DNA from: Ignavibacteria bacterium
GTDB lineage: Bacteria > Bacteroidota > Ignavibacteria > Tepidaquicellales > OLB5
NCBI GenBank assembly: GCA_020852705.1
Contig: JADZAP010000008.1
Coordinates: 1 to 50,612 of the forward strand
Direction: 5' to 3'
Length of the DNA stretch: 50,612 nt
The notes under the pieces are model-generated. The model was not told where the DNA came from and did no database searches. It saw nothing but the letters and a program-made list of their open reading frames with translations. The position numbers were made by a program, and so were the translations under genes. Below, piece after piece: positions 1 to 50,612 of this stretch; the stretch's first letter is position 1; the number at the start of each line of letters is the position of its first letter.

Positions 1-247
1 AACTTATCATTTAAACTATAATGCCGGTAAATTATCTTCCGGTATATATTTATATACCCTTTCATCAGAAAAGGAAAAAGTAACTCGTAAATTTATTCTG
101 ATAAAGTAAAACAGAAAGGAGGATTAATTGAAATGCCGCCATAAAACTTCGTTTTAATTTCTGTTAAGCTGAATAAAATTAATATTTCATTTTGTTTCCG
201 TCATATCAGAGTCTCCTTTACGGGACTCTGCGTAACAAAATAATCAG
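1..247. other. Intergenic edge region without a gene
   Basis: I see no convincing coding region here. On the minus strand a 25-codon open stretch begins near 130, but it has no recognisable features. The only structure is an inverted repeat at 207-230 (CAGAGTC/GACTCTG), just downstream of the lipoprotein gene ending at 248. Neither side carries a T-run, so it is at best an atypical transcription end. Confidence 0.5.
207..230 (-). terminator. Hairpin downstream of lipoprotein gene
   Basis: The arms CAGAGTC (207-213) and GACTCTG (224-230) form a 7-bp stem 18 nt after the stop codon of the gene at 248-808. No U-tract follows on the minus strand, so this may be an mRNA 3'-end stabilising hairpin and not an intrinsic terminator. 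Confidence 0.3.
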
Positions 248-808
248 TTAAGGATTCGTTAAATCTTTCCATGATTTAATCTTCCATTTATCATTTACGC
301 TGCCTCGTGATAAATTCATATCAACAAATCCGTAAAAATTTAAAATATCGTTTGGATTAAATGTTATTGTCAGGTTAAATCCCCGTTTTACATCAACAAG
401 CAGTGAGTCGCCTTCCTGAAATACAATATTGTTCCATACAAGTCTTAGCTCCTGTGTATTTATAAATAATCCTTCAGTTGTCCGCATATCAGTGGCTCTA
501 TCCCACGATACATCTACACCAAGGTCATAATCAAAATAAGAAAATACAAAATCAGGTGCAAGCAATCCTCCGTAAATACTTGTATCCTTAAATGTATATG
601 CGTATTTAAAATTCTGGAATACACCCTCAATGGTTTTCTGGTCAGATATAATATTTTCCGTTGAAGTTGAGTTATCCACACCCGGATTAAAAGGGTTAAA
701 ACATGAACTGATAAATAACAGTAAAGTTATTACCGGTAAAAAAATATTAAATTTATATTTATTTAAAATATTTTTCAAACAACATTTACATATATTCCTC
801 TCTCCCAT
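248..808 (-). CDS. Predicted lipoprotein, unknown function
   Basis: A 186-residue protein of unknown family. A hydrophobic segment ends in LLLFISSC (Cys36), a good lipobox, so the mature protein is probably lipid-anchored. The rest is soluble and ends in a Trp-rich tail (WKIKSWKDLTNP) that resembles the C-terminal part of the next gene upstream (883-1473; YYIRRWEDF). The two may be diverged paralogues with an NTF2/SnoaL-like fold, which is an inference from length and pattern only. The ATG at 808 gives a 27-residue leader. An in-frame TTG at codon 11 (near 778), downstream of GAGAGGAA, would give a more usual signal peptide. It is last in a minus-strand run with 883-1473. Confidence 0.7.
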   Translation of the reverse strand: MGERNICKCCLKNILNKYKFNIFLPVITLLLFISSCFNPFNPGVDNSTSTENIISDQKTIEGVFQNFKYAYTFKDTSIYGGLLAPDFVFSYFDYDLGVDVSWDRATDMRTTEGLFINTQELRLVWNNIVFQEGDSLLVDVKRGFNLTITFNPNDILNFYGFVDMNLSRGSVNDKWKIKSWKDLTNP

Positions 809-815
809 ACAAGGC

Positions 816-858
816 AGGCAAGAGGGGTGCTCCGATTTATCGGAACGGGGTGTGTATT
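816..858. repeat. Small palindromic intergenic element
   Basis: Between the two lipoprotein genes lies a short palindrome, TCCGA-TTTA-TCGGA (831-844), flanked by GGGGTG on both sides (near 824-829 and 847-852). It is more GC-rich than its surroundings and looks like a dispersed REP/MITE-type intergenic element, but only one copy is in this window. Confidence 0.3.
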
Positions 859-882
859 TAATAAAAATTATTAATTATAAAT

Positions 883-1473
883 CTAATTGCTGAAGTTTGC
901 TTTAAACTCACTCCACGTAAAATCTGTATCATTCATTCTGAAATCTTCCCATCTTCTTATATAATATAACTCATCGGGGTCTGTTGCAAGTATCATAGTT
1001 AGTCTGCCGCGGGCAGATTTTGGTAAATTTGTTCTGTTATGCTGAAATACAAATATATAATCTGCTGTATATCTTGCTGAATCTGATGAATATAATGTCA
1101 TTCTTTCGTTATCTAAAAACAATACTGCAGATGAATTTCCGCCTTCCTGATTATTTATAAGGTTATCCATATATTGCTTTTCGTTTTGTTTGCTCCAATG
1201 ATCAAATATTTCATAATTCTGCTGTGACCTTGAATCAGGTACGTAATTATACGAAAATGAGGATATGCATTTGTTGTAATTTTCTGAGTTCTTTTCCTGT
1301 ATAGCGTACTCGGTATTTTCTATTACTATCTCAGCAGTTGTAGGGGGAAAGTATGTTGAGCGAATATTTTGCGGACTTTCAGGGTCGCGGGTTTCAAATA
1401 TTCCGCATCCGTTTAAAAAAACAACCGTCAAAAAAAATGAAATATATTTTAGCTGTTTTAAATGCATCTGCAC
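883..1473 (-). CDS. Predicted lipoprotein, unknown function
   Basis: About 196 residues. The N-terminus is hydrophobic and ends in VVFLNGC, a lipobox with Cys23, predicting export and lipid attachment. The mature part is soluble and contains ARGRLTMILATDPDELYYIRRWEDF, hence related in pattern to the protein at 248-808. No family is recognised. Its GTG at 1473 overlaps the TAG of the methyltransferase gene (TAGTG), implying translational coupling; an ATG two codons further in (1467) is an alternative start. Function unknown. Confidence 0.7.
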   Translation of the reverse strand: MQMHLKQLKYISFFLTVVFLNGCGIFETRDPESPQNIRSTYFPPTTAEIVIENTEYAIQEKNSENYNKCISSFSYNYVPDSRSQQNYEIFDHWSKQNEKQYMDNLINNQEGGNSSAVLFLDNERMTLYSSDSARYTADYIFVFQHNRTNLPKSARGRLTMILATDPDELYYIRRWEDFRMNDTDFTWSEFKANFSN

Positions 1474-2255
1474 TAAAATTTTTTGGAAAGAATTATCATT
1501 CTTTCAGAATTGTTACTGTTGTATTTGTCCCCGCTGTAATTTCCGTATACTTTTATTATCTTTAATCCGTATTTGCTGAACACGGTTTTAAACTCATTTA
1601 GCGAATAAAGTTTTATCATTTCATTAAATTCATACTGCCTTGGGTAGCTTCGGGATGAATTTTTTACTATAATAATTTTTTTATATACTGCATTTTCTCT
1701 TAACTCTCTAACCTGAAATATCAGTTTACGGTTTCTTTTGGATACATCAAAAGGTATCAGATTCTTTTTCAGATAATCGGGATTCAAATAATCAAAGAAA
1801 AAATATCCGCCTTTTTTAAGACTTTGCACAATACTTTTTACAGATTTAAAATTTTCACTGTCTTTTTCAAAATATCCAAAACTGCTGAATAAATTCACTG
1901 CAAGATCAAATTTTTGCGTAATACCAATATTACGCATATCTCTGATAAGAAAATTCAGTTTTTCTGCATGATTTTTATATTCACCCTTCAGCTTTTTTTT
2001 TGCTTCATTTATCAGAAATTCTGAAAGGTCAATTCCGGTAACATAATAACCTTTTGATGCAAAAAAAAAGCTGTGCCTGCCGTTGCCGCAGGCAGCATCC
2101 AATACTTTACTCCCTTTTGGAAGTTTTAAAGTTCTAAAAATCAGCCCGGCAATTTTTGCAGCATCTTTTGAGTTCCTGTGACTGTATAACTCAAGATATT
2201 CCTTTGCACCAAACCATTTTTTATACCACTCGTTATCAATTTTTTTGCCCGCCAT
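1473..2255 (-). CDS. Class I SAM-dependent methyltransferase
   Basis: A 260-residue Rossmann-fold methyltransferase. Motif I is VLDAACGNGRH (residues 51-61) and the acidic residue ending strand 2 is Asp76 in GIDLS, both SAM-binding. NLFSSFGYF near 130 fits the region after strand 4 in the Methyltransf_25/11 families. The substrate cannot be told from sequence. There is no signal peptide, so it is cytosolic. The gene starts 3 nt after recR and overlaps the following lipoprotein gene, so it sits inside a ybaB-recR-methyltransferase-lipoprotein operon. Confidence 0.85.
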   Translation of the reverse strand: MAGKKIDNEWYKKWFGAKEYLELYSHRNSKDAAKIAGLIFRTLKLPKGSKVLDAACGNGRHSFFFASKGYYVTGIDLSEFLINEAKKKLKGEYKNHAEKLNFLIRDMRNIGITQKFDLAVNLFSSFGYFEKDSENFKSVKSIVQSLKKGGYFFFDYLNPDYLKKNLIPFDVSKRNRKLIFQVRELRENAVYKKIIIVKNSSRSYPRQYEFNEMIKLYSLNEFKTVFSKYGLKIIKVYGNYSGDKYNSNNSERMIILSKKF

Positions 2256-2258
2256 TTC

Positions 2259-2852
2259 CTAAAGTGTTATCCTGCCCTCTAATGCTTTGGCAAGTGTAAT
2301 TTCATCGGCAAATTCCAAATCAGTTCCAACAGGTATTCCCCGTGCAATCCTTGAAATTTTTATATTCAGCGGTTTTATCAGCCGGCTTAAGTATGTTATT
2401 GTATATTCGCCCTCAACACTCGGATTAAGTGCAAGTATTACTTCCTCTACATTGCTTCCAAGTCTCATTAATAATTCCTTTACTTTAATATCCTCGGGTC
2501 CAATGCCGTCTAAGGGTGAAATAATTCCGTGAAGTACATGATACTTGCCTTTGAACTCATTTGTTTTTTCAATTGCAAATACATCACCCGGTTCTTCCAC
2601 TATACATATTGAGCTTTCTATCCGCTTTTGTGAACTGCAAATAATGCATGGGTCTCCTTCGGTAATATTGCAGCATACGCTGCACAGCTTTATTTTTTCT
2701 TTCAGCTGAAGTAATGCATTGCTAAGGGCAGTTACTTCATCTTCGGGCTGCTTGGCTAAATACATTGCAATTCTGTTTGCGGTTTTTCTGCCTATGCTAG
2801 GCAGTTTTGCAAGTTCTTCGGCAACTTTTTCTAACGTTTCTGATGTCTGCAT
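2259..2852 (-). CDS. recR: Recombination mediator RecR
   Basis: A 197-residue protein of normal RecR length. RecR acts with RecO (and RecF) to load RecA on SSB-coated gaps. Visible parts in order are an N-terminal helix-hairpin-helix (LAKLPSIGRKTANRIA, 14-29), a Cys4 zinc finger (Cys57, Cys60, Cys69, Cys72) and a Toprim domain from about residue 80 (ICIVEEPGD, then the region ending with ARGIPVGTDLEFAD). It follows ybaB, the usual bacterial arrangement. The start codon sits in a small tandem repeat that also supplies purine-rich AAGGA sequences upstream. Confidence 0.97.
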   Translation of the reverse strand: MQTSETLEKVAEELAKLPSIGRKTANRIAMYLAKQPEDEVTALSNALLQLKEKIKLCSVCCNITEGDPCIICSSQKRIESSICIVEEPGDVFAIEKTNEFKGKYHVLHGIISPLDGIGPEDIKVKELLMRLGSNVEEVILALNPSVEGEYTITYLSRLIKPLNIKISRIARGIPVGTDLEFADEITLAKALEGRITL

Positions 2853-2895
2853 TCCTACATTCCTTGATTCCTAAATCCCTTGATTCCTACATCCC
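2851..2895. repeat. 16-bp tandem repeat at the ybaB-recR junction
   Basis: Two complete 16-bp units (2858-2873 and 2874-2889; core TCCTTGATTCCTA/CCCTTGATTCCTA) are flanked by partial units on each side. On the coding (minus) strand the unit reads as ATGTAGGAATCAAGG-type sequence. It contains the ybaB stop codon and reaches the recR start codon, so the copies supply several Shine-Dalgarno-like GGAAT/AAGGA sequences. Confidence 0.7.
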
Positions 2896-3222
2896 GGGTA
2901 TGTTTAAACCGGGTATATTTGGCAGTATGCCTGATGTTACTTTCTGCATTTCTTCCTGTGCCATTTTCTGCGCTGTGTCAATTGTCTTGTTCACTGCAGC
3001 TACAATTAAATCCTCCAGCATTTCCGGGTCTTCCGGTGAAATTACTTCCTTTTCTATCTGAATCTTAGTTATCTCAAGTTTACCGTTTGCAGTTACTTTA
3101 ACCATTCCGCCCCCGGATTCTTCTGTTACAAATTTGTTTTCAAGCTCATTTTGCACTTTCTGCATTTTTTCCTGTATTTTCTGAGCCTGTTCAATCATTC
3201 CCTTCATTGGATTAAGCTTCAT
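2887..3222 (-). CDS. ybaB: YbaB/EbfC nucleoid-associated protein
   Basis: A 111-residue member of the YbaB/EbfC family, small dimeric DNA-binding proteins usually encoded beside recR. Family marks are MKGMIEQAQKIQEKMQKVQNEL at the N-terminus, GGGMVKVTANGKLEITKIQI in the middle and EDPEMLEDLIVAAVNKT afterwards. The C-terminus ends PGLNIPGM. AGGGAG lies about 10 nt before the ATG, one of the clearer ribosome binding sites in the window. It is the first gene of the minus-strand ybaB-recR run. Confidence 0.95.
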   Translation of the reverse strand: MKLNPMKGMIEQAQKIQEKMQKVQNELENKFVTEESGGGMVKVTANGKLEITKIQIEKEVISPEDPEMLEDLIVAAVNKTIDTAQKMAQEEMQKVTSGILPNIPGLNIPGM

Positions 3223-3319
3223 GTAGTTGTTACTCCCTTTGTTATGATTATAGTAATTATAAAATTCTCAGCTAATATAATTAATACCCGCTTAACTAAA
3301 AACACACTAATTAAAATTA

Positions 3320-3343
3320 AAAAACAGGTAATTAACCTGTTTG
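3320..3343 (-). terminator. Intrinsic terminator after the PAS sensor gene
   Basis: Stem AAACAGGT/ACCTGTTT with loop AATTA. On the minus strand it is followed by TTTTTAATTTT. It lies about 30 nt beyond the stop codon of the gene at 3372-4514 and separates that transcript from ybaB. Confidence 0.75.
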
Positions 3344-3371
3344 TAATAAGTTAAATCAATAAATAATATTT

Positions 3372-4514
3372 TCAAGCAGGTAATTGCAAAATTCTGTTAG
3401 TAATATCCCTGTTAATAGAAAGTATCACCTTTTTGCCGTGGTACATAAATACCGAAGCATTTATTTCCATAAGCATTTCAGTCATATCTTTTTTATAATG
3501 TACACTCTGAAAGTTATGGTAATATCCTTTTTCAAGTGTGTTTTTAAGGTTTTCTGATTCCTGCTTGATATTTTTTGAAATCGAAACTAGCGATAGACTT
3601 AAAAATTCTTCTTTCGTAAATTCGTAAAGGTCACATGCACGGCGGTTAACATTAATTACCTTACTGCTATCAGGGTTAAAAATAATTATTGCATCATGTG
3701 CCTGCTCAAACAACCGCATATACTGCTCCGCGGAATTTTTTAGTTCTGATTCTGTTTTTTCAAGGTCTCCAACTTTAGCATAAAGTTTCTGGTTTATTTT
3801 AGAAATTTCTGCTGTCCTTTCTTTAACTATCTCCTCAAGTTCTTTTCTTGTAATCTCACTGTTCTCTTCTGCGATGGTTCTGGCTGCTTTTCTGTAAATT
3901 GCAGCAAATGCTGCCCCAAATATCACTATACTTACAGAAATTCCAATAATAAAAATTAAATATGTAAATTGAATACTTTTTTCAGCTTTATCTTTGTTCT
4001 TTTCTAGATTGTTAAACTCTTCATTTTTAATTTTTATTACCTGATTTTTTATATCTATATTTACAACTTTGCCCTTATCAAATATATTTTTATAAAATTT
4101 AGAATCTGCCCCTTTGCGGTCCTGAATTTCCATGCTTTCTTCAAACAGTGCAAACCGCTCTGTAACTAATGATTTTAACACCTCTGCATTTGTAAGCTGA
4201 ACCTGATTATCTAAAGAGCTTGCTCTGAAGAGCTTGAGAAGTGAATCACAAGTAATTTTGTTATTTTTTATATCATCAATATAATTCTTCGCAGGTGAAA
4301 TTGCATAAGATCTTCTGATGTTTTCTGCTTCATTAATTATACCTGTAATATTATCCAGCAGAGCAAGTTTTGTAAATGTCTGCTGAATAAAATCATGATC
4401 ATTGGTCTGATCTCTTATATTCATATATGTTAAAACTGAAACTGAAATAAGCAAGGATACTCCAATTAAGAAAAAAAAGATCAAAGATTGCTTTGTTATA
4501 ATGCTTTTGTTCAA
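3372..4514 (-). CDS. Membrane sensor: CHASE3-like domain plus PAS, no kinase
   Basis: A 380-residue inner-membrane protein. It has TM1 at about 10-30, a periplasmic helical region of about 150 residues resembling CHASE3 sensors, TM2 at about 183-206, a coiled-coil linker (207-260) and a C-terminal PAS domain (about 262-375, SAEQYMRLFEQAHDAIIIFN). It ends right after the PAS domain with no HisKA, HATPase, GGDEF or methyl-accepting domain. A terminator and 150 nt of non-coding sequence follow, so no fused kinase has been lost here by a nearby frameshift. It starts with TTG 5 nt after bshB1 and probably shares its transcript. It may work through an unlinked partner. Confidence 0.75.
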   Translation of the reverse strand: MNKSIITKQSLIFFFLIGVSLLISVSVLTYMNIRDQTNDHDFIQQTFTKLALLDNITGIINEAENIRRSYAISPAKNYIDDIKNNKITCDSLLKLFRASSLDNQVQLTNAEVLKSLVTERFALFEESMEIQDRKGADSKFYKNIFDKGKVVNIDIKNQVIKIKNEEFNNLEKNKDKAEKSIQFTYLIFIIGISVSIVIFGAAFAAIYRKAARTIAEENSEITRKELEEIVKERTAEISKINQKLYAKVGDLEKTESELKNSAEQYMRLFEQAHDAIIIFNPDSSKVINVNRRACDLYEFTKEEFLSLSLVSISKNIKQESENLKNTLEKGYYHNFQSVHYKKDMTEMLMEINASVFMYHGKKVILSINRDITNRILQLPA

Positions 4515-4519
4515 TTTAA

Positions 4520-5242
4520 TTAAATCTTAAATAATATATCTGAATCTGTCTTAATTTTTTCTTCTATAAAATATGCTTCGCCATACAATACACCTGCTTG
4601 AAATCCGTAAAACTTTGCCCTTGAATCAATGTATTCCATAAATTTTTTACTGCTAACATAAGTTTCGGACTCGCTCTTACTTCGGTTCTTTCCTGTATAA
4701 AATTGTGATGAGTAACATTCAATTGCTTGTTTCTTCAGCTTAAATGTATCTGAAATATCAAATATTAAATTTGGTTCAAAGGGGATACTTTGCATGTAAT
4801 AAATATTCTTTTTCGGTCTGAATGCTTTAAATCCATTTGTTTTAATTTTTTGAAGTCCGGAGTAAAATGCTGCTTCTTTTACAAGAAAATGTGTGTTATA
4901 ATGGTCAGGGTGTCTATCAATTAAATGCGGGAAAAAAATTATTGCGGGCTGAAATTGCCTTATTACTTTAATTATCTTCACTCTGTTTTGCAGTGTATTT
5001 TGAATATTCCCGTCCGGCAGACCTAAATTTATTCTTTTGGCAATTCCCAGCAATAAAGATGCTGCATCAGCTTCTTTTTTTCTTAAAGATACTGAACCTC
5101 TTGTCCCAAGTTCTCCTCTTGTCAAGTCTGCAATTCCAACTTTTTTTCCCGCTTTTACCAATGCAGCAATTGTTCCTCCGCAGCATAATTCTGCATCATC
5201 AGGATGTGCAGCAAAAAACAATACGTCCAATCCCTTTATCAA
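4520..5242 (-). CDS. bshB1: Bacillithiol biosynthesis deacetylase BshB1
   Basis: A 240-residue zinc-dependent LmbE-family deacetylase. BshB1 removes the acetyl group from N-acetylglucosaminyl-malate in bacillithiol synthesis. Visible motifs are AHPDDAE (12-18; zinc and catalytic Asp), GELGTRGS (43-50), LGLPDGNI (73-80) and HPDH (111-114), as in BshB1 and unlike the more general PIG-L proteins. The start is TTG at 5242; a second TTG four codons later is possible. TAAATTTG lies upstream at 5260-5267. No bshA or bshC is in the window. Confidence 0.9.
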   Translation of the reverse strand: MIKGLDVLFFAAHPDDAELCCGGTIAALVKAGKKVGIADLTRGELGTRGSVSLRKKEADAASLLLGIAKRINLGLPDGNIQNTLQNRVKIIKVIRQFQPAIIFFPHLIDRHPDHYNTHFLVKEAAFYSGLQKIKTNGFKAFRPKKNIYYMQSIPFEPNLIFDISDTFKLKKQAIECYSSQFYTGKNRSKSESETYVSSKKFMEYIDSRAKFYGFQAGVLYGEAYFIEEKIKTDSDILFKI

Positions 5243-5259
5243 AAAATTTTTCTCCCTTA

Positions 5260-5267
5260 CAAATTTA
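5260..5267 (-). promoter_or_regulatory. Bacteroidetes-type -7 element for bshB1
   Basis: TAAATTTG on the minus strand, in the context GCTAAATTTGT, 17 nt before the TTG start at 5242. It matches the TAnnTTTG element recognised by the Bacteroidetes housekeeping sigma factor. The -33 region is poor (TTTTAC). Confidence 0.45.
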
Positions 5268-5365
5268 GCAAATAATTATATTCTGTAAAAGGTTATTACT
5301 TATTACTTAGTCATATATTATTAATAATTTATGAAACTGATTATTGCTTTTATATGTTATTTTGT

Positions 5366-5394
5366 TTGATAAATAGTTAAATTGATTTTATATA
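5366..5394 (+). promoter_or_regulatory. Possible sigma-70-like promoter of the redox operon
   Basis: TTGATA (5366-5371), a 17-bp spacer and TATATA (5389-5394), about 40 nt before the ATG at 5435. The region is very AT-rich, so a chance match is quite possible. Confidence 0.3.
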
Positions 5395-5434
5395 AAAGTA
5401 ATGTTAAATTGCAGTATTAAGATAAATTTAAACA

Positions 5435-6094
5435 ATGAATAAATTATTTTTTCTGATTTTATTATTACCGTTTTCACTATTCACACAGCCAAAAATTGAA
5501 ATTGAAGGTGGAAATGCAATCAACACCGGAAATCACAGACGAGGCGAAGAAGTTAATTATGAAATTAAATTCAAAAATTCAGGTAATGAAGATTTAAAAA
5601 TTTATTCCGTTCAAACTTCCTGCGGTTGCTCTAGCGCACTTGCTGATACTAATGCTGTTAAACCCGGAGAGGGCGGTATCATTAGTTTTAAATACAATGG
5701 ACAGGGAATGGGCTCTGTTACAAAAGCTGTTATGATTTTAACTAATATGCCTGAAAATAATACCGAAACAGTTAACATGACGATGAATATGGTTGATCCC
5801 GTTTCGCTGAATCCCGGGTCTATTATTACCGAAGGAAAAGTTGGAGATGAAATCAAACAGAAAGCATCAATTACCAACTCAATGGATAAGGAAATTGATA
5901 TTACTGAAATAACTTCTAATACTCCGGTAATAAAAATTACCTCAGATAAAATGGCATTACTCTCAGGTGAAACTGCAAATCTTGATATATCTATAAAAAT
6001 TTACGAAGAGTCTGCAATTAACGCTGCTATTATTATTAAAACTACTGAAGGTGAATTTCAGATACCGGTTCTTGTTGATGTAAAATCTGACTGA
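5435..6094 (+). CDS. DUF1573 exported protein with SCGC motif
   Basis: A 219-residue protein with an N-terminal signal peptide (about 1-18, ending LFTQ), followed by an immunoglobulin-like DUF1573 domain carrying TSCGCSS (Cys63 and Cys65). A second beta-rich repeat of the same type occupies the C-terminal half but lacks cysteines. DUF1573 proteins are common in Bacteroidota envelopes and their function is not established. It heads an operon with a rhodanese, a MauE/DoxX protein and a second DUF1573 protein, which suggests a thiol or sulfur role outside the cytoplasm (inference). Confidence 0.85.
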   Translation: MNKLFFLILLLPFSLFTQPKIEIEGGNAINTGNHRRGEEVNYEIKFKNSGNEDLKIYSVQTSCGCSSALADTNAVKPGEGGIISFKYNGQGMGSVTKAVMILTNMPENNTETVNMTMNMVDPVSLNPGSIITEGKVGDEIKQKASITNSMDKEIDITEITSNTPVIKITSDKMALLSGETANLDISIKIYEESAINAAIIIKTTEGEFQIPVLVDVKSD

Positions 6095-6135
6095 TTTATC
6101 TCAATATTTTTATTTAACTAAAAAAAATATTTTTT

Positions 6136-6825
6136 TTGATTAAAAAAACCTTTTTACAGGTTACTGCTATATTTGCTTTGACTTTACTTGTTGGAATATT
6201 TTACAATCTTTCCAACCCTAAACGCATTCAGTTTATTGCTGATGAAAAATCAGTTGATTTTACTCAAAGCGATAGTCTGCTCAATGCGTTAAGAATACAG
6301 GATTCATTATCCCGTACTGCTGATTCTATACGTAATTCTGCACAGTCTCGCGAGGATTCTTTGAAACTTGCCTTAGAAAAACATAAACAGGATTCAATTT
6401 TAGCTGCTGTTAAAAATGATTCATTAAAAAGAGTGCATGATTCCCTTAAAACCGTAAATCAAAAAAAAGAAGATTCTGTTAAAAATGCTCAGGTAACTGA
6501 AATTGTTAAACCGGTTGATATTAAAATTGATTTTGCCAAAGCTTTGTTTGATAAAAAATACCGCTTTATTGATGCAAGAGATGAAGCTGACTATAATGCT
6601 GGTCATGTTCAGGGGGCTATGAATATTCCTTATCATGAAATTGAAAAATACAAAGATAGGTTAAGCGGACTTCCTAAAGACCAGGTTTATGTTACTTATT
6701 GCAGTGCTGCATGTGATGTTTCTATTGATATGGCTTATTATATGGCTAAGATGGGTTTCAAAAAAGTTTACATCTTCCACGGCGGGTGGGATGAGTGGAA
6801 AACTGCAGGATATCCTGCTAATTAA
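6136..6825 (+). CDS. Membrane-anchored rhodanese-domain protein
   Basis: A 229-residue protein with an N-terminal membrane helix (about 5-24), a helical linker (45-116) and a rhodanese domain (about 130-228). The sulfur-carrying cysteine is expected at Cys189 (YCSAACDVS); a second cysteine, Cys193, sits in the same loop. The linker has eight Asp-Ser-hydrophobic repeats (DSL/DSI/DSV) spaced 7-11 residues apart, probably a charged rod. Rhodaneses transfer sulfane sulfur; the topology places this one outside the cytoplasmic membrane. The start is TTG at 6136. It lies 41 nt after the DUF1573 gene and 8 nt before the MauE/DoxX gene. Confidence 0.85.
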   Translation: MIKKTFLQVTAIFALTLLVGIFYNLSNPKRIQFIADEKSVDFTQSDSLLNALRIQDSLSRTADSIRNSAQSREDSLKLALEKHKQDSILAAVKNDSLKRVHDSLKTVNQKKEDSVKNAQVTEIVKPVDIKIDFAKALFDKKYRFIDARDEADYNAGHVQGAMNIPYHEIEKYKDRLSGLPKDQVYVTYCSAACDVSIDMAYYMAKMGFKKVYIFHGGWDEWKTAGYPAN

Positions 6826-6833
6826 TTTGCATT

Positions 6834-7310
6834 ATGAAAAAAATATTTGAAAATAAAAAAGTCATTGTAACATTAAGAATTATTATTGGAGCATTATTTA
6901 TTTATGCTAGTTTTGATAAAATGTCAAACCCTGAAGCATTTGCCGATATTATTGATAATTACCATATTCTTCCGTTTTGGTTAGTTAACGGACTAGCAAT
7001 TTTTTTACCTTGGCTTGAGTTTTTAACAGGTTTTTTTCTTGTTATGGGCAAATGGGTTAAAAGTTCACTTCTTATTATTAACATTCTGCTTTTTATATTT
7101 ATTATTGCTTTAACTCAGGCTTTATTCAGAGGCCTTGATATTTCATGTGGCTGCTTTAGTGTAAAGCCATCATCAACATCTGAAGTATGGTTAAGAATAG
7201 TTGAAGATATTATCTTGCTTGCAGCTGCATACTTACTTTATAAATATTACCCTTCAAACAGTAATAAGACTGAAATTGAGAATAATAATTTATTAAACCA
7301 AAACACTTAA
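6834..7310 (+). CDS. MauE/DoxX-family membrane protein
   Basis: A 158-residue protein with four predicted membrane helices (about 10-28, 48-70, 78-98 and 118-136). LRIIIGALFIYASFDKM and the later SCGCF (Cys105, Cys107) match the DoxX/MauE superfamily, whose members are implicated in disulfide or thiol chemistry at the membrane. Between helices 3 and 4 it carries the same SCGC sequence seen in the two neighbouring DUF1573 proteins. It is tightly packed in the operon (8 nt after the rhodanese gene, 4 nt before the next). Electron transfer to or from the rhodanese is an inference. Confidence 0.85.
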   Translation: MKKIFENKKVIVTLRIIIGALFIYASFDKMSNPEAFADIIDNYHILPFWLVNGLAIFLPWLEFLTGFFLVMGKWVKSSLLIINILLFIFIIALTQALFRGLDISCGCFSVKPSSTSEVWLRIVEDIILLAAAYLLYKYYPSNSNKTEIENNNLLNQNT

Positions 7311-7314
7311 AAAT

Positions 7315-7755
7315 ATGAATACATCAAAAACCGGAAAATTTTTATTTTTCATTGCCGGAGTTTTATTGGTCGGTGCTTTTTCAGCATTTCTTGTAAGCAA
7401 AAATTTGCATGACCCAAAAACACACCCGCCAATTATGACATTTGCGCACGATAAACTGGATTTAGGTACAGTACCGCAGGGCCCGCAGGTTACCGGCGAG
7501 TTTGAATTTACAAATACGGGACAAAGTTTGCTTACCATAAAAAAAATTCAGCCCTCTTGCGGCTGCACTGGCGTTGTTATGGATGAAAAAAAGGATTACG
7601 AACCGGGTGAATCTGGTAAAATAAAATTTACCTTTAATACCGAAGGCAGAAGCGGTGTTAACGAAAAAACTATCACAATAGAAACCAATAACCCAGTTCA
7701 GCCAACACAAATCGTTTCTTTTACTGTTAATATTGAAGTTCCGCCTTCAAAATAA
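7315..7755 (+). CDS. DUF1573 protein with SCGC motif
   Basis: A 146-residue protein. It has an N-terminal membrane anchor or signal segment (about 8-27), then one DUF1573 domain with the family pattern LDLGTVPQG (48-56), FTNTG (65-69) and PSCGCTGV (80-87; Cys82, Cys84). It is shorter than the other DUF1573 protein of this operon (219 residues) and probably stays anchored, because no clear signal peptidase site is seen. It sits between the MauE/DoxX gene and the nitrilase gene. Function unknown; the conserved CGC suggests metal or redox chemistry. Confidence 0.85.
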   Translation: MNTSKTGKFLFFIAGVLLVGAFSAFLVSKNLHDPKTHPPIMTFAHDKLDLGTVPQGPQVTGEFEFTNTGQSLLTIKKIQPSCGCTGVVMDEKKDYEPGESGKIKFTFNTEGRSGVNEKTITIETNNPVQPTQIVSFTVNIEVPPSK

Positions 7756-7764
7756 TTTTTGTTT

Positions 7765-8568
7765 ATGAAAGCCGGATATCTGCAGTTTAAGCCCGAACTT
7801 TTAAAACCGGATGATAATACTGAAAAAGTAAAACATCTGATTAACAGTTTCACTAATGAATTTGACCTTTTAGTTCTGCCCGAGTTAGCTAACTCGGGCT
7901 ATTTATTTACATCTGTTGATGAAGCCATTCGCGTTTCAGAAACTGTTGGTACAGGTATATTCAGTAAAATGCTAGCCGAAATTGCGCAAAAACGTAATGT
8001 GTGGATCGTTTCCGGATTATGCGAAAGGGCAGGGGATAAGCTGTTTAATTCTGCCGTACTTGTTTCTCCTAAAGGTGAATTTAAAACTTACCGGAAAACA
8101 CATCTTTTCTTGGAAGAAAAACTGTGGTTTTCTCCCGGTAACACAGGGCTGAATGTTTTTGAAATTAACGGTAAATTTGGCAATGTAAAGCTTGGAATTA
8201 TGATTTGCTTTGACTGGATTTTTCCTGAGGCAGCTAGAACTCTTGCGCTAAACGGTGCTCAAATAATTGCTCATCCTTCTAACCTTGTGCTTAGCTACTG
8301 CCAGCAGGCAATGTTTACCCGCGCTGTTGAAAACAGAGTTTTTACAATTACTGCTAACCGAACAGGTACAGAAAAAAACGGAAATAAAGAACTTTACTTT
8401 ACAGGTAAAAGTGTTATTGTTGATCCAAAAGGCAATTATTTAAGCACCGCACCACAAGCAGATGAATTTATTGATGTAGTTGAAATTGAACCAAAAAATT
8501 CCCTTAATAAACAGGTTACTTCAATGAATAATATTTTTGATGACCGCAGAACTGAACTTTACAAATGA
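7765..8568 (+). CDS. Carbon-nitrogen hydrolase (nitrilase superfamily)
   Basis: About 267 residues with the nitrilase catalytic triad: Glu40 (LVLPELANSG), Lys111 (TYRKTHLF) and Cys148 (MICFDWIFPE). These enzymes hydrolyse or condense C-N bonds in the cytosol. Overall sequence suggests an omega-amidase or N-carbamoyl-amine hydrolase type, but the substrate is not determinable. I chose the ATG at 7765, since starting at the TTG at 7759 adds only two residues. It is last in the DUF1573-rhodanese-DoxX operon, which may be chance. The region coding LPELANSG contains a perfect 22-bp palindrome (7878-7899). Confidence 0.9.
   Translation: MKAGYLQFKPELLKPDDNTEKVKHLINSFTNEFDLLVLPELANSGYLFTSVDEAIRVSETVGTGIFSKMLAEIAQKRNVWIVSGLCERAGDKLFNSAVLVSPKGEFKTYRKTHLFLEEKLWFSPGNTGLNVFEINGKFGNVKLGIMICFDWIFPEAARTLALNGAQIIAHPSNLVLSYCQQAMFTRAVENRVFTITANRTGTEKNGNKELYFTGKSVIVDPKGNYLSTAPQADEFIDVVEIEPKNSLNKQVTSMNNIFDDRRTELYK
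7878..7899. repeat. Perfect 22-bp palindrome inside the nitrilase gene
   Basis: GCCCGAGTTAG followed directly by its exact reverse complement, lying over the codons for the catalytic-Glu segment. The mRNA could form an 8-bp stem with a short loop. It is unusually perfect for AT-rich coding sequence, but a function is not evident. Confidence 0.6.
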
Positions 8569-8580
8569 ACTTAATAATAA

Positions 8581-9105
8581 TTAATTTCTTCTCCATTCAA
8601 TATAATCTCCTTCATTTATCTTAAATTTATTTGTATATCCGGCATTAACTTCAACTACATATTTAGACGGTTTTAAAGAAGGAAGACTTTTTTCTGAGTA
8701 TGGAGTAGTGCTTTTATAAATTTTAACTATCTGATATTTGGAATTAATAAAAATTATATCTAATGGCATTATAGTATTTTTCATGTAAAAACTCTGCAAT
8801 TCAGTATCCGGAAAAATAAAAAGCATACCTTGGTTTTCCTGCATATTTTCTCTGTACATTAGACCAAGGTGTCTGGTTTCTTCAGTCTCAGCAATTTCAA
8901 CATCAATTTTATTTAGCATTTTCTTTGCGGAGTCCTGAAAAACTACTTCCCCCTGCTTTTTAAATATTATTTTTCCGGAATCTTTGTTGTTTGCAGTATC
9001 TACTTTAATATCTTCGGGCTGCTTTTGACATGAAATCATCCCAACTGAAAGCAACCCCATGGTAAGTAATAAGCTAATAATTAATTTTATTGTTACAGAT
9101 TTCAT
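8581..9105 (-). CDS. DUF192-domain lipoprotein
   Basis: A 174-residue protein with a signal peptide and lipobox (MGLLSVGMISC, Cys26). A DUF192 domain follows from about residue 60: VEIAETEETRHLGLMYRENM, GMLFIFPDTELQSFYMKNT, then PLDIIFINS. DUF192 is a small beta-rich domain common in exported bacterial proteins, without an agreed biochemical role. It lies 25 nt downstream of uvrB on the minus strand and converges with the nitrilase gene, with 12 nt between them and no visible terminator. Confidence 0.9.
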   Translation of the reverse strand: MKSVTIKLIISLLLTMGLLSVGMISCQKQPEDIKVDTANNKDSGKIIFKKQGEVVFQDSAKKMLNKIDVEIAETEETRHLGLMYRENMQENQGMLFIFPDTELQSFYMKNTIMPLDIIFINSKYQIVKIYKSTTPYSEKSLPSLKPSKYVVEVNAGYTNKFKINEGDYIEWRRN

Positions 9106-9130
9106 GAACTATATTAAAATATTTCCAATT

Positions 9131-11161
9131 TTAGTTTTCTAGTCTGTTTATTTCATCTCTAAGCTCAGCAGCCCGTTCAAACTCTAAATCTTTTGCAGCT
9201 TCTGACATTTGTTTGCGTAATTGATTTATCAGATCCCGTCTTTCTTCGGGATTGTTCCTCTCTAATGCCGGCTCTGTTAATATGGAAAGGCTGGTTTTAT
9301 GCTGATCTTTTTTCTTTTTACCTCGTCTTGCATCCTGTTTTGTTTTGCTGTCTGCTATTACAGTTGAGCTCATTATTTCTTCCAAAGTCTTTAAAACCGT
9401 CTTTGGGTTTATATTATGTTTTTTGTTGTACTCTTCCTGAATCTTCCTTCTTCTGGATGTTTCCTTAATAACTTTATCCATTGATTGTGTTATTTTATCA
9501 GCATAAAGTATCACAAGTCCGTTTACATTTCTTGCTGTTCTGCCTGCTGTCTGCATCAATGATTTCTCACTCCTCAGAAATCCCTCCTTATCTGCATCTA
9601 ATATTGCAACAAGAGATACTTCCGGTAAGTCTAACCCTTCACGCAGAAGATTTACTCCTACAAGTACATCAAAATTGCCAAGTCTTAAGTCACGAAGTAT
9701 ATCAACTCTGTCCAGTGCATCAATTTCTGAATGCATATACCTTACTTTAATACCAATTCCCAAAAGGTAATCAGTTAAGTCCTCACTCATTCTTTTGGTA
9801 AGTGTTGTTACTAAAACTCGTTCATTATTCTTTGCCCGCCCTCTGATTTCATGTATCAAGTCGTCTATTTGCGATTTAGTAGGGCGGACCTCAATTGCAG
9901 GGTCAAGCAGTCCTGTTGGACGTATTATCTGTTCTACATAAACTCCGCCTGATTTCTTTAGTTCATAATCGGCTGGAGTAGCACTTACGTATATAACCTG
10001 CTTTTGCATGGATTCCCATTCATCAAATTTCATTGGGCGGTTATCAAGTGCTGAAGGTAGCCGGAATCCATAATCAATTAGTGTCTGCTTCCTTACTCTG
10101 TCCCCTTGGTACATTCCGTTAACCTGCGGTACTGTTGTATGAGATTCATCTACAATCAGCAGATAATCATCAGGAAAGTAATCAAATAGGCATGATGGTC
10201 TTGAACCCGCCTCCCTCTGATCCATGTGTCGTGAATAATTTTCAATTCCTGTACAATATCCAACTTCCTGAATCATTTCAATATCAAAATTTGTTCTTTG
10301 TTCAAGTCTTTGAGCTTCAACTAATTTACCTTCATTTTGCAGCTCGGCAGCACGTTTGTTAAGTTCCATTCTAATATCCCTGATTGCTTTTTCCTGCCTT
10401 TCAGGTGATGTAACAAAATATTTTGCCGGATATATTGCTGCTTTTTCATCCAGACCTGTTATCTCACCCGAAGTTCTGTCAAAATACATTATGCCTTCTA
10501 TTTCATCATCAAAAAGTTCAATTCTAATTGCATTATCATCTTCGTAAGCCGGCACTATATCAATTACATCTCCGCGAACTCTGAATACCCCGCGCTTGAA
10601 TTCAAAATCGTTTCGTATATAATGAATATTGATCAGTTTATTCAGCAGTTCTTTTCTGCTGATCTTCTCTCCGCGGGTTAATACTACTACCTGATCAGCA
10701 TATTCTTGCGGTGCTCCAATTCCGTATATGCAAGAAACTGATGCGACTATAATTACATCTTCTCTGCCTTCAAGCAGTGCTGTTGTTGCACGAAGTCTTA
10801 GTCTGTCAATTTCTTCATTAATTGCAAGATCTTTTGCTATATATGTATCTGTTGTTGGTATGTATGATTCCGGTTGATAATAATCATAGTAGCTTATAAA
10901 AAACTCAACTTTATTTTTTGGGAAAAATTTTTTAAATTCACCATATAGCTGTGCTGCTAGTGTTTTGTTATGGCTCATTATAAGAGTTGGTTTATTTACG
11001 TTCTGTATCACATGAGAAATAGTATAAGTTTTGCCCGAGCCGGTTACTCCAAGCAAAGTCTGATATTTATCTCCTCTTGTTAATCCTTCGGTCAGTTCTT
11101 TTATAGCTTTTGGCTGATCGCCTGATGGTTTATAATCCGAGATGAGTTCAAATTTTGACAT
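9131..11161 (-). CDS. uvrB: Excinuclease ABC subunit UvrB
   Basis: A 676-residue protein of full family length. UvrB is the damage-verifying helicase-like subunit of nucleotide excision repair. The Walker A motif is GVTGSGKT (38-45), the beta-hairpin region contains [12 protein letters not shown] (about 92-103), DESH (about residue 338) is the Walker B box, and [17 protein letters not shown] and QTAGRTARN are helicase motifs V and VI. The last 40 residues are a UVR motif ([24 protein letters not shown]) that contacts UvrC/UvrA. It lies between dacB and the DUF192 gene on one strand with short gaps. No SOS box is recognised. Confidence 0.98.
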
Positions 11162-11189
11162 AAAATAAAAATTGAGGGTATAGTTAAAA

Positions 11190-12428
11190 TTATTTTCTGC
11201 TGAATCCTGCCAGTGTTATTGCAACATCATTTTGAGCAGAGCGCATTTCTGTAGCATTGCCTCCAAATCCGTTCATTACAATATAAAACATTAAAATCTC
11301 ATTATCCTTATCAATTACATACCCGCTTAATGCCGAAACGCTGTTTATTGTTCCCGTTTTGGCATATACATTGCCTTCTGCCTCTGTGCCTATCATCCTT
11401 TTTCTTAAAGTTCCGTCTTTGCCTGCAATTGAAAGTGAATTAAGAAAATAATCAAATGCAAAACGATCATCATACATACTCTTTAATATCTTCATATACA
11501 TATCTGCATTTACTTTATTATATCTGGTCAACCCCGAGCCTTCTAATATTTCGTATGAATATCTGTCAACCCCAAGCCCCGATAAATACTGACTTATCAC
11601 AGATTGTGCGTCTTCTAATGATGCCGGAGTATTTTTGAATTTCGCTCCAAGCAGTTTGAACATTGTTATTGCTGAGTGATTATCACTTTCTTTAAGCATA
11701 TATGAAATTACATCAAATATTTTATGGCTTATCTGTGTAACTTCCTTTACTTTATCTGGTGTTTGACCGGCAATAACAACACCCTGAACACTAACACCAA
11801 GAGAAGAAAGGTCACTTGAAAGTAAATCTCCGGCACTTAATGCACCTGTACTCTTATCAAGACAAAGTGCTGAAACATAAGGCCAATAAGAAGGTCCTGT
11901 ATCACCTGAATACATTCCGCGCAATGTATAATAATTATTATCAAAGTATGAATCATCTGCTACAATGTTCCCTGTTATTTGTTTTATACCTTTTTTAACT
12001 ATTTCATTTGCTAATGTTTGTATATCACCACTGTTTAAATCTGGGTCACCGTATCCTTTTAGATAAAGATTACCATCTATTACACCATCTTTAATATTAT
12101 TATCATCAGTATAGCAGATTGTAGGTATCGAGTAGTTTACTCCAAGCATTGAATATGACGCTGCGGCAATAACTAATTTAGTTATTGATGCAGGTATCAT
12201 GCCAATTTCAGGGTCTAATTCATACAATTCTTTGTTAAAATCAGCGTGAACTACCTTGCAGGATACTTTTATGCCTGCATCCTTTAACGGAAGGCAAATT
12301 GAATCAAGTTTACCTGAAAGTTCATCAATTTTATTCTGCGGTATTTTCTGGGAATATGAACTTTGATATATAAAAAATACCGCAATAAAAATGGCTGATC
12401 TAAAAAAAGAAAATTTTATTTTCATCAT
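11190..12428 (-). CDS. dacB: D-alanyl-D-alanine carboxypeptidase/endopeptidase (PBP4, S13)
   Basis: A 412-residue exported penicillin-binding protein of peptidase family S13, which trims or cleaves peptidoglycan cross-links in the periplasm. It has a signal peptide at about 1-26 (ending SYSQ). Active-site motifs are SITK (Ser81 nucleophile, Lys84), SDN (248-250) and KTG (357-359). The large insertion between the SxxK and SxN motifs ([18 protein letters not shown] onward) is typical of PBP4. ATGATG gives two possible starts one codon apart. It lies 35 nt downstream of mazG and 28 nt upstream of uvrB. Confidence 0.95.
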
Positions 12429-12463
12429 TATATTCGGGCTGCGGTGTGTTTAATTTTACAAAT

Positions 12464-13282
12464 TTATGTTATTGTTTTCTTTGCTTCATTCCATATAGCA
12501 TCCATTTCAGCAAGATTGCTTTCAGTTATCTTTTTACCTCTGTTATCAAGCTCTTGCTCAATATAATTAAAACGCTTTATGAATTTTTCAATTGTAAGCC
12601 GTAAAGCATTTTCCGGATTTATCTCAAAAAATCGGGCATAATTTATAATTGCAAATAATATATCGCCTAGTTCTTTTTCAAGTTTTGTTCTTACTTCATC
12701 ATTTAACTTGCCTTCAGCATTTTTATTTGATTCTGCTTCCTGTTTGAACTCCTGCAGTTCTTCATCAATTTTTTTAAATGCATCAGTGCTTGTATCCCAA
12801 TCAAAACCTACCTTAGCCGATTTTTCCTGTATCCTGTATGCTCGCGTTAATGAGGGAAGGTTCTTTGGTACTCCTTCCAGTACAGATTTTCTTCCTGCTT
12901 CATTTAACTTTATATGCTCCCAATTCTTTAAAACTTCATTTGTGCTGCTGACTTTGGTATTACCAAATACATGAGGATGCCTTGTTATCATTTTTTGGTT
13001 AATGGCATTTATCACATCTTTCAGGTCAAAATTCCCGTCTCCTTCGGCAATTACTGAGTTAAATGCTACATGAAGTAAAAGATCACCAAGCTCTTTTTTT
13101 AGTTCATCATAGTTCTTTTCATCAATTGCCTCAAGTGTTTCGTAAGTTTCTTCTAATAATAAATGACGAATTGAATCATGTGTCTGCTCTTTATCCCAGG
13201 GACACTCATTGCGAAGCCGCTTTATTATTGTTACAAATTCATCAAATTCTTTTACAGGGTTTTCTGGTTTTAATTTATGCAA
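12464..13282 (-). CDS. mazG: Nucleoside triphosphate pyrophosphohydrolase MazG
   Basis: A 272-residue protein with two MazG domains, as in E. coli MazG. The N-terminal domain has LRNECPWDKEQTHDSIRHLL and LLEETYETLEAID (metal-binding EExxE pattern). The C-terminal domain has KVGFDWD and KLEKELGDILFAIINYARF. MazG hydrolyses NTPs to monophosphates and pyrophosphate and cleans damaged nucleotides. The predicted start is TTG at 13282; the frame has no better ATG. A TAnnTTTG-type element lies upstream at 13310-13317. It heads the mazG-dacB-uvrB-DUF192 run. Confidence 0.95.
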   Translation of the reverse strand: MHKLKPENPVKEFDEFVTIIKRLRNECPWDKEQTHDSIRHLLLEETYETLEAIDEKNYDELKKELGDLLLHVAFNSVIAEGDGNFDLKDVINAINQKMITRHPHVFGNTKVSSTNEVLKNWEHIKLNEAGRKSVLEGVPKNLPSLTRAYRIQEKSAKVGFDWDTSTDAFKKIDEELQEFKQEAESNKNAEGKLNDEVRTKLEKELGDILFAIINYARFFEINPENALRLTIEKFIKRFNYIEQELDNRGKKITESNLAEMDAIWNEAKKTIT

Positions 13283-13309
13283 TCTATTGGATAAAAATTA
13301 TTATAATCT

Positions 13310-13317
13310 CAAAAATA
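13310..13317 (-). promoter_or_regulatory. Possible -7 element upstream of mazG
   Basis: TATTTTTG on the minus strand, 27 nt before the TTG start of mazG, fits TAnnTTTG. The -33 position has only a T-rich stretch, so support is weak. Confidence 0.3.
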
Positions 13318-13449
13318 ACCATTTATTGCTGCTAATAAAAGTCAGTTAAAATTAAAATGTTAATTTATAATGTATTTAGTAGATATGTAAACATTGTTAT
13401 AATAACTATTCGGGTAATAAATTTAATAAGTTTAAAAAGGGTAAAGGTA

Positions 13450-13480
13450 TAAAAAAAGCCCGGTTGACCGGGCTTGTTAA
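13450..13480 (-). terminator. Strong intrinsic terminator after lipoprotein gene
   Basis: Stem AAGCCCGG (56-63) and CCGGGCTT (68-75 of the 13400s) with loop TTGA. On the minus strand it is followed by seven T. It ends the 15771-13493 transcript. The plus-strand side also has TTAATTTTT after the stem. Confidence 0.85.
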
Positions 13481-13492
13481 TTTTTAAATAAT

Positions 13493-14257
13493 TTACGGAA
13501 CATTAAATGTTGACGTTATTTTATCTACACCAAAGTTACTTAAAGATATTGGTGGTATCCCTAAATTAATTGGTCTTAATTTTAATCTTACAATTCCCGA
13601 TGTATTAGTTGTTCCATTATTATATCCTAAATAATAATCAAAATAAATAGAACCTAATGCTAAGCCCAAATATGTTAAATCAGCTTTAAATTCAATTTGA
13701 TAGCAATTTACATCTCTGGTTGGTGAGCCTGTGGTTTGGAAAGAAGTAGCACCAACAACTTTTGCTGATAATGCTACTTTTATGTAAAAACCATTTATTA
13801 ATAAAGAATCCGGATTTAAAGCAATTTGCCAAGATGTTCCGTTAGGCAATGAAAAATCTCCAATTAAATCCCAAGTTGGGGTTACACTTGGATTTATTAA
13901 TCTGGCAATACCATATTGATAATATTTTCCGGCACCTGCATCATAGTAAACCAGTGCTGTATCGTATGAAATTACAGATGCACTGTCAGTTCTGCTGACA
14001 ATTCTATACGCAGTATTTGACCCTATTGGTATTGAGGTTTCAATTGAATCACGGGAAGACATATTTGTCAAACGAACACTGCTTCCGTTAATTCGTGAAA
14101 GTGTATCAAATGTAAATGTAAATACAGAACCTGTTTTAAAATCAATGTTAGGTTTATCTCCGCCACCTGTATTTGTTGTTGAATCATCCCCGCACCCATA
14201 TAAATATATCATCACCGCAGTTAAAATAAAGATTGAAAAATATTTAATTTTGTCCAT
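13493..14257 (-). CDS. Predicted lipoprotein, unknown function
   Basis: A 254-residue protein. A signal segment ends in YLYGC (lipobox Cys22), followed by a Gly/Thr/Asp-rich linker (about 23-36) and a beta-rich domain with many Ser/Thr and aromatic residues. No family is recognised. It begins 41 nt after the predicted outer-membrane barrel gene and ends just before a strong terminator, so the two form a two-gene operon and the products may act together at the outer membrane (inference). Confidence 0.75.
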   Translation of the reverse strand: MDKIKYFSIFILTAVMIYLYGCGDDSTTNTGGGDKPNIDFKTGSVFTFTFDTLSRINGSSVRLTNMSSRDSIETSIPIGSNTAYRIVSRTDSASVISYDTALVYYDAGAGKYYQYGIARLINPSVTPTWDLIGDFSLPNGTSWQIALNPDSLLINGFYIKVALSAKVVGATSFQTTGSPTRDVNCYQIEFKADLTYLGLALGSIYFDYYLGYNNGTTNTSGIVRLKLRPINLGIPPISLSNFGVDKITSTFNVP

Positions 14258-14298
14258 ATTGTTATCTAATTAATTTAATATTATAATTTTATTCATAA

Positions 14299-15771
14299 CT
14301 AAAAAATTATTTTTGTAGTTGCTGATACGCTGAATCTTTTATTCATTATAAGCTGGTTTATTCCGTAAGTTCCTATATCAAATGTAAAGTTTTTGAACTT
14401 TATTCCTGTTCCAACTGAAATATACCATAAGCCGGGTCCCCCTGCTGAAAAACCTGTCCTTAATGGCAGGTATGAAATAGGGTAGTATTCCAATCCTAAA
14501 CTGAATATATTATCACTTGAATTGCCCGGTAGATTATTTGTGCCTTTTACCCAGTTAAGCTCAGCTAGAAATTTATTGCTTGGTTTAAACATTATGCCAG
14601 CCCTGTATTTTGTAGGCATATCTGTAGAAAACGTAGTATTTGTATCCTGGGTTTCATATCCGCCAAGATCATTTACCATTTGATTATAAGTTGGGTCGGT
14701 TCCTGTAACATAAAAATTATAATATGCAAAATGGTTCGTATCATCATTTGTAATTGTGTTGTAGTCCCATGATATTTTCCCCAAATCAGTTACGCTTGCT
14801 GCAATTTTCCATTCATTACTTATTTCTAAGCTTAAACCAAAATCAATTGAGTAACCAACTCCAGCAGGTCTAGGGAACATGCTGAAATGTGTTTCTGCAC
14901 CATCATTATAATCTTTAAAATAATCTGTAAGTGCTGATTGTGTGTGGAAATCCTGTTTTCCTTTTATGCTGTCAACATGATTGGTACCGTTAATGTTTTG
15001 TATACCCCATGTACTTATATCAAGTTTTGATTCATAAGTTGTAACATTTCCAAATCCATGTACCAAACTGCCTGAAATTCCAGCGGAAAAACTTTTTATC
15101 CCCCCTTTTTTAAAATTCCATTGTTTTGCATATCCAATGCTGTATTTTCTTATCCACCAGGCAATAGCTTCAGATTGTGCCATTTGTACGTTTGTAATAT
15201 TATAACTGCCGTTTTGGTTAAAGTTAAATCCAAATGTTAATGGCAAATATTCATCTCTGCTGTTTACTTCAGTGTTCAATCCAACTCTATCAGCAATTGA
15301 AAAATTAAGTGCTCCAAACTTTCCCTTATAATTTACAGAAAGCCAATTCAGCTCAAAATCATAGTTAACATCAGTTTTTTCTGTCGGTAATATTGTATTC
15401 CTGAATGTGAAAACCTCATTAATGTTAGTAAAAAGGTTAGCAAATTTATTCCTGTCTATTGAAAGATATTTTAGGTAATTGTTGTAAAATTCAATTGATG
15501 AATCACTTCCGTATCCGCCTCCGCCTGAAAAAATTGTAAATTCCCAGTGCGGATTGAAAAATTTCATTTTCTTTTTACTGTTTTTTATTTTATTCTCTTG
15601 CAGAGTGTAATCAAAATTTGCCGGATTAATTCCGTATGCATCATTACCTGTACCTGATATTAAAGTTGAAAATGACATTGATGTTGATCGTGCATTTGAA
15701 CGGTCTCCTGCAAAAATATTTATGTTTAATGCTGCTATAAGTACTGCTAAATAGAAGATCTTTTCTTTCAA
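14299..15771 (-). CDS. Predicted outer-membrane beta-barrel protein (DUF5723-like)
   Basis: A 490-residue exported protein with a signal peptide at about 1-21 (ending NIFAG). After it comes SNARSTSMSFSTLISGTGNDAYGINPANF, cut here as the conserved AYGINPAN segment (44-51) typical of DUF5723/PorV-like barrel proteins. Alternating hydrophobic strands run to the C-terminus, which ends with an aromatic/hydrophobic strand (SVSATTKIIF). The start is TTG at 15771. Function is unknown; its partner is the downstream lipoprotein. DUF5723 assignment is by pattern and not certain. Confidence 0.75.
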   Translation of the reverse strand: MKEKIFYLAVLIAALNINIFAGDRSNARSTSMSFSTLISGTGNDAYGINPANFDYTLQENKIKNSKKKMKFFNPHWEFTIFSGGGGYGSDSSIEFYNNYLKYLSIDRNKFANLFTNINEVFTFRNTILPTEKTDVNYDFELNWLSVNYKGKFGALNFSIADRVGLNTEVNSRDEYLPLTFGFNFNQNGSYNITNVQMAQSEAIAWWIRKYSIGYAKQWNFKKGGIKSFSAGISGSLVHGFGNVTTYESKLDISTWGIQNINGTNHVDSIKGKQDFHTQSALTDYFKDYNDGAETHFSMFPRPAGVGYSIDFGLSLEISNEWKIAASVTDLGKISWDYNTITNDDTNHFAYYNFYVTGTDPTYNQMVNDLGGYETQDTNTTFSTDMPTKYRAGIMFKPSNKFLAELNWVKGTNNLPGNSSDNIFSLGLEYYPISYLPLRTGFSAGGPGLWYISVGTGIKFKNFTFDIGTYGINQLIMNKRFSVSATTKIIF

Positions 15772-15799
15772 ATTTTAAAATTTTGATTTTTACCGTTTT

Positions 15800-15828
15800 A
15801 ACATAATAAAATATGTGCATTAATGCAA
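15800..15828 (-). promoter_or_regulatory. Possible promoter of the DUF5723 operon with palindrome
   Basis: On the minus strand TTGCAT (15828-15823), a 17-bp spacer and TATGTT (15805-15800), about 30 nt before the TTG start at 15771. The 12-bp palindrome TGCATTAATGCA (15816-15827) overlaps the -35 hexamer and could be an operator. Both signals are short. Confidence 0.35.
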
Positions 15829-15947
15829 TTTTTTAATATAGCCTTAATTAGTGATAATTATTAATCGCTTTTTTGGTCAAAATTAATGAATTATAACTGA
15901 ATATTCCTGTTTTTATATTAGCATTCTAATTTATTTAATCTAATATA

Positions 15948-16898
15948 TTGCAGGAATTTAATCCAGAAGAAAATAAAGATCCGCAGAAACCGGCAGAAAG
16001 CTTTATAAAAACACTGAATCCGTTTGCGTATGTAATTATTGTACTGGGTATTGTTTTTTTTCTCTATCAGTTCATCGGTGGAGCTTTAGCAATTGCTGCT
16101 GGTGATATAAGTCTTAACAACCCAAATGTAAAAGTTACTAGAGTGATACTTTCATTTGGTCAATTTATGCTTATTCTTGCTCCAACAATATTTTTTGCTC
16201 GTCTTCAAACTAATAATCTTAAAAATATTTTCCGTTTGAATGCACCAAAACCAGGATTGGCACTCCTTGCAATCCTTGGAATTATCCTAATTCAGCCTTT
16301 TCTGCAGGGGTACATGTATTTTCAGGATTATCTTTTAAACTCAGTTCCATTTATAAAAGATATACTTAAACCTGTCAATGATTTGTTTGATATGATGGAG
16401 CAATCCACTTTAAAAATAGTAAAGGCCCATAACTGGTTTGAATTTATTGTTGTAGTATTTGTTATTGGTGTTACTCCTGCTATTTGTGAAGAAGCATTAT
16501 TCAGGGGATTTTCACTTTCTAATCTTAACAAAGTTGCTTCGCCCTTAAAAGCTATTTTCATTACGGGTTTTCTTTTTGCAATGTATCATTTTCAGCCATT
16601 AAATATCATACCCTTATTGATTTTAGGTTGTTATTTAAGTTTTATTGTATATTATGCAAATTCAATATACGTTGGTGTGCTAGCTCATTTTCTGAATAAT
16701 TTTTTTGCTGCATATTATATGTTTATTTATGGAAAGCAGGATTATGAAACCCCTCATTTAACGGGAGATGAGCTTACAAATACAATTGCAGCAGTTTTAA
16801 TTTCTTTCATATTATTCAGTTCTGTGATTTTGATTTATTATAAATTCAGAGCGATGCCCGTTGATGATGAAAGCAGCGAAAAAAATAAATTACTATAA
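15948..16898 (+). CDS. CPBP-family intramembrane protease
   Basis: A 316-residue polytopic inner-membrane protein with about eight hydrophobic helices. The CPBP (Rce1/Abi-like) motifs are present: EEALFR (181-186), FAMYHF (His214) and HFLNN (247-251), the expected glutamate, histidine and asparagine ligands of this glutamic intramembrane endopeptidase family. The substrate is unknown. The start is TTG at 15948; the first 20 residues are polar and cytoplasmic. Its TAA is directly followed by the cdsA ATG, so translation is coupled. Confidence 0.9.
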   Translation: MQEFNPEENKDPQKPAESFIKTLNPFAYVIIVLGIVFFLYQFIGGALAIAAGDISLNNPNVKVTRVILSFGQFMLILAPTIFFARLQTNNLKNIFRLNAPKPGLALLAILGIILIQPFLQGYMYFQDYLLNSVPFIKDILKPVNDLFDMMEQSTLKIVKAHNWFEFIVVVFVIGVTPAICEEALFRGFSLSNLNKVASPLKAIFITGFLFAMYHFQPLNIIPLLILGCYLSFIVYYANSIYVGVLAHFLNNFFAAYYMFIYGKQDYETPHLTGDELTNTIAAVLISFILFSSVILIYYKFRAMPVDDESSEKNKLL

Positions 16899-17741
16899 AT
16901 GAGCAATACTGCAGTCAGGATTATAGTTGGAATAATTGGGATCCCGCTTGTTATTATATCTGCTGTTTTGGGCAATGAAATATTCCTTTTCTTTTGTATC
17001 ATTCTTGCATTTTTCTGTATGAATGAGTTTTATAATCTTTTTGAATTCCCTCATCACACGCCCGGTTCTATTACGAAGTGGTTTGGAGGAATTTCTTTCC
17101 ACAAAACAGTTTTTCTTTTGTTCAGCAGTCTGATTGTTGCTTATTTTTATTATGAAAGATTTGGTTTTGTACTAATTATTTATTTTATAATGTTTATCTT
17201 CCTGGTAGTTTATGAATTTTTTAAGGAAGAAAAACACTTTGAAGCTGTTGGTACTTGGCTGCTTTCTGTTTTGTATATTTCAACACCGTTTGGTTTACTC
17301 TCACTTATGGATAGCTCTAAAGTGCTGCAATTATTCGGTGCAAACTATGCAATAGTTTGCCTTGTACTTGTTTGGGTTAGTGATTCATTTGCATTTTTTG
17401 GCGGTAAACTTTTTGGAAAGAATAAACTTGCTGAAAGTATAAGCCCCAAAAAAACTTGGGAGGGTTCAGTTATCGGTTTCATATTTGTTCTAATTGCCGG
17501 AGCTGTTATATGGAAATTCAACCCTCAGCATTCATTATTTCACTGGCTGTTGGTTTCAGCTATTGTTGGTGTGTTTGCTCAAATTGGTGACCTTTTTGAA
17601 TCTTACCTTAAACGCAGTGTTAAGGTTAAAGATTCATCCAATCTTATACCCGGACACGGCGGCGCACTTGATAGATTTGACAGTATTCTTTTTGCAGTTC
17701 CTGCACTATATATATTCCTGTATCTTAAAAGTTCATTGTAG
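16899..17741 (+). CDS. cdsA: Phosphatidate cytidylyltransferase CdsA
   Basis: A 280-residue integral membrane enzyme that makes CDP-diacylglycerol from phosphatidate and CTP for phospholipid synthesis. Conserved family stretches are SDSFAFFGGKLFGKNKLA (161-178), SPKKTWEGS (182-190) and the C-terminal signature QIGDLFESYLKR followed by KDSSNLIPGHGG and LDRFDS. About seven to eight membrane helices are visible. The start codon abuts the stop of the CPBP protease gene. A 118-nt gap separates it from pyrC. Confidence 0.96.
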   Translation: MSNTAVRIIVGIIGIPLVIISAVLGNEIFLFFCIILAFFCMNEFYNLFEFPHHTPGSITKWFGGISFHKTVFLLFSSLIVAYFYYERFGFVLIIYFIMFIFLVVYEFFKEEKHFEAVGTWLLSVLYISTPFGLLSLMDSSKVLQLFGANYAIVCLVLVWVSDSFAFFGGKLFGKNKLAESISPKKTWEGSVIGFIFVLIAGAVIWKFNPQHSLFHWLLVSAIVGVFAQIGDLFESYLKRSVKVKDSSNLIPGHGGALDRFDSILFAVPALYIFLYLKSSL

Positions 17742-17808
17742 CAATTCAACTTGTTTAAAAATGATTGTTGGTATATTTTATTAACTTTTAAGCCATTTAA
17801 CATTTTCA

Positions 17809-17839
17809 TTTCAATAATCCTTAAAAATCATTAAATTTG
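17809..17839 (+). promoter_or_regulatory. Bacteroidetes-type promoter of pyrC
   Basis: TTTC (17809-17812), 19 bp, then TAAATTTG (17832-17839), fitting the TTTG/TAnnTTTG pattern with one mismatch in the -33 box. It ends 20 nt before the TTG start of pyrC. Confidence 0.45.
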
Positions 17840-17859
17840 TTAATAAATCACTTAAATTA

Positions 17860-19137
17860 TTGCATTTACTCCTCAGAAATTGTCATGTTATTTCACCTGT
17901 CGAAAACATTAACGGCAGGTTTGATATTTTAATTGTAAACGGTGTAATTAACCGCATGGGTGTTATTTGGCAGCATGTGCGGGAAGTTGAGCAGTATGAC
18001 CTTGCAGGAAAAATTATTGTTCCCGGATTTTTTGATATGCATGTCCATTTTCGTGAACCCGGGCAGCAATACAAAGAAGATATTGCAAGCGGCTCTCTTG
18101 CTGCAGCTTATGGCGGTTTTACTGGTGTTATGACAATGCCTAACACAATTCCTCCTGTTGATAACCCTGAGCTGATTAAATCTATTTACTCAAAATCAAA
18201 AGACGCTTTAGTTGATATATACCAATCCGCCTGCGCTAGCAAAGGCAGAAATGGTGAAATTATTTCTGATATTGAATTGCTTGTTAAAGCCGGTGTGCTT
18301 GCAATTACCGATGACGGCAGTCCCGTTGCTAGTGATAATTTAATGAGTTCGGTACTTACTGAAACTGCTAAGTTCAATATCCCTGTTGTTCAGCATTGCG
18401 AAGTAATGAAAATTACCAATGGGGGAATTATTAATGAAGGGGAGGTATCTAAAATACTTGGAGTAAAAGGCATCCCTAATTCTTCGGAATATGAGATTAT
18501 AAAGCGTGATATTAAATTAACCAAAAAAATTCCCAATTCAAGGTATCATATTCAGCATATTAGCACAAAAGAAGCTGTTGCTTTAATATCGAAAGCAAAA
18601 GCAGAAAATATCAATGTTACAGCAGAAGCATGTCCGCATCATTTTATATTAAATGATGAATCGGTATTAAAATACGGTACAAATGCCAAAATGAACCCTC
18701 CTCTCCGGTCTAAAGAAGATGTAGAAGCTGTAATAGAAGGTCTCAGTGAGGGTACAATTGAAGTGATTTGCACCGATCATGCACCGCATTCTGAAGAAGA
18801 AAAATCTCTGCCGCTTGATAAAGCACCATTTGGAATTGTTGGATTAGAAACTTCAATAGGTTTGACTTACACATATTTAGTAAACAAAGGTATTATCTCT
18901 TTTGAAGAAATGATACGTAAAATGTCTGTAAATCCGCGCCGTTTGCTTGGATTGCCTGAAATCAGCTTTAAAGAAGGCTCCCCGGCGAATTTGACAATAC
19001 TTGATGTTAATAAGAATTGGACAGTTGATAAAGAAAAGTTTCATTCAAAAAGTAAAAATACCCCGTTTAACGGTTGGGAACTGAAATGTAAACCTGTTGG
19101 AATTGTTAATAAGCATAAACATTTAATCAATATTTAA
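17860..19137 (+). CDS. pyrC: Dihydroorotase
   Basis: A 425-residue class I dihydroorotase, a zinc amidohydrolase that closes carbamoyl-aspartate to dihydroorotate in pyrimidine synthesis. Metal and active-site features are DMHVHFREPG (His61, His63), DDGSP (151-155), QHCE (His179), YHIQHIS (His233) and ICTDHAPH (Asp306). The start is TTG at 17860 after a TAAATTTG promoter element. Four tightly packed genes follow on the same strand. Confidence 0.95.
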   Translation: MHLLLRNCHVISPVENINGRFDILIVNGVINRMGVIWQHVREVEQYDLAGKIIVPGFFDMHVHFREPGQQYKEDIASGSLAAAYGGFTGVMTMPNTIPPVDNPELIKSIYSKSKDALVDIYQSACASKGRNGEIISDIELLVKAGVLAITDDGSPVASDNLMSSVLTETAKFNIPVVQHCEVMKITNGGIINEGEVSKILGVKGIPNSSEYEIIKRDIKLTKKIPNSRYHIQHISTKEAVALISKAKAENINVTAEACPHHFILNDESVLKYGTNAKMNPPLRSKEDVEAVIEGLSEGTIEVICTDHAPHSEEEKSLPLDKAPFGIVGLETSIGLTYTYLVNKGIISFEEMIRKMSVNPRRLLGLPEISFKEGSPANLTILDVNKNWTVDKEKFHSKSKNTPFNGWELKCKPVGIVNKHKHLINI

Positions 19138-19141
19138 TTAA

Positions 19142-19834
19142 TTGTATTTGCCTCAGCTCTCAATTAAAAATACAGGTAAGCTTTTTGAAGTTAAAACCGT
19201 TTATTGCATTGGTAAAAATTATGCTGACCATATAAATGAAATGAAAATTGATGGAATTGATAACAATATTCCAGCTGAACCTGTTGTTTTTCTCAAACCT
19301 TCCTCATCAATTGATGTGCCTGGGAATATTGTAAAAATTCCGGTTTTAAATGGTGAACTTATTTCAAATGACCTTCAGAATGAAGTTGAGCTTGTAATAA
19401 TTATTGGTAAAGATGGCAATGATATACCTGAGGGAAATGCCTATGATTATATACTTGGATATGCTGTAGGTATTGATTTTACTTTAAGGGATATACAGAC
19501 CAACTTGAAAAAACAGGGCAAGCCCTGGGCTATTGCCAAAGGTTTCCGCAGCTCTTCTCCCGTTTCTGAAATTGCACTTAAAGTTAATATCCCAAATCCA
19601 GATAACCTGCAGATCAAACTTTCTGTAAACGGAATCTTAAAACAAAACGGAAATACATCTCAAATGATATTTAAAATACCTTATTTAATATATTATTTAT
19701 CATCTGTCTTTGGTCTTCACGCAGGTGATATAATCTTTACCGGTACCCCAGCGGGAGTGTGTACTCTTAAAACAGGAGATACGATAAATGCATTCATTAA
19801 CAATGTTGGCGAATTAAATGTAACTATTGGGTAA
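19142..19834 (+). CDS. Fumarylacetoacetate hydrolase family protein
   Basis: A 230-residue single-domain FAH-family enzyme. CIGKNYADHINEM is the N-terminal family motif, EVELVIIIGK carries the metal-binding acidic residues, DFTLRDIQTNLKKQGKPWAIAKGF is the central block, and GDIIFTGTPAGV is the C-terminal block. Length and motifs fit acylpyruvase/oxaloacetate decarboxylase (FAHD1-like) enzymes more than true fumarylacetoacetase; the substrate is uncertain. The start is TTG at 19142, 4 nt after pyrC, and the stop directly abuts the next start codon. Confidence 0.9.
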   Translation: MYLPQLSIKNTGKLFEVKTVYCIGKNYADHINEMKIDGIDNNIPAEPVVFLKPSSSIDVPGNIVKIPVLNGELISNDLQNEVELVIIIGKDGNDIPEGNAYDYILGYAVGIDFTLRDIQTNLKKQGKPWAIAKGFRSSSPVSEIALKVNIPNPDNLQIKLSVNGILKQNGNTSQMIFKIPYLIYYLSSVFGLHAGDIIFTGTPAGVCTLKTGDTINAFINNVGELNVTIG

Positions 19835-21799
19835 TTGAATAAATATTTAAAACATATATTTGGTTTATCTGCTGGTATAATCTGCTTAGTGCTGTATATA
19901 CTGACTTTATATCCATCAGTTGGATTTATGGATAGCGGTGAACTTGCCGCTGCATGCTATACATTCGGTATTCCGCATCCCACGGGATACCCGCTTTTTA
20001 TATTAATTGGTTATATTTTTTCTCATTTGCCTTTTGGCTCCTCAATTATATACAAGCTTAATTTTTTAAGTGCATTAGAATCAGCATTTTCAGTTGTTGT
20101 TACTTATTATACTTCTCTGCAACTTTCAGGTTATTTGCTTAGTAAATTGTTTAAAGCTCAATTAAAGAAAAATCAAAATTTAAAGCAGAAAAATAAAAAT
20201 CACGATCATATTGAAAATGTCTCAAATGAACTTGGTGCAAATAAGATAAATCAAATTAACTATTTTTTAAGTTTTGCTGCTGCTATTTGTATTGGACTTA
20301 CCCCGACATTCTGGCAAAATGCCTTACAAGTAGAAGTATATGCTCTGCACTCTTTATTTTTGAGCTTTATCATTTATTTTGCAGTTAAAATATTCACATC
20401 AGTTAGTTTTGATAAAAAAAACTGGATTGGTTTATTTGTATTTACCGGTTTAAGTTTTTCCAATCATTTAACAACTGTATTTATAATTCCTTCTCTCATA
20501 TATTTAATATATTTCTGTAACTCTAACAGAATGGGGAGCTACAAACAGATTTTTACACTGGTAATTTATTCAATACCGGGTATTCTGCTTTATGCAATTC
20601 TTATTATTGCATCTTCAAACGAACCTTACCTTAACTGGTCAAATGTATCTGATGTATCAAATCTGTTTGATCATTTGCGGGGAGCTGACTATAGTAACTT
20701 GATGTTCTCTTCATCTGCTAAATTTTCTGTTAATGCTGCGGATTTTTTTAAACATTTACCTGCAGAACTTAATTATTTGCCTCTTCTGCTTTCATTGGCA
20801 GGTTTTGTAGTATTATGGAAATATTTCAAAAGTTTTGCTGTGTTTTCATTCCTTTCAATTATATTTACACTTTTGTATTCTTTCAATTATAATATAGTGG
20901 ATATCAATTCTTATTATTTCCTTGCTTATTATTTTTTAATTCTTGCCCTTCCGGGCGGAATATTATATTTAATCTCTTTTGGGAAACCGGAAAATATGCT
21001 AACTGCAAAAAATAATTTCAATTCTGCAAAAAACAAAATTATTGCTTTCACAATAATATTAGTTATTTTATCTGCAGGTATTAATTACAGTGATAATAAT
21101 AACAGCTCTGACTATGCAAATGCTGAGCTTACACTGAATTCTATCAATCCGCTTCCGCAGAATTCTGTTGTAATTACTTATGACTGGGCTTATATTTATT
21201 CTGCTTCACTGTATTACCAGCTTGCTGAAAAAATTAGACCCGACCTTAAAATATTTAACATTAAATTCCTTTCAGCCAAGTGGTATCTTAATATGATTAA
21301 AAAGTATCATCCTGAACTTTACGAGGGTGTTAAAAATGAAGCAGAGGAATATATAAAAGTAATTGATCAGGATACTAGAGTAAAAACTCCAAAGCTTTCT
21401 GCTTTGGTAACTGCGTTTATTAACTTTTCTGAAAATAAATTCCCATTATTTGTTACTGTTGATGCTGTTGTAGCAAAGGAAATGAAACCATTTTTTGATA
21501 AGTTCAAATTGGTACCTTCAGGGTTTTTATACAGAGTTGAACCAAAAAATTCTCCGTATGATCCAAATGCTGGTAATTATATAATTAATGAATCATTCAC
21601 AAAATTTAAACCTAATACTGATCAAAAAAAAGTAGTGTTTAATACTATTCCCGGAATGATTTTTGAGACTGCAAATTATCATTATATTAATAAAAATTTT
21701 GAATTATCTTTAAAACTTTTAAACAAAGCATTGGAATTTAATCCTGATTTTAAAGATGCACTATATCTAAAAAATTCTATTTTACAGCAGAAAAAATAA
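19835..21799 (+). CDS. DUF2723-family polytopic membrane protein
   Basis: A 654-residue protein. The N-terminal region has DSGELAAACYTFGIPHPTGYP, recognisable by DSGEL (about 33-37) and GIPHPTGYP (45-53), as in DUF2723 proteins, which resemble the GT-C/PMT glycosyltransferase fold. About ten membrane helices follow. A loop at about 105-135 is unusually Lys/Asn-rich. After the last helix is a soluble domain, and the last 40 residues look like one TPR (FELSLKLLNKALEFNPDFKDA). It may glycosylate envelope substrates, but no substrate is known. The start is TTG immediately after the preceding stop. Confidence 0.85.
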   Translation: MNKYLKHIFGLSAGIICLVLYILTLYPSVGFMDSGELAAACYTFGIPHPTGYPLFILIGYIFSHLPFGSSIIYKLNFLSALESAFSVVVTYYTSLQLSGYLLSKLFKAQLKKNQNLKQKNKNHDHIENVSNELGANKINQINYFLSFAAAICIGLTPTFWQNALQVEVYALHSLFLSFIIYFAVKIFTSVSFDKKNWIGLFVFTGLSFSNHLTTVFIIPSLIYLIYFCNSNRMGSYKQIFTLVIYSIPGILLYAILIIASSNEPYLNWSNVSDVSNLFDHLRGADYSNLMFSSSAKFSVNAADFFKHLPAELNYLPLLLSLAGFVVLWKYFKSFAVFSFLSIIFTLLYSFNYNIVDINSYYFLAYYFLILALPGGILYLISFGKPENMLTAKNNFNSAKNKIIAFTIILVILSAGINYSDNNNSSDYANAELTLNSINPLPQNSVVITYDWAYIYSASLYYQLAEKIRPDLKIFNIKFLSAKWYLNMIKKYHPELYEGVKNEAEEYIKVIDQDTRVKTPKLSALVTAFINFSENKFPLFVTVDAVVAKEMKPFFDKFKLVPSGFLYRVEPKNSPYDPNAGNYIINESFTKFKPNTDQKKVVFNTIPGMIFETANYHYINKNFELSLKLLNKALEFNPDFKDALYLKNSILQQKK

Positions 21800-21818
21800 T
21801 ACTTTTATTTTAATATCA

Positions 21819-22604
21819 TTGAGTGCTAAAATTATATCAATTTGCCTCCCTAAAGGAGGAGTCGGAAAAACAACAACTGCCGTAAATCTTGCAGCTTCTC
21901 TTGCTGTTGCTGAAAAAAGAACTCTGCTCATTGATGCAGATCCTTTTGGCGCCTCTGCTATGTCGCTTGGTTTTACCCCTGAGCTTGTTAAAGCCGGAAT
22001 GGCAGAAGTCTTCAGCTTTACGCACTCAATGGAATATGCAATACATAGAACCGAACTTGAATTTCTTGATTTTGTGCCCTCAAATGTAAATACCATTCAG
22101 CGTGATGAAAAATTTTCTAAGATTGCCGAAAACAGGGTTGTGCTGAAAAACGCAATCCGCTCTGCTGCTCAGCAATATGAATATATTTTAATTGATTGTC
22201 CGCCTTTAATGAGAGGTATTGTTGCAAATGCACTCACTGCTTCCAATTCTGTGATAATGCCTGTAAAGAGCGGACACTTTTCTTTGGAAGCTATTTCTCG
22301 GCTGTTTAAATATGTTGAGTATATTAAAGAAATTGCTAATCCCTCTCTTTATGTTGAAGGGATTGTAATGACAATGTATGAATCAAATACTAAAGTAACC
22401 GAAATTTCTGAGCGTGAGCTTAAACTTCGTTATAACAAGTTTCTTTTTAAAACAACTATTCCGCGCAATCACATGGTAACCGAATCAACTTTCTACGGTA
22501 AGCCGGCTATACTTTATAATGTTAACGCTAATGTATCTATGGCGTATCTTGAGCTTGCGTATGAATTAATAAATAAATATAAACAGGAAGAAAACCCTGT
22601 TTGA
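21819..22604 (+). CDS. ParA/Soj-type ATPase without ParB
   Basis: A 261-residue deviant-Walker ATPase. Walker A is KGGVGKTTT (12-20, with the signature lysine), the second box is LLIDADPFGAS (37-47) and Walker B is YILIDCPP (122-129). Such ATPases segregate DNA or position protein cargo. There is no parB, parS cluster or chemotaxis gene next to it, so it is an orphan and could position another cargo. The start is TTG at 21819, 19 nt after the DUF2723 gene; valS follows after 42 nt. Confidence 0.9.
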   Translation: MSAKIISICLPKGGVGKTTTAVNLAASLAVAEKRTLLIDADPFGASAMSLGFTPELVKAGMAEVFSFTHSMEYAIHRTELEFLDFVPSNVNTIQRDEKFSKIAENRVVLKNAIRSAAQQYEYILIDCPPLMRGIVANALTASNSVIMPVKSGHFSLEAISRLFKYVEYIKEIANPSLYVEGIVMTMYESNTKVTEISERELKLRYNKFLFKTTIPRNHMVTESTFYGKPAILYNVNANVSMAYLELAYELINKYKQEENPV

Positions 22605-22646
22605 TTTTGATTATAAAACATAATTGAAAGGCAGATTTAAAAATTT

Positions 22647-25268
22647 TTGAAGGAGCTTTCAAAAACATACCAACCAAGTGAAACAGAACACAAACTTATT
22701 GATTTTTGGAACCGTAATAATTTTTACAAACCTCAAACTCCAGGCAATAAACAAAAATACTCTATAGTTATTCCGCCCCCTAATGTAACAGGCAACTTAA
22801 CAATTGGTCACATGCTCAATAATACCATTCAGGATATCTATGCTCGGTGGAAAAGAATGTCAGGTTTTAATACATTGTGGCTTCCCGGGGCAGACCATGC
22901 CGGAATTTCCACACAAACAAGGGTTGAAGGTAAACTTCGCGATGAAGGTATTTCAAGACATGACCTTGGCAGAGAAAAATTCCTGCAAAAAGTCTGGGAA
23001 TGGAAAGAAATTTACCATAAAAATATTATTGATCAGCTAACTAGGATGGGTGCTTCTGTTGACTGGAGCAGAGAGCGTTTTACAATGGATGAAGGGCTTT
23101 CTAAAGCTGTGCGTAAAGTGTTTGTTGACCTGTATAAAAAAGGATTGATTTATAAAGGTAAGCGTATTATCAATTGGGATCCCCAGCAGCAAACTGCATT
23201 AAGCGATGAAGAAGTAATTTTTCGTGAAAAAAATGATAAGCTCTATTATATCAAATATCCGCTTGCTGATGATAAAAATAAATTTATAATAATTGCAACT
23301 ACCCGCCCTGAAACAATGCTTGGTGATACTGCCATTGCTGTTAATCCAAAGGATAACCGTTACACTGAATTTGCAGGCAAAAAAGTTTTATTGCCTATTG
23401 TTCAAAAAGCAATCTCCGTTATTGCTGATGAGTATGTTGATATGGAGTTTGGTACAGGTGCACTTAAAATAACTCCAGCACATGATCCAAATGATTTTGA
23501 AATTGGTGTAAAATACAACCTCGAAACCGTTCAGGTTATTGATCACTTCGGTAAAATGAATGAACATGCCGGAAGATATTCTGGGTTAGATAGGTTTGAA
23601 GCCAGAAATGCTGTAGTTGAAGAACTTAAATCACTTGGTCTTATTGAAAAAATTGAGGATTATACCCATAATGTTGGCTTTAGTGAGCGAGGCGGTACAC
23701 AGATTGAACCGTATTTAAGTGACCAATGGTTTGTAAAAATGAAACCACTTGCAGAGCCGGCATTAAATGCAGTAAGAGCCGGTGAAATTAAATTTCACCC
23801 TTGGCGTTGGGTTAAAACTTACGAAAACTGGATGACTAATATCAGAGATTGGTGTATTTCACGACAGTTATGGTGGGGGCATCAGATTCCTGTTTGGTAT
23901 AATAAAAATAATAATGAAATTTATTGCGAGTATGATCCTCCTGAGGATATTGAAAACTGGGAACAGGATCCCGATGTGCTTGATACATGGTTTTCTAGCT
24001 GGCTTTGGCCTTTTTCAACTATGGGTTGGCCCAAAAATACTGATGACTTGAAAAAATATTTCCCCACTGATTTTCTTTCAACTGCTGCTGATATAATTTT
24101 CTTCTGGGTAGCCAGAATGATTATGGCTTCCATAGAGTTTACCGGTAAAATCCCCTTCAAAGATGTTTACTTTCATAATATTGTTCGTGATGAAATTGGC
24201 AGAAAAATGAGCAAGTCGCTCGGAAATTCACCCGATGTAATTGCTGTTATGGATGAGTATGGCACAGATGCACTCCGTTTTACTCTTGTTTACCTTGCTC
24301 CGCAGGGAACTGATATTCTCTTTGCTAAGGAAAAATGTGAGATAGGAAGAAACTTTGCCAATAAAATCTGGAATGCTGCCCGTTTTCTTTTAATGAAAAA
24401 AGATCAGTCCAAAGGAAACGTAACGCCTTTTGAGAAGGATATCTTTGATAAGTGGATTGAAAGCAAACTACATTCATCTATAAGGGAATATTTGAGATCG
24501 TTAAATGATTATAAAATTAACGAAACATCAAAAGCCCTTTACGATTTTATCTGGGGTGATTTCTGCGACTGGTATATTGAAATACTGAAGATAAAAGCAA
24601 ACGAAATTCCTCAAAGCAGCCAGTTGATTTTTGAAAATGCTCTGGATATTTTTGAAGATGCTCTTAAACTGCTCCATCCCGTGATGCCTTTTATTACTGA
24701 AGAATTATGGCAGGGGATTAAAGAAAGAAATGTAAACGATAGTATTACTATTTCACAAATGCCAAATTTAAATGAAAATGTAATTGATCCTGATACCGAG
24801 AATAATATTTCTGATATTCAGAAGCTTATTGCTGCAGCACGCAATATGCGTGCTGAAATTGGACTTTCACCCGGGGTAAAATGTGATGTTACTCTAAATT
24901 GTACAGAAGCTAAAGATGAAACTTTCTTAATTAGTATTAAAAATTATATACGTTCGCTTGCAAAAATTAATGAACTCGAAATTGTAGTTGGCAATGATTC
25001 GCCTCCTTACAAATCAATTACTTCGGTTGTCGGAAAATATCAGCTTTATTTAAAAATTGAAGGTTTAATTGATGTTGAGCAGGAAAAAATAAAAATAAAT
25101 AGAGAAATTGAGCGAACTGAGGGATTTATAACTTCTATTCTTAAAAAGCTGGAAAATGATAAGTTCATTTCCAAAGCATCTGCTGAAGTAGTTAATAATG
25201 AACGTAAAAAACTTGAAGATAACAAACTTAAACTTGAAAAACTTAAAGAGCATCTTAAAGTACTATAA
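22647..25268 (+). CDS. valS: Valine--tRNA ligase
   Basis: An 873-residue class I synthetase. The N-terminal PPPNVTGNLTIGHML holds the HIGH-type motif (TIGH, 52-55). The CP1 editing domain follows (TTRPETMLGDTA; AHDPNDFE), and KMSKS is at 520-524. An anticodon-binding domain and a C-terminal coiled-coil arm (about 805-870), specific to ValRS, complete the protein. The start is TTG; the frame offers no ATG before MSGFN-type internal ones. No T-box leader is visible in the 42-nt gap. Confidence 0.97.
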   Translation: MKELSKTYQPSETEHKLIDFWNRNNFYKPQTPGNKQKYSIVIPPPNVTGNLTIGHMLNNTIQDIYARWKRMSGFNTLWLPGADHAGISTQTRVEGKLRDEGISRHDLGREKFLQKVWEWKEIYHKNIIDQLTRMGASVDWSRERFTMDEGLSKAVRKVFVDLYKKGLIYKGKRIINWDPQQQTALSDEEVIFREKNDKLYYIKYPLADDKNKFIIIATTRPETMLGDTAIAVNPKDNRYTEFAGKKVLLPIVQKAISVIADEYVDMEFGTGALKITPAHDPNDFEIGVKYNLETVQVIDHFGKMNEHAGRYSGLDRFEARNAVVEELKSLGLIEKIEDYTHNVGFSERGGTQIEPYLSDQWFVKMKPLAEPALNAVRAGEIKFHPWRWVKTYENWMTNIRDWCISRQLWWGHQIPVWYNKNNNEIYCEYDPPEDIENWEQDPDVLDTWFSSWLWPFSTMGWPKNTDDLKKYFPTDFLSTAADIIFFWVARMIMASIEFTGKIPFKDVYFHNIVRDEIGRKMSKSLGNSPDVIAVMDEYGTDALRFTLVYLAPQGTDILFAKEKCEIGRNFANKIWNAARFLLMKKDQSKGNVTPFEKDIFDKWIESKLHSSIREYLRSLNDYKINETSKALYDFIWGDFCDWYIEILKIKANEIPQSSQLIFENALDIFEDALKLLHPVMPFITEELWQGIKERNVNDSITISQMPNLNENVIDPDTENNISDIQKLIAAARNMRAEIGLSPGVKCDVTLNCTEAKDETFLISIKNYIRSLAKINELEIVVGNDSPPYKSITSVVGKYQLYLKIEGLIDVEQEKIKINREIERTEGFITSILKKLENDKFISKASAEVVNNERKKLEDNKLKLEKLKEHLKVL

Positions 25269-25311
25269 GAAGATCACTTAATTCCATCATTAGCGGAGAA
25301 AAATTTTAAAA

Positions 25312-25797
25312 ATGAAAATTATTTCAAAAATTATTATTGCAGTTATATTGCTGTTTACAGCATCAACGGTATATTCTCAAAGTCTTGTACTTGATATATC
25401 ATATTACAGAGCTGAAAATGATATGAACAAAAGTTCCCGAACAGAAACATTCAGCATAAATGGTTATAATTCTGCTTACACTCTTGCTTACACGGGCAGA
25501 GTTCTTCCTAATGAAGCTGATGAAATCAAAACCTGTGAACTTTCTACAAACGCATTAGATGAAGTGATATCCTCAATAAATCAGAATAATGCAGCAGATA
25601 ATGAAGTATTCTATGCTAAAGAAAAAACCAACGGAAGTGAAACATTCTACATTATTATTAAAGTAAAAATGATTTATAACGGTACCACTTATGAAATAAT
25701 TCTTGATGGCGAAGCCAATCTTGTTAAGGGAAACAGAATGTATCTTAATGTCATTGGTCTAATTAAGGATTTAAGAAGAATAATTAAAAACTGTTAA
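25312..25797 (+). CDS. Secreted protein, first of a tandem paralogue pair
   Basis: A 161-residue protein with a signal peptide at about 1-22 (ending TVYSQ). The mature part is predicted beta/alpha with no recognised family. It resembles the next gene: both have a hydrophobic strand after the signal, an AYTGR/QYTGR motif, a Lys-Thr-Cys (KTCELS/KTCTFS) and a C-terminal LRR-I/M helix with a cysteine close to the end (RRIIKNC). The two shared cysteines could form a disulfide. GGAG lies about 13 nt before the ATG. Confidence 0.75.
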   Translation: MKIISKIIIAVILLFTASTVYSQSLVLDISYYRAENDMNKSSRTETFSINGYNSAYTLAYTGRVLPNEADEIKTCELSTNALDEVISSINQNNAADNEVFYAKEKTNGSETFYIIIKVKMIYNGTTYEIILDGEANLVKGNRMYLNVIGLIKDLRRIIKNC

Positions 25798-25807
25798 ATA
25801 TACCTAC

Positions 25808-26290
25808 ATGAAAAAATTATTGCTTGTTTTTTCTTTATTATTATTTTCTTCAGTCTTCATATACACTCAGGAGCTTAACTTGGCTGTTACGTATCTTGCA
25901 GGTGAAAGAAGCAGGGATAGTCATTCAATGAATGAGAGTTATGCAATTAACAATACTTCGGTATCTTACTCAGTCCAATATACGGGGCGTAAATCTAAAA
26001 ATCAGGAAGATATTAGCAAAACGTGTACATTTTCTGAGCAGGATATAAAGAATATTATACAGACAATTGAGTCTAAAAAGCTGAATGTAAATGATTCATT
26101 GTCCATTAAAATATTACAGACAAATGATATTGAAAAATACTGTAATATTGTAATTGATATTGAAATTGACAGTCAGAAATATAATATTAAAATTAACGGA
26201 GATGTAAAAGAATTAGATGATACTGAACTATACAAAAATTCCCTATTTTTCATAACAATGCTCCGTAGAATGGTTGAGGGGTGTAAGTAG
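25808..26290 (+). CDS. Secreted protein, second tandem paralogue
   Basis: A 160-residue protein with a signal peptide at about 1-20 (ending FIYTQ) and the same layout as the preceding gene: YTGRKSKNQEDISKTC in the first half and LRRMVEGCK at the end. Length, cysteine positions and termini coincide, while the middle has diverged, which indicates an old tandem duplication. The gap between the pair is 10 nt, and a strong terminator follows 65 nt after its stop. Function unknown. Confidence 0.75.
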   Translation: MKKLLLVFSLLLFSSVFIYTQELNLAVTYLAGERSRDSHSMNESYAINNTSVSYSVQYTGRKSKNQEDISKTCTFSEQDIKNIIQTIESKKLNVNDSLSIKILQTNDIEKYCNIVIDIEIDSQKYNIKINGDVKELDDTELYKNSLFFITMLRRMVEGCK

Positions 26291-26355
26291 TAAATTCAGA
26301 AAAGTTCATTAATCGCTTTTAGAATGTAGCATTTATTTGTGCTTTACTGAATTAC

Positions 26356-26378
26356 GCCCGAAACTATCGGGCTTTTTT
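26356..26378 (+). terminator. Intrinsic terminator ending the valS run
   Basis: Stem GCCCGA/TCGGGC with loop AACTA followed by six T. The last T directly precedes the ATG of the GIY-YIG gene. Confidence 0.9.
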
Positions 26379-26633
26379 ATGTACTATACTTACGTTATAT
26401 ATTCAGAAAAGTTTGATAAGATCTATATAGGTATGACCTCAAACCTTGAGCAGAGATTAATATCGCATAATGTACTTTCAAAGAAGGGCTGGACAATCAG
26501 ATTTAGACCTTGGATATTAATACATAAAGAAGTATTTAAAACAAAAATGGAAGCGTTATCAAGGGAAAAAGAATTAAAAAGTCTTAGAGGCAGGGAATAT
26601 ATCAGAAAGCATGTTTTAGGTAAGATTCAGTAA
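26379..26633 (+). CDS. Small GIY-YIG domain protein
   Basis: An 84-residue protein consisting of one GIY-YIG nuclease domain of the UvrC-Intron endonuclease type. It starts MYYTYVIYS, then KIYIGMTSNLEQRLISHN, with GWTIRFRPWILIH and MEALSREKELKSLRGREYI afterwards (Arg in helix 1, Glu in EALSREKEL). These stand-alone proteins are abundant in Bacteroidota and their targets are unknown. An upstream in-frame ATG at 26337 would place translation through the terminator stem, so I chose 26379. The start abuts the terminator T-run, so any mRNA must be leaderless or come from read-through. Confidence 0.85.
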   Translation: MYYTYVIYSEKFDKIYIGMTSNLEQRLISHNVLSKKGWTIRFRPWILIHKEVFKTKMEALSREKELKSLRGREYIRKHVLGKIQ

Positions 26634-26675
26634 CTTGAAGGACTGAAAATATAATGGTATATTTGTAAATAATAC

Positions 26676-26748
<73 letters not shown>

Positions 26749-26763
26749 CTAATTTAAGCAATT

Positions 26764-26787
26764 CCCGTCTAAAATGGCGGGTTTTTT
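26764..26787 (+). terminator. Terminator of the initiator tRNA
   Basis: Stem CCCGTC/GGCGGG (one T-G pair) with loop TAAAAT, then six T. The T-run may overlap the -33 region of the alaS promoter. Confidence 0.85.
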
Positions 26788-26812
26788 GTTTCTTTTATAA
26801 ATGCTAAATTTG
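26785..26812 (+). promoter_or_regulatory. Bacteroidetes-type promoter of alaS
   Basis: TTTG (26785-26788), 16 bp, then TAAATTTG (26805-26812), 19 nt before the TTG start of alaS. The spacing is slightly short. The context GCTAAATTTGT is the same as before bshB1 and nuoC. Confidence 0.45.
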
Positions 26813-26831
26813 TATATATCATTTTAATTTT

Positions 26832-29540
26832 TTGAAAAAATCCATTGAAATAAGGCAGGATTTCCTCGATTTCTTTGCCTCTAAAAACCATAAAATTATC
26901 CCGTCTGCATCGGTTATTCCGTATAATGACCCTACTTTAATTTTCACTAATGCAGGTATGAATCAATTTAAAGACGTATTTCTTGGCACGGGCACCCGCG
27001 ACTACAAACGATGCGCCGATACCCAAAAATGTATCCGTGTAAGCGGTAAACATAATGATCTTGAAGAGGTTGGTCATGATGGTTATCACCATACATTTTT
27101 TGAAATGCTTGGCAATTGGTCTTTTGGAGATTATTACAAAAAAGAAGCAATTGAATGGGCATGGGAACTGCTTACTAAGGTTTGGAAACTGGATAAAAAC
27201 CGATTATGGGTTACATACTTTCGCGAGGATATTGAAACCAATGAGCTGTGGGAAAAAAATACTGATATTGACCACTCGCATATTTTAAAGTTTGATGAAA
27301 AAGATAATTTCTGGGAAATGGGTGAAACAGGTCCATGCGGTCCCTGCAGTGAAATTCATTATGATTTCACACCAAATGGCTGCAAAGCAGCCGATGTGAA
27401 TTCTGCCAACCCCGATGTTATGGAAATATGGAATCTGGTATTTATACAATATAACAGGGATTCAAACGGAAATCTGCATGAGCTTCCCGCCAAACATGTT
27501 GATACCGGCATGGGATTTGAACGAATGGTACGTGTTCTGCAGAATAAATCTTCTAATTACTTGACAGATGTATTTGAACCATTGATAAATGTGCTAATCA
27601 ATATTACAGGTAAGGAGTATTCCGGCAAATATGAAGCTTCTATGAATGTAATTGCTGATCACGTAAGGACGCTTACTTTTGCTATTGCCGATGGTGCAAT
27701 CCCTGGTAATGAAGGCAGGGGCTATGTTTTACGCCGCGTTTTGCGCCGTGCTGCACGCTATGGCAGAAACCTTGATATGAGAAAACCGTTTATTTATTTG
27801 CTTGTTGATACTTTAGTTAAAACTATGGGACATGTTTTCCCTGAAATTGCTGAAAAAAAACAATTTGTTACAGAAGTAATTAAAGGCGAAGAAGAAAGTT
27901 TTAATATTACTCTTGATAAAGGTCTTGCATTGTTTAATGATGAATCAGATAGGATGAAAATTTCCGGTGAAACTATTTTTAGCGGAAATGTTGCATTCAA
28001 ATTGCATGATACTTACGGCTTCCCTATTGACTTAACTCAGCTTATGGCAAGGGAATTAGGGTATATGGTTGATATGGATATTTTTAATAAAAAAATGGAG
28101 ATTGCAAGAGAACTTTCACGGGTAGATAAAATTCATGATAATATTGAACGAAATGAATATGACGAACTATTAAAGATCACTGAAGATATTATCTATAATC
28201 CGTATGAGGAATCAAATGAAATTAAAACTGATATAATTGCGTTTCAGAATAAGTTTGAAACAATTACGGGAATTCTTCTTAAAAATAATCCGTTTTACAA
28301 AGCTTCAGGCGGGCAAGTTAATGATGATGGTACAATTTTAATCAATAATAATGAAGTAAAAATATTTAACATTAATAGTAATAATATAATTGAAATTCCA
28401 AAAACAAATTTCAATGTGCTTCCTGTTAGAACAATTGCAAAAGTTAATATTTCGCGAAGGCATTCGATCAACAGAAACCATTCTGCAACGCACATATTAC
28501 ATGAAGCTCTAAGGCGTGTATTGGGCTCGCATATAAAACAAATGGGCTCTTATCTGGATGATAAGCTACTCAGATTTGATTTTCCGCACTTCCATAAACT
28601 TAATAAATCGGAAATTATTGATATTGAACAGATAGTAAATGATAAAATCAGCGAAAATATTCAGGTATATTCCGAAGAATTGTCTATTGAAACAGCAAAC
28701 AAAATTCCTAATGTTAAAAAATTCTTTGGTGATAAATACGGGAGTATGGTTCGTGTTGTATATATTGATGAAAATTTCAGTGTTGAGTTCTGCGGCGGTA
28801 CACATGTAAAATCAACTAACGATATTGGTCTGTTTAAAATTATAAAAGAGGAAAGTATTTCCTCCGGAACACGCAGAATATTTGCAATTACGGGCGAGGG
28901 GATAATTGATCATATTAATGGCAGAGTTGTAGAAATTGAAAGATTACTTGCAGAACTGCCTGCTGAATATTCAGATAACATACGTTTATCTGTTGAAGGT
29001 CTGAATACCGATTTTAATAAATATGATTTCAGAAATTCAGAAAAGCTGGCATCTGATATTAAATATTATGATTCTTCACTTCATTCACTGCAGGAACTTA
29101 AAGAAAAATATCTGGAAGATAAACGGCAATTTGAAAAATCTCTTGCCAAACAGAAGGTTAATGATGCAGCGGAATTAATTGACGGGCTTATTGCCTCAGG
29201 TGTTGAGCTTAACGGATTTAAAGTAGTTACCGGTAAATTTGAAGTCACCAATGCAGATGAGCTAAAAGAAATAGCTGATAAACTGAGAGAAAAATTAAAA
29301 AGCGGTGTTGGAATGATTTACACTGTAATAGATGATAAAATTACTCTGTGCACGGTTGTAACCGATGATTTAATTAAAAGTAAAAAACTCTCAGCAGGTA
29401 AACTTGCGACAGATACAGCTAAAATACTCGGAGGCGGCGGAGGAGGTAAAGCTCAGCTTGCAGCTGCCGGAGGCAAAGATATTTCAAAACTATCTGATGC
29501 AGTTTCATCTTTTCCTGAAATAATTATGAAATATTTATAA
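26832..29540 (+). CDS. alaS: Alanine--tRNA ligase
   Basis: A 902-residue class II synthetase with the full AlaRS architecture. The catalytic domain has FLGTGTRDYKRCADTQKCIR and GHDGYHHTFFEMLGNWSFGD blocks. The editing domain carries the zinc ligands HSATH (His550, His554) and CGGTH (Cys654, His658). The C-terminal C-Ala domain ends with the Gly-rich GGGGGGKAQLAAAGG. The start is TTG at 26832 after a TAAATTTG element. It is followed after 9 nt by the nucleotidyltransferase gene. Confidence 0.98.
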   Translation: MKKSIEIRQDFLDFFASKNHKIIPSASVIPYNDPTLIFTNAGMNQFKDVFLGTGTRDYKRCADTQKCIRVSGKHNDLEEVGHDGYHHTFFEMLGNWSFGDYYKKEAIEWAWELLTKVWKLDKNRLWVTYFREDIETNELWEKNTDIDHSHILKFDEKDNFWEMGETGPCGPCSEIHYDFTPNGCKAADVNSANPDVMEIWNLVFIQYNRDSNGNLHELPAKHVDTGMGFERMVRVLQNKSSNYLTDVFEPLINVLINITGKEYSGKYEASMNVIADHVRTLTFAIADGAIPGNEGRGYVLRRVLRRAARYGRNLDMRKPFIYLLVDTLVKTMGHVFPEIAEKKQFVTEVIKGEEESFNITLDKGLALFNDESDRMKISGETIFSGNVAFKLHDTYGFPIDLTQLMARELGYMVDMDIFNKKMEIARELSRVDKIHDNIERNEYDELLKITEDIIYNPYEESNEIKTDIIAFQNKFETITGILLKNNPFYKASGGQVNDDGTILINNNEVKIFNINSNNIIEIPKTNFNVLPVRTIAKVNISRRHSINRNHSATHILHEALRRVLGSHIKQMGSYLDDKLLRFDFPHFHKLNKSEIIDIEQIVNDKISENIQVYSEELSIETANKIPNVKKFFGDKYGSMVRVVYIDENFSVEFCGGTHVKSTNDIGLFKIIKEESISSGTRRIFAITGEGIIDHINGRVVEIERLLAELPAEYSDNIRLSVEGLNTDFNKYDFRNSEKLASDIKYYDSSLHSLQELKEKYLEDKRQFEKSLAKQKVNDAAELIDGLIASGVELNGFKVVTGKFEVTNADELKEIADKLREKLKSGVGMIYTVIDDKITLCTVVTDDLIKSKKLSAGKLATDTAKILGGGGGGKAQLAAAGGKDISKLSDAVSSFPEIIMKYL

Positions 29541-29549
29541 TTAATATTA

Positions 29550-30548
29550 TTGAAAGCCATTATACCTGTAGCGGGAATAGGCACAAGATTACAGCCTATC
29601 ACTAACAAAATTCCAAAAGTGCTTGTAAATGTAGCAGGTAAACCTATGCTGTTTCATTTAATTGATGAACTTGTTAAAAACAAAAAAATTGATACTGTAA
29701 TTTTAATTATTGGATATCTTGGTCATACAATTATTGAAGCTGTAAATAAAAAATATAATGATTCAGGTTTAAGATTTGAGTTTCTTGAGCAAAAGGAAAT
29801 GCTTGGTCTGGCTCATGCGGTGTACCAAGCTAAAGATCTTTTTGGTGAAGAACCCGTTATAATTATTCTTGGTGATACTATATTTGAGTTTGATCTGAAT
29901 AGTTTCATATCAAATGAAAATTCTGCTATTGGAGTAAAAGATGTTGAAGATACTCAGCGGTTTGGAATTGTAGAAGAAAATGACGGGTTCATTTCCCGTA
30001 TGATAGAAAAACCGCCTCCGGGTTTAACAAAAAGTAAAAGTGCAATTGCAGGTATTTATTTTATTAAGAATGCCATGAAACTTTTTGGTGCTATAGAGCA
30101 TATTATGAATAATAATATAAAAACAAAAAATGAGTTTCAGCTGACAGATGCACTTATGAAACTCGTTGCTGACGGTGAAAAAATGGTAAGTACTGAAATT
30201 GAAAACTGGTTTGATTGCGGTAAAGCTGAAGCATTAATAGCTACAAATGCTTACATACTTAATCGTGATTGGAATTATGATCAGGACTATCCCTTTGAAT
30301 CTTGTACTTTTATTGAACCTGTTTATATAGGTGAAGCTTGCACTCTTAATAACTGCACAATTGGTCCGTTTGCAACTATAGGTAATGGTTCTGTTGTAAC
30401 GGATTCAATTATTCGCAATGCGCTTGTAAGTGAAAATTGCACAATTGTAAATGCTGAACTAGATGGTACTGCAGTTGGGGCAGGTGAAAAGGTTTCAGGA
30501 ATCCATGGCAATGAAGTTATTGCCGATGGACAAATTCTCCAATACTAA
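29550..30548 (+). CDS. Sugar-phosphate nucleotidyltransferase
   Basis: A 332-residue protein with an N-terminal NTP-transferase domain (IPVAGIGTRLQPITNKIPK, 5-23; KP at 31-32) and a C-terminal left-handed beta-helix of hexapeptide repeats (about 250-325). It resembles long RmlA-type glucose-1-phosphate thymidylyltransferases of archaeal/Bacteroidota type and makes an activated sugar for glycans; the nucleotide and sugar are not certain. The start is TTG at 29550. It converges with the SDR gene, 17 nt away, without a clear terminator. Confidence 0.88.
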   Translation: MKAIIPVAGIGTRLQPITNKIPKVLVNVAGKPMLFHLIDELVKNKKIDTVILIIGYLGHTIIEAVNKKYNDSGLRFEFLEQKEMLGLAHAVYQAKDLFGEEPVIIILGDTIFEFDLNSFISNENSAIGVKDVEDTQRFGIVEENDGFISRMIEKPPPGLTKSKSAIAGIYFIKNAMKLFGAIEHIMNNNIKTKNEFQLTDALMKLVADGEKMVSTEIENWFDCGKAEALIATNAYILNRDWNYDQDYPFESCTFIEPVYIGEACTLNNCTIGPFATIGNGSVVTDSIIRNALVSENCTIVNAELDGTAVGAGEKVSGIHGNEVIADGQILQY

Positions 30549-30565
30549 ACAAAGTTAAGCATTGC

Positions 30566-31333
30566 TCATTTCTTCGGTCTTGCTTTATTCATTCCCCAAT
30601 CAAATATCCGGTTTGGTAAAAGTTTTATTATTCTGCTTGCCAAAACAATAGGAATTGGAAACTGAATAATGCTTCTGCCTGCTTCTATTCCTTTCCTTAT
30701 AATTTTTGCAGCTTTTTGGGGCTTTAATATAAATGGCATATAAAACTCGTTTTTATCTGTCATTGCAGTTTTTACAAAGCCCGGTCTGATTGTAATAATT
30801 TTAATATTTTCTTTCTTCAGTTCAACCCTTGCAGATTCCAAAAGAATAGATGAAGCTGCTTTACTTGCGGAGTAACTTGAAGACCCTCCATATCCGCGTA
30901 TATCTGCCAGTGAAGTTATACCTGCAATCGTACCGTATCCCTGCTTTCTGAATACAGGTAAAACACATTCCAAAACATGTGCAATGCCAAATGTATTTAC
31001 TGCAAACGTATCTTTAAATTGTTTGCTTGAAAATGTATTCATCCAGTTGGGTCCGCCAACTCCGGAATTTATTATTACAAGATCAATGTTCTCAAATTTA
31101 CCGCAGGCAAATTTAATTCCTGATTTTACTTCTTCAATTAATGTTACGTCACATTTCTTAATAAAACATATACTGCTATTTTTATTTAATTCATTTGATA
31201 CTTCCTTAAGCTGTTCATAATTTCTTGAAAGTAGTATAATATTACTGCCAATACTGGAAAATTCAAAAGCTATTGCTTTACCAATTCCTTGTGATGCCCC
31301 AAAAATTACAACATTTTTAAATTTATACATCAT
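30566..31333 (-). CDS. Short-chain dehydrogenase/reductase
   Basis: A 255-residue classical SDR. The cofactor motif is GASQGIG (12-18), the NAD(P) pocket motif is NSG (89-91, in place of NNAG) and the catalytic residues are Ser141, Tyr154 and Lys158 (YSASK). RPGFVKTAMT follows strand 6. It probably reduces or oxidises a hydroxyl/carbonyl group in the cytosol; the substrate is unknown. Its start overlaps the end of the Rieske oxygenase gene by 11 nt, so the two are translationally coupled and may act on the same compound (inference). Confidence 0.9.
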   Translation of the reverse strand: MMYKFKNVVIFGASQGIGKAIAFEFSSIGSNIILLSRNYEQLKEVSNELNKNSSICFIKKCDVTLIEEVKSGIKFACGKFENIDLVIINSGVGGPNWMNTFSSKQFKDTFAVNTFGIAHVLECVLPVFRKQGYGTIAGITSLADIRGYGGSSSYSASKAASSILLESARVELKKENIKIITIRPGFVKTAMTDKNEFYMPFILKPQKAAKIIRKGIEAGRSIIQFPIPIVLASRIIKLLPNRIFDWGMNKARPKK

Positions 31334-32417
31334 TCAAATAAGCAGTAAGAAGTCTGTGAAAATGATGAACTCCCTTCTCTCGGCTTGGTGAGTATCTTCC
31401 GGTCTTATAAAAACTTGATTGCATGCCGCGCTGAACCATTTCAACAATTGCTTCATCTTCCTGCTCAACTTTATCTAATCCCGAACCTGCACCTTTTTCA
31501 ATCTTGGTGCTATCGCTGATATAAGTTAAGTAAGATACCTTTGTAAGTTCTTTTGTCAATGGTTTTACAATATTTATTGAAAGTCCCCAAGGGTAATAGT
31601 TCAGCATCAGGTTCGGAAAAACCCACCAATAATATGCAGCAATTTCATTGCCGTAGTCAGGTGAAATTTCATGCATTCTGAAGCATTCTCCACCGGGTTT
31701 AGCTATTGCTATCTGTAAATTACAATGTCCAAAAAGTTCTGTTGTATAAGAACCATAATCTATAACCTCATTTAGACTGTTGTGTACGTAGGGTATATGG
31801 AATCCCTCTAAGTAATTATCAACATACAGTGCCCAATTGCATTTTACTATATATTCTTTACTTCTCAATGGTTCTTGAAACATTTCTGGAATTATAACAC
31901 CATCAAGCCGTTCATTTATTGGTTTAAATATTTCTTCATGTGAATATTTAGGGAAAAGTGAAGCAAAAATAAATTTATTCCAAATCTTAAACGGTACTTT
32001 ACTTAAATTATCTTCAGGTCTTGGAAAATTAATTGCATCTTGGCACTCTGGCATACTTTTAAAATCCCCATTAAACTCAAATTTTCTTCCGTGGTAGCGA
32101 CATCTTAAATTATTTACCACACCGGCATTTTCAATTAATAAATTACCGCGATGTGTACATACGTTTGAAAGATTATGAAGGTTATTATCCATATCTCTTG
32201 TAATTAGCAGAGGTTCATTTATTATTCCTTCAAGAAAGGTATAAGGGAAAACTGACCCGGGTAACTTAACTTTATCAAGATCAGTTACAAGCTGCCAGCT
32301 ATTTTTAAAGACCTTTTCTTTGATAATTTCAAATACTTCATCACTTCTGTAAAATTCAGCAGGTAAAGTCTCGGCTTTTCTAATATCCGGTTCAATTATA
32401 AATTTCTTTAAACCCAT
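31323..32417 (-). CDS. Rieske-type non-heme iron oxygenase, alpha subunit
   Basis: A 364-residue aromatic-ring-hydroxylating dioxygenase-type protein. The N-terminal Rieske [2Fe-2S] ligands are CTH (Cys87, His89) and CRYH (Cys106, His109). The C-terminal catalytic domain has NWALYVDNYLEGFHIPYVH with iron ligands His207 and His212 and the bridging Asp200. These enzymes hydroxylate rings or demethylate amines using electrons from a reductase; none is encoded nearby. The gene overlaps corA by 10 nt upstream and the SDR gene by 11 nt downstream. Substrate unknown. Confidence 0.9.
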   Translation of the reverse strand: MGLKKFIIEPDIRKAETLPAEFYRSDEVFEIIKEKVFKNSWQLVTDLDKVKLPGSVFPYTFLEGIINEPLLITRDMDNNLHNLSNVCTHRGNLLIENAGVVNNLRCRYHGRKFEFNGDFKSMPECQDAINFPRPEDNLSKVPFKIWNKFIFASLFPKYSHEEIFKPINERLDGVIIPEMFQEPLRSKEYIVKCNWALYVDNYLEGFHIPYVHNSLNEVIDYGSYTTELFGHCNLQIAIAKPGGECFRMHEISPDYGNEIAAYYWWVFPNLMLNYYPWGLSINIVKPLTKELTKVSYLTYISDSTKIEKGAGSGLDKVEQEDEAIVEMVQRGMQSSFYKTGRYSPSREKGVHHFHRLLTAYLNDV

Positions 32418-33520
32418 TTTTTCTTTTTAAAATATATAAAGAACCCGATGCCTATTGCTGCCATTAACCCAAGAGCAAACCAATAGCCGTGCAGCCAATG
32501 AAGTTCAGGCATCATCTCAAAATTCATTCCGTATATGCTTGCAATAAATGTCATGGGGATAAATATTGTTGAAATTAGCGCAAGATATTTCATTGTTTCA
32601 TTCAATCTGTTGCTTATACTTGAAAGATATATATCTATCATTCCCGAAAGCATATCTCTGTATGTTTCTATTGTATCCAATACATTAATTGTATGGTCAT
32701 AAACATCCCGAAGGTACAAATGTGTATTTCTTGAAACAAGCTCAGATTCTCCTCTTTCAAGTCTGCTTATAGCTTCCCGAAGAGGCCATACAGATTTTCT
32801 TATATAAAGCATTTCACGCTTAATAGAGTAAATTTCTGTTAGAGTTTGTTTTTGCGGATTATTAACTAATTCTTCTTCAAGTTTTTCTATCCTGTCTCCA
32901 AACGATTCTAAAATTGTAAAATATGAATCAATTATAGAATCAATTATTGTATAAACTAAGTAATCCGAGGTCATTTTATTAATTATGCCTTTGTTTGATC
33001 TTATCCTGTTCCTTATTTCCTGAAATGTATCACCTTCTATTCCTTCTTGAAATGTAACGACAAAATTTTTGCCAAATATTATACTAACCTGTTCAGGAAT
33101 AATTTCAGAAGAATTGCTATTCCCAATATGGAACATTTTTAATACAATATATATATATCCATCATATTCATCAAGTTTTGAGCGCTGATCAACATTCAAA
33201 ATATCTTCAACTACAAGCGGGTGAATGTTGATTGAGTTTGTAATGTTTTGAACAAGTTCAACATCATGTATCCCGTCAACATCAATCCAGCTTATAGAAT
33301 CATTTTCTGTATATACACGGCATTCTTTGGGGTTATTAATTACTTTTTCATTAACAATGTGACCTTTATAGTCTATAAGACTAACATTTATTTTCTCATC
33401 TTTTTTTACTTCACCTGTATAAACAGGTGAGCCAGGGGGCAGACCTGCAGTTTTTTTCTTTGGCTTAAATAGCCTGCGTAATTGAATATATGGTCTTTTT
33501 ATTACTTTTGGAGTATTCAT
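32408..33520 (-). CDS. corA: CorA-type magnesium/cobalt transporter
   Basis: A 370-residue protein with a large cytoplasmic N-terminal domain and two C-terminal membrane helices (about 310-329 and 346-364). The signature YGMN (330-333) ends helix 1, and the MPEL that follows is the periplasmic loop of the CorA family. The basic C-terminus (KKKKWV) is cytoplasmic. It presumably imports Mg2+ (or Co2+). It is first in an overlapping corA-Rieske-SDR set; a TAATTTTG element lies just before the ATG. Confidence 0.95.
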   Translation of the reverse strand: MNTPKVIKRPYIQLRRLFKPKKKTAGLPPGSPVYTGEVKKDEKINVSLIDYKGHIVNEKVINNPKECRVYTENDSISWIDVDGIHDVELVQNITNSINIHPLVVEDILNVDQRSKLDEYDGYIYIVLKMFHIGNSNSSEIIPEQVSIIFGKNFVVTFQEGIEGDTFQEIRNRIRSNKGIINKMTSDYLVYTIIDSIIDSYFTILESFGDRIEKLEEELVNNPQKQTLTEIYSIKREMLYIRKSVWPLREAISRLERGESELVSRNTHLYLRDVYDHTINVLDTIETYRDMLSGMIDIYLSSISNRLNETMKYLALISTIFIPMTFIASIYGMNFEMMPELHWLHGYWFALGLMAAIGIGFFIYFKKKKWV

Positions 33521-33524
33521 ACAG

Positions 33525-33532
33525 CAAAATTA
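33525..33532 (-). promoter_or_regulatory. Possible -7 element of corA
   Basis: TAATTTTG on the minus strand (TAnnTTTG) 4 nt before the corA ATG at 33520. A start this close would give a nearly leaderless transcript. No good -33 box at the right distance. Confidence 0.3.
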
Positions 33533-33593
33533 GCACAATTTAGACAATTAATAAATGTTTAGAAAATTCATATTTTATTTGAACTTTTGTTGT

Positions 33594-33601
33594 TAGATTT
33601 G
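33594..33601 (+). promoter_or_regulatory. Possible -7 element of the 33622 gene
   Basis: TAGATTTG (TAnnTTTG) 20 nt before the ATG at 33622, inside the 101-nt divergent region with corA. The upstream -33 box is only T-rich. Confidence 0.35.
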
Positions 33602-33621
33602 TAGTACTGCAAATCAATTTA

Positions 33622-34569
33622 ATGTATTTTTTATTTAAAATATGCCTAATTTTTACACTTTTTTTGCCATTTCTTTGGTTTAACTCTGCTTTTGCTCAAG
33701 CTGAATATCCTGCTGCAATAAAATCTTACATTAAGTTAAATGAAAATGCAAAATTAATTAAAGATGCCAAAATTAGCAGGTGTATTGAAATACTTAATAT
33801 TGATGGAAGAGAAGATACTGTTAAAGTTTCTTACTATGATAAAGACGGTTACATTATAAGCGAATTATCTAAAATTGATACTTCTTCCGGCAAAACAAAT
33901 GAATTTATCAATCAAAAACTGTATTTCTTTTACAATAATAATAAACTATTAAGCGATAAAATTGATTCAACATATTCTATGGCTAAACGTTACCGCCTTA
34001 AATATGATGAATTATATAATTTAACAGATGATGAATTATTTATTAATAACAAGCTTGTGCAGAAAAATTCTTTTGAATACGATGATCTTTCGAGAATGAT
34101 TGAAGCAGTAACCAAAGATATAATTCATGAATGCAAAAATGTTGTTAATTATAAATATGATAGTTATAATAATCTGGTATTGATAATTGAAAATAATAAG
34201 TGTGTTCCGGTTTCAAATAAACCTGTTGAAACTAAATATAACTATACTTATGATAAAGATTACAGGATTCTGGAAAAGAAAACTAATACCCCAAATGGTA
34301 AATTTAAAACTGAAAATTTTACTTATACAACAGAAGGAAAACCTGCATCTTCTTATGAGCTTAACACAGATGGATCATACATCAATAAAAAGTATATCTA
34401 TGATAAAAATACCGTTAAAGTTCAAACAACTGATGTTAAAGGTGAATTATTTTCGTCTAGCGAATTAATTATAGAATTTGATAAATTTGGCAATCGTATA
34501 CAAGAACAGTATTTTGATAATAATGGAAAACAGCTTTATTCATATAAATTTTATTATTCATACTATTAA
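33622..34569 (+). CDS. Secreted protein with RHS/YD-like repeats
   Basis: A 315-residue protein with a signal peptide at about 1-26 (ending NSAFAQA). The mature chain repeats short Tyr-rich units with the pattern Y-x-Y-D/N (YNYTYDKDYRI, YKYDSYNNLV, YIYDKN, YSYKFYYSYY), each beginning a pair of strands. This is like diverged YD/RHS-type or MORN-like beta repeats common in Bacteroidota. There is no toxin domain at the C-terminus and no partner gene. Function unknown. Confidence 0.7.
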   Translation: MYFLFKICLIFTLFLPFLWFNSAFAQAEYPAAIKSYIKLNENAKLIKDAKISRCIEILNIDGREDTVKVSYYDKDGYIISELSKIDTSSGKTNEFINQKLYFFYNNNKLLSDKIDSTYSMAKRYRLKYDELYNLTDDELFINNKLVQKNSFEYDDLSRMIEAVTKDIIHECKNVVNYKYDSYNNLVLIIENNKCVPVSNKPVETKYNYTYDKDYRILEKKTNTPNGKFKTENFTYTTEGKPASSYELNTDGSYINKKYIYDKNTVKVQTTDVKGELFSSSELIIEFDKFGNRIQEQYFDNNGKQLYSYKFYYSYY

Positions 34570-34586
34570 TACAATTAAAATAATTA

Positions 34587-35360
34587 ATGAACTCAATATT
34601 AAAAGAAAAAAAGGGAAATACGCTTTTTATAAAATTGAACAGACCTGAAAGTCTAAATGCCCTAAATAGTGAAATGCTTTTTGGCTTACAGGATGCATTC
34701 AGAGATGCAGAAAAATCCGAAATACGCTGTGTAGTGTTAACAGGTGCTGGGAAAGGGTTTTGTTCAGGACAGGATTTAAAAGATTTTGAAGCTGAAAAGA
34801 AAACATTTAAAGAAGCAATTGAAACTAAATATAACCCTTTAATTAAACAGATAATGAAACTGCCTAAACCGGTTTTATGTGGAATTAACGGTGTTGCAGC
34901 AGGAGCCGGATTATCTATTGCTCTTGCTTGTGATTTTAGAATTGCCGTTGAATCAGCTCAATTGATTGAGGTTTTTATCAATATTGGGCTTATTCCGGAC
35001 TCGGGCTCAACCTTTACACTGCCGCGCTTATTAGGTTCTGCAAAAGCTTTGCAAATGTGCTCTACCGCTGAAAGAATATCAGGTATAGAGGCAAAACGGC
35101 TTGGATTGGTAAATGTATGTGTTCAATCAACTGATGTTTTGATAACTGCCTTAAATAAGTATGCAAATAAATTTGAAAAGATACCCACACTTTCTCTTGG
35201 GATAATTAAATCCATTATAAATAAAAGTTTTAATTCTTCACTTGATGAAATACTTGATGAAGAAGCAAAAATGCAGGATATAGCGGGTAATTCCAGCGAT
35301 TACCGCGAAGGTGTAAGTTCATTCCTAGAAAAAAGAAAACCAATATTTAAGGGAAATTAA
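34587..35360 (+). CDS. Enoyl-CoA hydratase/isomerase family (PaaG-like)
   Basis: A 257-residue crotonase-fold enzyme. LNRPESLNALNSEM is the N-terminal motif, GKGFCSGQDL forms the oxyanion-hole region, and GVAAGAGLSIALACDFRIA is the central signature. GLIPDSGSTFTLPRLLG has Asp at the position of the catalytic acid in PaaG-type ring-1,2-epoxyphenylacetyl-CoA isomerases, unlike hydratases, which have Glu. That favours an isomerase, but no other phenylacetate genes are present. It lies between the secreted YD protein and a membrane protein, with 17- and 5-nt gaps. Confidence 0.88.
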   Translation: MNSILKEKKGNTLFIKLNRPESLNALNSEMLFGLQDAFRDAEKSEIRCVVLTGAGKGFCSGQDLKDFEAEKKTFKEAIETKYNPLIKQIMKLPKPVLCGINGVAAGAGLSIALACDFRIAVESAQLIEVFINIGLIPDSGSTFTLPRLLGSAKALQMCSTAERISGIEAKRLGLVNVCVQSTDVLITALNKYANKFEKIPTLSLGIIKSIINKSFNSSLDEILDEEAKMQDIAGNSSDYREGVSSFLEKRKPIFKGN

Positions 35361-35365
35361 GTTAA

Positions 35366-37156
35366 TTGCCTAAACGAAAAGTATCTTCAAAAACTTCGGT
35401 AAAAAATTATAGTGTTTTAATACCAGAAAATAAGTATGCTGAATTTGCTTTACTTTTTATATTCCTTGTTCTTGTTTTCCTTGCCTCATCCTATAAAATA
35501 ACAGGTGATGATGATTTATTTTGGCATCTTGCTACCGGAAGGTATATCGTTAATAGTGGTTCTGTTCCGGATAAAGATGTTTTTGGACATATTACTTCTG
35601 GACAGGAATGGATACCGTTTGAATGGGGATGGGATGTATTAACATTCGGTTTATATAATCTTGGCGGATATAATGCTATTCTTATTTTTAGATCTCTTTC
35701 ATTCTGTTTTATTTTTTTTGTATTATACTTTTTAATGAAAAAGTTGAAAGTACCGCCTTTGTTGAGTATATTCTTACTTTTTGTACTTCTTATTTCAATT
35801 ATGGATAGACTTTCACCGCGACCTCACATACTTACTTACATTTATTTTGCGTTATTATTATACTTATTGCTGAATTTTAAATATGTTAATAGAGAGCTTT
35901 TCAAAAAGCGGCTGTATTTTATTCCTTTGATTTTTTTATTTTGGGCAAATTCACACATGGGTGTTCTTGCCGGTGGTTTGATATTGTTTGTTTTTACCAT
36001 CACAGAAACAATAATTTATTTTAAACCTGTATCTTTTTCCAATGAGATTAAGCCGCTTAACAATAGTGAAATAAAAATTCTCTGGATAATTTCTGTAATA
36101 TCAGCATTAATGCTGCTGGTCAATCCGCATTTTATAAATACTTATTTGTATGCTTATAACCACACTAAAATGAAATTGCTTGAAAGTGTGAATGAATGGC
36201 AAAATCCATTTGGTTCTAAAATAGATCTTGGATTTACTTTGAAACTATATAAAGTATTATTGTTTTCAGGGGTTTTTGTTCTGTATTATGCTTTTAAGAA
36301 AAAAGACCTTTACTTTGCATTAACGTTTATTGCGTTTGCTGTCTATTCTGTTAGAGCAGTAAGGTTTACTGTTGATTATAATATTATTATGATTGTATTT
36401 ATTGCAGTTTCTATTGCATACATATTATCGCGGATTAAAAACATAAATATTAAAAAAATATATTCCGGTGTTGCTTCAAAAGCTGTATTGGGATTATTTA
36501 TATTATATATAATCTCTCAGATTCCTTCAGGTAAGATTTATGAGCAGTTACAATACTACAGACCGTTTGGGTGGGGGATTGATCGAAGTTTTTTCCCTAT
36601 GGATTTAATTGAATTTATGAAACAAAATAATATTAAAGGAATTCCTTTTAATCATTTTGGAACCGGAGGTTTGCTTGTCTGGAACTTCCCGGGGGAAAAG
36701 AATTTTATTGACAGCCGGAATCTGAATGATGAAATATTCAATGAATATAATTCAATTTTAACTATGAAGCGTGGTTTTGAAAATAAACTTTTGGAAAGAA
36801 ATATAGATTATATTCTTTATCTTGATCCCGATCTTATTAGGAGACCAAATGATTTAAAAGGTGTAATTGTAAGTTATTTAAGCAGTAATCCTGATTGGAA
36901 ACTTGTGTATTGGGACGACCGTTCATTTTTGTTTTTGAAAAATATACCTAAATTTTCAGAAATAATCAGTAAGTATGAATATAAATATTTTAACCCATAT
37001 ACAGCTATATTCAATAAAAGCCTATTTGAAACTAATGTTCTGAAAAATAAGCAAGATGCTGAAAAAGAAATTAAAAGAAAACAGGATACTGAACCAGGAG
37101 GATATTTATTTCAATTTATGAATCAATCAGCTTCTAAAATTATAAATGATCAATGA
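35366..37156 (+). CDS. Polytopic membrane protein, possible glycosyltransferase
   Basis: A 596-residue protein with 10-12 predicted membrane helices. After helix 1 comes GDDDLFWHLATGRYI (acidic DDD loop, then WHLATG), a conserved segment in bacterial GT-C-like membrane proteins of unknown role. A soluble C-terminal region (about 400-596) contains the FNHFGTGGLLVWNFPGEKNFIDSR segment, with FPGEKNFIDSR typical of this family. Start TTG at 35366. Its stop codon TGA (37154-37156) directly abuts the stop of the convergent AI-2E family gene. Confidence 0.75.
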   Translation: MPKRKVSSKTSVKNYSVLIPENKYAEFALLFIFLVLVFLASSYKITGDDDLFWHLATGRYIVNSGSVPDKDVFGHITSGQEWIPFEWGWDVLTFGLYNLGGYNAILIFRSLSFCFIFFVLYFLMKKLKVPPLLSIFLLFVLLISIMDRLSPRPHILTYIYFALLLYLLLNFKYVNRELFKKRLYFIPLIFLFWANSHMGVLAGGLILFVFTITETIIYFKPVSFSNEIKPLNNSEIKILWIISVISALMLLVNPHFINTYLYAYNHTKMKLLESVNEWQNPFGSKIDLGFTLKLYKVLLFSGVFVLYYAFKKKDLYFALTFIAFAVYSVRAVRFTVDYNIIMIVFIAVSIAYILSRIKNINIKKIYSGVASKAVLGLFILYIISQIPSGKIYEQLQYYRPFGWGIDRSFFPMDLIEFMKQNNIKGIPFNHFGTGGLLVWNFPGEKNFIDSRNLNDEIFNEYNSILTMKRGFENKLLERNIDYILYLDPDLIRRPNDLKGVIVSYLSSNPDWKLVYWDDRSFLFLKNIPKFSEIISKYEYKYFNPYTAIFNKSLFETNVLKNKQDAEKEIKRKQDTEPGGYLFQFMNQSASKIINDQ

Positions 37157-38377
37157 TTAATCTATTGCTTTCACATCAGCTGATTTTCTAGAATTAAGCC
37201 ATTCCTTAAAAAACATTATTATTATCGACATTGCCGGAAGTGCTATTAACATTCCAATAAATCCAAAAAAATAAGAAAATACAAATAAAGAAAGTATCAG
37301 CAAGGCAGGATGTAAACCTAATCTGTTTCCAACTATTTTTGGAATTATAAATGAAGTTTCAAGCAGGTTTTGTGCCAAATACAAAACTATTACTAACGGG
37401 ACCTGAATTCCCGGGTCTCCGCTGAATAATGATACTATTACTGCAAGGGTAATTTCTACAAGTAATCCAAAATAAGGAATTATATTCAGAACAATTCCTA
37501 ATGCTCCTAAAAATACCGCAAACTTTATTCCGAGTATTGAAAGAAATATGTAAACTATTATGCCATGTATTACTGATACTATTAATTGCCCTCTTATAAA
37601 ACTTCCAAGTAAATTATCAATTTTTTGATAATAAATAATTACCTTCTCCCTGTTTTCTTTCGGGAAAAGGTCTTTTATCAAACTTTTAAGTTTATCAAAA
37701 TCTTTCATAATATAAAAAGTAAGAAAAGGTATAAGTATCAAATTAACTACCTGAGTGAGAATAACTGAAATTCCGGCAAGCAACCCTGATAGACCGGAAA
37801 GTAAAGAATTTAAAATGTTTTCAAGCTTTAATGGTAATTCTTGTGAAAGTTTGGCTTGAATATCATTTGTAGGTATTCCAAGTGATTTAAGTTTAGGTAT
37901 TAAAACTGAATTTATCCATAACTGAAGGTCACTTAATGCTTTGGGAAGTGATTTTATCAGTTCACTGAATTGTGATGCAATTGGGGGTGCAAAAATCAGA
38001 ATTGCTGCTGCTGTAATAAATAAAAATGCGGCAAGTATTATTGCGCTTGCTATTGTTCGTGTTATTTTTCCGCTTGTCATCTTTTCTACAAGCGGATTTA
38101 ATGTATATGAAATTAATAATGCTGCTATAAATGGTGCAAGTAAATTAGAAATGGAGTGCAGAAACCAGAGTGAAAATATTATTGAAGAAATTGAAATGAT
38201 TATTTTAATCAGTTTGCTTTTTCTGAAAGGTATTAATACAAACAAAATTACACCAAAAACAATAAATGGTGTATGAAAAAGACCGGTAACTGAAAATAAT
38301 ACACCAAAGAGCACTAATGCAGCTACTGAAACAATTATTTCATAAATCTTAATATTATTTGAATTATTATCGCTCAA
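37157..38377 (-). CDS. AI-2E family transporter (PerM/YdiK-like)
   Basis: A 406-residue inner-membrane protein with about eight helices. The family pattern is present: FLHSISNLLAPFIAALLISYTLNPLVE (LAPFIAALLISYTLNP near 74-89), an amphipathic middle region (SLPKALSDLQLWINS), and PFLTFYIMKDFDKLK, followed by GSFIRGQLIVSVIHG and IPYFGLLVE. The family is named for autoinducer-2 export, but many members have other or unknown substrates (for example Na+/H+). The start is TTG at 38377, 26 nt after dut. Confidence 0.88.
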   Translation of the reverse strand: MSDNNSNNIKIYEIIVSVAALVLFGVLFSVTGLFHTPFIVFGVILFVLIPFRKSKLIKIIISISSIIFSLWFLHSISNLLAPFIAALLISYTLNPLVEKMTSGKITRTIASAIILAAFLFITAAAILIFAPPIASQFSELIKSLPKALSDLQLWINSVLIPKLKSLGIPTNDIQAKLSQELPLKLENILNSLLSGLSGLLAGISVILTQVVNLILIPFLTFYIMKDFDKLKSLIKDLFPKENREKVIIYYQKIDNLLGSFIRGQLIVSVIHGIIVYIFLSILGIKFAVFLGALGIVLNIIPYFGLLVEITLAVIVSLFSGDPGIQVPLVIVLYLAQNLLETSFIIPKIVGNRLGLHPALLILSLFVFSYFFGFIGMLIALPAMSIIIMFFKEWLNSRKSADVKAID

Positions 38378-38403
38378 GTATTGTTTTATTTCAAAATGTT
38401 GTA

Positions 38404-38844
38404 TTACTTTCCAGTATGTCCAAAACCGCCTTCATTCCGATGCGTTTCTGATAATTCCTTAGTTTCTTCAAGTTCAGCTTTTTCAACTTTACAAATTACC
38501 ATTTGTGCAATTCGTTCACCAAATTTTACAGTAAAATTTTCTTTACCAAAATTTGTCAGTAATATCTTTAGTTCACCTCTGTAATCTGCATCAATGGTGC
38601 CTGGGGAGTTAATGATACCTATATTGTGTTTTATTGCTAATCCGCTTCTTGGTCTAATTTGTGCTTCATATCCAGTGGGAATTTCTAGTATCAGGTTTGT
38701 TGGAATTAACTCCGTAGTTTGGGGTTTGATATGAATTTCAGCTTTTGATGAAGATGTAATATCCATCCCCGATGCATGCTCTGTTGCATAATTAGGCAAT
38801 GGATTATTTAATGTAACATCTATCTTTTTAAACTTAATTTTCAA
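38404..38844 (-). CDS. dut: Deoxyuridine 5'-triphosphate nucleotidohydrolase
   Basis: A 146-residue trimeric-type dUTPase. It converts dUTP to dUMP and keeps uracil out of DNA. Motif 1 is ASGMDI (24-29), motif 2 RPRSGLA (near 64-70), motif 3 [11 protein letters not shown] (IDADYRGE with catalytic Asp), motif 4 GERIAQMV, and motif 5 EGGFGHTGK at the C-terminus, so all five are intact. The start is TTG at 38844, 17 nt beyond the terminator of the preceding gene; an internal promoter is not obvious. Confidence 0.96.
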
Positions 38845-38860
38845 CTTGCCTTTTATTAAA

Positions 38861-38889
38861 AAATAAGGCAGCCATTAGCTGCCTTATTT
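38861..38889 (-). terminator. Intrinsic terminator between DUF4190-like gene and dut
   Basis: 12-bp stem AAATAAGGCAGC/GCTGCCTTATTT with loop CATTA, followed on the minus strand by TTTTTTAAT. It ends the 39279-38905 gene and lies just before the dut start codon. Confidence 0.9.
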
Positions 38890-38904
38890 GATGTTTGAAT
38901 GTTA

Positions 38905-39279
38905 TTAATGACTAGTTGCTACTGCCAAAACAATTATTAGTATGTAACCAATTCCGCCGAGAACTGAAAGAACAACATTAATTATCCCTAACCACATACC
39001 AATTTTTGCAAATGTTCTTCCGGCTTCTGGTGATTCACCGCGATCAATTTTACTTAATTCTCCTTTACCCATTATCCATGCAACAATACCACCGATAAAC
39101 CAGCAGAATATATATGCTGCTATACCTGCAACAAGAGCAATTACTGCGTTTGTACTTGCGCCTCCGGCAGTATTCATTCCTGCCGATGGAGGCGGGGGAG
39201 GGGGTGGTGTTGACATACTTGGCGGGGGTGGTGGAGGTGGTGCTCCAAAATCTGACGGGTAATTCAAAAATTTGTTCAT
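38905..39279 (-). CDS. DUF4190-like protein with proline tracts
   Basis: A 124-residue protein. The N-terminal cytoplasmic segment contains two runs of seven prolines (about 14-20 and 25-31). Two membrane helices follow (about 47-67 and 95-118) flanking GKGELSKIDRGE, the layout of DUF4190 proteins, where the loop between helices carries a G-E-L-S/x motif and an Arg/Asp-rich part. The proline runs would require EF-P for translation. Its AGGAG box lies 9 nt before the ATG and a terminator follows the stop. Function unknown. Confidence 0.8.
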   Translation of the reverse strand: MNKFLNYPSDFGAPPPPPPPSMSTPPPPPPPSAGMNTAGGASTNAVIALVAGIAAYIFCWFIGGIVAWIMGKGELSKIDRGESPEAGRTFAKIGMWLGIINVVLSVLGGIGYILIIVLAVATSH

Positions 39280-39354
39280 TTGTTTTCTCCTGTAATTTTA
39301 AATCGTTTTGTGAAATATAATTTTAATTAATTAATTTACTCTGTAAAATAAAAA

Positions 39355-39384
39355 ACCGATTTCTATAAATCTATAGAAATCGGT
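39355..39384 (-). terminator. Intrinsic terminator of the two-component cluster
   Basis: A 13-bp perfect stem, ACCGATTTCTATA/TATAGAAATCGGT, with loop AATC. On the minus strand it is followed by TTTTTTATTTTA. It lies 28 nt after the stop of the last response regulator gene. Confidence 0.92.
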
Positions 39385-39411
39385 ATCATAATTAAATTTA
39401 TTAATCTGTTT

Positions 39412-39798
39412 TTAATGAGATGCATTTCTTACTTTTGCCTCAATTACCGATGGCAGCTGAGTTTTTATTGAGCTTTTTGCAATAAAACCATCAGCATTAA
39501 ATTCATCAGCTAATTCTTTATATACACTATCTTCATATAATGTAAGAATTATTACAGATTTTTCTGGCCATTTCTCTTTGATAGTTTTTGTTGCATCTAA
39601 ACCTGATTGGTTTGGCATGCTTAAATCCATTAATACCAAGTCAGGATTAAGTGATTCAGTCTTTTCTATTACATCAACCCCGTCAATTGCTTCACCTACA
39701 ATTTCTACTCCGGGCATTGCTTTTACGTACTGATTAAGCAGCTGACGAAAATTATCATTATCATCACAAAGAAGTATTTTTACGTTTCTGTTATCCAT
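39412..39798 (-). CDS. Single-domain response regulator
   Basis: A 128-residue CheY-like receiver domain with no output domain. Acidic pocket Asp12/Asp13, phosphorylation site Asp58 (LVLMDLSMP), Thr86 and Lys108 are all present, so phosphotransfer should work. It is about 45% alike to the neighbouring 39819 receiver by eye (PGVEIVGEAIDG vs PGVELVGEAVDG), so they look like tandem copies. Last in the cluster; the output is probably by binding a partner protein. A strong terminator follows. Confidence 0.92.
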   Translation of the reverse strand: MDNRNVKILLCDDNDNFRQLLNQYVKAMPGVEIVGEAIDGVDVIEKTESLNPDLVLMDLSMPNQSGLDATKTIKEKWPEKSVIILTLYEDSVYKELADEFNADGFIAKSSIKTQLPSVIEAKVRNASH

Positions 39799-39818
39799 TA
39801 ATATTGTATATTATAATT

Positions 39819-40226
39819 TTATCCGTTTTTTGATGCAAGCTTCTGTTGTGTTGCCTGTATTACTTCTAGAAGTTCTTTATGAATATCGTCGGAATTTTTC
39901 CCAATATATTTATCAACTCTGTAAACTTCTGCCAGTTTTCTGTATGACTGACCTTCATTTATTGATATCATAACAACTGTAACATCCGGGAATTTATCTT
40001 TTATAGCACTTAAAGCTTCTATACCGGATTTTTTCGGCATTATAATATCAAGAATAATCAGATCCGGATATGTTGCTTCAGCTTTTTTGATAGCATCTTC
40101 ACCGTCAACAGCCTCCCCAACTAACTCTACACCGGGAATTGAGCGTACATATTGTGCAAGTGCACTTAGGAAATCCGGATTATTATCTGCTATTAATACT
40201 CTTACTACTGGTACTTGAGCATTCAT
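39819..40226 (-). CDS. Single-domain response regulator
   Basis: A 135-residue receiver-only protein. The acidic residue of the first box is Asp14 (LIADNNPD); phosphoacceptor Asp60 (LIILDIIMP), Ser88 at the Thr/Ser switch position and Lys110 are conserved. Like its neighbour it lacks a DNA-binding or enzymatic output. It lies 20 nt before the 39798 gene and 45 nt after the LuxR-type regulator. The similarity of the two receivers, including the PGVE(L/I)VGEA(V/I)DG segment, suggests duplication. Confidence 0.92.
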   Translation of the reverse strand: MNAQVPVVRVLIADNNPDFLSALAQYVRSIPGVELVGEAVDGEDAIKKAEATYPDLIILDIIMPKKSGIEALSAIKDKFPDVTVVMISINEGQSYRKLAEVYRVDKYIGKNSDDIHKELLEVIQATQQKLASKNG

Positions 40227-40271
40227 TTTAACAGCCCTTTCTTTAACTTTTAAACCTGAATTTAAAGCTTT

Positions 40272-40934
40272 TTAATTTAGTGATATTAAACCTTTTTCAA
40301 TTGCATATCTTACCAATCCTGCTGTGTTTTTTATTGATAATTTATGCATTATATTTTTCCTGTGTGTATCCACAGTATTATAGCTGATGTAAAGTATATT
40401 GGCTATTTCCTGGTTAGAATATCCCGAGGCAATAAGCTTCAATATTTCAATCTCACGCTTTGTAAGCGGTACTTCTTTAAATCCATCATTTTTTTCTGTC
40501 TCTTTGGCAGTTCTAATGTAATTATCTATTATCAGTTTAGAAATATCTTTACTGAAGAAGTTGTCTCCTGATGCTACGGTTTTTACCGCATCCAGCAATT
40601 CTTCTTTATCTGTATTTTTCAGAATAAATCCTTTAGCTCCGGAACGAATTATTTGGTTTAGATATTCCTGATTATCGTGCATTGTTAAGATTAAAATACG
40701 TGCATCAGGATCTTTTTCTTTAATAACTCTGGTTGCTTCTATTCCGTTCATTCCCGGCATTGATATATCCATTATAACTAAGTCTGGTTTTAAAGAAGAA
40801 TACATTTTAACTGCATCTTCACCGTTTCCGGCTTCGCCAGCTATTGAAATGCTTTCAAGGCTGGTAAGTATATTCCTTAAACCGTCTCTCACAACTTCGT
40901 GGTCATCAACAATTAAAATTTTAGTGGTTTTCAT
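40272..40934 (-). CDS. NarL/LuxR-family response regulator
   Basis: A 220-residue transcription factor with a receiver domain (1-125; Asp10, Asp11, phosphoacceptor Asp56 in LVIMDISMP, Thr near 83, Lys near 105) and a C-terminal LuxR-type helix-turn-helix (about 155-215; PLTKREIEILKLIASGYSN). It is the only DNA-binding member of this cluster. The likely kinase partner is the HisKA_3 hybrid encoded 44 nt upstream, since HisKA_3 kinases typically pair with NarL regulators. Confidence 0.95.
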   Translation of the reverse strand: MKTTKILIVDDHEVVRDGLRNILTSLESISIAGEAGNGEDAVKMYSSLKPDLVIMDISMPGMNGIEATRVIKEKDPDARILILTMHDNQEYLNQIIRSGAKGFILKNTDKEELLDAVKTVASGDNFFSKDISKLIIDNYIRTAKETEKNDGFKEVPLTKREIEILKLIASGYSNQEIANILYISYNTVDTHRKNIMHKLSIKNTAGLVRYAIEKGLISLN

Positions 40935-40978
40935 TTTAAACTGTATTTATCTTATTGATATTTTTTTTATTGCTAAAT

Positions 40979-42058
40979 TTAAATATGATTATTACTGAAA
41001 AAATCTAAGTTTATTTCTAAAAGAAGCTCTGTTCCGTTTCCCGGACTGGATGTTATCTCTACTTTGCCTCCAACAAGTTCTGCTCTTTCTTTCATGTTAA
41101 GAAGGCCAAATCCGCCTCCGGCTTTCTTTGTCTTTGTGATATTTTCTGTATCAAATCCCTTGCCGTTATCTTTTACCCTTACAAATACTTGCTTTTCATT
41201 TCTTTGAAGATCTAAAGATACTTCTGTTGCTTCGGCATATTTACTGATATTGTTAAATGATTCCTGAATAATCCTGTAAATTGCTATTTCTATTTTCGGG
41301 TCTATGCGCTCAAGAGTAGGGGATACTTGAAATTTTACTTTTATACCCGTGATCTTAGAAAATTCCTGACATAAAATTCTTAATGCCGGTATTAATCCAA
41401 AATCGTCTAATGTCGTGGGCCTAAGGTCATGTGCAATCCTTCTTGCTTCAACTATTGCTTTACTGATAATAGAATCTACCTGTTTAATTATTTCATTGCT
41501 GCGCTCTTTATTATTTGAATTTGCAATATCTATCATTCCAAAATTTAGTTTTGCAGCACTTAAAAGCTGTCCCAAACCGTCATGTAGTTCCCGGGATATT
41601 CTCCTTCTCTCATTTTCCTGTGCTTCAATAATTGAAAGTGCCCTTATACGCTGCTCTAACAGCTTTTGATGATCTTCTTCGGCACGCTTTCTTTCTATTG
41701 AATAGCGGATTGATCTTAATAGAAGTTCACTTTCAACTTTGTCTTTTACCAGGTAGTCTTGAGCTCCCATTTTAACTGCATTTATTGCAGTTGTTTCATC
41801 ATTTAATCCCGTTAATATTATTATAGGTATGTTTGGGATTATACTGAATATCTGCTCAACACTTGCTAAACCTTCACTATCTGGAAGGTTCAAATCAAGC
41901 AAAACTACATCAATAAATTCATTCTCAAGTATTTCTAAACCTTTTTGAAGTCTGTCTGCTAATTGAAAGCTATATTCAATATTCTTCAGATCTGAGAGGT
42001 ATTCTTTAATTAACCTTGCATCGCCCGGGTTATCCTCTATTAATAAGATCTTTATCAA
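40979..42058 (-). CDS. Receiver plus HisKA_3 histidine kinase hybrid
   Basis: A 359-residue soluble protein: N-terminal receiver (Asp9 region, phosphoacceptor Asp55 in VVLLDLNLP), linker helix, a HisKA_3 dimerisation domain with RRRISRELHDGLGQ (His159) and a C-terminal HATPase_c domain (DNGKGFD, GGGFGLLNMKERA). With no membrane helix and the receiver first, it is likely regulated by phosphorylation from another kinase. The gene starts with TTG one nucleotide after the stop of the HK gene at 42060-42818. Probable cognate output is the NarL-type regulator. Confidence 0.94.
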   Translation of the reverse strand: MIKILLIEDNPGDARLIKEYLSDLKNIEYSFQLADRLQKGLEILENEFIDVVLLDLNLPDSEGLASVEQIFSIIPNIPIIILTGLNDETTAINAVKMGAQDYLVKDKVESELLLRSIRYSIERKRAEEDHQKLLEQRIRALSIIEAQENERRRISRELHDGLGQLLSAAKLNFGMIDIANSNNKERSNEIIKQVDSIISKAIVEARRIAHDLRPTTLDDFGLIPALRILCQEFSKITGIKVKFQVSPTLERIDPKIEIAIYRIIQESFNNISKYAEATEVSLDLQRNEKQVFVRVKDNGKGFDTENITKTKKAGGGFGLLNMKERAELVGGKVEITSSPGNGTELLLEINLDFFSNNHI

Positions 42059-42059
42059 A

Positions 42060-42818
42060 TTATTCTCTAATTTCTTTTTTAATTGTTACAAGGAACCTTG
42101 AACCTTTATTTAGCTCTGAATCAATTCTTATATCACCGTTATGTATACTTGCTATTTTCTCACACACTGCAAGCCCTATTCCCGAGCCCGGGTAATCTGT
42201 ATGTCTGTGCAGTTTCTGAAAAATACCAAAAATCTTACCATGATATTCTTTTTCTATTCCAATGCCGTTATCGCTGATCTTAAGTTCCCATTTGTCATTA
42301 AGCTCTGTAACATTTATTTCCACTTTTGGATTTGAATTGCTATTAAACTTTATGGAATTATCTGTTAAACTATAAAGCAGTTTAATTAAAAGCTGTTTAT
42401 CTGCATTTAATCCCTCAGTACTGCCTTGTTTTAATGTTAAGCAATTTTCCATTCCAGGATGTTTTTCTGCAATCTGTTTTTTCACTCTCTCAAATATTTC
42501 TTGCATTAAAAGATCTTCTCTCTTGAAATTCAGCCGTCCAATCCTTGAATAAGTTAAAAGATCATCCATCATTTTCTTTAGTCTGTTCGACCCGTCAACC
42601 GCAAAGGAAATATATTCTTTTGCATTTTCATCAAGTTTATCACTGTACCGTTTGTTAAGTAACTGTACATAGCTTGTTATCATTCTTAACGGTTCCTGTA
42701 AATCGTGCGATATTATATAAGTAAGCTCATCTAAATCAATTTGCTTTACATTCACTGTTTCTGAATCTGTGCTCAAACCTCTTTGACTGCCTGTATCCTT
42801 TCCTGATTCTCCATTCAA
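42060..42818 (-). CDS. Soluble HisKA histidine kinase
   Basis: A 252-residue kinase with only a short polar N-terminus (about 1-28), a HisKA domain (SHDLQEPLRMITSYVQ, His38) and HATPase_c with boxes NSIKFN (N), DNGIGIEKEY (G1) and GSGIGLAVCEK (G2). It has no sensor domain and no membrane helix, resembling the kinase cores of phytochrome-like or PAS kinases. The start is TTG at 42818, 83 nt after the motor operon, from which it is separated by a hairpin. It probably receives its signal from a partner protein. Confidence 0.9.
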   Translation of the reverse strand: MNGESGKDTGSQRGLSTDSETVNVKQIDLDELTYIISHDLQEPLRMITSYVQLLNKRYSDKLDENAKEYISFAVDGSNRLKKMMDDLLTYSRIGRLNFKREDLLMQEIFERVKKQIAEKHPGMENCLTLKQGSTEGLNADKQLLIKLLYSLTDNSIKFNSNSNPKVEINVTELNDKWELKISDNGIGIEKEYHGKIFGIFQKLHRHTDYPGSGIGLAVCEKIASIHNGDIRIDSELNKGSRFLVTIKKEIRE

Positions 42819-42830
42819 ATAATTAAATAT

Positions 42831-42862
42831 TATCCTGCTGCTATATTGCAGGCAGCAGGATA
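42831..42862 (-). terminator. Hairpin between the envelope operon and HK genes
   Basis: Stem TATCCTGCTG/CAGCAGGATA closing an internal loop. The minus-strand side continues ATATTTAATTATTTG without a real T-run, so it is at best a weak terminator; it may leave partial read-through from the envelope operon into the signalling genes. Confidence 0.45.
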
Positions 42863-42901
42863 AATTGATTAATTAACATGTTGATTTGTAACAGAGCATA
42901 A

Positions 42902-44224
42902 TTATTTCTTTTCTCTTTCGTCAAAGAAGTCACCAAGTTTAAATCTGAAATTGACAAAAGCTGAAAGTAATCCAAATCTGTTGTTATCTAATTTAGATAG
43001 TCTGATTGACGGTCCAACTGCAAATGAGTTTAATGCAAAACCTTCTGCAATATTAGATACCATGATCTCAACTAACAGCTGGAAGTTCCTGATCTTTTTT
43101 AATGTTGCATTTACCCTGAAGTCAAATACTGAACCTACTAATCTTGATTCACGGGTGAAAAGACCAATATTCATTTCATTCATATAATATGCCGCATATA
43201 CTTGTGTTCTTGTTGAACCAAACATCCTGAAAGGATATCTGAATTCTGCTATTAGGTTTGAACCTGTTACTAAGTTATTAGGCATCTGCTGTCCTGTTAC
43301 CTTGTTTTGGAAGGTATATAATGGAGGACCGCCTCCGGGAACTACACCGGTTTCTTTTATTTCACTGTATACACCTACTTCAAGAAAGTTACCAAGTGGA
43401 ATTGTGTATGTAAGTTTTATACCTCTTGGGGGCATAAAAATTGCATTATACTGCTTCCATGGTTTATTTTCAGTACTATCTGAACCAAGGTCATGGGTAT
43501 TCAACTCTCTAATGCGAGTAACATAAGATATATTAACACCAAGCATATTAAATCCTGCACTCACTTCATCACTTTCAAATGGACCTGAGTATTTACTGCC
43601 CATACCAAATGTGAAACCAATTGATCTTTTTACTGGAATACCAAGTGCCTCCCAGCCGAATACTGTAAAGTATGGATTGATGTATGCTGTAGTATTTCTT
43701 ATAGCTCTTTCTCTTTTTGGAGGAGCAACAAATTCCTTTATTTTAATTTGTCTTATAACATCTAAAAATACTGATGCATAGTCAAGTTTTTTCTGGTTTA
43801 AATTTTCCTTGTTTGTATTAGCCCAGTTTATTAAACCATCCCGAACCCGCTGAGATAATTGTGACCATGCGTATCTCATTGCACTTGGATCAGATTCATC
43901 GCCAAGTACTACAAATTGGTTCTGTTCATTTGGATCACTTATATTTACGGTAATGGTATAGGACTCCATTTTGGGGTCAATTCCCATATCGTCCTGTGCT
44001 AAAATAAAGATGGAATCATCTTCTGCTCTTGCAAGTATCCTGAAATATTTCCATGTCCTTGGATTATTAGGATCTTCCTGCTGTGCAAAAGAATCCTGTG
44101 TCTGGATAAATAGCGAACATAATAACACTGCTATAAACCCCAGGATACTGAAATTTGCTCTGTTTTTCATTTTTGTGGTGATTTGATTAATATTATTTAA
44201 TTTCATTTTTGTCATTTTTACCAT
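42902..44224 (-). CDS. Predicted outer-membrane protein of the motor-like operon
   Basis: Up to 440 residues. A signal peptide is best explained by a start at Met19 (ATG at 44170): MKNRANFSILGF..., hydrophobic core to about 45, ending SFAQQ. The ATG at 44224 overlaps the upstream gene by 7 nt and would add 18 polar residues. After a soluble N-terminal region (about 50-180) come many amphipathic strands to a terminal FVNFRFKLGDFF, as in a beta-barrel. I recognise no family; it is not alike to GldN/PorN by eye. It probably supplies the outer-membrane part of the system encoded with 44218 and 45163. Confidence 0.7.
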   Translation of the reverse strand: MVKMTKMKLNNINQITTKMKNRANFSILGFIAVLLCSLFIQTQDSFAQQEDPNNPRTWKYFRILARAEDDSIFILAQDDMGIDPKMESYTITVNISDPNEQNQFVVLGDESDPSAMRYAWSQLSQRVRDGLINWANTNKENLNQKKLDYASVFLDVIRQIKIKEFVAPPKRERAIRNTTAYINPYFTVFGWEALGIPVKRSIGFTFGMGSKYSGPFESDEVSAGFNMLGVNISYVTRIRELNTHDLGSDSTENKPWKQYNAIFMPPRGIKLTYTIPLGNFLEVGVYSEIKETGVVPGGGPPLYTFQNKVTGQQMPNNLVTGSNLIAEFRYPFRMFGSTRTQVYAAYYMNEMNIGLFTRESRLVGSVFDFRVNATLKKIRNFQLLVEIMVSNIAEGFALNSFAVGPSIRLSKLDNNRFGLLSAFVNFRFKLGDFFDEREKK

Positions 44225-45132
44225 TCACCGAATATAAAGCTGTTTTGACCGGTGATCTTGTGTCCTGCTATATTATCTGATACCGATACTGTAAATCCTA
44301 CTGAGTATGGCGAATCTTTGCCGTCAGTAAAATTATCAAATGCTGATTTACTGCCAAATGCATTCATTGTTACATCATATATACCCGAACCAACTGTTTT
44401 AACTGATACAGGTCCGTTGAATTTTACATCTAGCTGTCCCGGGAAATCATCCGAGATTGTTACCCTGTAACAAACACTGCTTTGCAGTTGTGTTACACGT
44501 GTTTCTTCTCCCATAGATGAGACCCTCTGCATGCTGATCTTTGGTTTTTCGTTTGGTTTTAATTCAACTGTCTTTGTAGAGCTTCCTACTTTAATTGTAA
44601 CTGTACTCTGCCCGCCTGTTTGAAATGTCTTTGAGCTTTTTGGCGGTATGGTTGTTATACCTTCTACCTCTAATGGTGTATCATAAGGATTGTTCAGTGT
44701 ATTATTGGTGTATTGTGTAAGCTGGATATTCCCAATCCTGATTTCCTGCATTTCACCCGGATCCTTTTTTAATTCTTCTTCCTTCTTTACTTCAGGATTC
44801 TGCTGGATCTGTGGATTATTGGTTGTAAATGTATTAATTGGTGATGAAGAAATCTGTACATTCTGCGGACTTACAACAAGCTGCTTAATCTTGTCGTCCA
44901 TCTTCTCTAAATCAGATTTCTTTATTATTACATATAAGTTTGTATCAACAATTATGGATTTTTTTATTATCTCATGCAATTTCAGCAATGAGTCAATCGA
45001 AATTGTAGGTTTTCCGTCATCTTCCACAACCTGAGTTAAATCAAGATTTGCTCCTTTAATTGCAACTACACATACTACAAATATGTACAGTGCCTGATAA
45101 ATTATGAATTTTACGTCTCGTTGTTTTTTCAT
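44218..45132 (-). CDS. Single-TM periplasmic protein, GldM/ExbD-like layout
   Basis: A 304-residue protein: short basic N-terminus (MKKQRDVK), one membrane helix (about 9-27, FIIYQALYIFVVCVVAI), a periplasmic Gln/Asn/Lys-rich linker (about 90-130) and a beta-rich C-terminal region with Ig-like repeats. The layout is that of GldM, MotB or ExbD partners; Arg5 just before the helix parallels the conserved Arg in GldM, but there is no Asp in the helix as in MotB/ExbD. No peptidoglycan-binding OmpA domain is seen. AGGAG lies 11 nt before the ATG; it follows the 45163 gene by 30 nt and overlaps the OMP gene. Confidence 0.7.
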   Translation of the reverse strand: MKKQRDVKFIIYQALYIFVVCVVAIKGANLDLTQVVEDDGKPTISIDSLLKLHEIIKKSIIVDTNLYVIIKKSDLEKMDDKIKQLVVSPQNVQISSSPINTFTTNNPQIQQNPEVKKEEELKKDPGEMQEIRIGNIQLTQYTNNTLNNPYDTPLEVEGITTIPPKSSKTFQTGGQSTVTIKVGSSTKTVELKPNEKPKISMQRVSSMGEETRVTQLQSSVCYRVTISDDFPGQLDVKFNGPVSVKTVGSGIYDVTMNAFGSKSAFDNFTDGKDSPYSVGFTVSVSDNIAGHKITGQNSFIFGEW

Positions 45133-45162
45133 TTAAGTTGTTCTCCTAATTCAGTCTGTTAT

Positions 45163-46392
45163 TTACTGTGCTCTTTTTCCTGCTAAAAATGCAAGGTTAT
45201 CTAAGCCTTTTACAGCTTGAGCATCCTTAAATGAATTTACTGTTTCAGTTAACATATGTGAAGTTATCTGTAATTCTTTCAAAAGTTTATCATCCGGATA
45301 TTTAATGTTATCCATTTCTTTCATTAAATTACGCATAGCTTCTAGATTTTTCTTCATAGCTTCACTGTATTCAGCAGTTTGTGATGCTGCTGCTAGTGCT
45401 GTTGTTAATGACTGGCTTGTATTTTGTAATTCTCTTAATAATTCTGAATCATGTACATTTGTTTTACTCATTTCAGAAATAGCATTCTTCATTATAACCA
45501 CATTCTTTGATATATTTTCGCCAAACTCTGCTGCTTTTTTCAATGAATTTGAGATCTCTGCTGCTTCTTCTTTTGAGAATTTCTCATATCCGGGACCGCC
45601 TGCTGTCATGCTTGCACCTTTAAAACCGTCATGAAGCTGCTGTAATATTGCTCTCTGATGTATATCTTCTCTTTCTGTAAAATATTCCTTTTCAAGATCG
45701 TTTAACTCTTCACGCAATTCTGCAAATTTTAATCCCTGTGCATCAAACACCGTTTCAAATAATTTTGCTACTGCAAGTATTACTATTGATTTAATTTCAA
45801 ATGGTACTGAAAATCCTAAAAATACTATTGGTCCTTCTTTTATTGAAATCAATAGAATAGCTGCACCAAGAAGCGGCAAAGCGGTACCAACACCATCAAC
45901 AATTGTAGAGTATCTGTTGGTTATCCTTTCAATTATTTCCTGTGAACAGCCTTTAGCCGATACTTCTCTCATTAATTTTCTGTATGAAAGTTCGGCAAGT
46001 AAAATAAATAGAGCATAAACTATAAACGGCATCCACCACAATGAAACCGGCTCTACACCTTTATTTAAAGTAACACCTCCCGGAAATACTGTATTGGCTA
46101 GTGTCTGTGCTATCTTTCCTAAAAATGGAACATTAGATACATCTATGAATACAGAAAGAAGTAATGCAATCAATGATGGTATTGCAGGAGCAAATCTCCC
46201 AGAGACACCTTCAGACTGAATTTTGTTAACCCCTCTGTTTATTACATATTGTTTTAATTCATGATATTCGGTAGATTGTCTTAAAAGTTCCTGTACCCGC
46301 TTATCAAGATTATCTTTTTTGAAATTTTGACCGAAAAGTTGTGAAGATCCCATGTTTTGTGCCGTTTTTACATTAGCAGAAGTTTGATCCAT
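45163..46392 (-). CDS. Four-TM inner-membrane protein with coiled-coil tail, MotA/GldL-like
   Basis: A 409-residue protein with four predicted helices: TM1 about 66-84, TM2 118-136, TM3 166-184 and TM4 199-217. TM3 starts with VGTALPLLG, alike to the G-T/P signature in MotA/TolQ/ExbB helices, and TM4 has a buried acid (Glu213, KLFETVF), as in GldL. A cytoplasmic tail of about 190 residues is helical, with two repeats of MKKNLEAMRNLMKE-type coiled coil. An N-terminal 60 residues are cytoplasmic. It heads the operon with 44218 and 42902; GGAG lies 12 nt before the ATG. Assignment as an ion-channel stator is inference. Confidence 0.65.
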   Translation of the reverse strand: MDQTSANVKTAQNMGSSQLFGQNFKKDNLDKRVQELLRQSTEYHELKQYVINRGVNKIQSEGVSGRFAPAIPSLIALLLSVFIDVSNVPFLGKIAQTLANTVFPGGVTLNKGVEPVSLWWMPFIVYALFILLAELSYRKLMREVSAKGCSQEIIERITNRYSTIVDGVGTALPLLGAAILLISIKEGPIVFLGFSVPFEIKSIVILAVAKLFETVFDAQGLKFAELREELNDLEKEYFTEREDIHQRAILQQLHDGFKGASMTAGGPGYEKFSKEEAAEISNSLKKAAEFGENISKNVVIMKNAISEMSKTNVHDSELLRELQNTSQSLTTALAAASQTAEYSEAMKKNLEAMRNLMKEMDNIKYPDDKLLKELQITSHMLTETVNSFKDAQAVKGLDNLAFLAGKRAQ

Positions 46393-46589
46393 TGTTGTTT
46401 GCTCCGTTTTTTTATAAATTAATTTATGTTCTAAATTAAAAATCTGTAAAAATAATTAACATTAATCAGTTAACTATGAAAAAATTGAAGATTAATCGCA
46501 ATATTTACGATTTACTTTGAAAAAACAATACCCGAATTACGTTAGAAAATTTGCAAGGGCGAATTTTAAGCTAAAAATGTGCTTTTTTC

Positions 46590-47894
46590 CTACTCCAGAG
46601 AAACTAACCTTAATGCGTGAACTTTATTCGCTATTGGTATTTTGACATTTTCTCTAACTTTCTGTTCAAAATCTGGCAAAAACTTCTTAATTGCCCATTT
46701 TACTGGCCAAGCTGCTGCATCTCCAAAGGCGCAAATTGTATTTCCTTCTATATTATTAGCAACATCATTCAAAAGATCAATATCTGCCTGTCTCCCCATC
46801 CCATCATCTATTCTCTTTAGTATTCTAAGCATCCAGCCGCAGCCCTCACGGCAGGGTGTACATTGTCCGCAGGATTCATGATAGTAAAATTGTGCAATCC
46901 TCTTTATTACTTTAACAATATCGGTATCTTCATTCATAACCACAATACCGCCTGTCCCTATAAATGAATTTACTGCCTTAAGATGTTCATTATCCATTTT
47001 TAAACCATCAATTTCATCAGCAGTAAGCGGAGGCATTGAGGAACCCCCAGGAATTATCATTTTAATTTTTTTATTATCTTTAACACCTTCTCCATATTTA
47101 TAGATTAGATCAGAAAGTAAAGTACCTGATGGCAGCTCATAAATACCGGGTTTGTTTATATGTCCGCTTAATCCGTATAGCAATGAACCCGGATGTTTTG
47201 GCTCTCCTATTTTACTGAACCATTCTCCGCCATTCTCTATTATAGGGGGAACATTAGCAAGTGTTTCTATATTATTGATAGTAGTTGGACAGCCCCATAG
47301 ACCAAAATTTGCGGGAAAAGGCGGCTTCACTCTGGGCAGTCCGCGCTTTCCTTCAATAGAATTCAGCAATGCAGTTTCTTCTCCGCAAATATATGCACCT
47401 GCCCCCCTGTGGATATATATATCAACCGAAAATCCTGATTTAAGAATATTTTTTCCAATTAAACCCTTTGCGTATGCATCATCAATTGCTTTTTGCAGCA
47501 TTACAATCCACGGATAATATTCTCCGCGTATATATACGTATGCTGTTTTTATACCTAATGCATAACAAGCTATAAGTGTGCCTTCTATAAATTGGTGCGG
47601 ATTTTTTTCGAATATCTCTCTATCTTTAAAACTTGCAGGCTCAGATTCATCTCCGTTACAGCATAAATATTTGGGCTTCTCAGTCTTTTGCGGCATAAAT
47701 GACCATTTCATCCCTGTAGGAAAACATGCCCCGCCTCTGCCGCGCAGCCCGGATTTTTTTACCTCATCTATAATATCCTCCGGCTTCATCTTTAGTGCTT
47801 TTTTAAATGCACCATATCCGCCGTTTTTCATATAGACTTCTATTTTATGAAAATCTGGAATATCCTTTAGTATTATTGGCTGAAAATCTGACAT
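46590..47894 (-). CDS. nuoF: NADH-quinone oxidoreductase subunit F
   Basis: A 434-residue subunit of complex I that binds NADH and FMN in the peripheral arm. The flavin/nucleotide region is GLRGRGGACFPTGMKW (49-64) and CNGDESEPASFKDREI (79-94). The 4Fe-4S ligands are in ESCGQCTPCREGC (about 341-353), with the fourth cysteine in NTICAFGDAAAWP. Length is normal. It is last in nuoC-D-E-F; nuoG does not follow, and the next gene on the strand belongs to the unrelated envelope operon. Confidence 0.97.
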   Translation of the reverse strand: MSDFQPIILKDIPDFHKIEVYMKNGGYGAFKKALKMKPEDIIDEVKKSGLRGRGGACFPTGMKWSFMPQKTEKPKYLCCNGDESEPASFKDREIFEKNPHQFIEGTLIACYALGIKTAYVYIRGEYYPWIVMLQKAIDDAYAKGLIGKNILKSGFSVDIYIHRGAGAYICGEETALLNSIEGKRGLPRVKPPFPANFGLWGCPTTINNIETLANVPPIIENGGEWFSKIGEPKHPGSLLYGLSGHINKPGIYELPSGTLLSDLIYKYGEGVKDNKKIKMIIPGGSSMPPLTADEIDGLKMDNEHLKAVNSFIGTGGIVVMNEDTDIVKVIKRIAQFYYHESCGQCTPCREGCGWMLRILKRIDDGMGRQADIDLLNDVANNIEGNTICAFGDAAAWPVKWAIKKFLPDFEQKVRENVKIPIANKVHALRLVSLE

Positions 47895-47941
47895 GTTTAT
47901 TATGCTTTAATAAATCTTAATTTGTTTATTTATTGTATTTG

Positions 47942-48421
47942 TTAACTGTTTGAAAGTTTTGTTAATATACTATCTATCTTTTCTTTGGTTAAATTCTCTT
48001 CATAATAATTGTTTACCTGCATCATAGGAGCCGTTCCGCAGCTGCCTAAACACTCTGCTTCTATTAAAGTAAATTTCCCGTCCGGCGTGGTTTCTCCTAG
48101 TCCAATATTAAGCTTTTTGGAAATATAATCAACAACATCATATCCTCCGCACAGCATACAGGAAATATTTGTACATACCTGCAGATGATATTTCCCTACA
48201 GGCTGTTTGTTATACATTGTGTAAAATTCAACAACCCCAAGTATGCGTTCAAATGGTACATTAAGTAAACTACTTATATACAGCATAATTTCATTTGAAA
48301 TCCAGCCAAACTGTTCCTGTGCTATCCACAAAGCGCTCATTAAAGCAGCATCGTTAGTAGGATAGCGGCTTTTTGCTTCCTCTAGTTTCTTTAAGCTTTC
48401 TTCAGTAAATTTTATTTCCAT
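47942..48421 (-). CDS. nuoE: NADH-quinone oxidoreductase subunit E
   Basis: A 159-residue thioredoxin-fold 2Fe-2S subunit of the NADH-dehydrogenase module. The four cluster cysteines are visible as CTNISCMLCGG (first pair; the C-x4-C spacing) and CLGSCGTAPMMQVN (second pair). The N-terminal helical part has LMSALWIAQEQFGWIS and VVEFYTMYNKQPVG. It lies 7 nt after nuoD and 47 nt before nuoF, so all are in one operon. No deviation from the family is seen. Confidence 0.96.
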   Translation of the reverse strand: MEIKFTEESLKKLEEAKSRYPTNDAALMSALWIAQEQFGWISNEIMLYISSLLNVPFERILGVVEFYTMYNKQPVGKYHLQVCTNISCMLCGGYDVVDYISKKLNIGLGETTPDGKFTLIEAECLGSCGTAPMMQVNNYYEENLTKEKIDSILTKLSNS

Positions 48422-48428
48422 TTAAATA

Positions 48429-49727
48429 TCATTTATCTGCTTCACCCATTACAGGGTCAATACTTCCAATTATAGCTACAACATCGCTTATCATTGTGCC
48501 TTTTAGCATTGTTGGCAATGCACTTATTGCAACCATTGATGGAGAGCGAATCTTAAGTCTGTATGGATATCCTTTACCGTCACTGATTGCATAAAAACCA
48601 AGTTCACCTTTTGATGACTCAATTGCCTGATATGCCTCATCCCCTTTTACAGGTGCGGTGCCAAAGTTAATTACCATAAAATCAAAAATAAGTTCTTCCA
48701 TTTTTGTATATACTTCAACTTTTTCCGGTAATACATCTTTTGGAATAGGAGCATTTATTGGACCGTTTGGTAGCTTTTGCAAACATTGTCTTAATATTTT
48801 TATGCTCTCATACATTTCTTTTACCCTAACATAATATCTTGCAAGTACATCACTTTCTGTTAAAGTAGGAATATCAAAATCAACTTCCGTGTAATTTAAA
48901 TATGGATTATCTACCCTAAGATCATTTGGTATTCCTGCTGCGCGAAGATTAGGTCCTGTTAAGCCTAGTGATACAGCATCTTCTTTTGAAATATAACCTA
49001 CTCCTTCACACCTGTTTATGAAGATCTTATTTCTCTCAATTAAAGCCCTTGCTTCATCAAGCTTTGGAACAAAATCATCAAAGAACTTTTTGAGTTTAGC
49101 TATTACTTCATCGCTCATATCAAGATAAAGTCCGCCAATTCTGGTGTAACTTGTTGTGAATCTAACTCCGGTTAAAATATCTAATATATCAAGTATCTTT
49201 TCTCTTTCGTTAAATGTCCATAAAAATACGGTCAAAGCCCCAACATCCATTGCCATTGTACCCATCCATACACAATGCGAGGCAATTCTTGCCATTTCAC
49301 AGCATATCATCCTTATCCATTGGGTACGTGGAGTTGCTTCTATTTTCAGAAGTTTTTCAATTGCCAAAACATAACCTACATTATTTGCAGGGGGAGAAAG
49401 GTAATCAAGTCTATCTGTGTGTGGAATGAATTCATGGAAGGTCATATTTTCAGCAAGCTTTTCATAACCTCTGTGCAAATATCCAAGTACCGGCACACAC
49501 CCTGCAACTGTTTCACCATCAAGACTAACAACCAGCTGTAAAACTCCGTGAGTTGCAGGATGTTGTGGTCCCATGTTGAGCACAAGCTGGTTATCCAATG
49601 AATCTGCAAACTGAACTTGAACATCATCACTTTCAAGAGCTTTTAAAACCCGCTCTTGAGTGAGTGAAACATGACTGTTCTTTAATGTTTCATTAATATA
49701 TTCTTCTTTTGTTAATTCTTCCGACAT
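48429..49727 (-). CDS. nuoD: NADH-quinone oxidoreductase subunit D
   Basis: A 432-residue 49-kDa-type subunit that forms the quinone-binding site together with NuoB. LNMGPQHPATHGVLQLVVSLDGE (MGPQHPATHGV, 51-61) is the signature; HRGYEKLAEN, the DRLDYLSPPANN segment and a C-terminal PVMGEADK are conserved. There are about 35 extra residues at the N-terminus relative to the common start. It follows nuoC by 26 nt. C and D are separate, as in most Bacteroidota and Chlorobi. Confidence 0.97.
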   Translation of the reverse strand: MSEELTKEEYINETLKNSHVSLTQERVLKALESDDVQVQFADSLDNQLVLNMGPQHPATHGVLQLVVSLDGETVAGCVPVLGYLHRGYEKLAENMTFHEFIPHTDRLDYLSPPANNVGYVLAIEKLLKIEATPRTQWIRMICCEMARIASHCVWMGTMAMDVGALTVFLWTFNEREKILDILDILTGVRFTTSYTRIGGLYLDMSDEVIAKLKKFFDDFVPKLDEARALIERNKIFINRCEGVGYISKEDAVSLGLTGPNLRAAGIPNDLRVDNPYLNYTEVDFDIPTLTESDVLARYYVRVKEMYESIKILRQCLQKLPNGPINAPIPKDVLPEKVEVYTKMEELIFDFMVINFGTAPVKGDEAYQAIESSKGELGFYAISDGKGYPYRLKIRSPSMVAISALPTMLKGTMISDVVAIIGSIDPVMGEADK

Positions 49728-49753
49728 ATTTTTTTTAACAGCTTTCCGTCATA

Positions 49754-50239
49754 CTATTTTTTAGGCAATGTAACTGCACCGGGCAGACCCATTAGAGGGT
49801 AATCTTTTCTAAGAGGGTGGTATTCATACTCTTCCATCATATACAATCTGCGAAGATCAGGGTGGTTAAGGAATTTTATTCCCATCATATCCCACGCTTC
49901 GCGTTCAGCCCAATCTGCTGACATGTATAACGGTGTTAAACTTTCAACTTCGGGATTCTTCGAATTAAGCTTTACTTTAACAAAAATTCTGAATTTGTTT
50001 GATAATGAATACAGATTATATATACACTCAAAGCGTTCATTTTTTGTGAAACGGTCAACGCTTACAATATCCCTCAGCTGATCAAAGTTAAATTCATCCT
50101 TTAATATTTTTATAATCTCAAGCAGCCGTTCTTTTGGTACATCTATCATAGGGTCGTTAATGTTTTCTGTGAATATTACTCCCGTAAAACCACCCGATTC
50201 AGAGAGCTTTTCCTTGATCTTATCTGTTATTTCTGTCAT
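49754..50239 (-). CDS. nuoC: NADH-quinone oxidoreductase subunit C
   Basis: A 161-residue 30-kDa-type subunit of the complex I connecting module. The family signature is ADWAEREAWDMMGIKFLNHPDLRRL (AEREAWDMMGI around 110-121), followed by YEYHPLRKDYPL near the end. It is first in the nuoCDEF run; nuoA and nuoB, which usually precede nuoC, are not upstream. A promoter with TAAATTTG lies 11 nt before the ATG, and a candidate structured RNA lies beyond it. Confidence 0.96.
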   Translation of the reverse strand: MTEITDKIKEKLSESGGFTGVIFTENINDPMIDVPKERLLEIIKILKDEFNFDQLRDIVSVDRFTKNERFECIYNLYSLSNKFRIFVKVKLNSKNPEVESLTPLYMSADWAEREAWDMMGIKFLNHPDLRRLYMMEEYEYHPLRKDYPLMGLPGAVTLPKK

Positions 50240-50249
50240 AATATATTAA

Positions 50250-50280
50250 CAAATTTAGCAAATATTCATAATATATTCAA
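50250..50280 (-). promoter_or_regulatory. Bacteroidetes-type promoter of nuoCDEF
   Basis: On the minus strand TTG (50280-50278), 20 bp, then TAAATTTG (50257-50250), in the context GCTAAATTTGT shared with bshB1 and alaS. It ends 10 nt before the nuoC ATG, so the leader would be very short. Confidence 0.5.
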
Positions 50281-50284
50281 TGAA

Positions 50285-50400
50285 CATTGTGGAAATGCTG
50301 AGAGTACCGCGGAGAACAAGGGGTAAACAGTCCTGCCTGTACCAGCAGGGATACTGACATATAAATAACTTACCTGTAGATACGACCCGGTCGTCTCCCA
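50285..50400 (+). ncRNA. Candidate structured RNA, 6S-like fold
   Basis: A GC-richer block in an intergenic region with nested complementarity. The outer stem joins 50300-50312 with 50386-50397 (GAGA/TCTC and ACCG/CGGT around a 2x2 loop). A bubble of about 9 and 11 nt follows. The apical part is GGTAA/TTACC (50322-50326 with 50370-50374), then CAGT/ACTG and CCTGC/GCAGG with an 8-nt loop. Stem, large central bubble and apical stem match the general 6S RNA layout, and the terminator at 50401 follows on the plus strand. The strand is not certain, and I cannot assign a family. Confidence 0.4.
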
Positions 50401-50440
50401 ATAAAAAACCCGGTAGTTTTATATCCATCGGGTTTGTTAG
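50401..50440. terminator. Bidirectional intrinsic terminator
   Basis: Stem AACCCG/CGGGTT enclosing about 16 nt. On the minus strand it is followed by TTTTTTATT, ending the type IX cargo gene. On the plus strand it is followed by TGTTAGTTTC and could end the candidate RNA. Confidence 0.8.
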
Positions 50441-50472
50441 TTTCTCTATTTTTGACTTTTTATTTTTGACTT

Positions 50473-50612
50473 TTACTTTAACAGCACCATCTTCTTCACA
50501 TCCTTATATCCATTTGCCTCCAATGAGTAAAAATACATCCCGCTTGCAAAATTTGTACCATCAAATTGAACTTCATAGCTTCCTGCCTGTTTGTATTCAT
50601 TGAAGCTGAATA
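50473..50612 (-). CDS. C-terminal end of a type IX secretion cargo protein (partial)
   Basis: Only the last 46 codons are in the window; the start lies beyond the right edge. The tail reads ...GSYEVQFDGTNFASGMYFYS, then SLEANGYKDVKKMVLLK and stop. F(D/N)GTNFASGMYFY and KKMVLLK at the end match the type A C-terminal sorting domain (por secretion tail) that directs proteins through the type IX system and is then removed or lipidated. The host protein cannot be identified. It shows that this organism has a type IX secretion system. Confidence 0.9.
   Translation of the reverse strand, partial: FSFNEYKQAGSYEVQFDGTNFASGMYFYSLEANGYKDVKKMVLLK

Follow-up and report, generated by a model that had tools for sequence, protein, structure and literature searches.

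To our knowledge, only a handful of ion-driven motors working at the outer membrane have been described. In partner proteins of the MotB and ExbD type, an Asp is located in the single transmembrane helix. In GldLM, the acid is located on the last membrane helix of the polytopic subunit, and the side chain of Glu49 in TMH2 of GldL is needed for both secretion and gliding, while Glu59 is needed for gliding only (PMC8986121). Here we describe a conserved, unannotated, envelope-spanning gene trio from the same phylum, located in a 50,612-nucleotide stretch of DNA from an Ignavibacteria bacterium (the whole stretch is referred to as the window). The trio is made up of three ORFs on the reverse strand, with the coordinates and strand given in the first-pass annotation: P1 (45163..46392, 409 aa), a putative four-TM stator or ring subunit with a helical cytoplasmic tail; P2 (44218..45132, 304 aa), a bitopic partner with a periplasmic part and an invariant D6-x-K8-F9 motif; and P3 (42902..44224, 440 aa), an outer-membrane protein with a signal peptide. 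The layout of the trio is real. The genes had been described as tight or overlapping, and P1 and P2 are indeed only 30 bases apart. The apparent overlap of P2 and P3 is probably an annotation effect, as alignment shows that relatives of P3 begin at the residue equivalent to Met19 (window position 44170), which is likely the true P3 start. A search for promoter and terminator signals at the trio returned nothing above the level of shuffled sequence.

Hydropathy analysis of P1 identifies four hydrophobic peaks (residues 67-85, 115-133, 164-182 and 189-207), in agreement with the four helices proposed earlier, and the loop charges are consistent with an N-in/C-in topology. The best-conserved region of the family alignment is the TM3-TM4 hairpin (residues 164-212; 45757..45903, reverse strand), which contains D166, TALPL(L/I)GAA and PFE199IK201. 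The G-T/P-containing TM3 noted in the first-pass annotation is recovered as the motif G-T-A-L-P-L-(L/I)-G-A-A, and the TM3 residues that are invariant among 15 diverse P1 sequences include Leu172, Pro173, Gly176, Ala177 and Ala178. In TM4, the side chains conserved in all 15 include Pro197, Phe198, Glu199 and Lys201. Based on this conservation, Glu199 (codon 45796..45798, reverse strand) is the best candidate for the ion-binding acid of P1. A buried Glu213 (codon 45754..45756, reverse strand) had originally been singled out in TM4; however, this position is Glu in 12 of the 15 sequences, Gly in two and Gln in one, and it was rejected as the key residue in view of the invariant Glu199 and Lys201. 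The long coiled-coil tail attributed to P1 is present here as a cytoplasmic helical region (residues 223-409; 45166..45726, reverse strand), but its length varies across the family, and nearly tail-less P1 proteins exist in L140 (231 aa) and L148 (158 aa). The L148 ORF, as it stands, also lacks TM1-TM2.

P2 has a single hydrophobic peak (residues 7-25), preceded by an Arg, as had been noted from the sequence. Arg5 is conserved in 13 of 14 P2 sequences and replaced by Lys in the remaining one, while Asp6, Lys8, Phe9, Ile11, Gln13, Leu15, Tyr16, Ile17, Lys26 and Gly27 are invariant (14/14). Asp6 and Lys8 lie where the helix begins on its cytoplasmic side. The alignment shows no acid within the helix itself. 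The C-terminal periplasmic portion of P2 forms a conserved domain, P2C (residues 175-304; 44221..44610, reverse strand). P2 is split in several genomes. In all of the complete loci that were read, P1 and P2 are adjacent, even where P3 is located elsewhere (L215, L216).

The sole hydrophobic peak of P3 (residues 23-41) resembles a signal peptide. This feature, together with the absence of helices and the character of the sequence, suggests that the C-terminal part of the protein (P3B; 42902..43687, reverse strand, delimited by alignment) is a putative β-barrel. The barrel is preceded by an N-terminal periplasmic domain, P3N (43730..44062, reverse strand; about residues 55-165). P3N is also present in other secreted proteins and lipoproteins: by itself in short, lipoprotein-like ORFs, and terminally in longer ORFs. 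The genome that contains the window encodes one of these (L132, on G000:C21). The occurrence of P3N in other ORFs suggests that it may serve several clients as a docking domain. The likeliest uses of P3 are export across the outer membrane or maintenance of the outer membrane and wall.

A link between P2 and P3 emerged when the 3271 ORFs of all collected loci were searched with P2C and P3N profiles. In L209, a single secreted ORF of 280 aa consists of P3N (residues 93-160, E 9.6e-8) followed by P2C (residues 161-280, E 1.3e-27), and this ORF is placed between P3 and a shortened P2 that retains the TM part only. A second, weaker case is found in L140, where P2C is clear and P3N is recognized only upon profile iteration. 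Since the two domains can be part of one polypeptide, P2C and P3N probably contact each other in the unfused trio as well.

The trio shares several features with GldLM. As in GldLM and PorLM, a gene for a polytopic protein precedes that for a bitopic one; the candidate acid (Glu199, comparable to Glu49 in GldL) is located on the last membrane helix of the polytopic subunit; and a second Glu is found near the end of this helix (Glu59 in GldL, mostly Glu213 in P1). Similarly, the partner helix in both GldM and P2 lacks an acid and follows directly after a basic residue, the C-terminal part of the partner is periplasmic, and both systems have a helical cytoplasmic tail. Because P2 has no membrane acid, the chemistry of the trio would be closer to that of GldLM than to that of MotAB or ExbBD. 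Important distinctions are that P1 has four TM segments where GldL has two, that P2 is about 300 aa long while GldM is about 510, and that P1 and P2 adjoin a gene for an outer-membrane protein and have no gldK or gldN neighbors. Furthermore, homology between the two systems is undetectable at the level of whole profiles, as hhalign returned probabilities of 1.3 for P1/GldL and 0.2 for P2/GldM, compared to 96 for a genuine but divergent GldL taken from a different family within the phylum. When membrane parts were aligned instead, TM3 of P1 fell on TM1 of GldL and the helix of P2 on that of GldM, in the expected register. These alignments beat about 97.5% of target and about 95% of query within-segment column shuffles (P about 0.025-0.05 each), which weakly hints at homology of P1-P2 to GldLM. 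GldL and ExbB likewise give no mutual match in the same membrane-part comparison.

Resemblance to the MotAB, ExbBD and TolQR systems (PF01618) includes the pairing of a polytopic with a bitopic protein and a Pro-containing TM3 with small residues, and MotA shares with P1 the four TM segments in an N-in/C-in topology. In contrast to these systems, P1 has no PF01618 match and a short TM2-TM3 loop, the helix of P2 (residues 7-25) lacks the Asp of MotB, ExbD and TolR, and no peptidoglycan-binding domain is recognized in P2. The only PF01618 (MotA_ExbB) locus in the whole genome encodes an ordinary ExbB followed by two ExbD proteins. A polytopic stator subunit with a long helical cytoplasmic tail is also found in the ZorAB proteins of Zorya. 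Nevertheless, the trio gives no PADLOC match and has no neighbors of the ZorC/D or ZorE type, its partner protein is coupled to an outer-membrane protein, and its order-wide occurrence resembles that of a housekeeping system; the absence of a PADLOC match led us to reject a Zorya identity. The Tol-Pal system differs in that no homology to TolQR was detected and neither TolB nor Pal was found nearby. Since the trio lacks features that define GldLM, MotAB/ExbBD, Tol-Pal and Zorya, it is not assigned to any of these families.

Other searches gave similar results. Comparison of P1, P2 and P3 with Pfam, NCBIfam and PADLOC returned noise only, and no motor protein was identified when each member of the P1 and P2 families was scanned against Pfam or when PDB was searched with profiles of all three proteins. 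A weak PDB match of the P2 profile to transferrin-binding protein (E 0.002) was judged to be noise. AlphaFold models of P1 were unusable, both for P1 alone as a single sequence (pLDDT 42) and for residues 40-260 with 12 close relatives that are 86-97% identical (pLDDT 47), and Foldseek with the latter low-confidence model returned noise only. The trio falls in no described family and may therefore be a hitherto unrecognized relation of the machines behind flagellar movement, iron uptake and gliding.

The distribution of the trio was examined across 294 class genomes. P1 was found in 53 of these and P3 in 56; both genes are present in 53 genomes, P3 only in three, P1 only in none and neither in 238 (Fisher P 2.6e-55, a value inflated by relatedness). 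Two of the three genomes with P3 only are fragmented or incomplete assemblies, and the other one contains a broken copy. The trio is nearly universal in the window's own order, and beyond this order it occurs in nine f13, two f4 and one f45 genomes. It was collinear in every genome first inspected, and outside the genus its proteins are 30-45% identical to those of the window while the flanking genes differ; the trio itself is thus clearly conserved. Scans of viral contigs with P1 and P2 gave no match.

The idea of a divergent energy-transducing machine put forward in the first-pass annotation is supported by the topology, the invariant buried charges, the obligate pairing of P1 with P2, the partner with its periplasmic part and the P2-P3 fusion, whereas the sequence comparisons gave no statistically firm homology. 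On balance, we favor with slightly better than even confidence a reading in which P1-P2 is an ion-driven inner-membrane motor of the 5:2 kind that works in a GldLM-like manner and is coupled to the outer-membrane protein P3 by docking of P2C on P3N. In the proposed mechanism, several copies of P1 would form a ring around a P2 dimer. Inflowing protons would protonate and deprotonate Glu199, which would exchange ion pairs with Lys201 and with Arg5 and Lys8 of P2, and this exchange would turn or reshape P2. The periplasmic arm of P2 would then reach the outer membrane via P2C and act on P3N, and force passing through P3N would perform work on the P3 barrel, making P3 the outer-membrane client. 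The P1 tail may function as a cytoplasmic anchor or control arm. A broader and more tentative proposal is that Ignavibacteria possess, in the trio, an additional lineage of 5:2-type motors that is equipped with an outer-membrane barrel of its own and in which the separable P3N could plug several outer-membrane or lipoprotein clients onto a P2C shaft. If true, the trio would offer a clean system for understanding how motors pass force to the outer membrane, with a built-in partner and a visible coupling domain.

The alternative that survives best, although we regard it as unlikely, is a maintenance role like that of Tol-Pal: in genomes that lack a TolQR set, the trio would draw the outer membrane towards the wall. 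The near-universal presence of the trio in the order is consistent with this role, as is the single MotA_ExbB locus, with ExbB and two ExbD genes, in all three of the order genomes tested. In the sister family (f2), moreover, the trio is flanked by genes for a LysM protein, a short coiled-coil lipoprotein, a periplasmic-binding-like protein and a PhoH-like protein, the first three of which are wall and outer-membrane parts. However, f7 and f9 genomes that lack the trio also have only one MotA_ExbB locus, indicating that the lack of an additional TolQR and the presence of the trio do not go together; the trio coexists with several MotA_ExbB loci in f13; and no TolB or Pal partner was identified.

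Type IX secretion had been suggested as the process powered by the trio, acting as the GldLM equivalent. The TIGR03513 and TIGR03517 models for GldL and GldM have no match in the genome of the window, in which no separate canonical gldL or gldM was thus found. Similarly, no GldL above the cut-off was detected in 30 genomes of the class (two sub-threshold matches do not reach the model's membrane part), and a search for GldM was negative in all 15 class genomes examined but positive in 15 of the 46 other genomes of the phylum. A broader profile that includes a divergent GldL gave weak matches in Ignavibacteria along the GldL tail region only, and those that were read are unrelated proteins, two of them MlaD-like by eye. 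A published survey found PorV, SprA and Plug in Ignavibacterium and Melioribacter and no other T9SS protein (PMC11705866). Ignavibacteria therefore have a T9SS translocon with no recognizable motor, a question that is sharpened by the trio. SprA is present in all 30 class genomes tested, 10 with the trio and 20 without it, so the distribution of the trio does not follow that of the T9SS. Together with the occurrence of the trio in 53 of 294 genomes, this indicates that the T9SS runs without the trio in most of the class; the trio cannot be the general answer to the T9SS motor, and a class-wide role was rejected. A more restricted version, in which the trio is a displaced or very divergent GldLM that drives the T9SS in its carriers, with P3 replacing the GldK/GldN ring as the link to the translocon, is less probable again than a Tol-Pal-like role. 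In its favor are the presence of SprA in this genome and its relatives, where no GldL was detected, the negative result for GldM in this genome, the missing motor in the surveyed genera and the GldM-like chemistry of the trio. The 20 genomes that contain SprA and lack the trio count against it, as do the two sprA loci examined, neither of which contains a trio gene.

We consider it lower still in probability that the trio exports a substrate such as polysaccharide without an ion motor, using P1 and P2 as scaffold or channel parts and P3 as the outer-membrane exit. Such a role is suggested by orphan P3 copies in polysaccharide loci of four f13 genomes, several of which adjoin genes for SLBB export and GNVR tyrosine-kinase proteins. 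The trio itself is located outside polysaccharide loci in the genus of the window, the sister family and f13, and a scaffold would need neither an invariant buried Glu/Lys pair nor a short bitopic partner. Finally, the view that unrelated membrane proteins are grouped here by chance or in some ordinary way, to which the absence of a known family might point, is refuted by the co-occurrence of P1 and P3 and by a gene order that several families share, with 30-40% identity and differing flanks.

Returning to the motor reading, a block of genes beside the trio may be related to its control. Pfam matches on the reverse strand identify a histidine kinase (42060-42818), a receiver-histidine kinase (40979-42058), a LuxR-type regulator (40272-40934) and two CheY-like receivers (39819-40226 and 39412-39798) as possible associated regulators. 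This block (39412..42818) has the same order in L052 and L053 and is not located beside the trio in other families, so any association would be limited to the genus of the window, where the CheY-like receivers may act on the P1 tail.

The type IX secretion translocon protein SprA was found in all 30 class Ignavibacteria genomes tested, and a recognisable GldL, part of the known type IX secretion and gliding motor, was found in 0 of 30 genomes tested from this class. A very divergent GldL-GldM pair is encoded in another family of the same phylum (locus L071, 1294-3168); the TIGR03517 family model scores this pair at only 36 bits, under the model cut-off.

Following the trio on the same strand of the window are five two-component genes (39412-42818), encoding a histidine kinase, a receiver-kinase, a LuxR-type regulator, and two CheY-like receivers. 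The genus relatives examined share this arrangement. By analogy with the action of PorX on PorL, these genes could control the putative motor.

Reduced versions of P1, the putative stator subunit, and P2, its bitopic partner, occur in the sister family f2 (L140:10882-13029, L148:6353-8043, L207:4544-6468, L213:4587-6512). These include tail-less P1, one P1 ORF comprising only TM3-TM4, and P2 apparently split in two, with the TM segment on one product and the other product secreted separately. In genome G148 (L050:17119-18075), a single in-frame stop lies inside the P2 coding frame while P1 and P3 are open, reflecting either gene decay or a sequencing error.

The outer-membrane protein P3 also occurs away from the trio. 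Four genomes of f13, another Ignavibacteria family, carry orphan copies within surface-polysaccharide gene clusters (L130:9724-10890, L131:8944-11987, L146:9284-10471, L147:9068-10237), adjoined in L130, L146, and L147 by SLBB export and GNVR tyrosine-kinase type genes. Small lipoproteins carry the P3 N-terminal domain but lack the putative barrel, as do longer secreted proteins in which this domain lies at the end (L132:6629-7384, L133:8383-8796, L134:9011-9790, L135:8510-9802, L143:9090-9473, L218:3708-4700), with several such proteins per genome in the window's order. Close to the f13 trio, each of three genomes has a tandem array of three short GIY-YIG-like ORFs that are almost identical to one another (L046:14503-15458, L047:4604-5588, L048:14525-15382).
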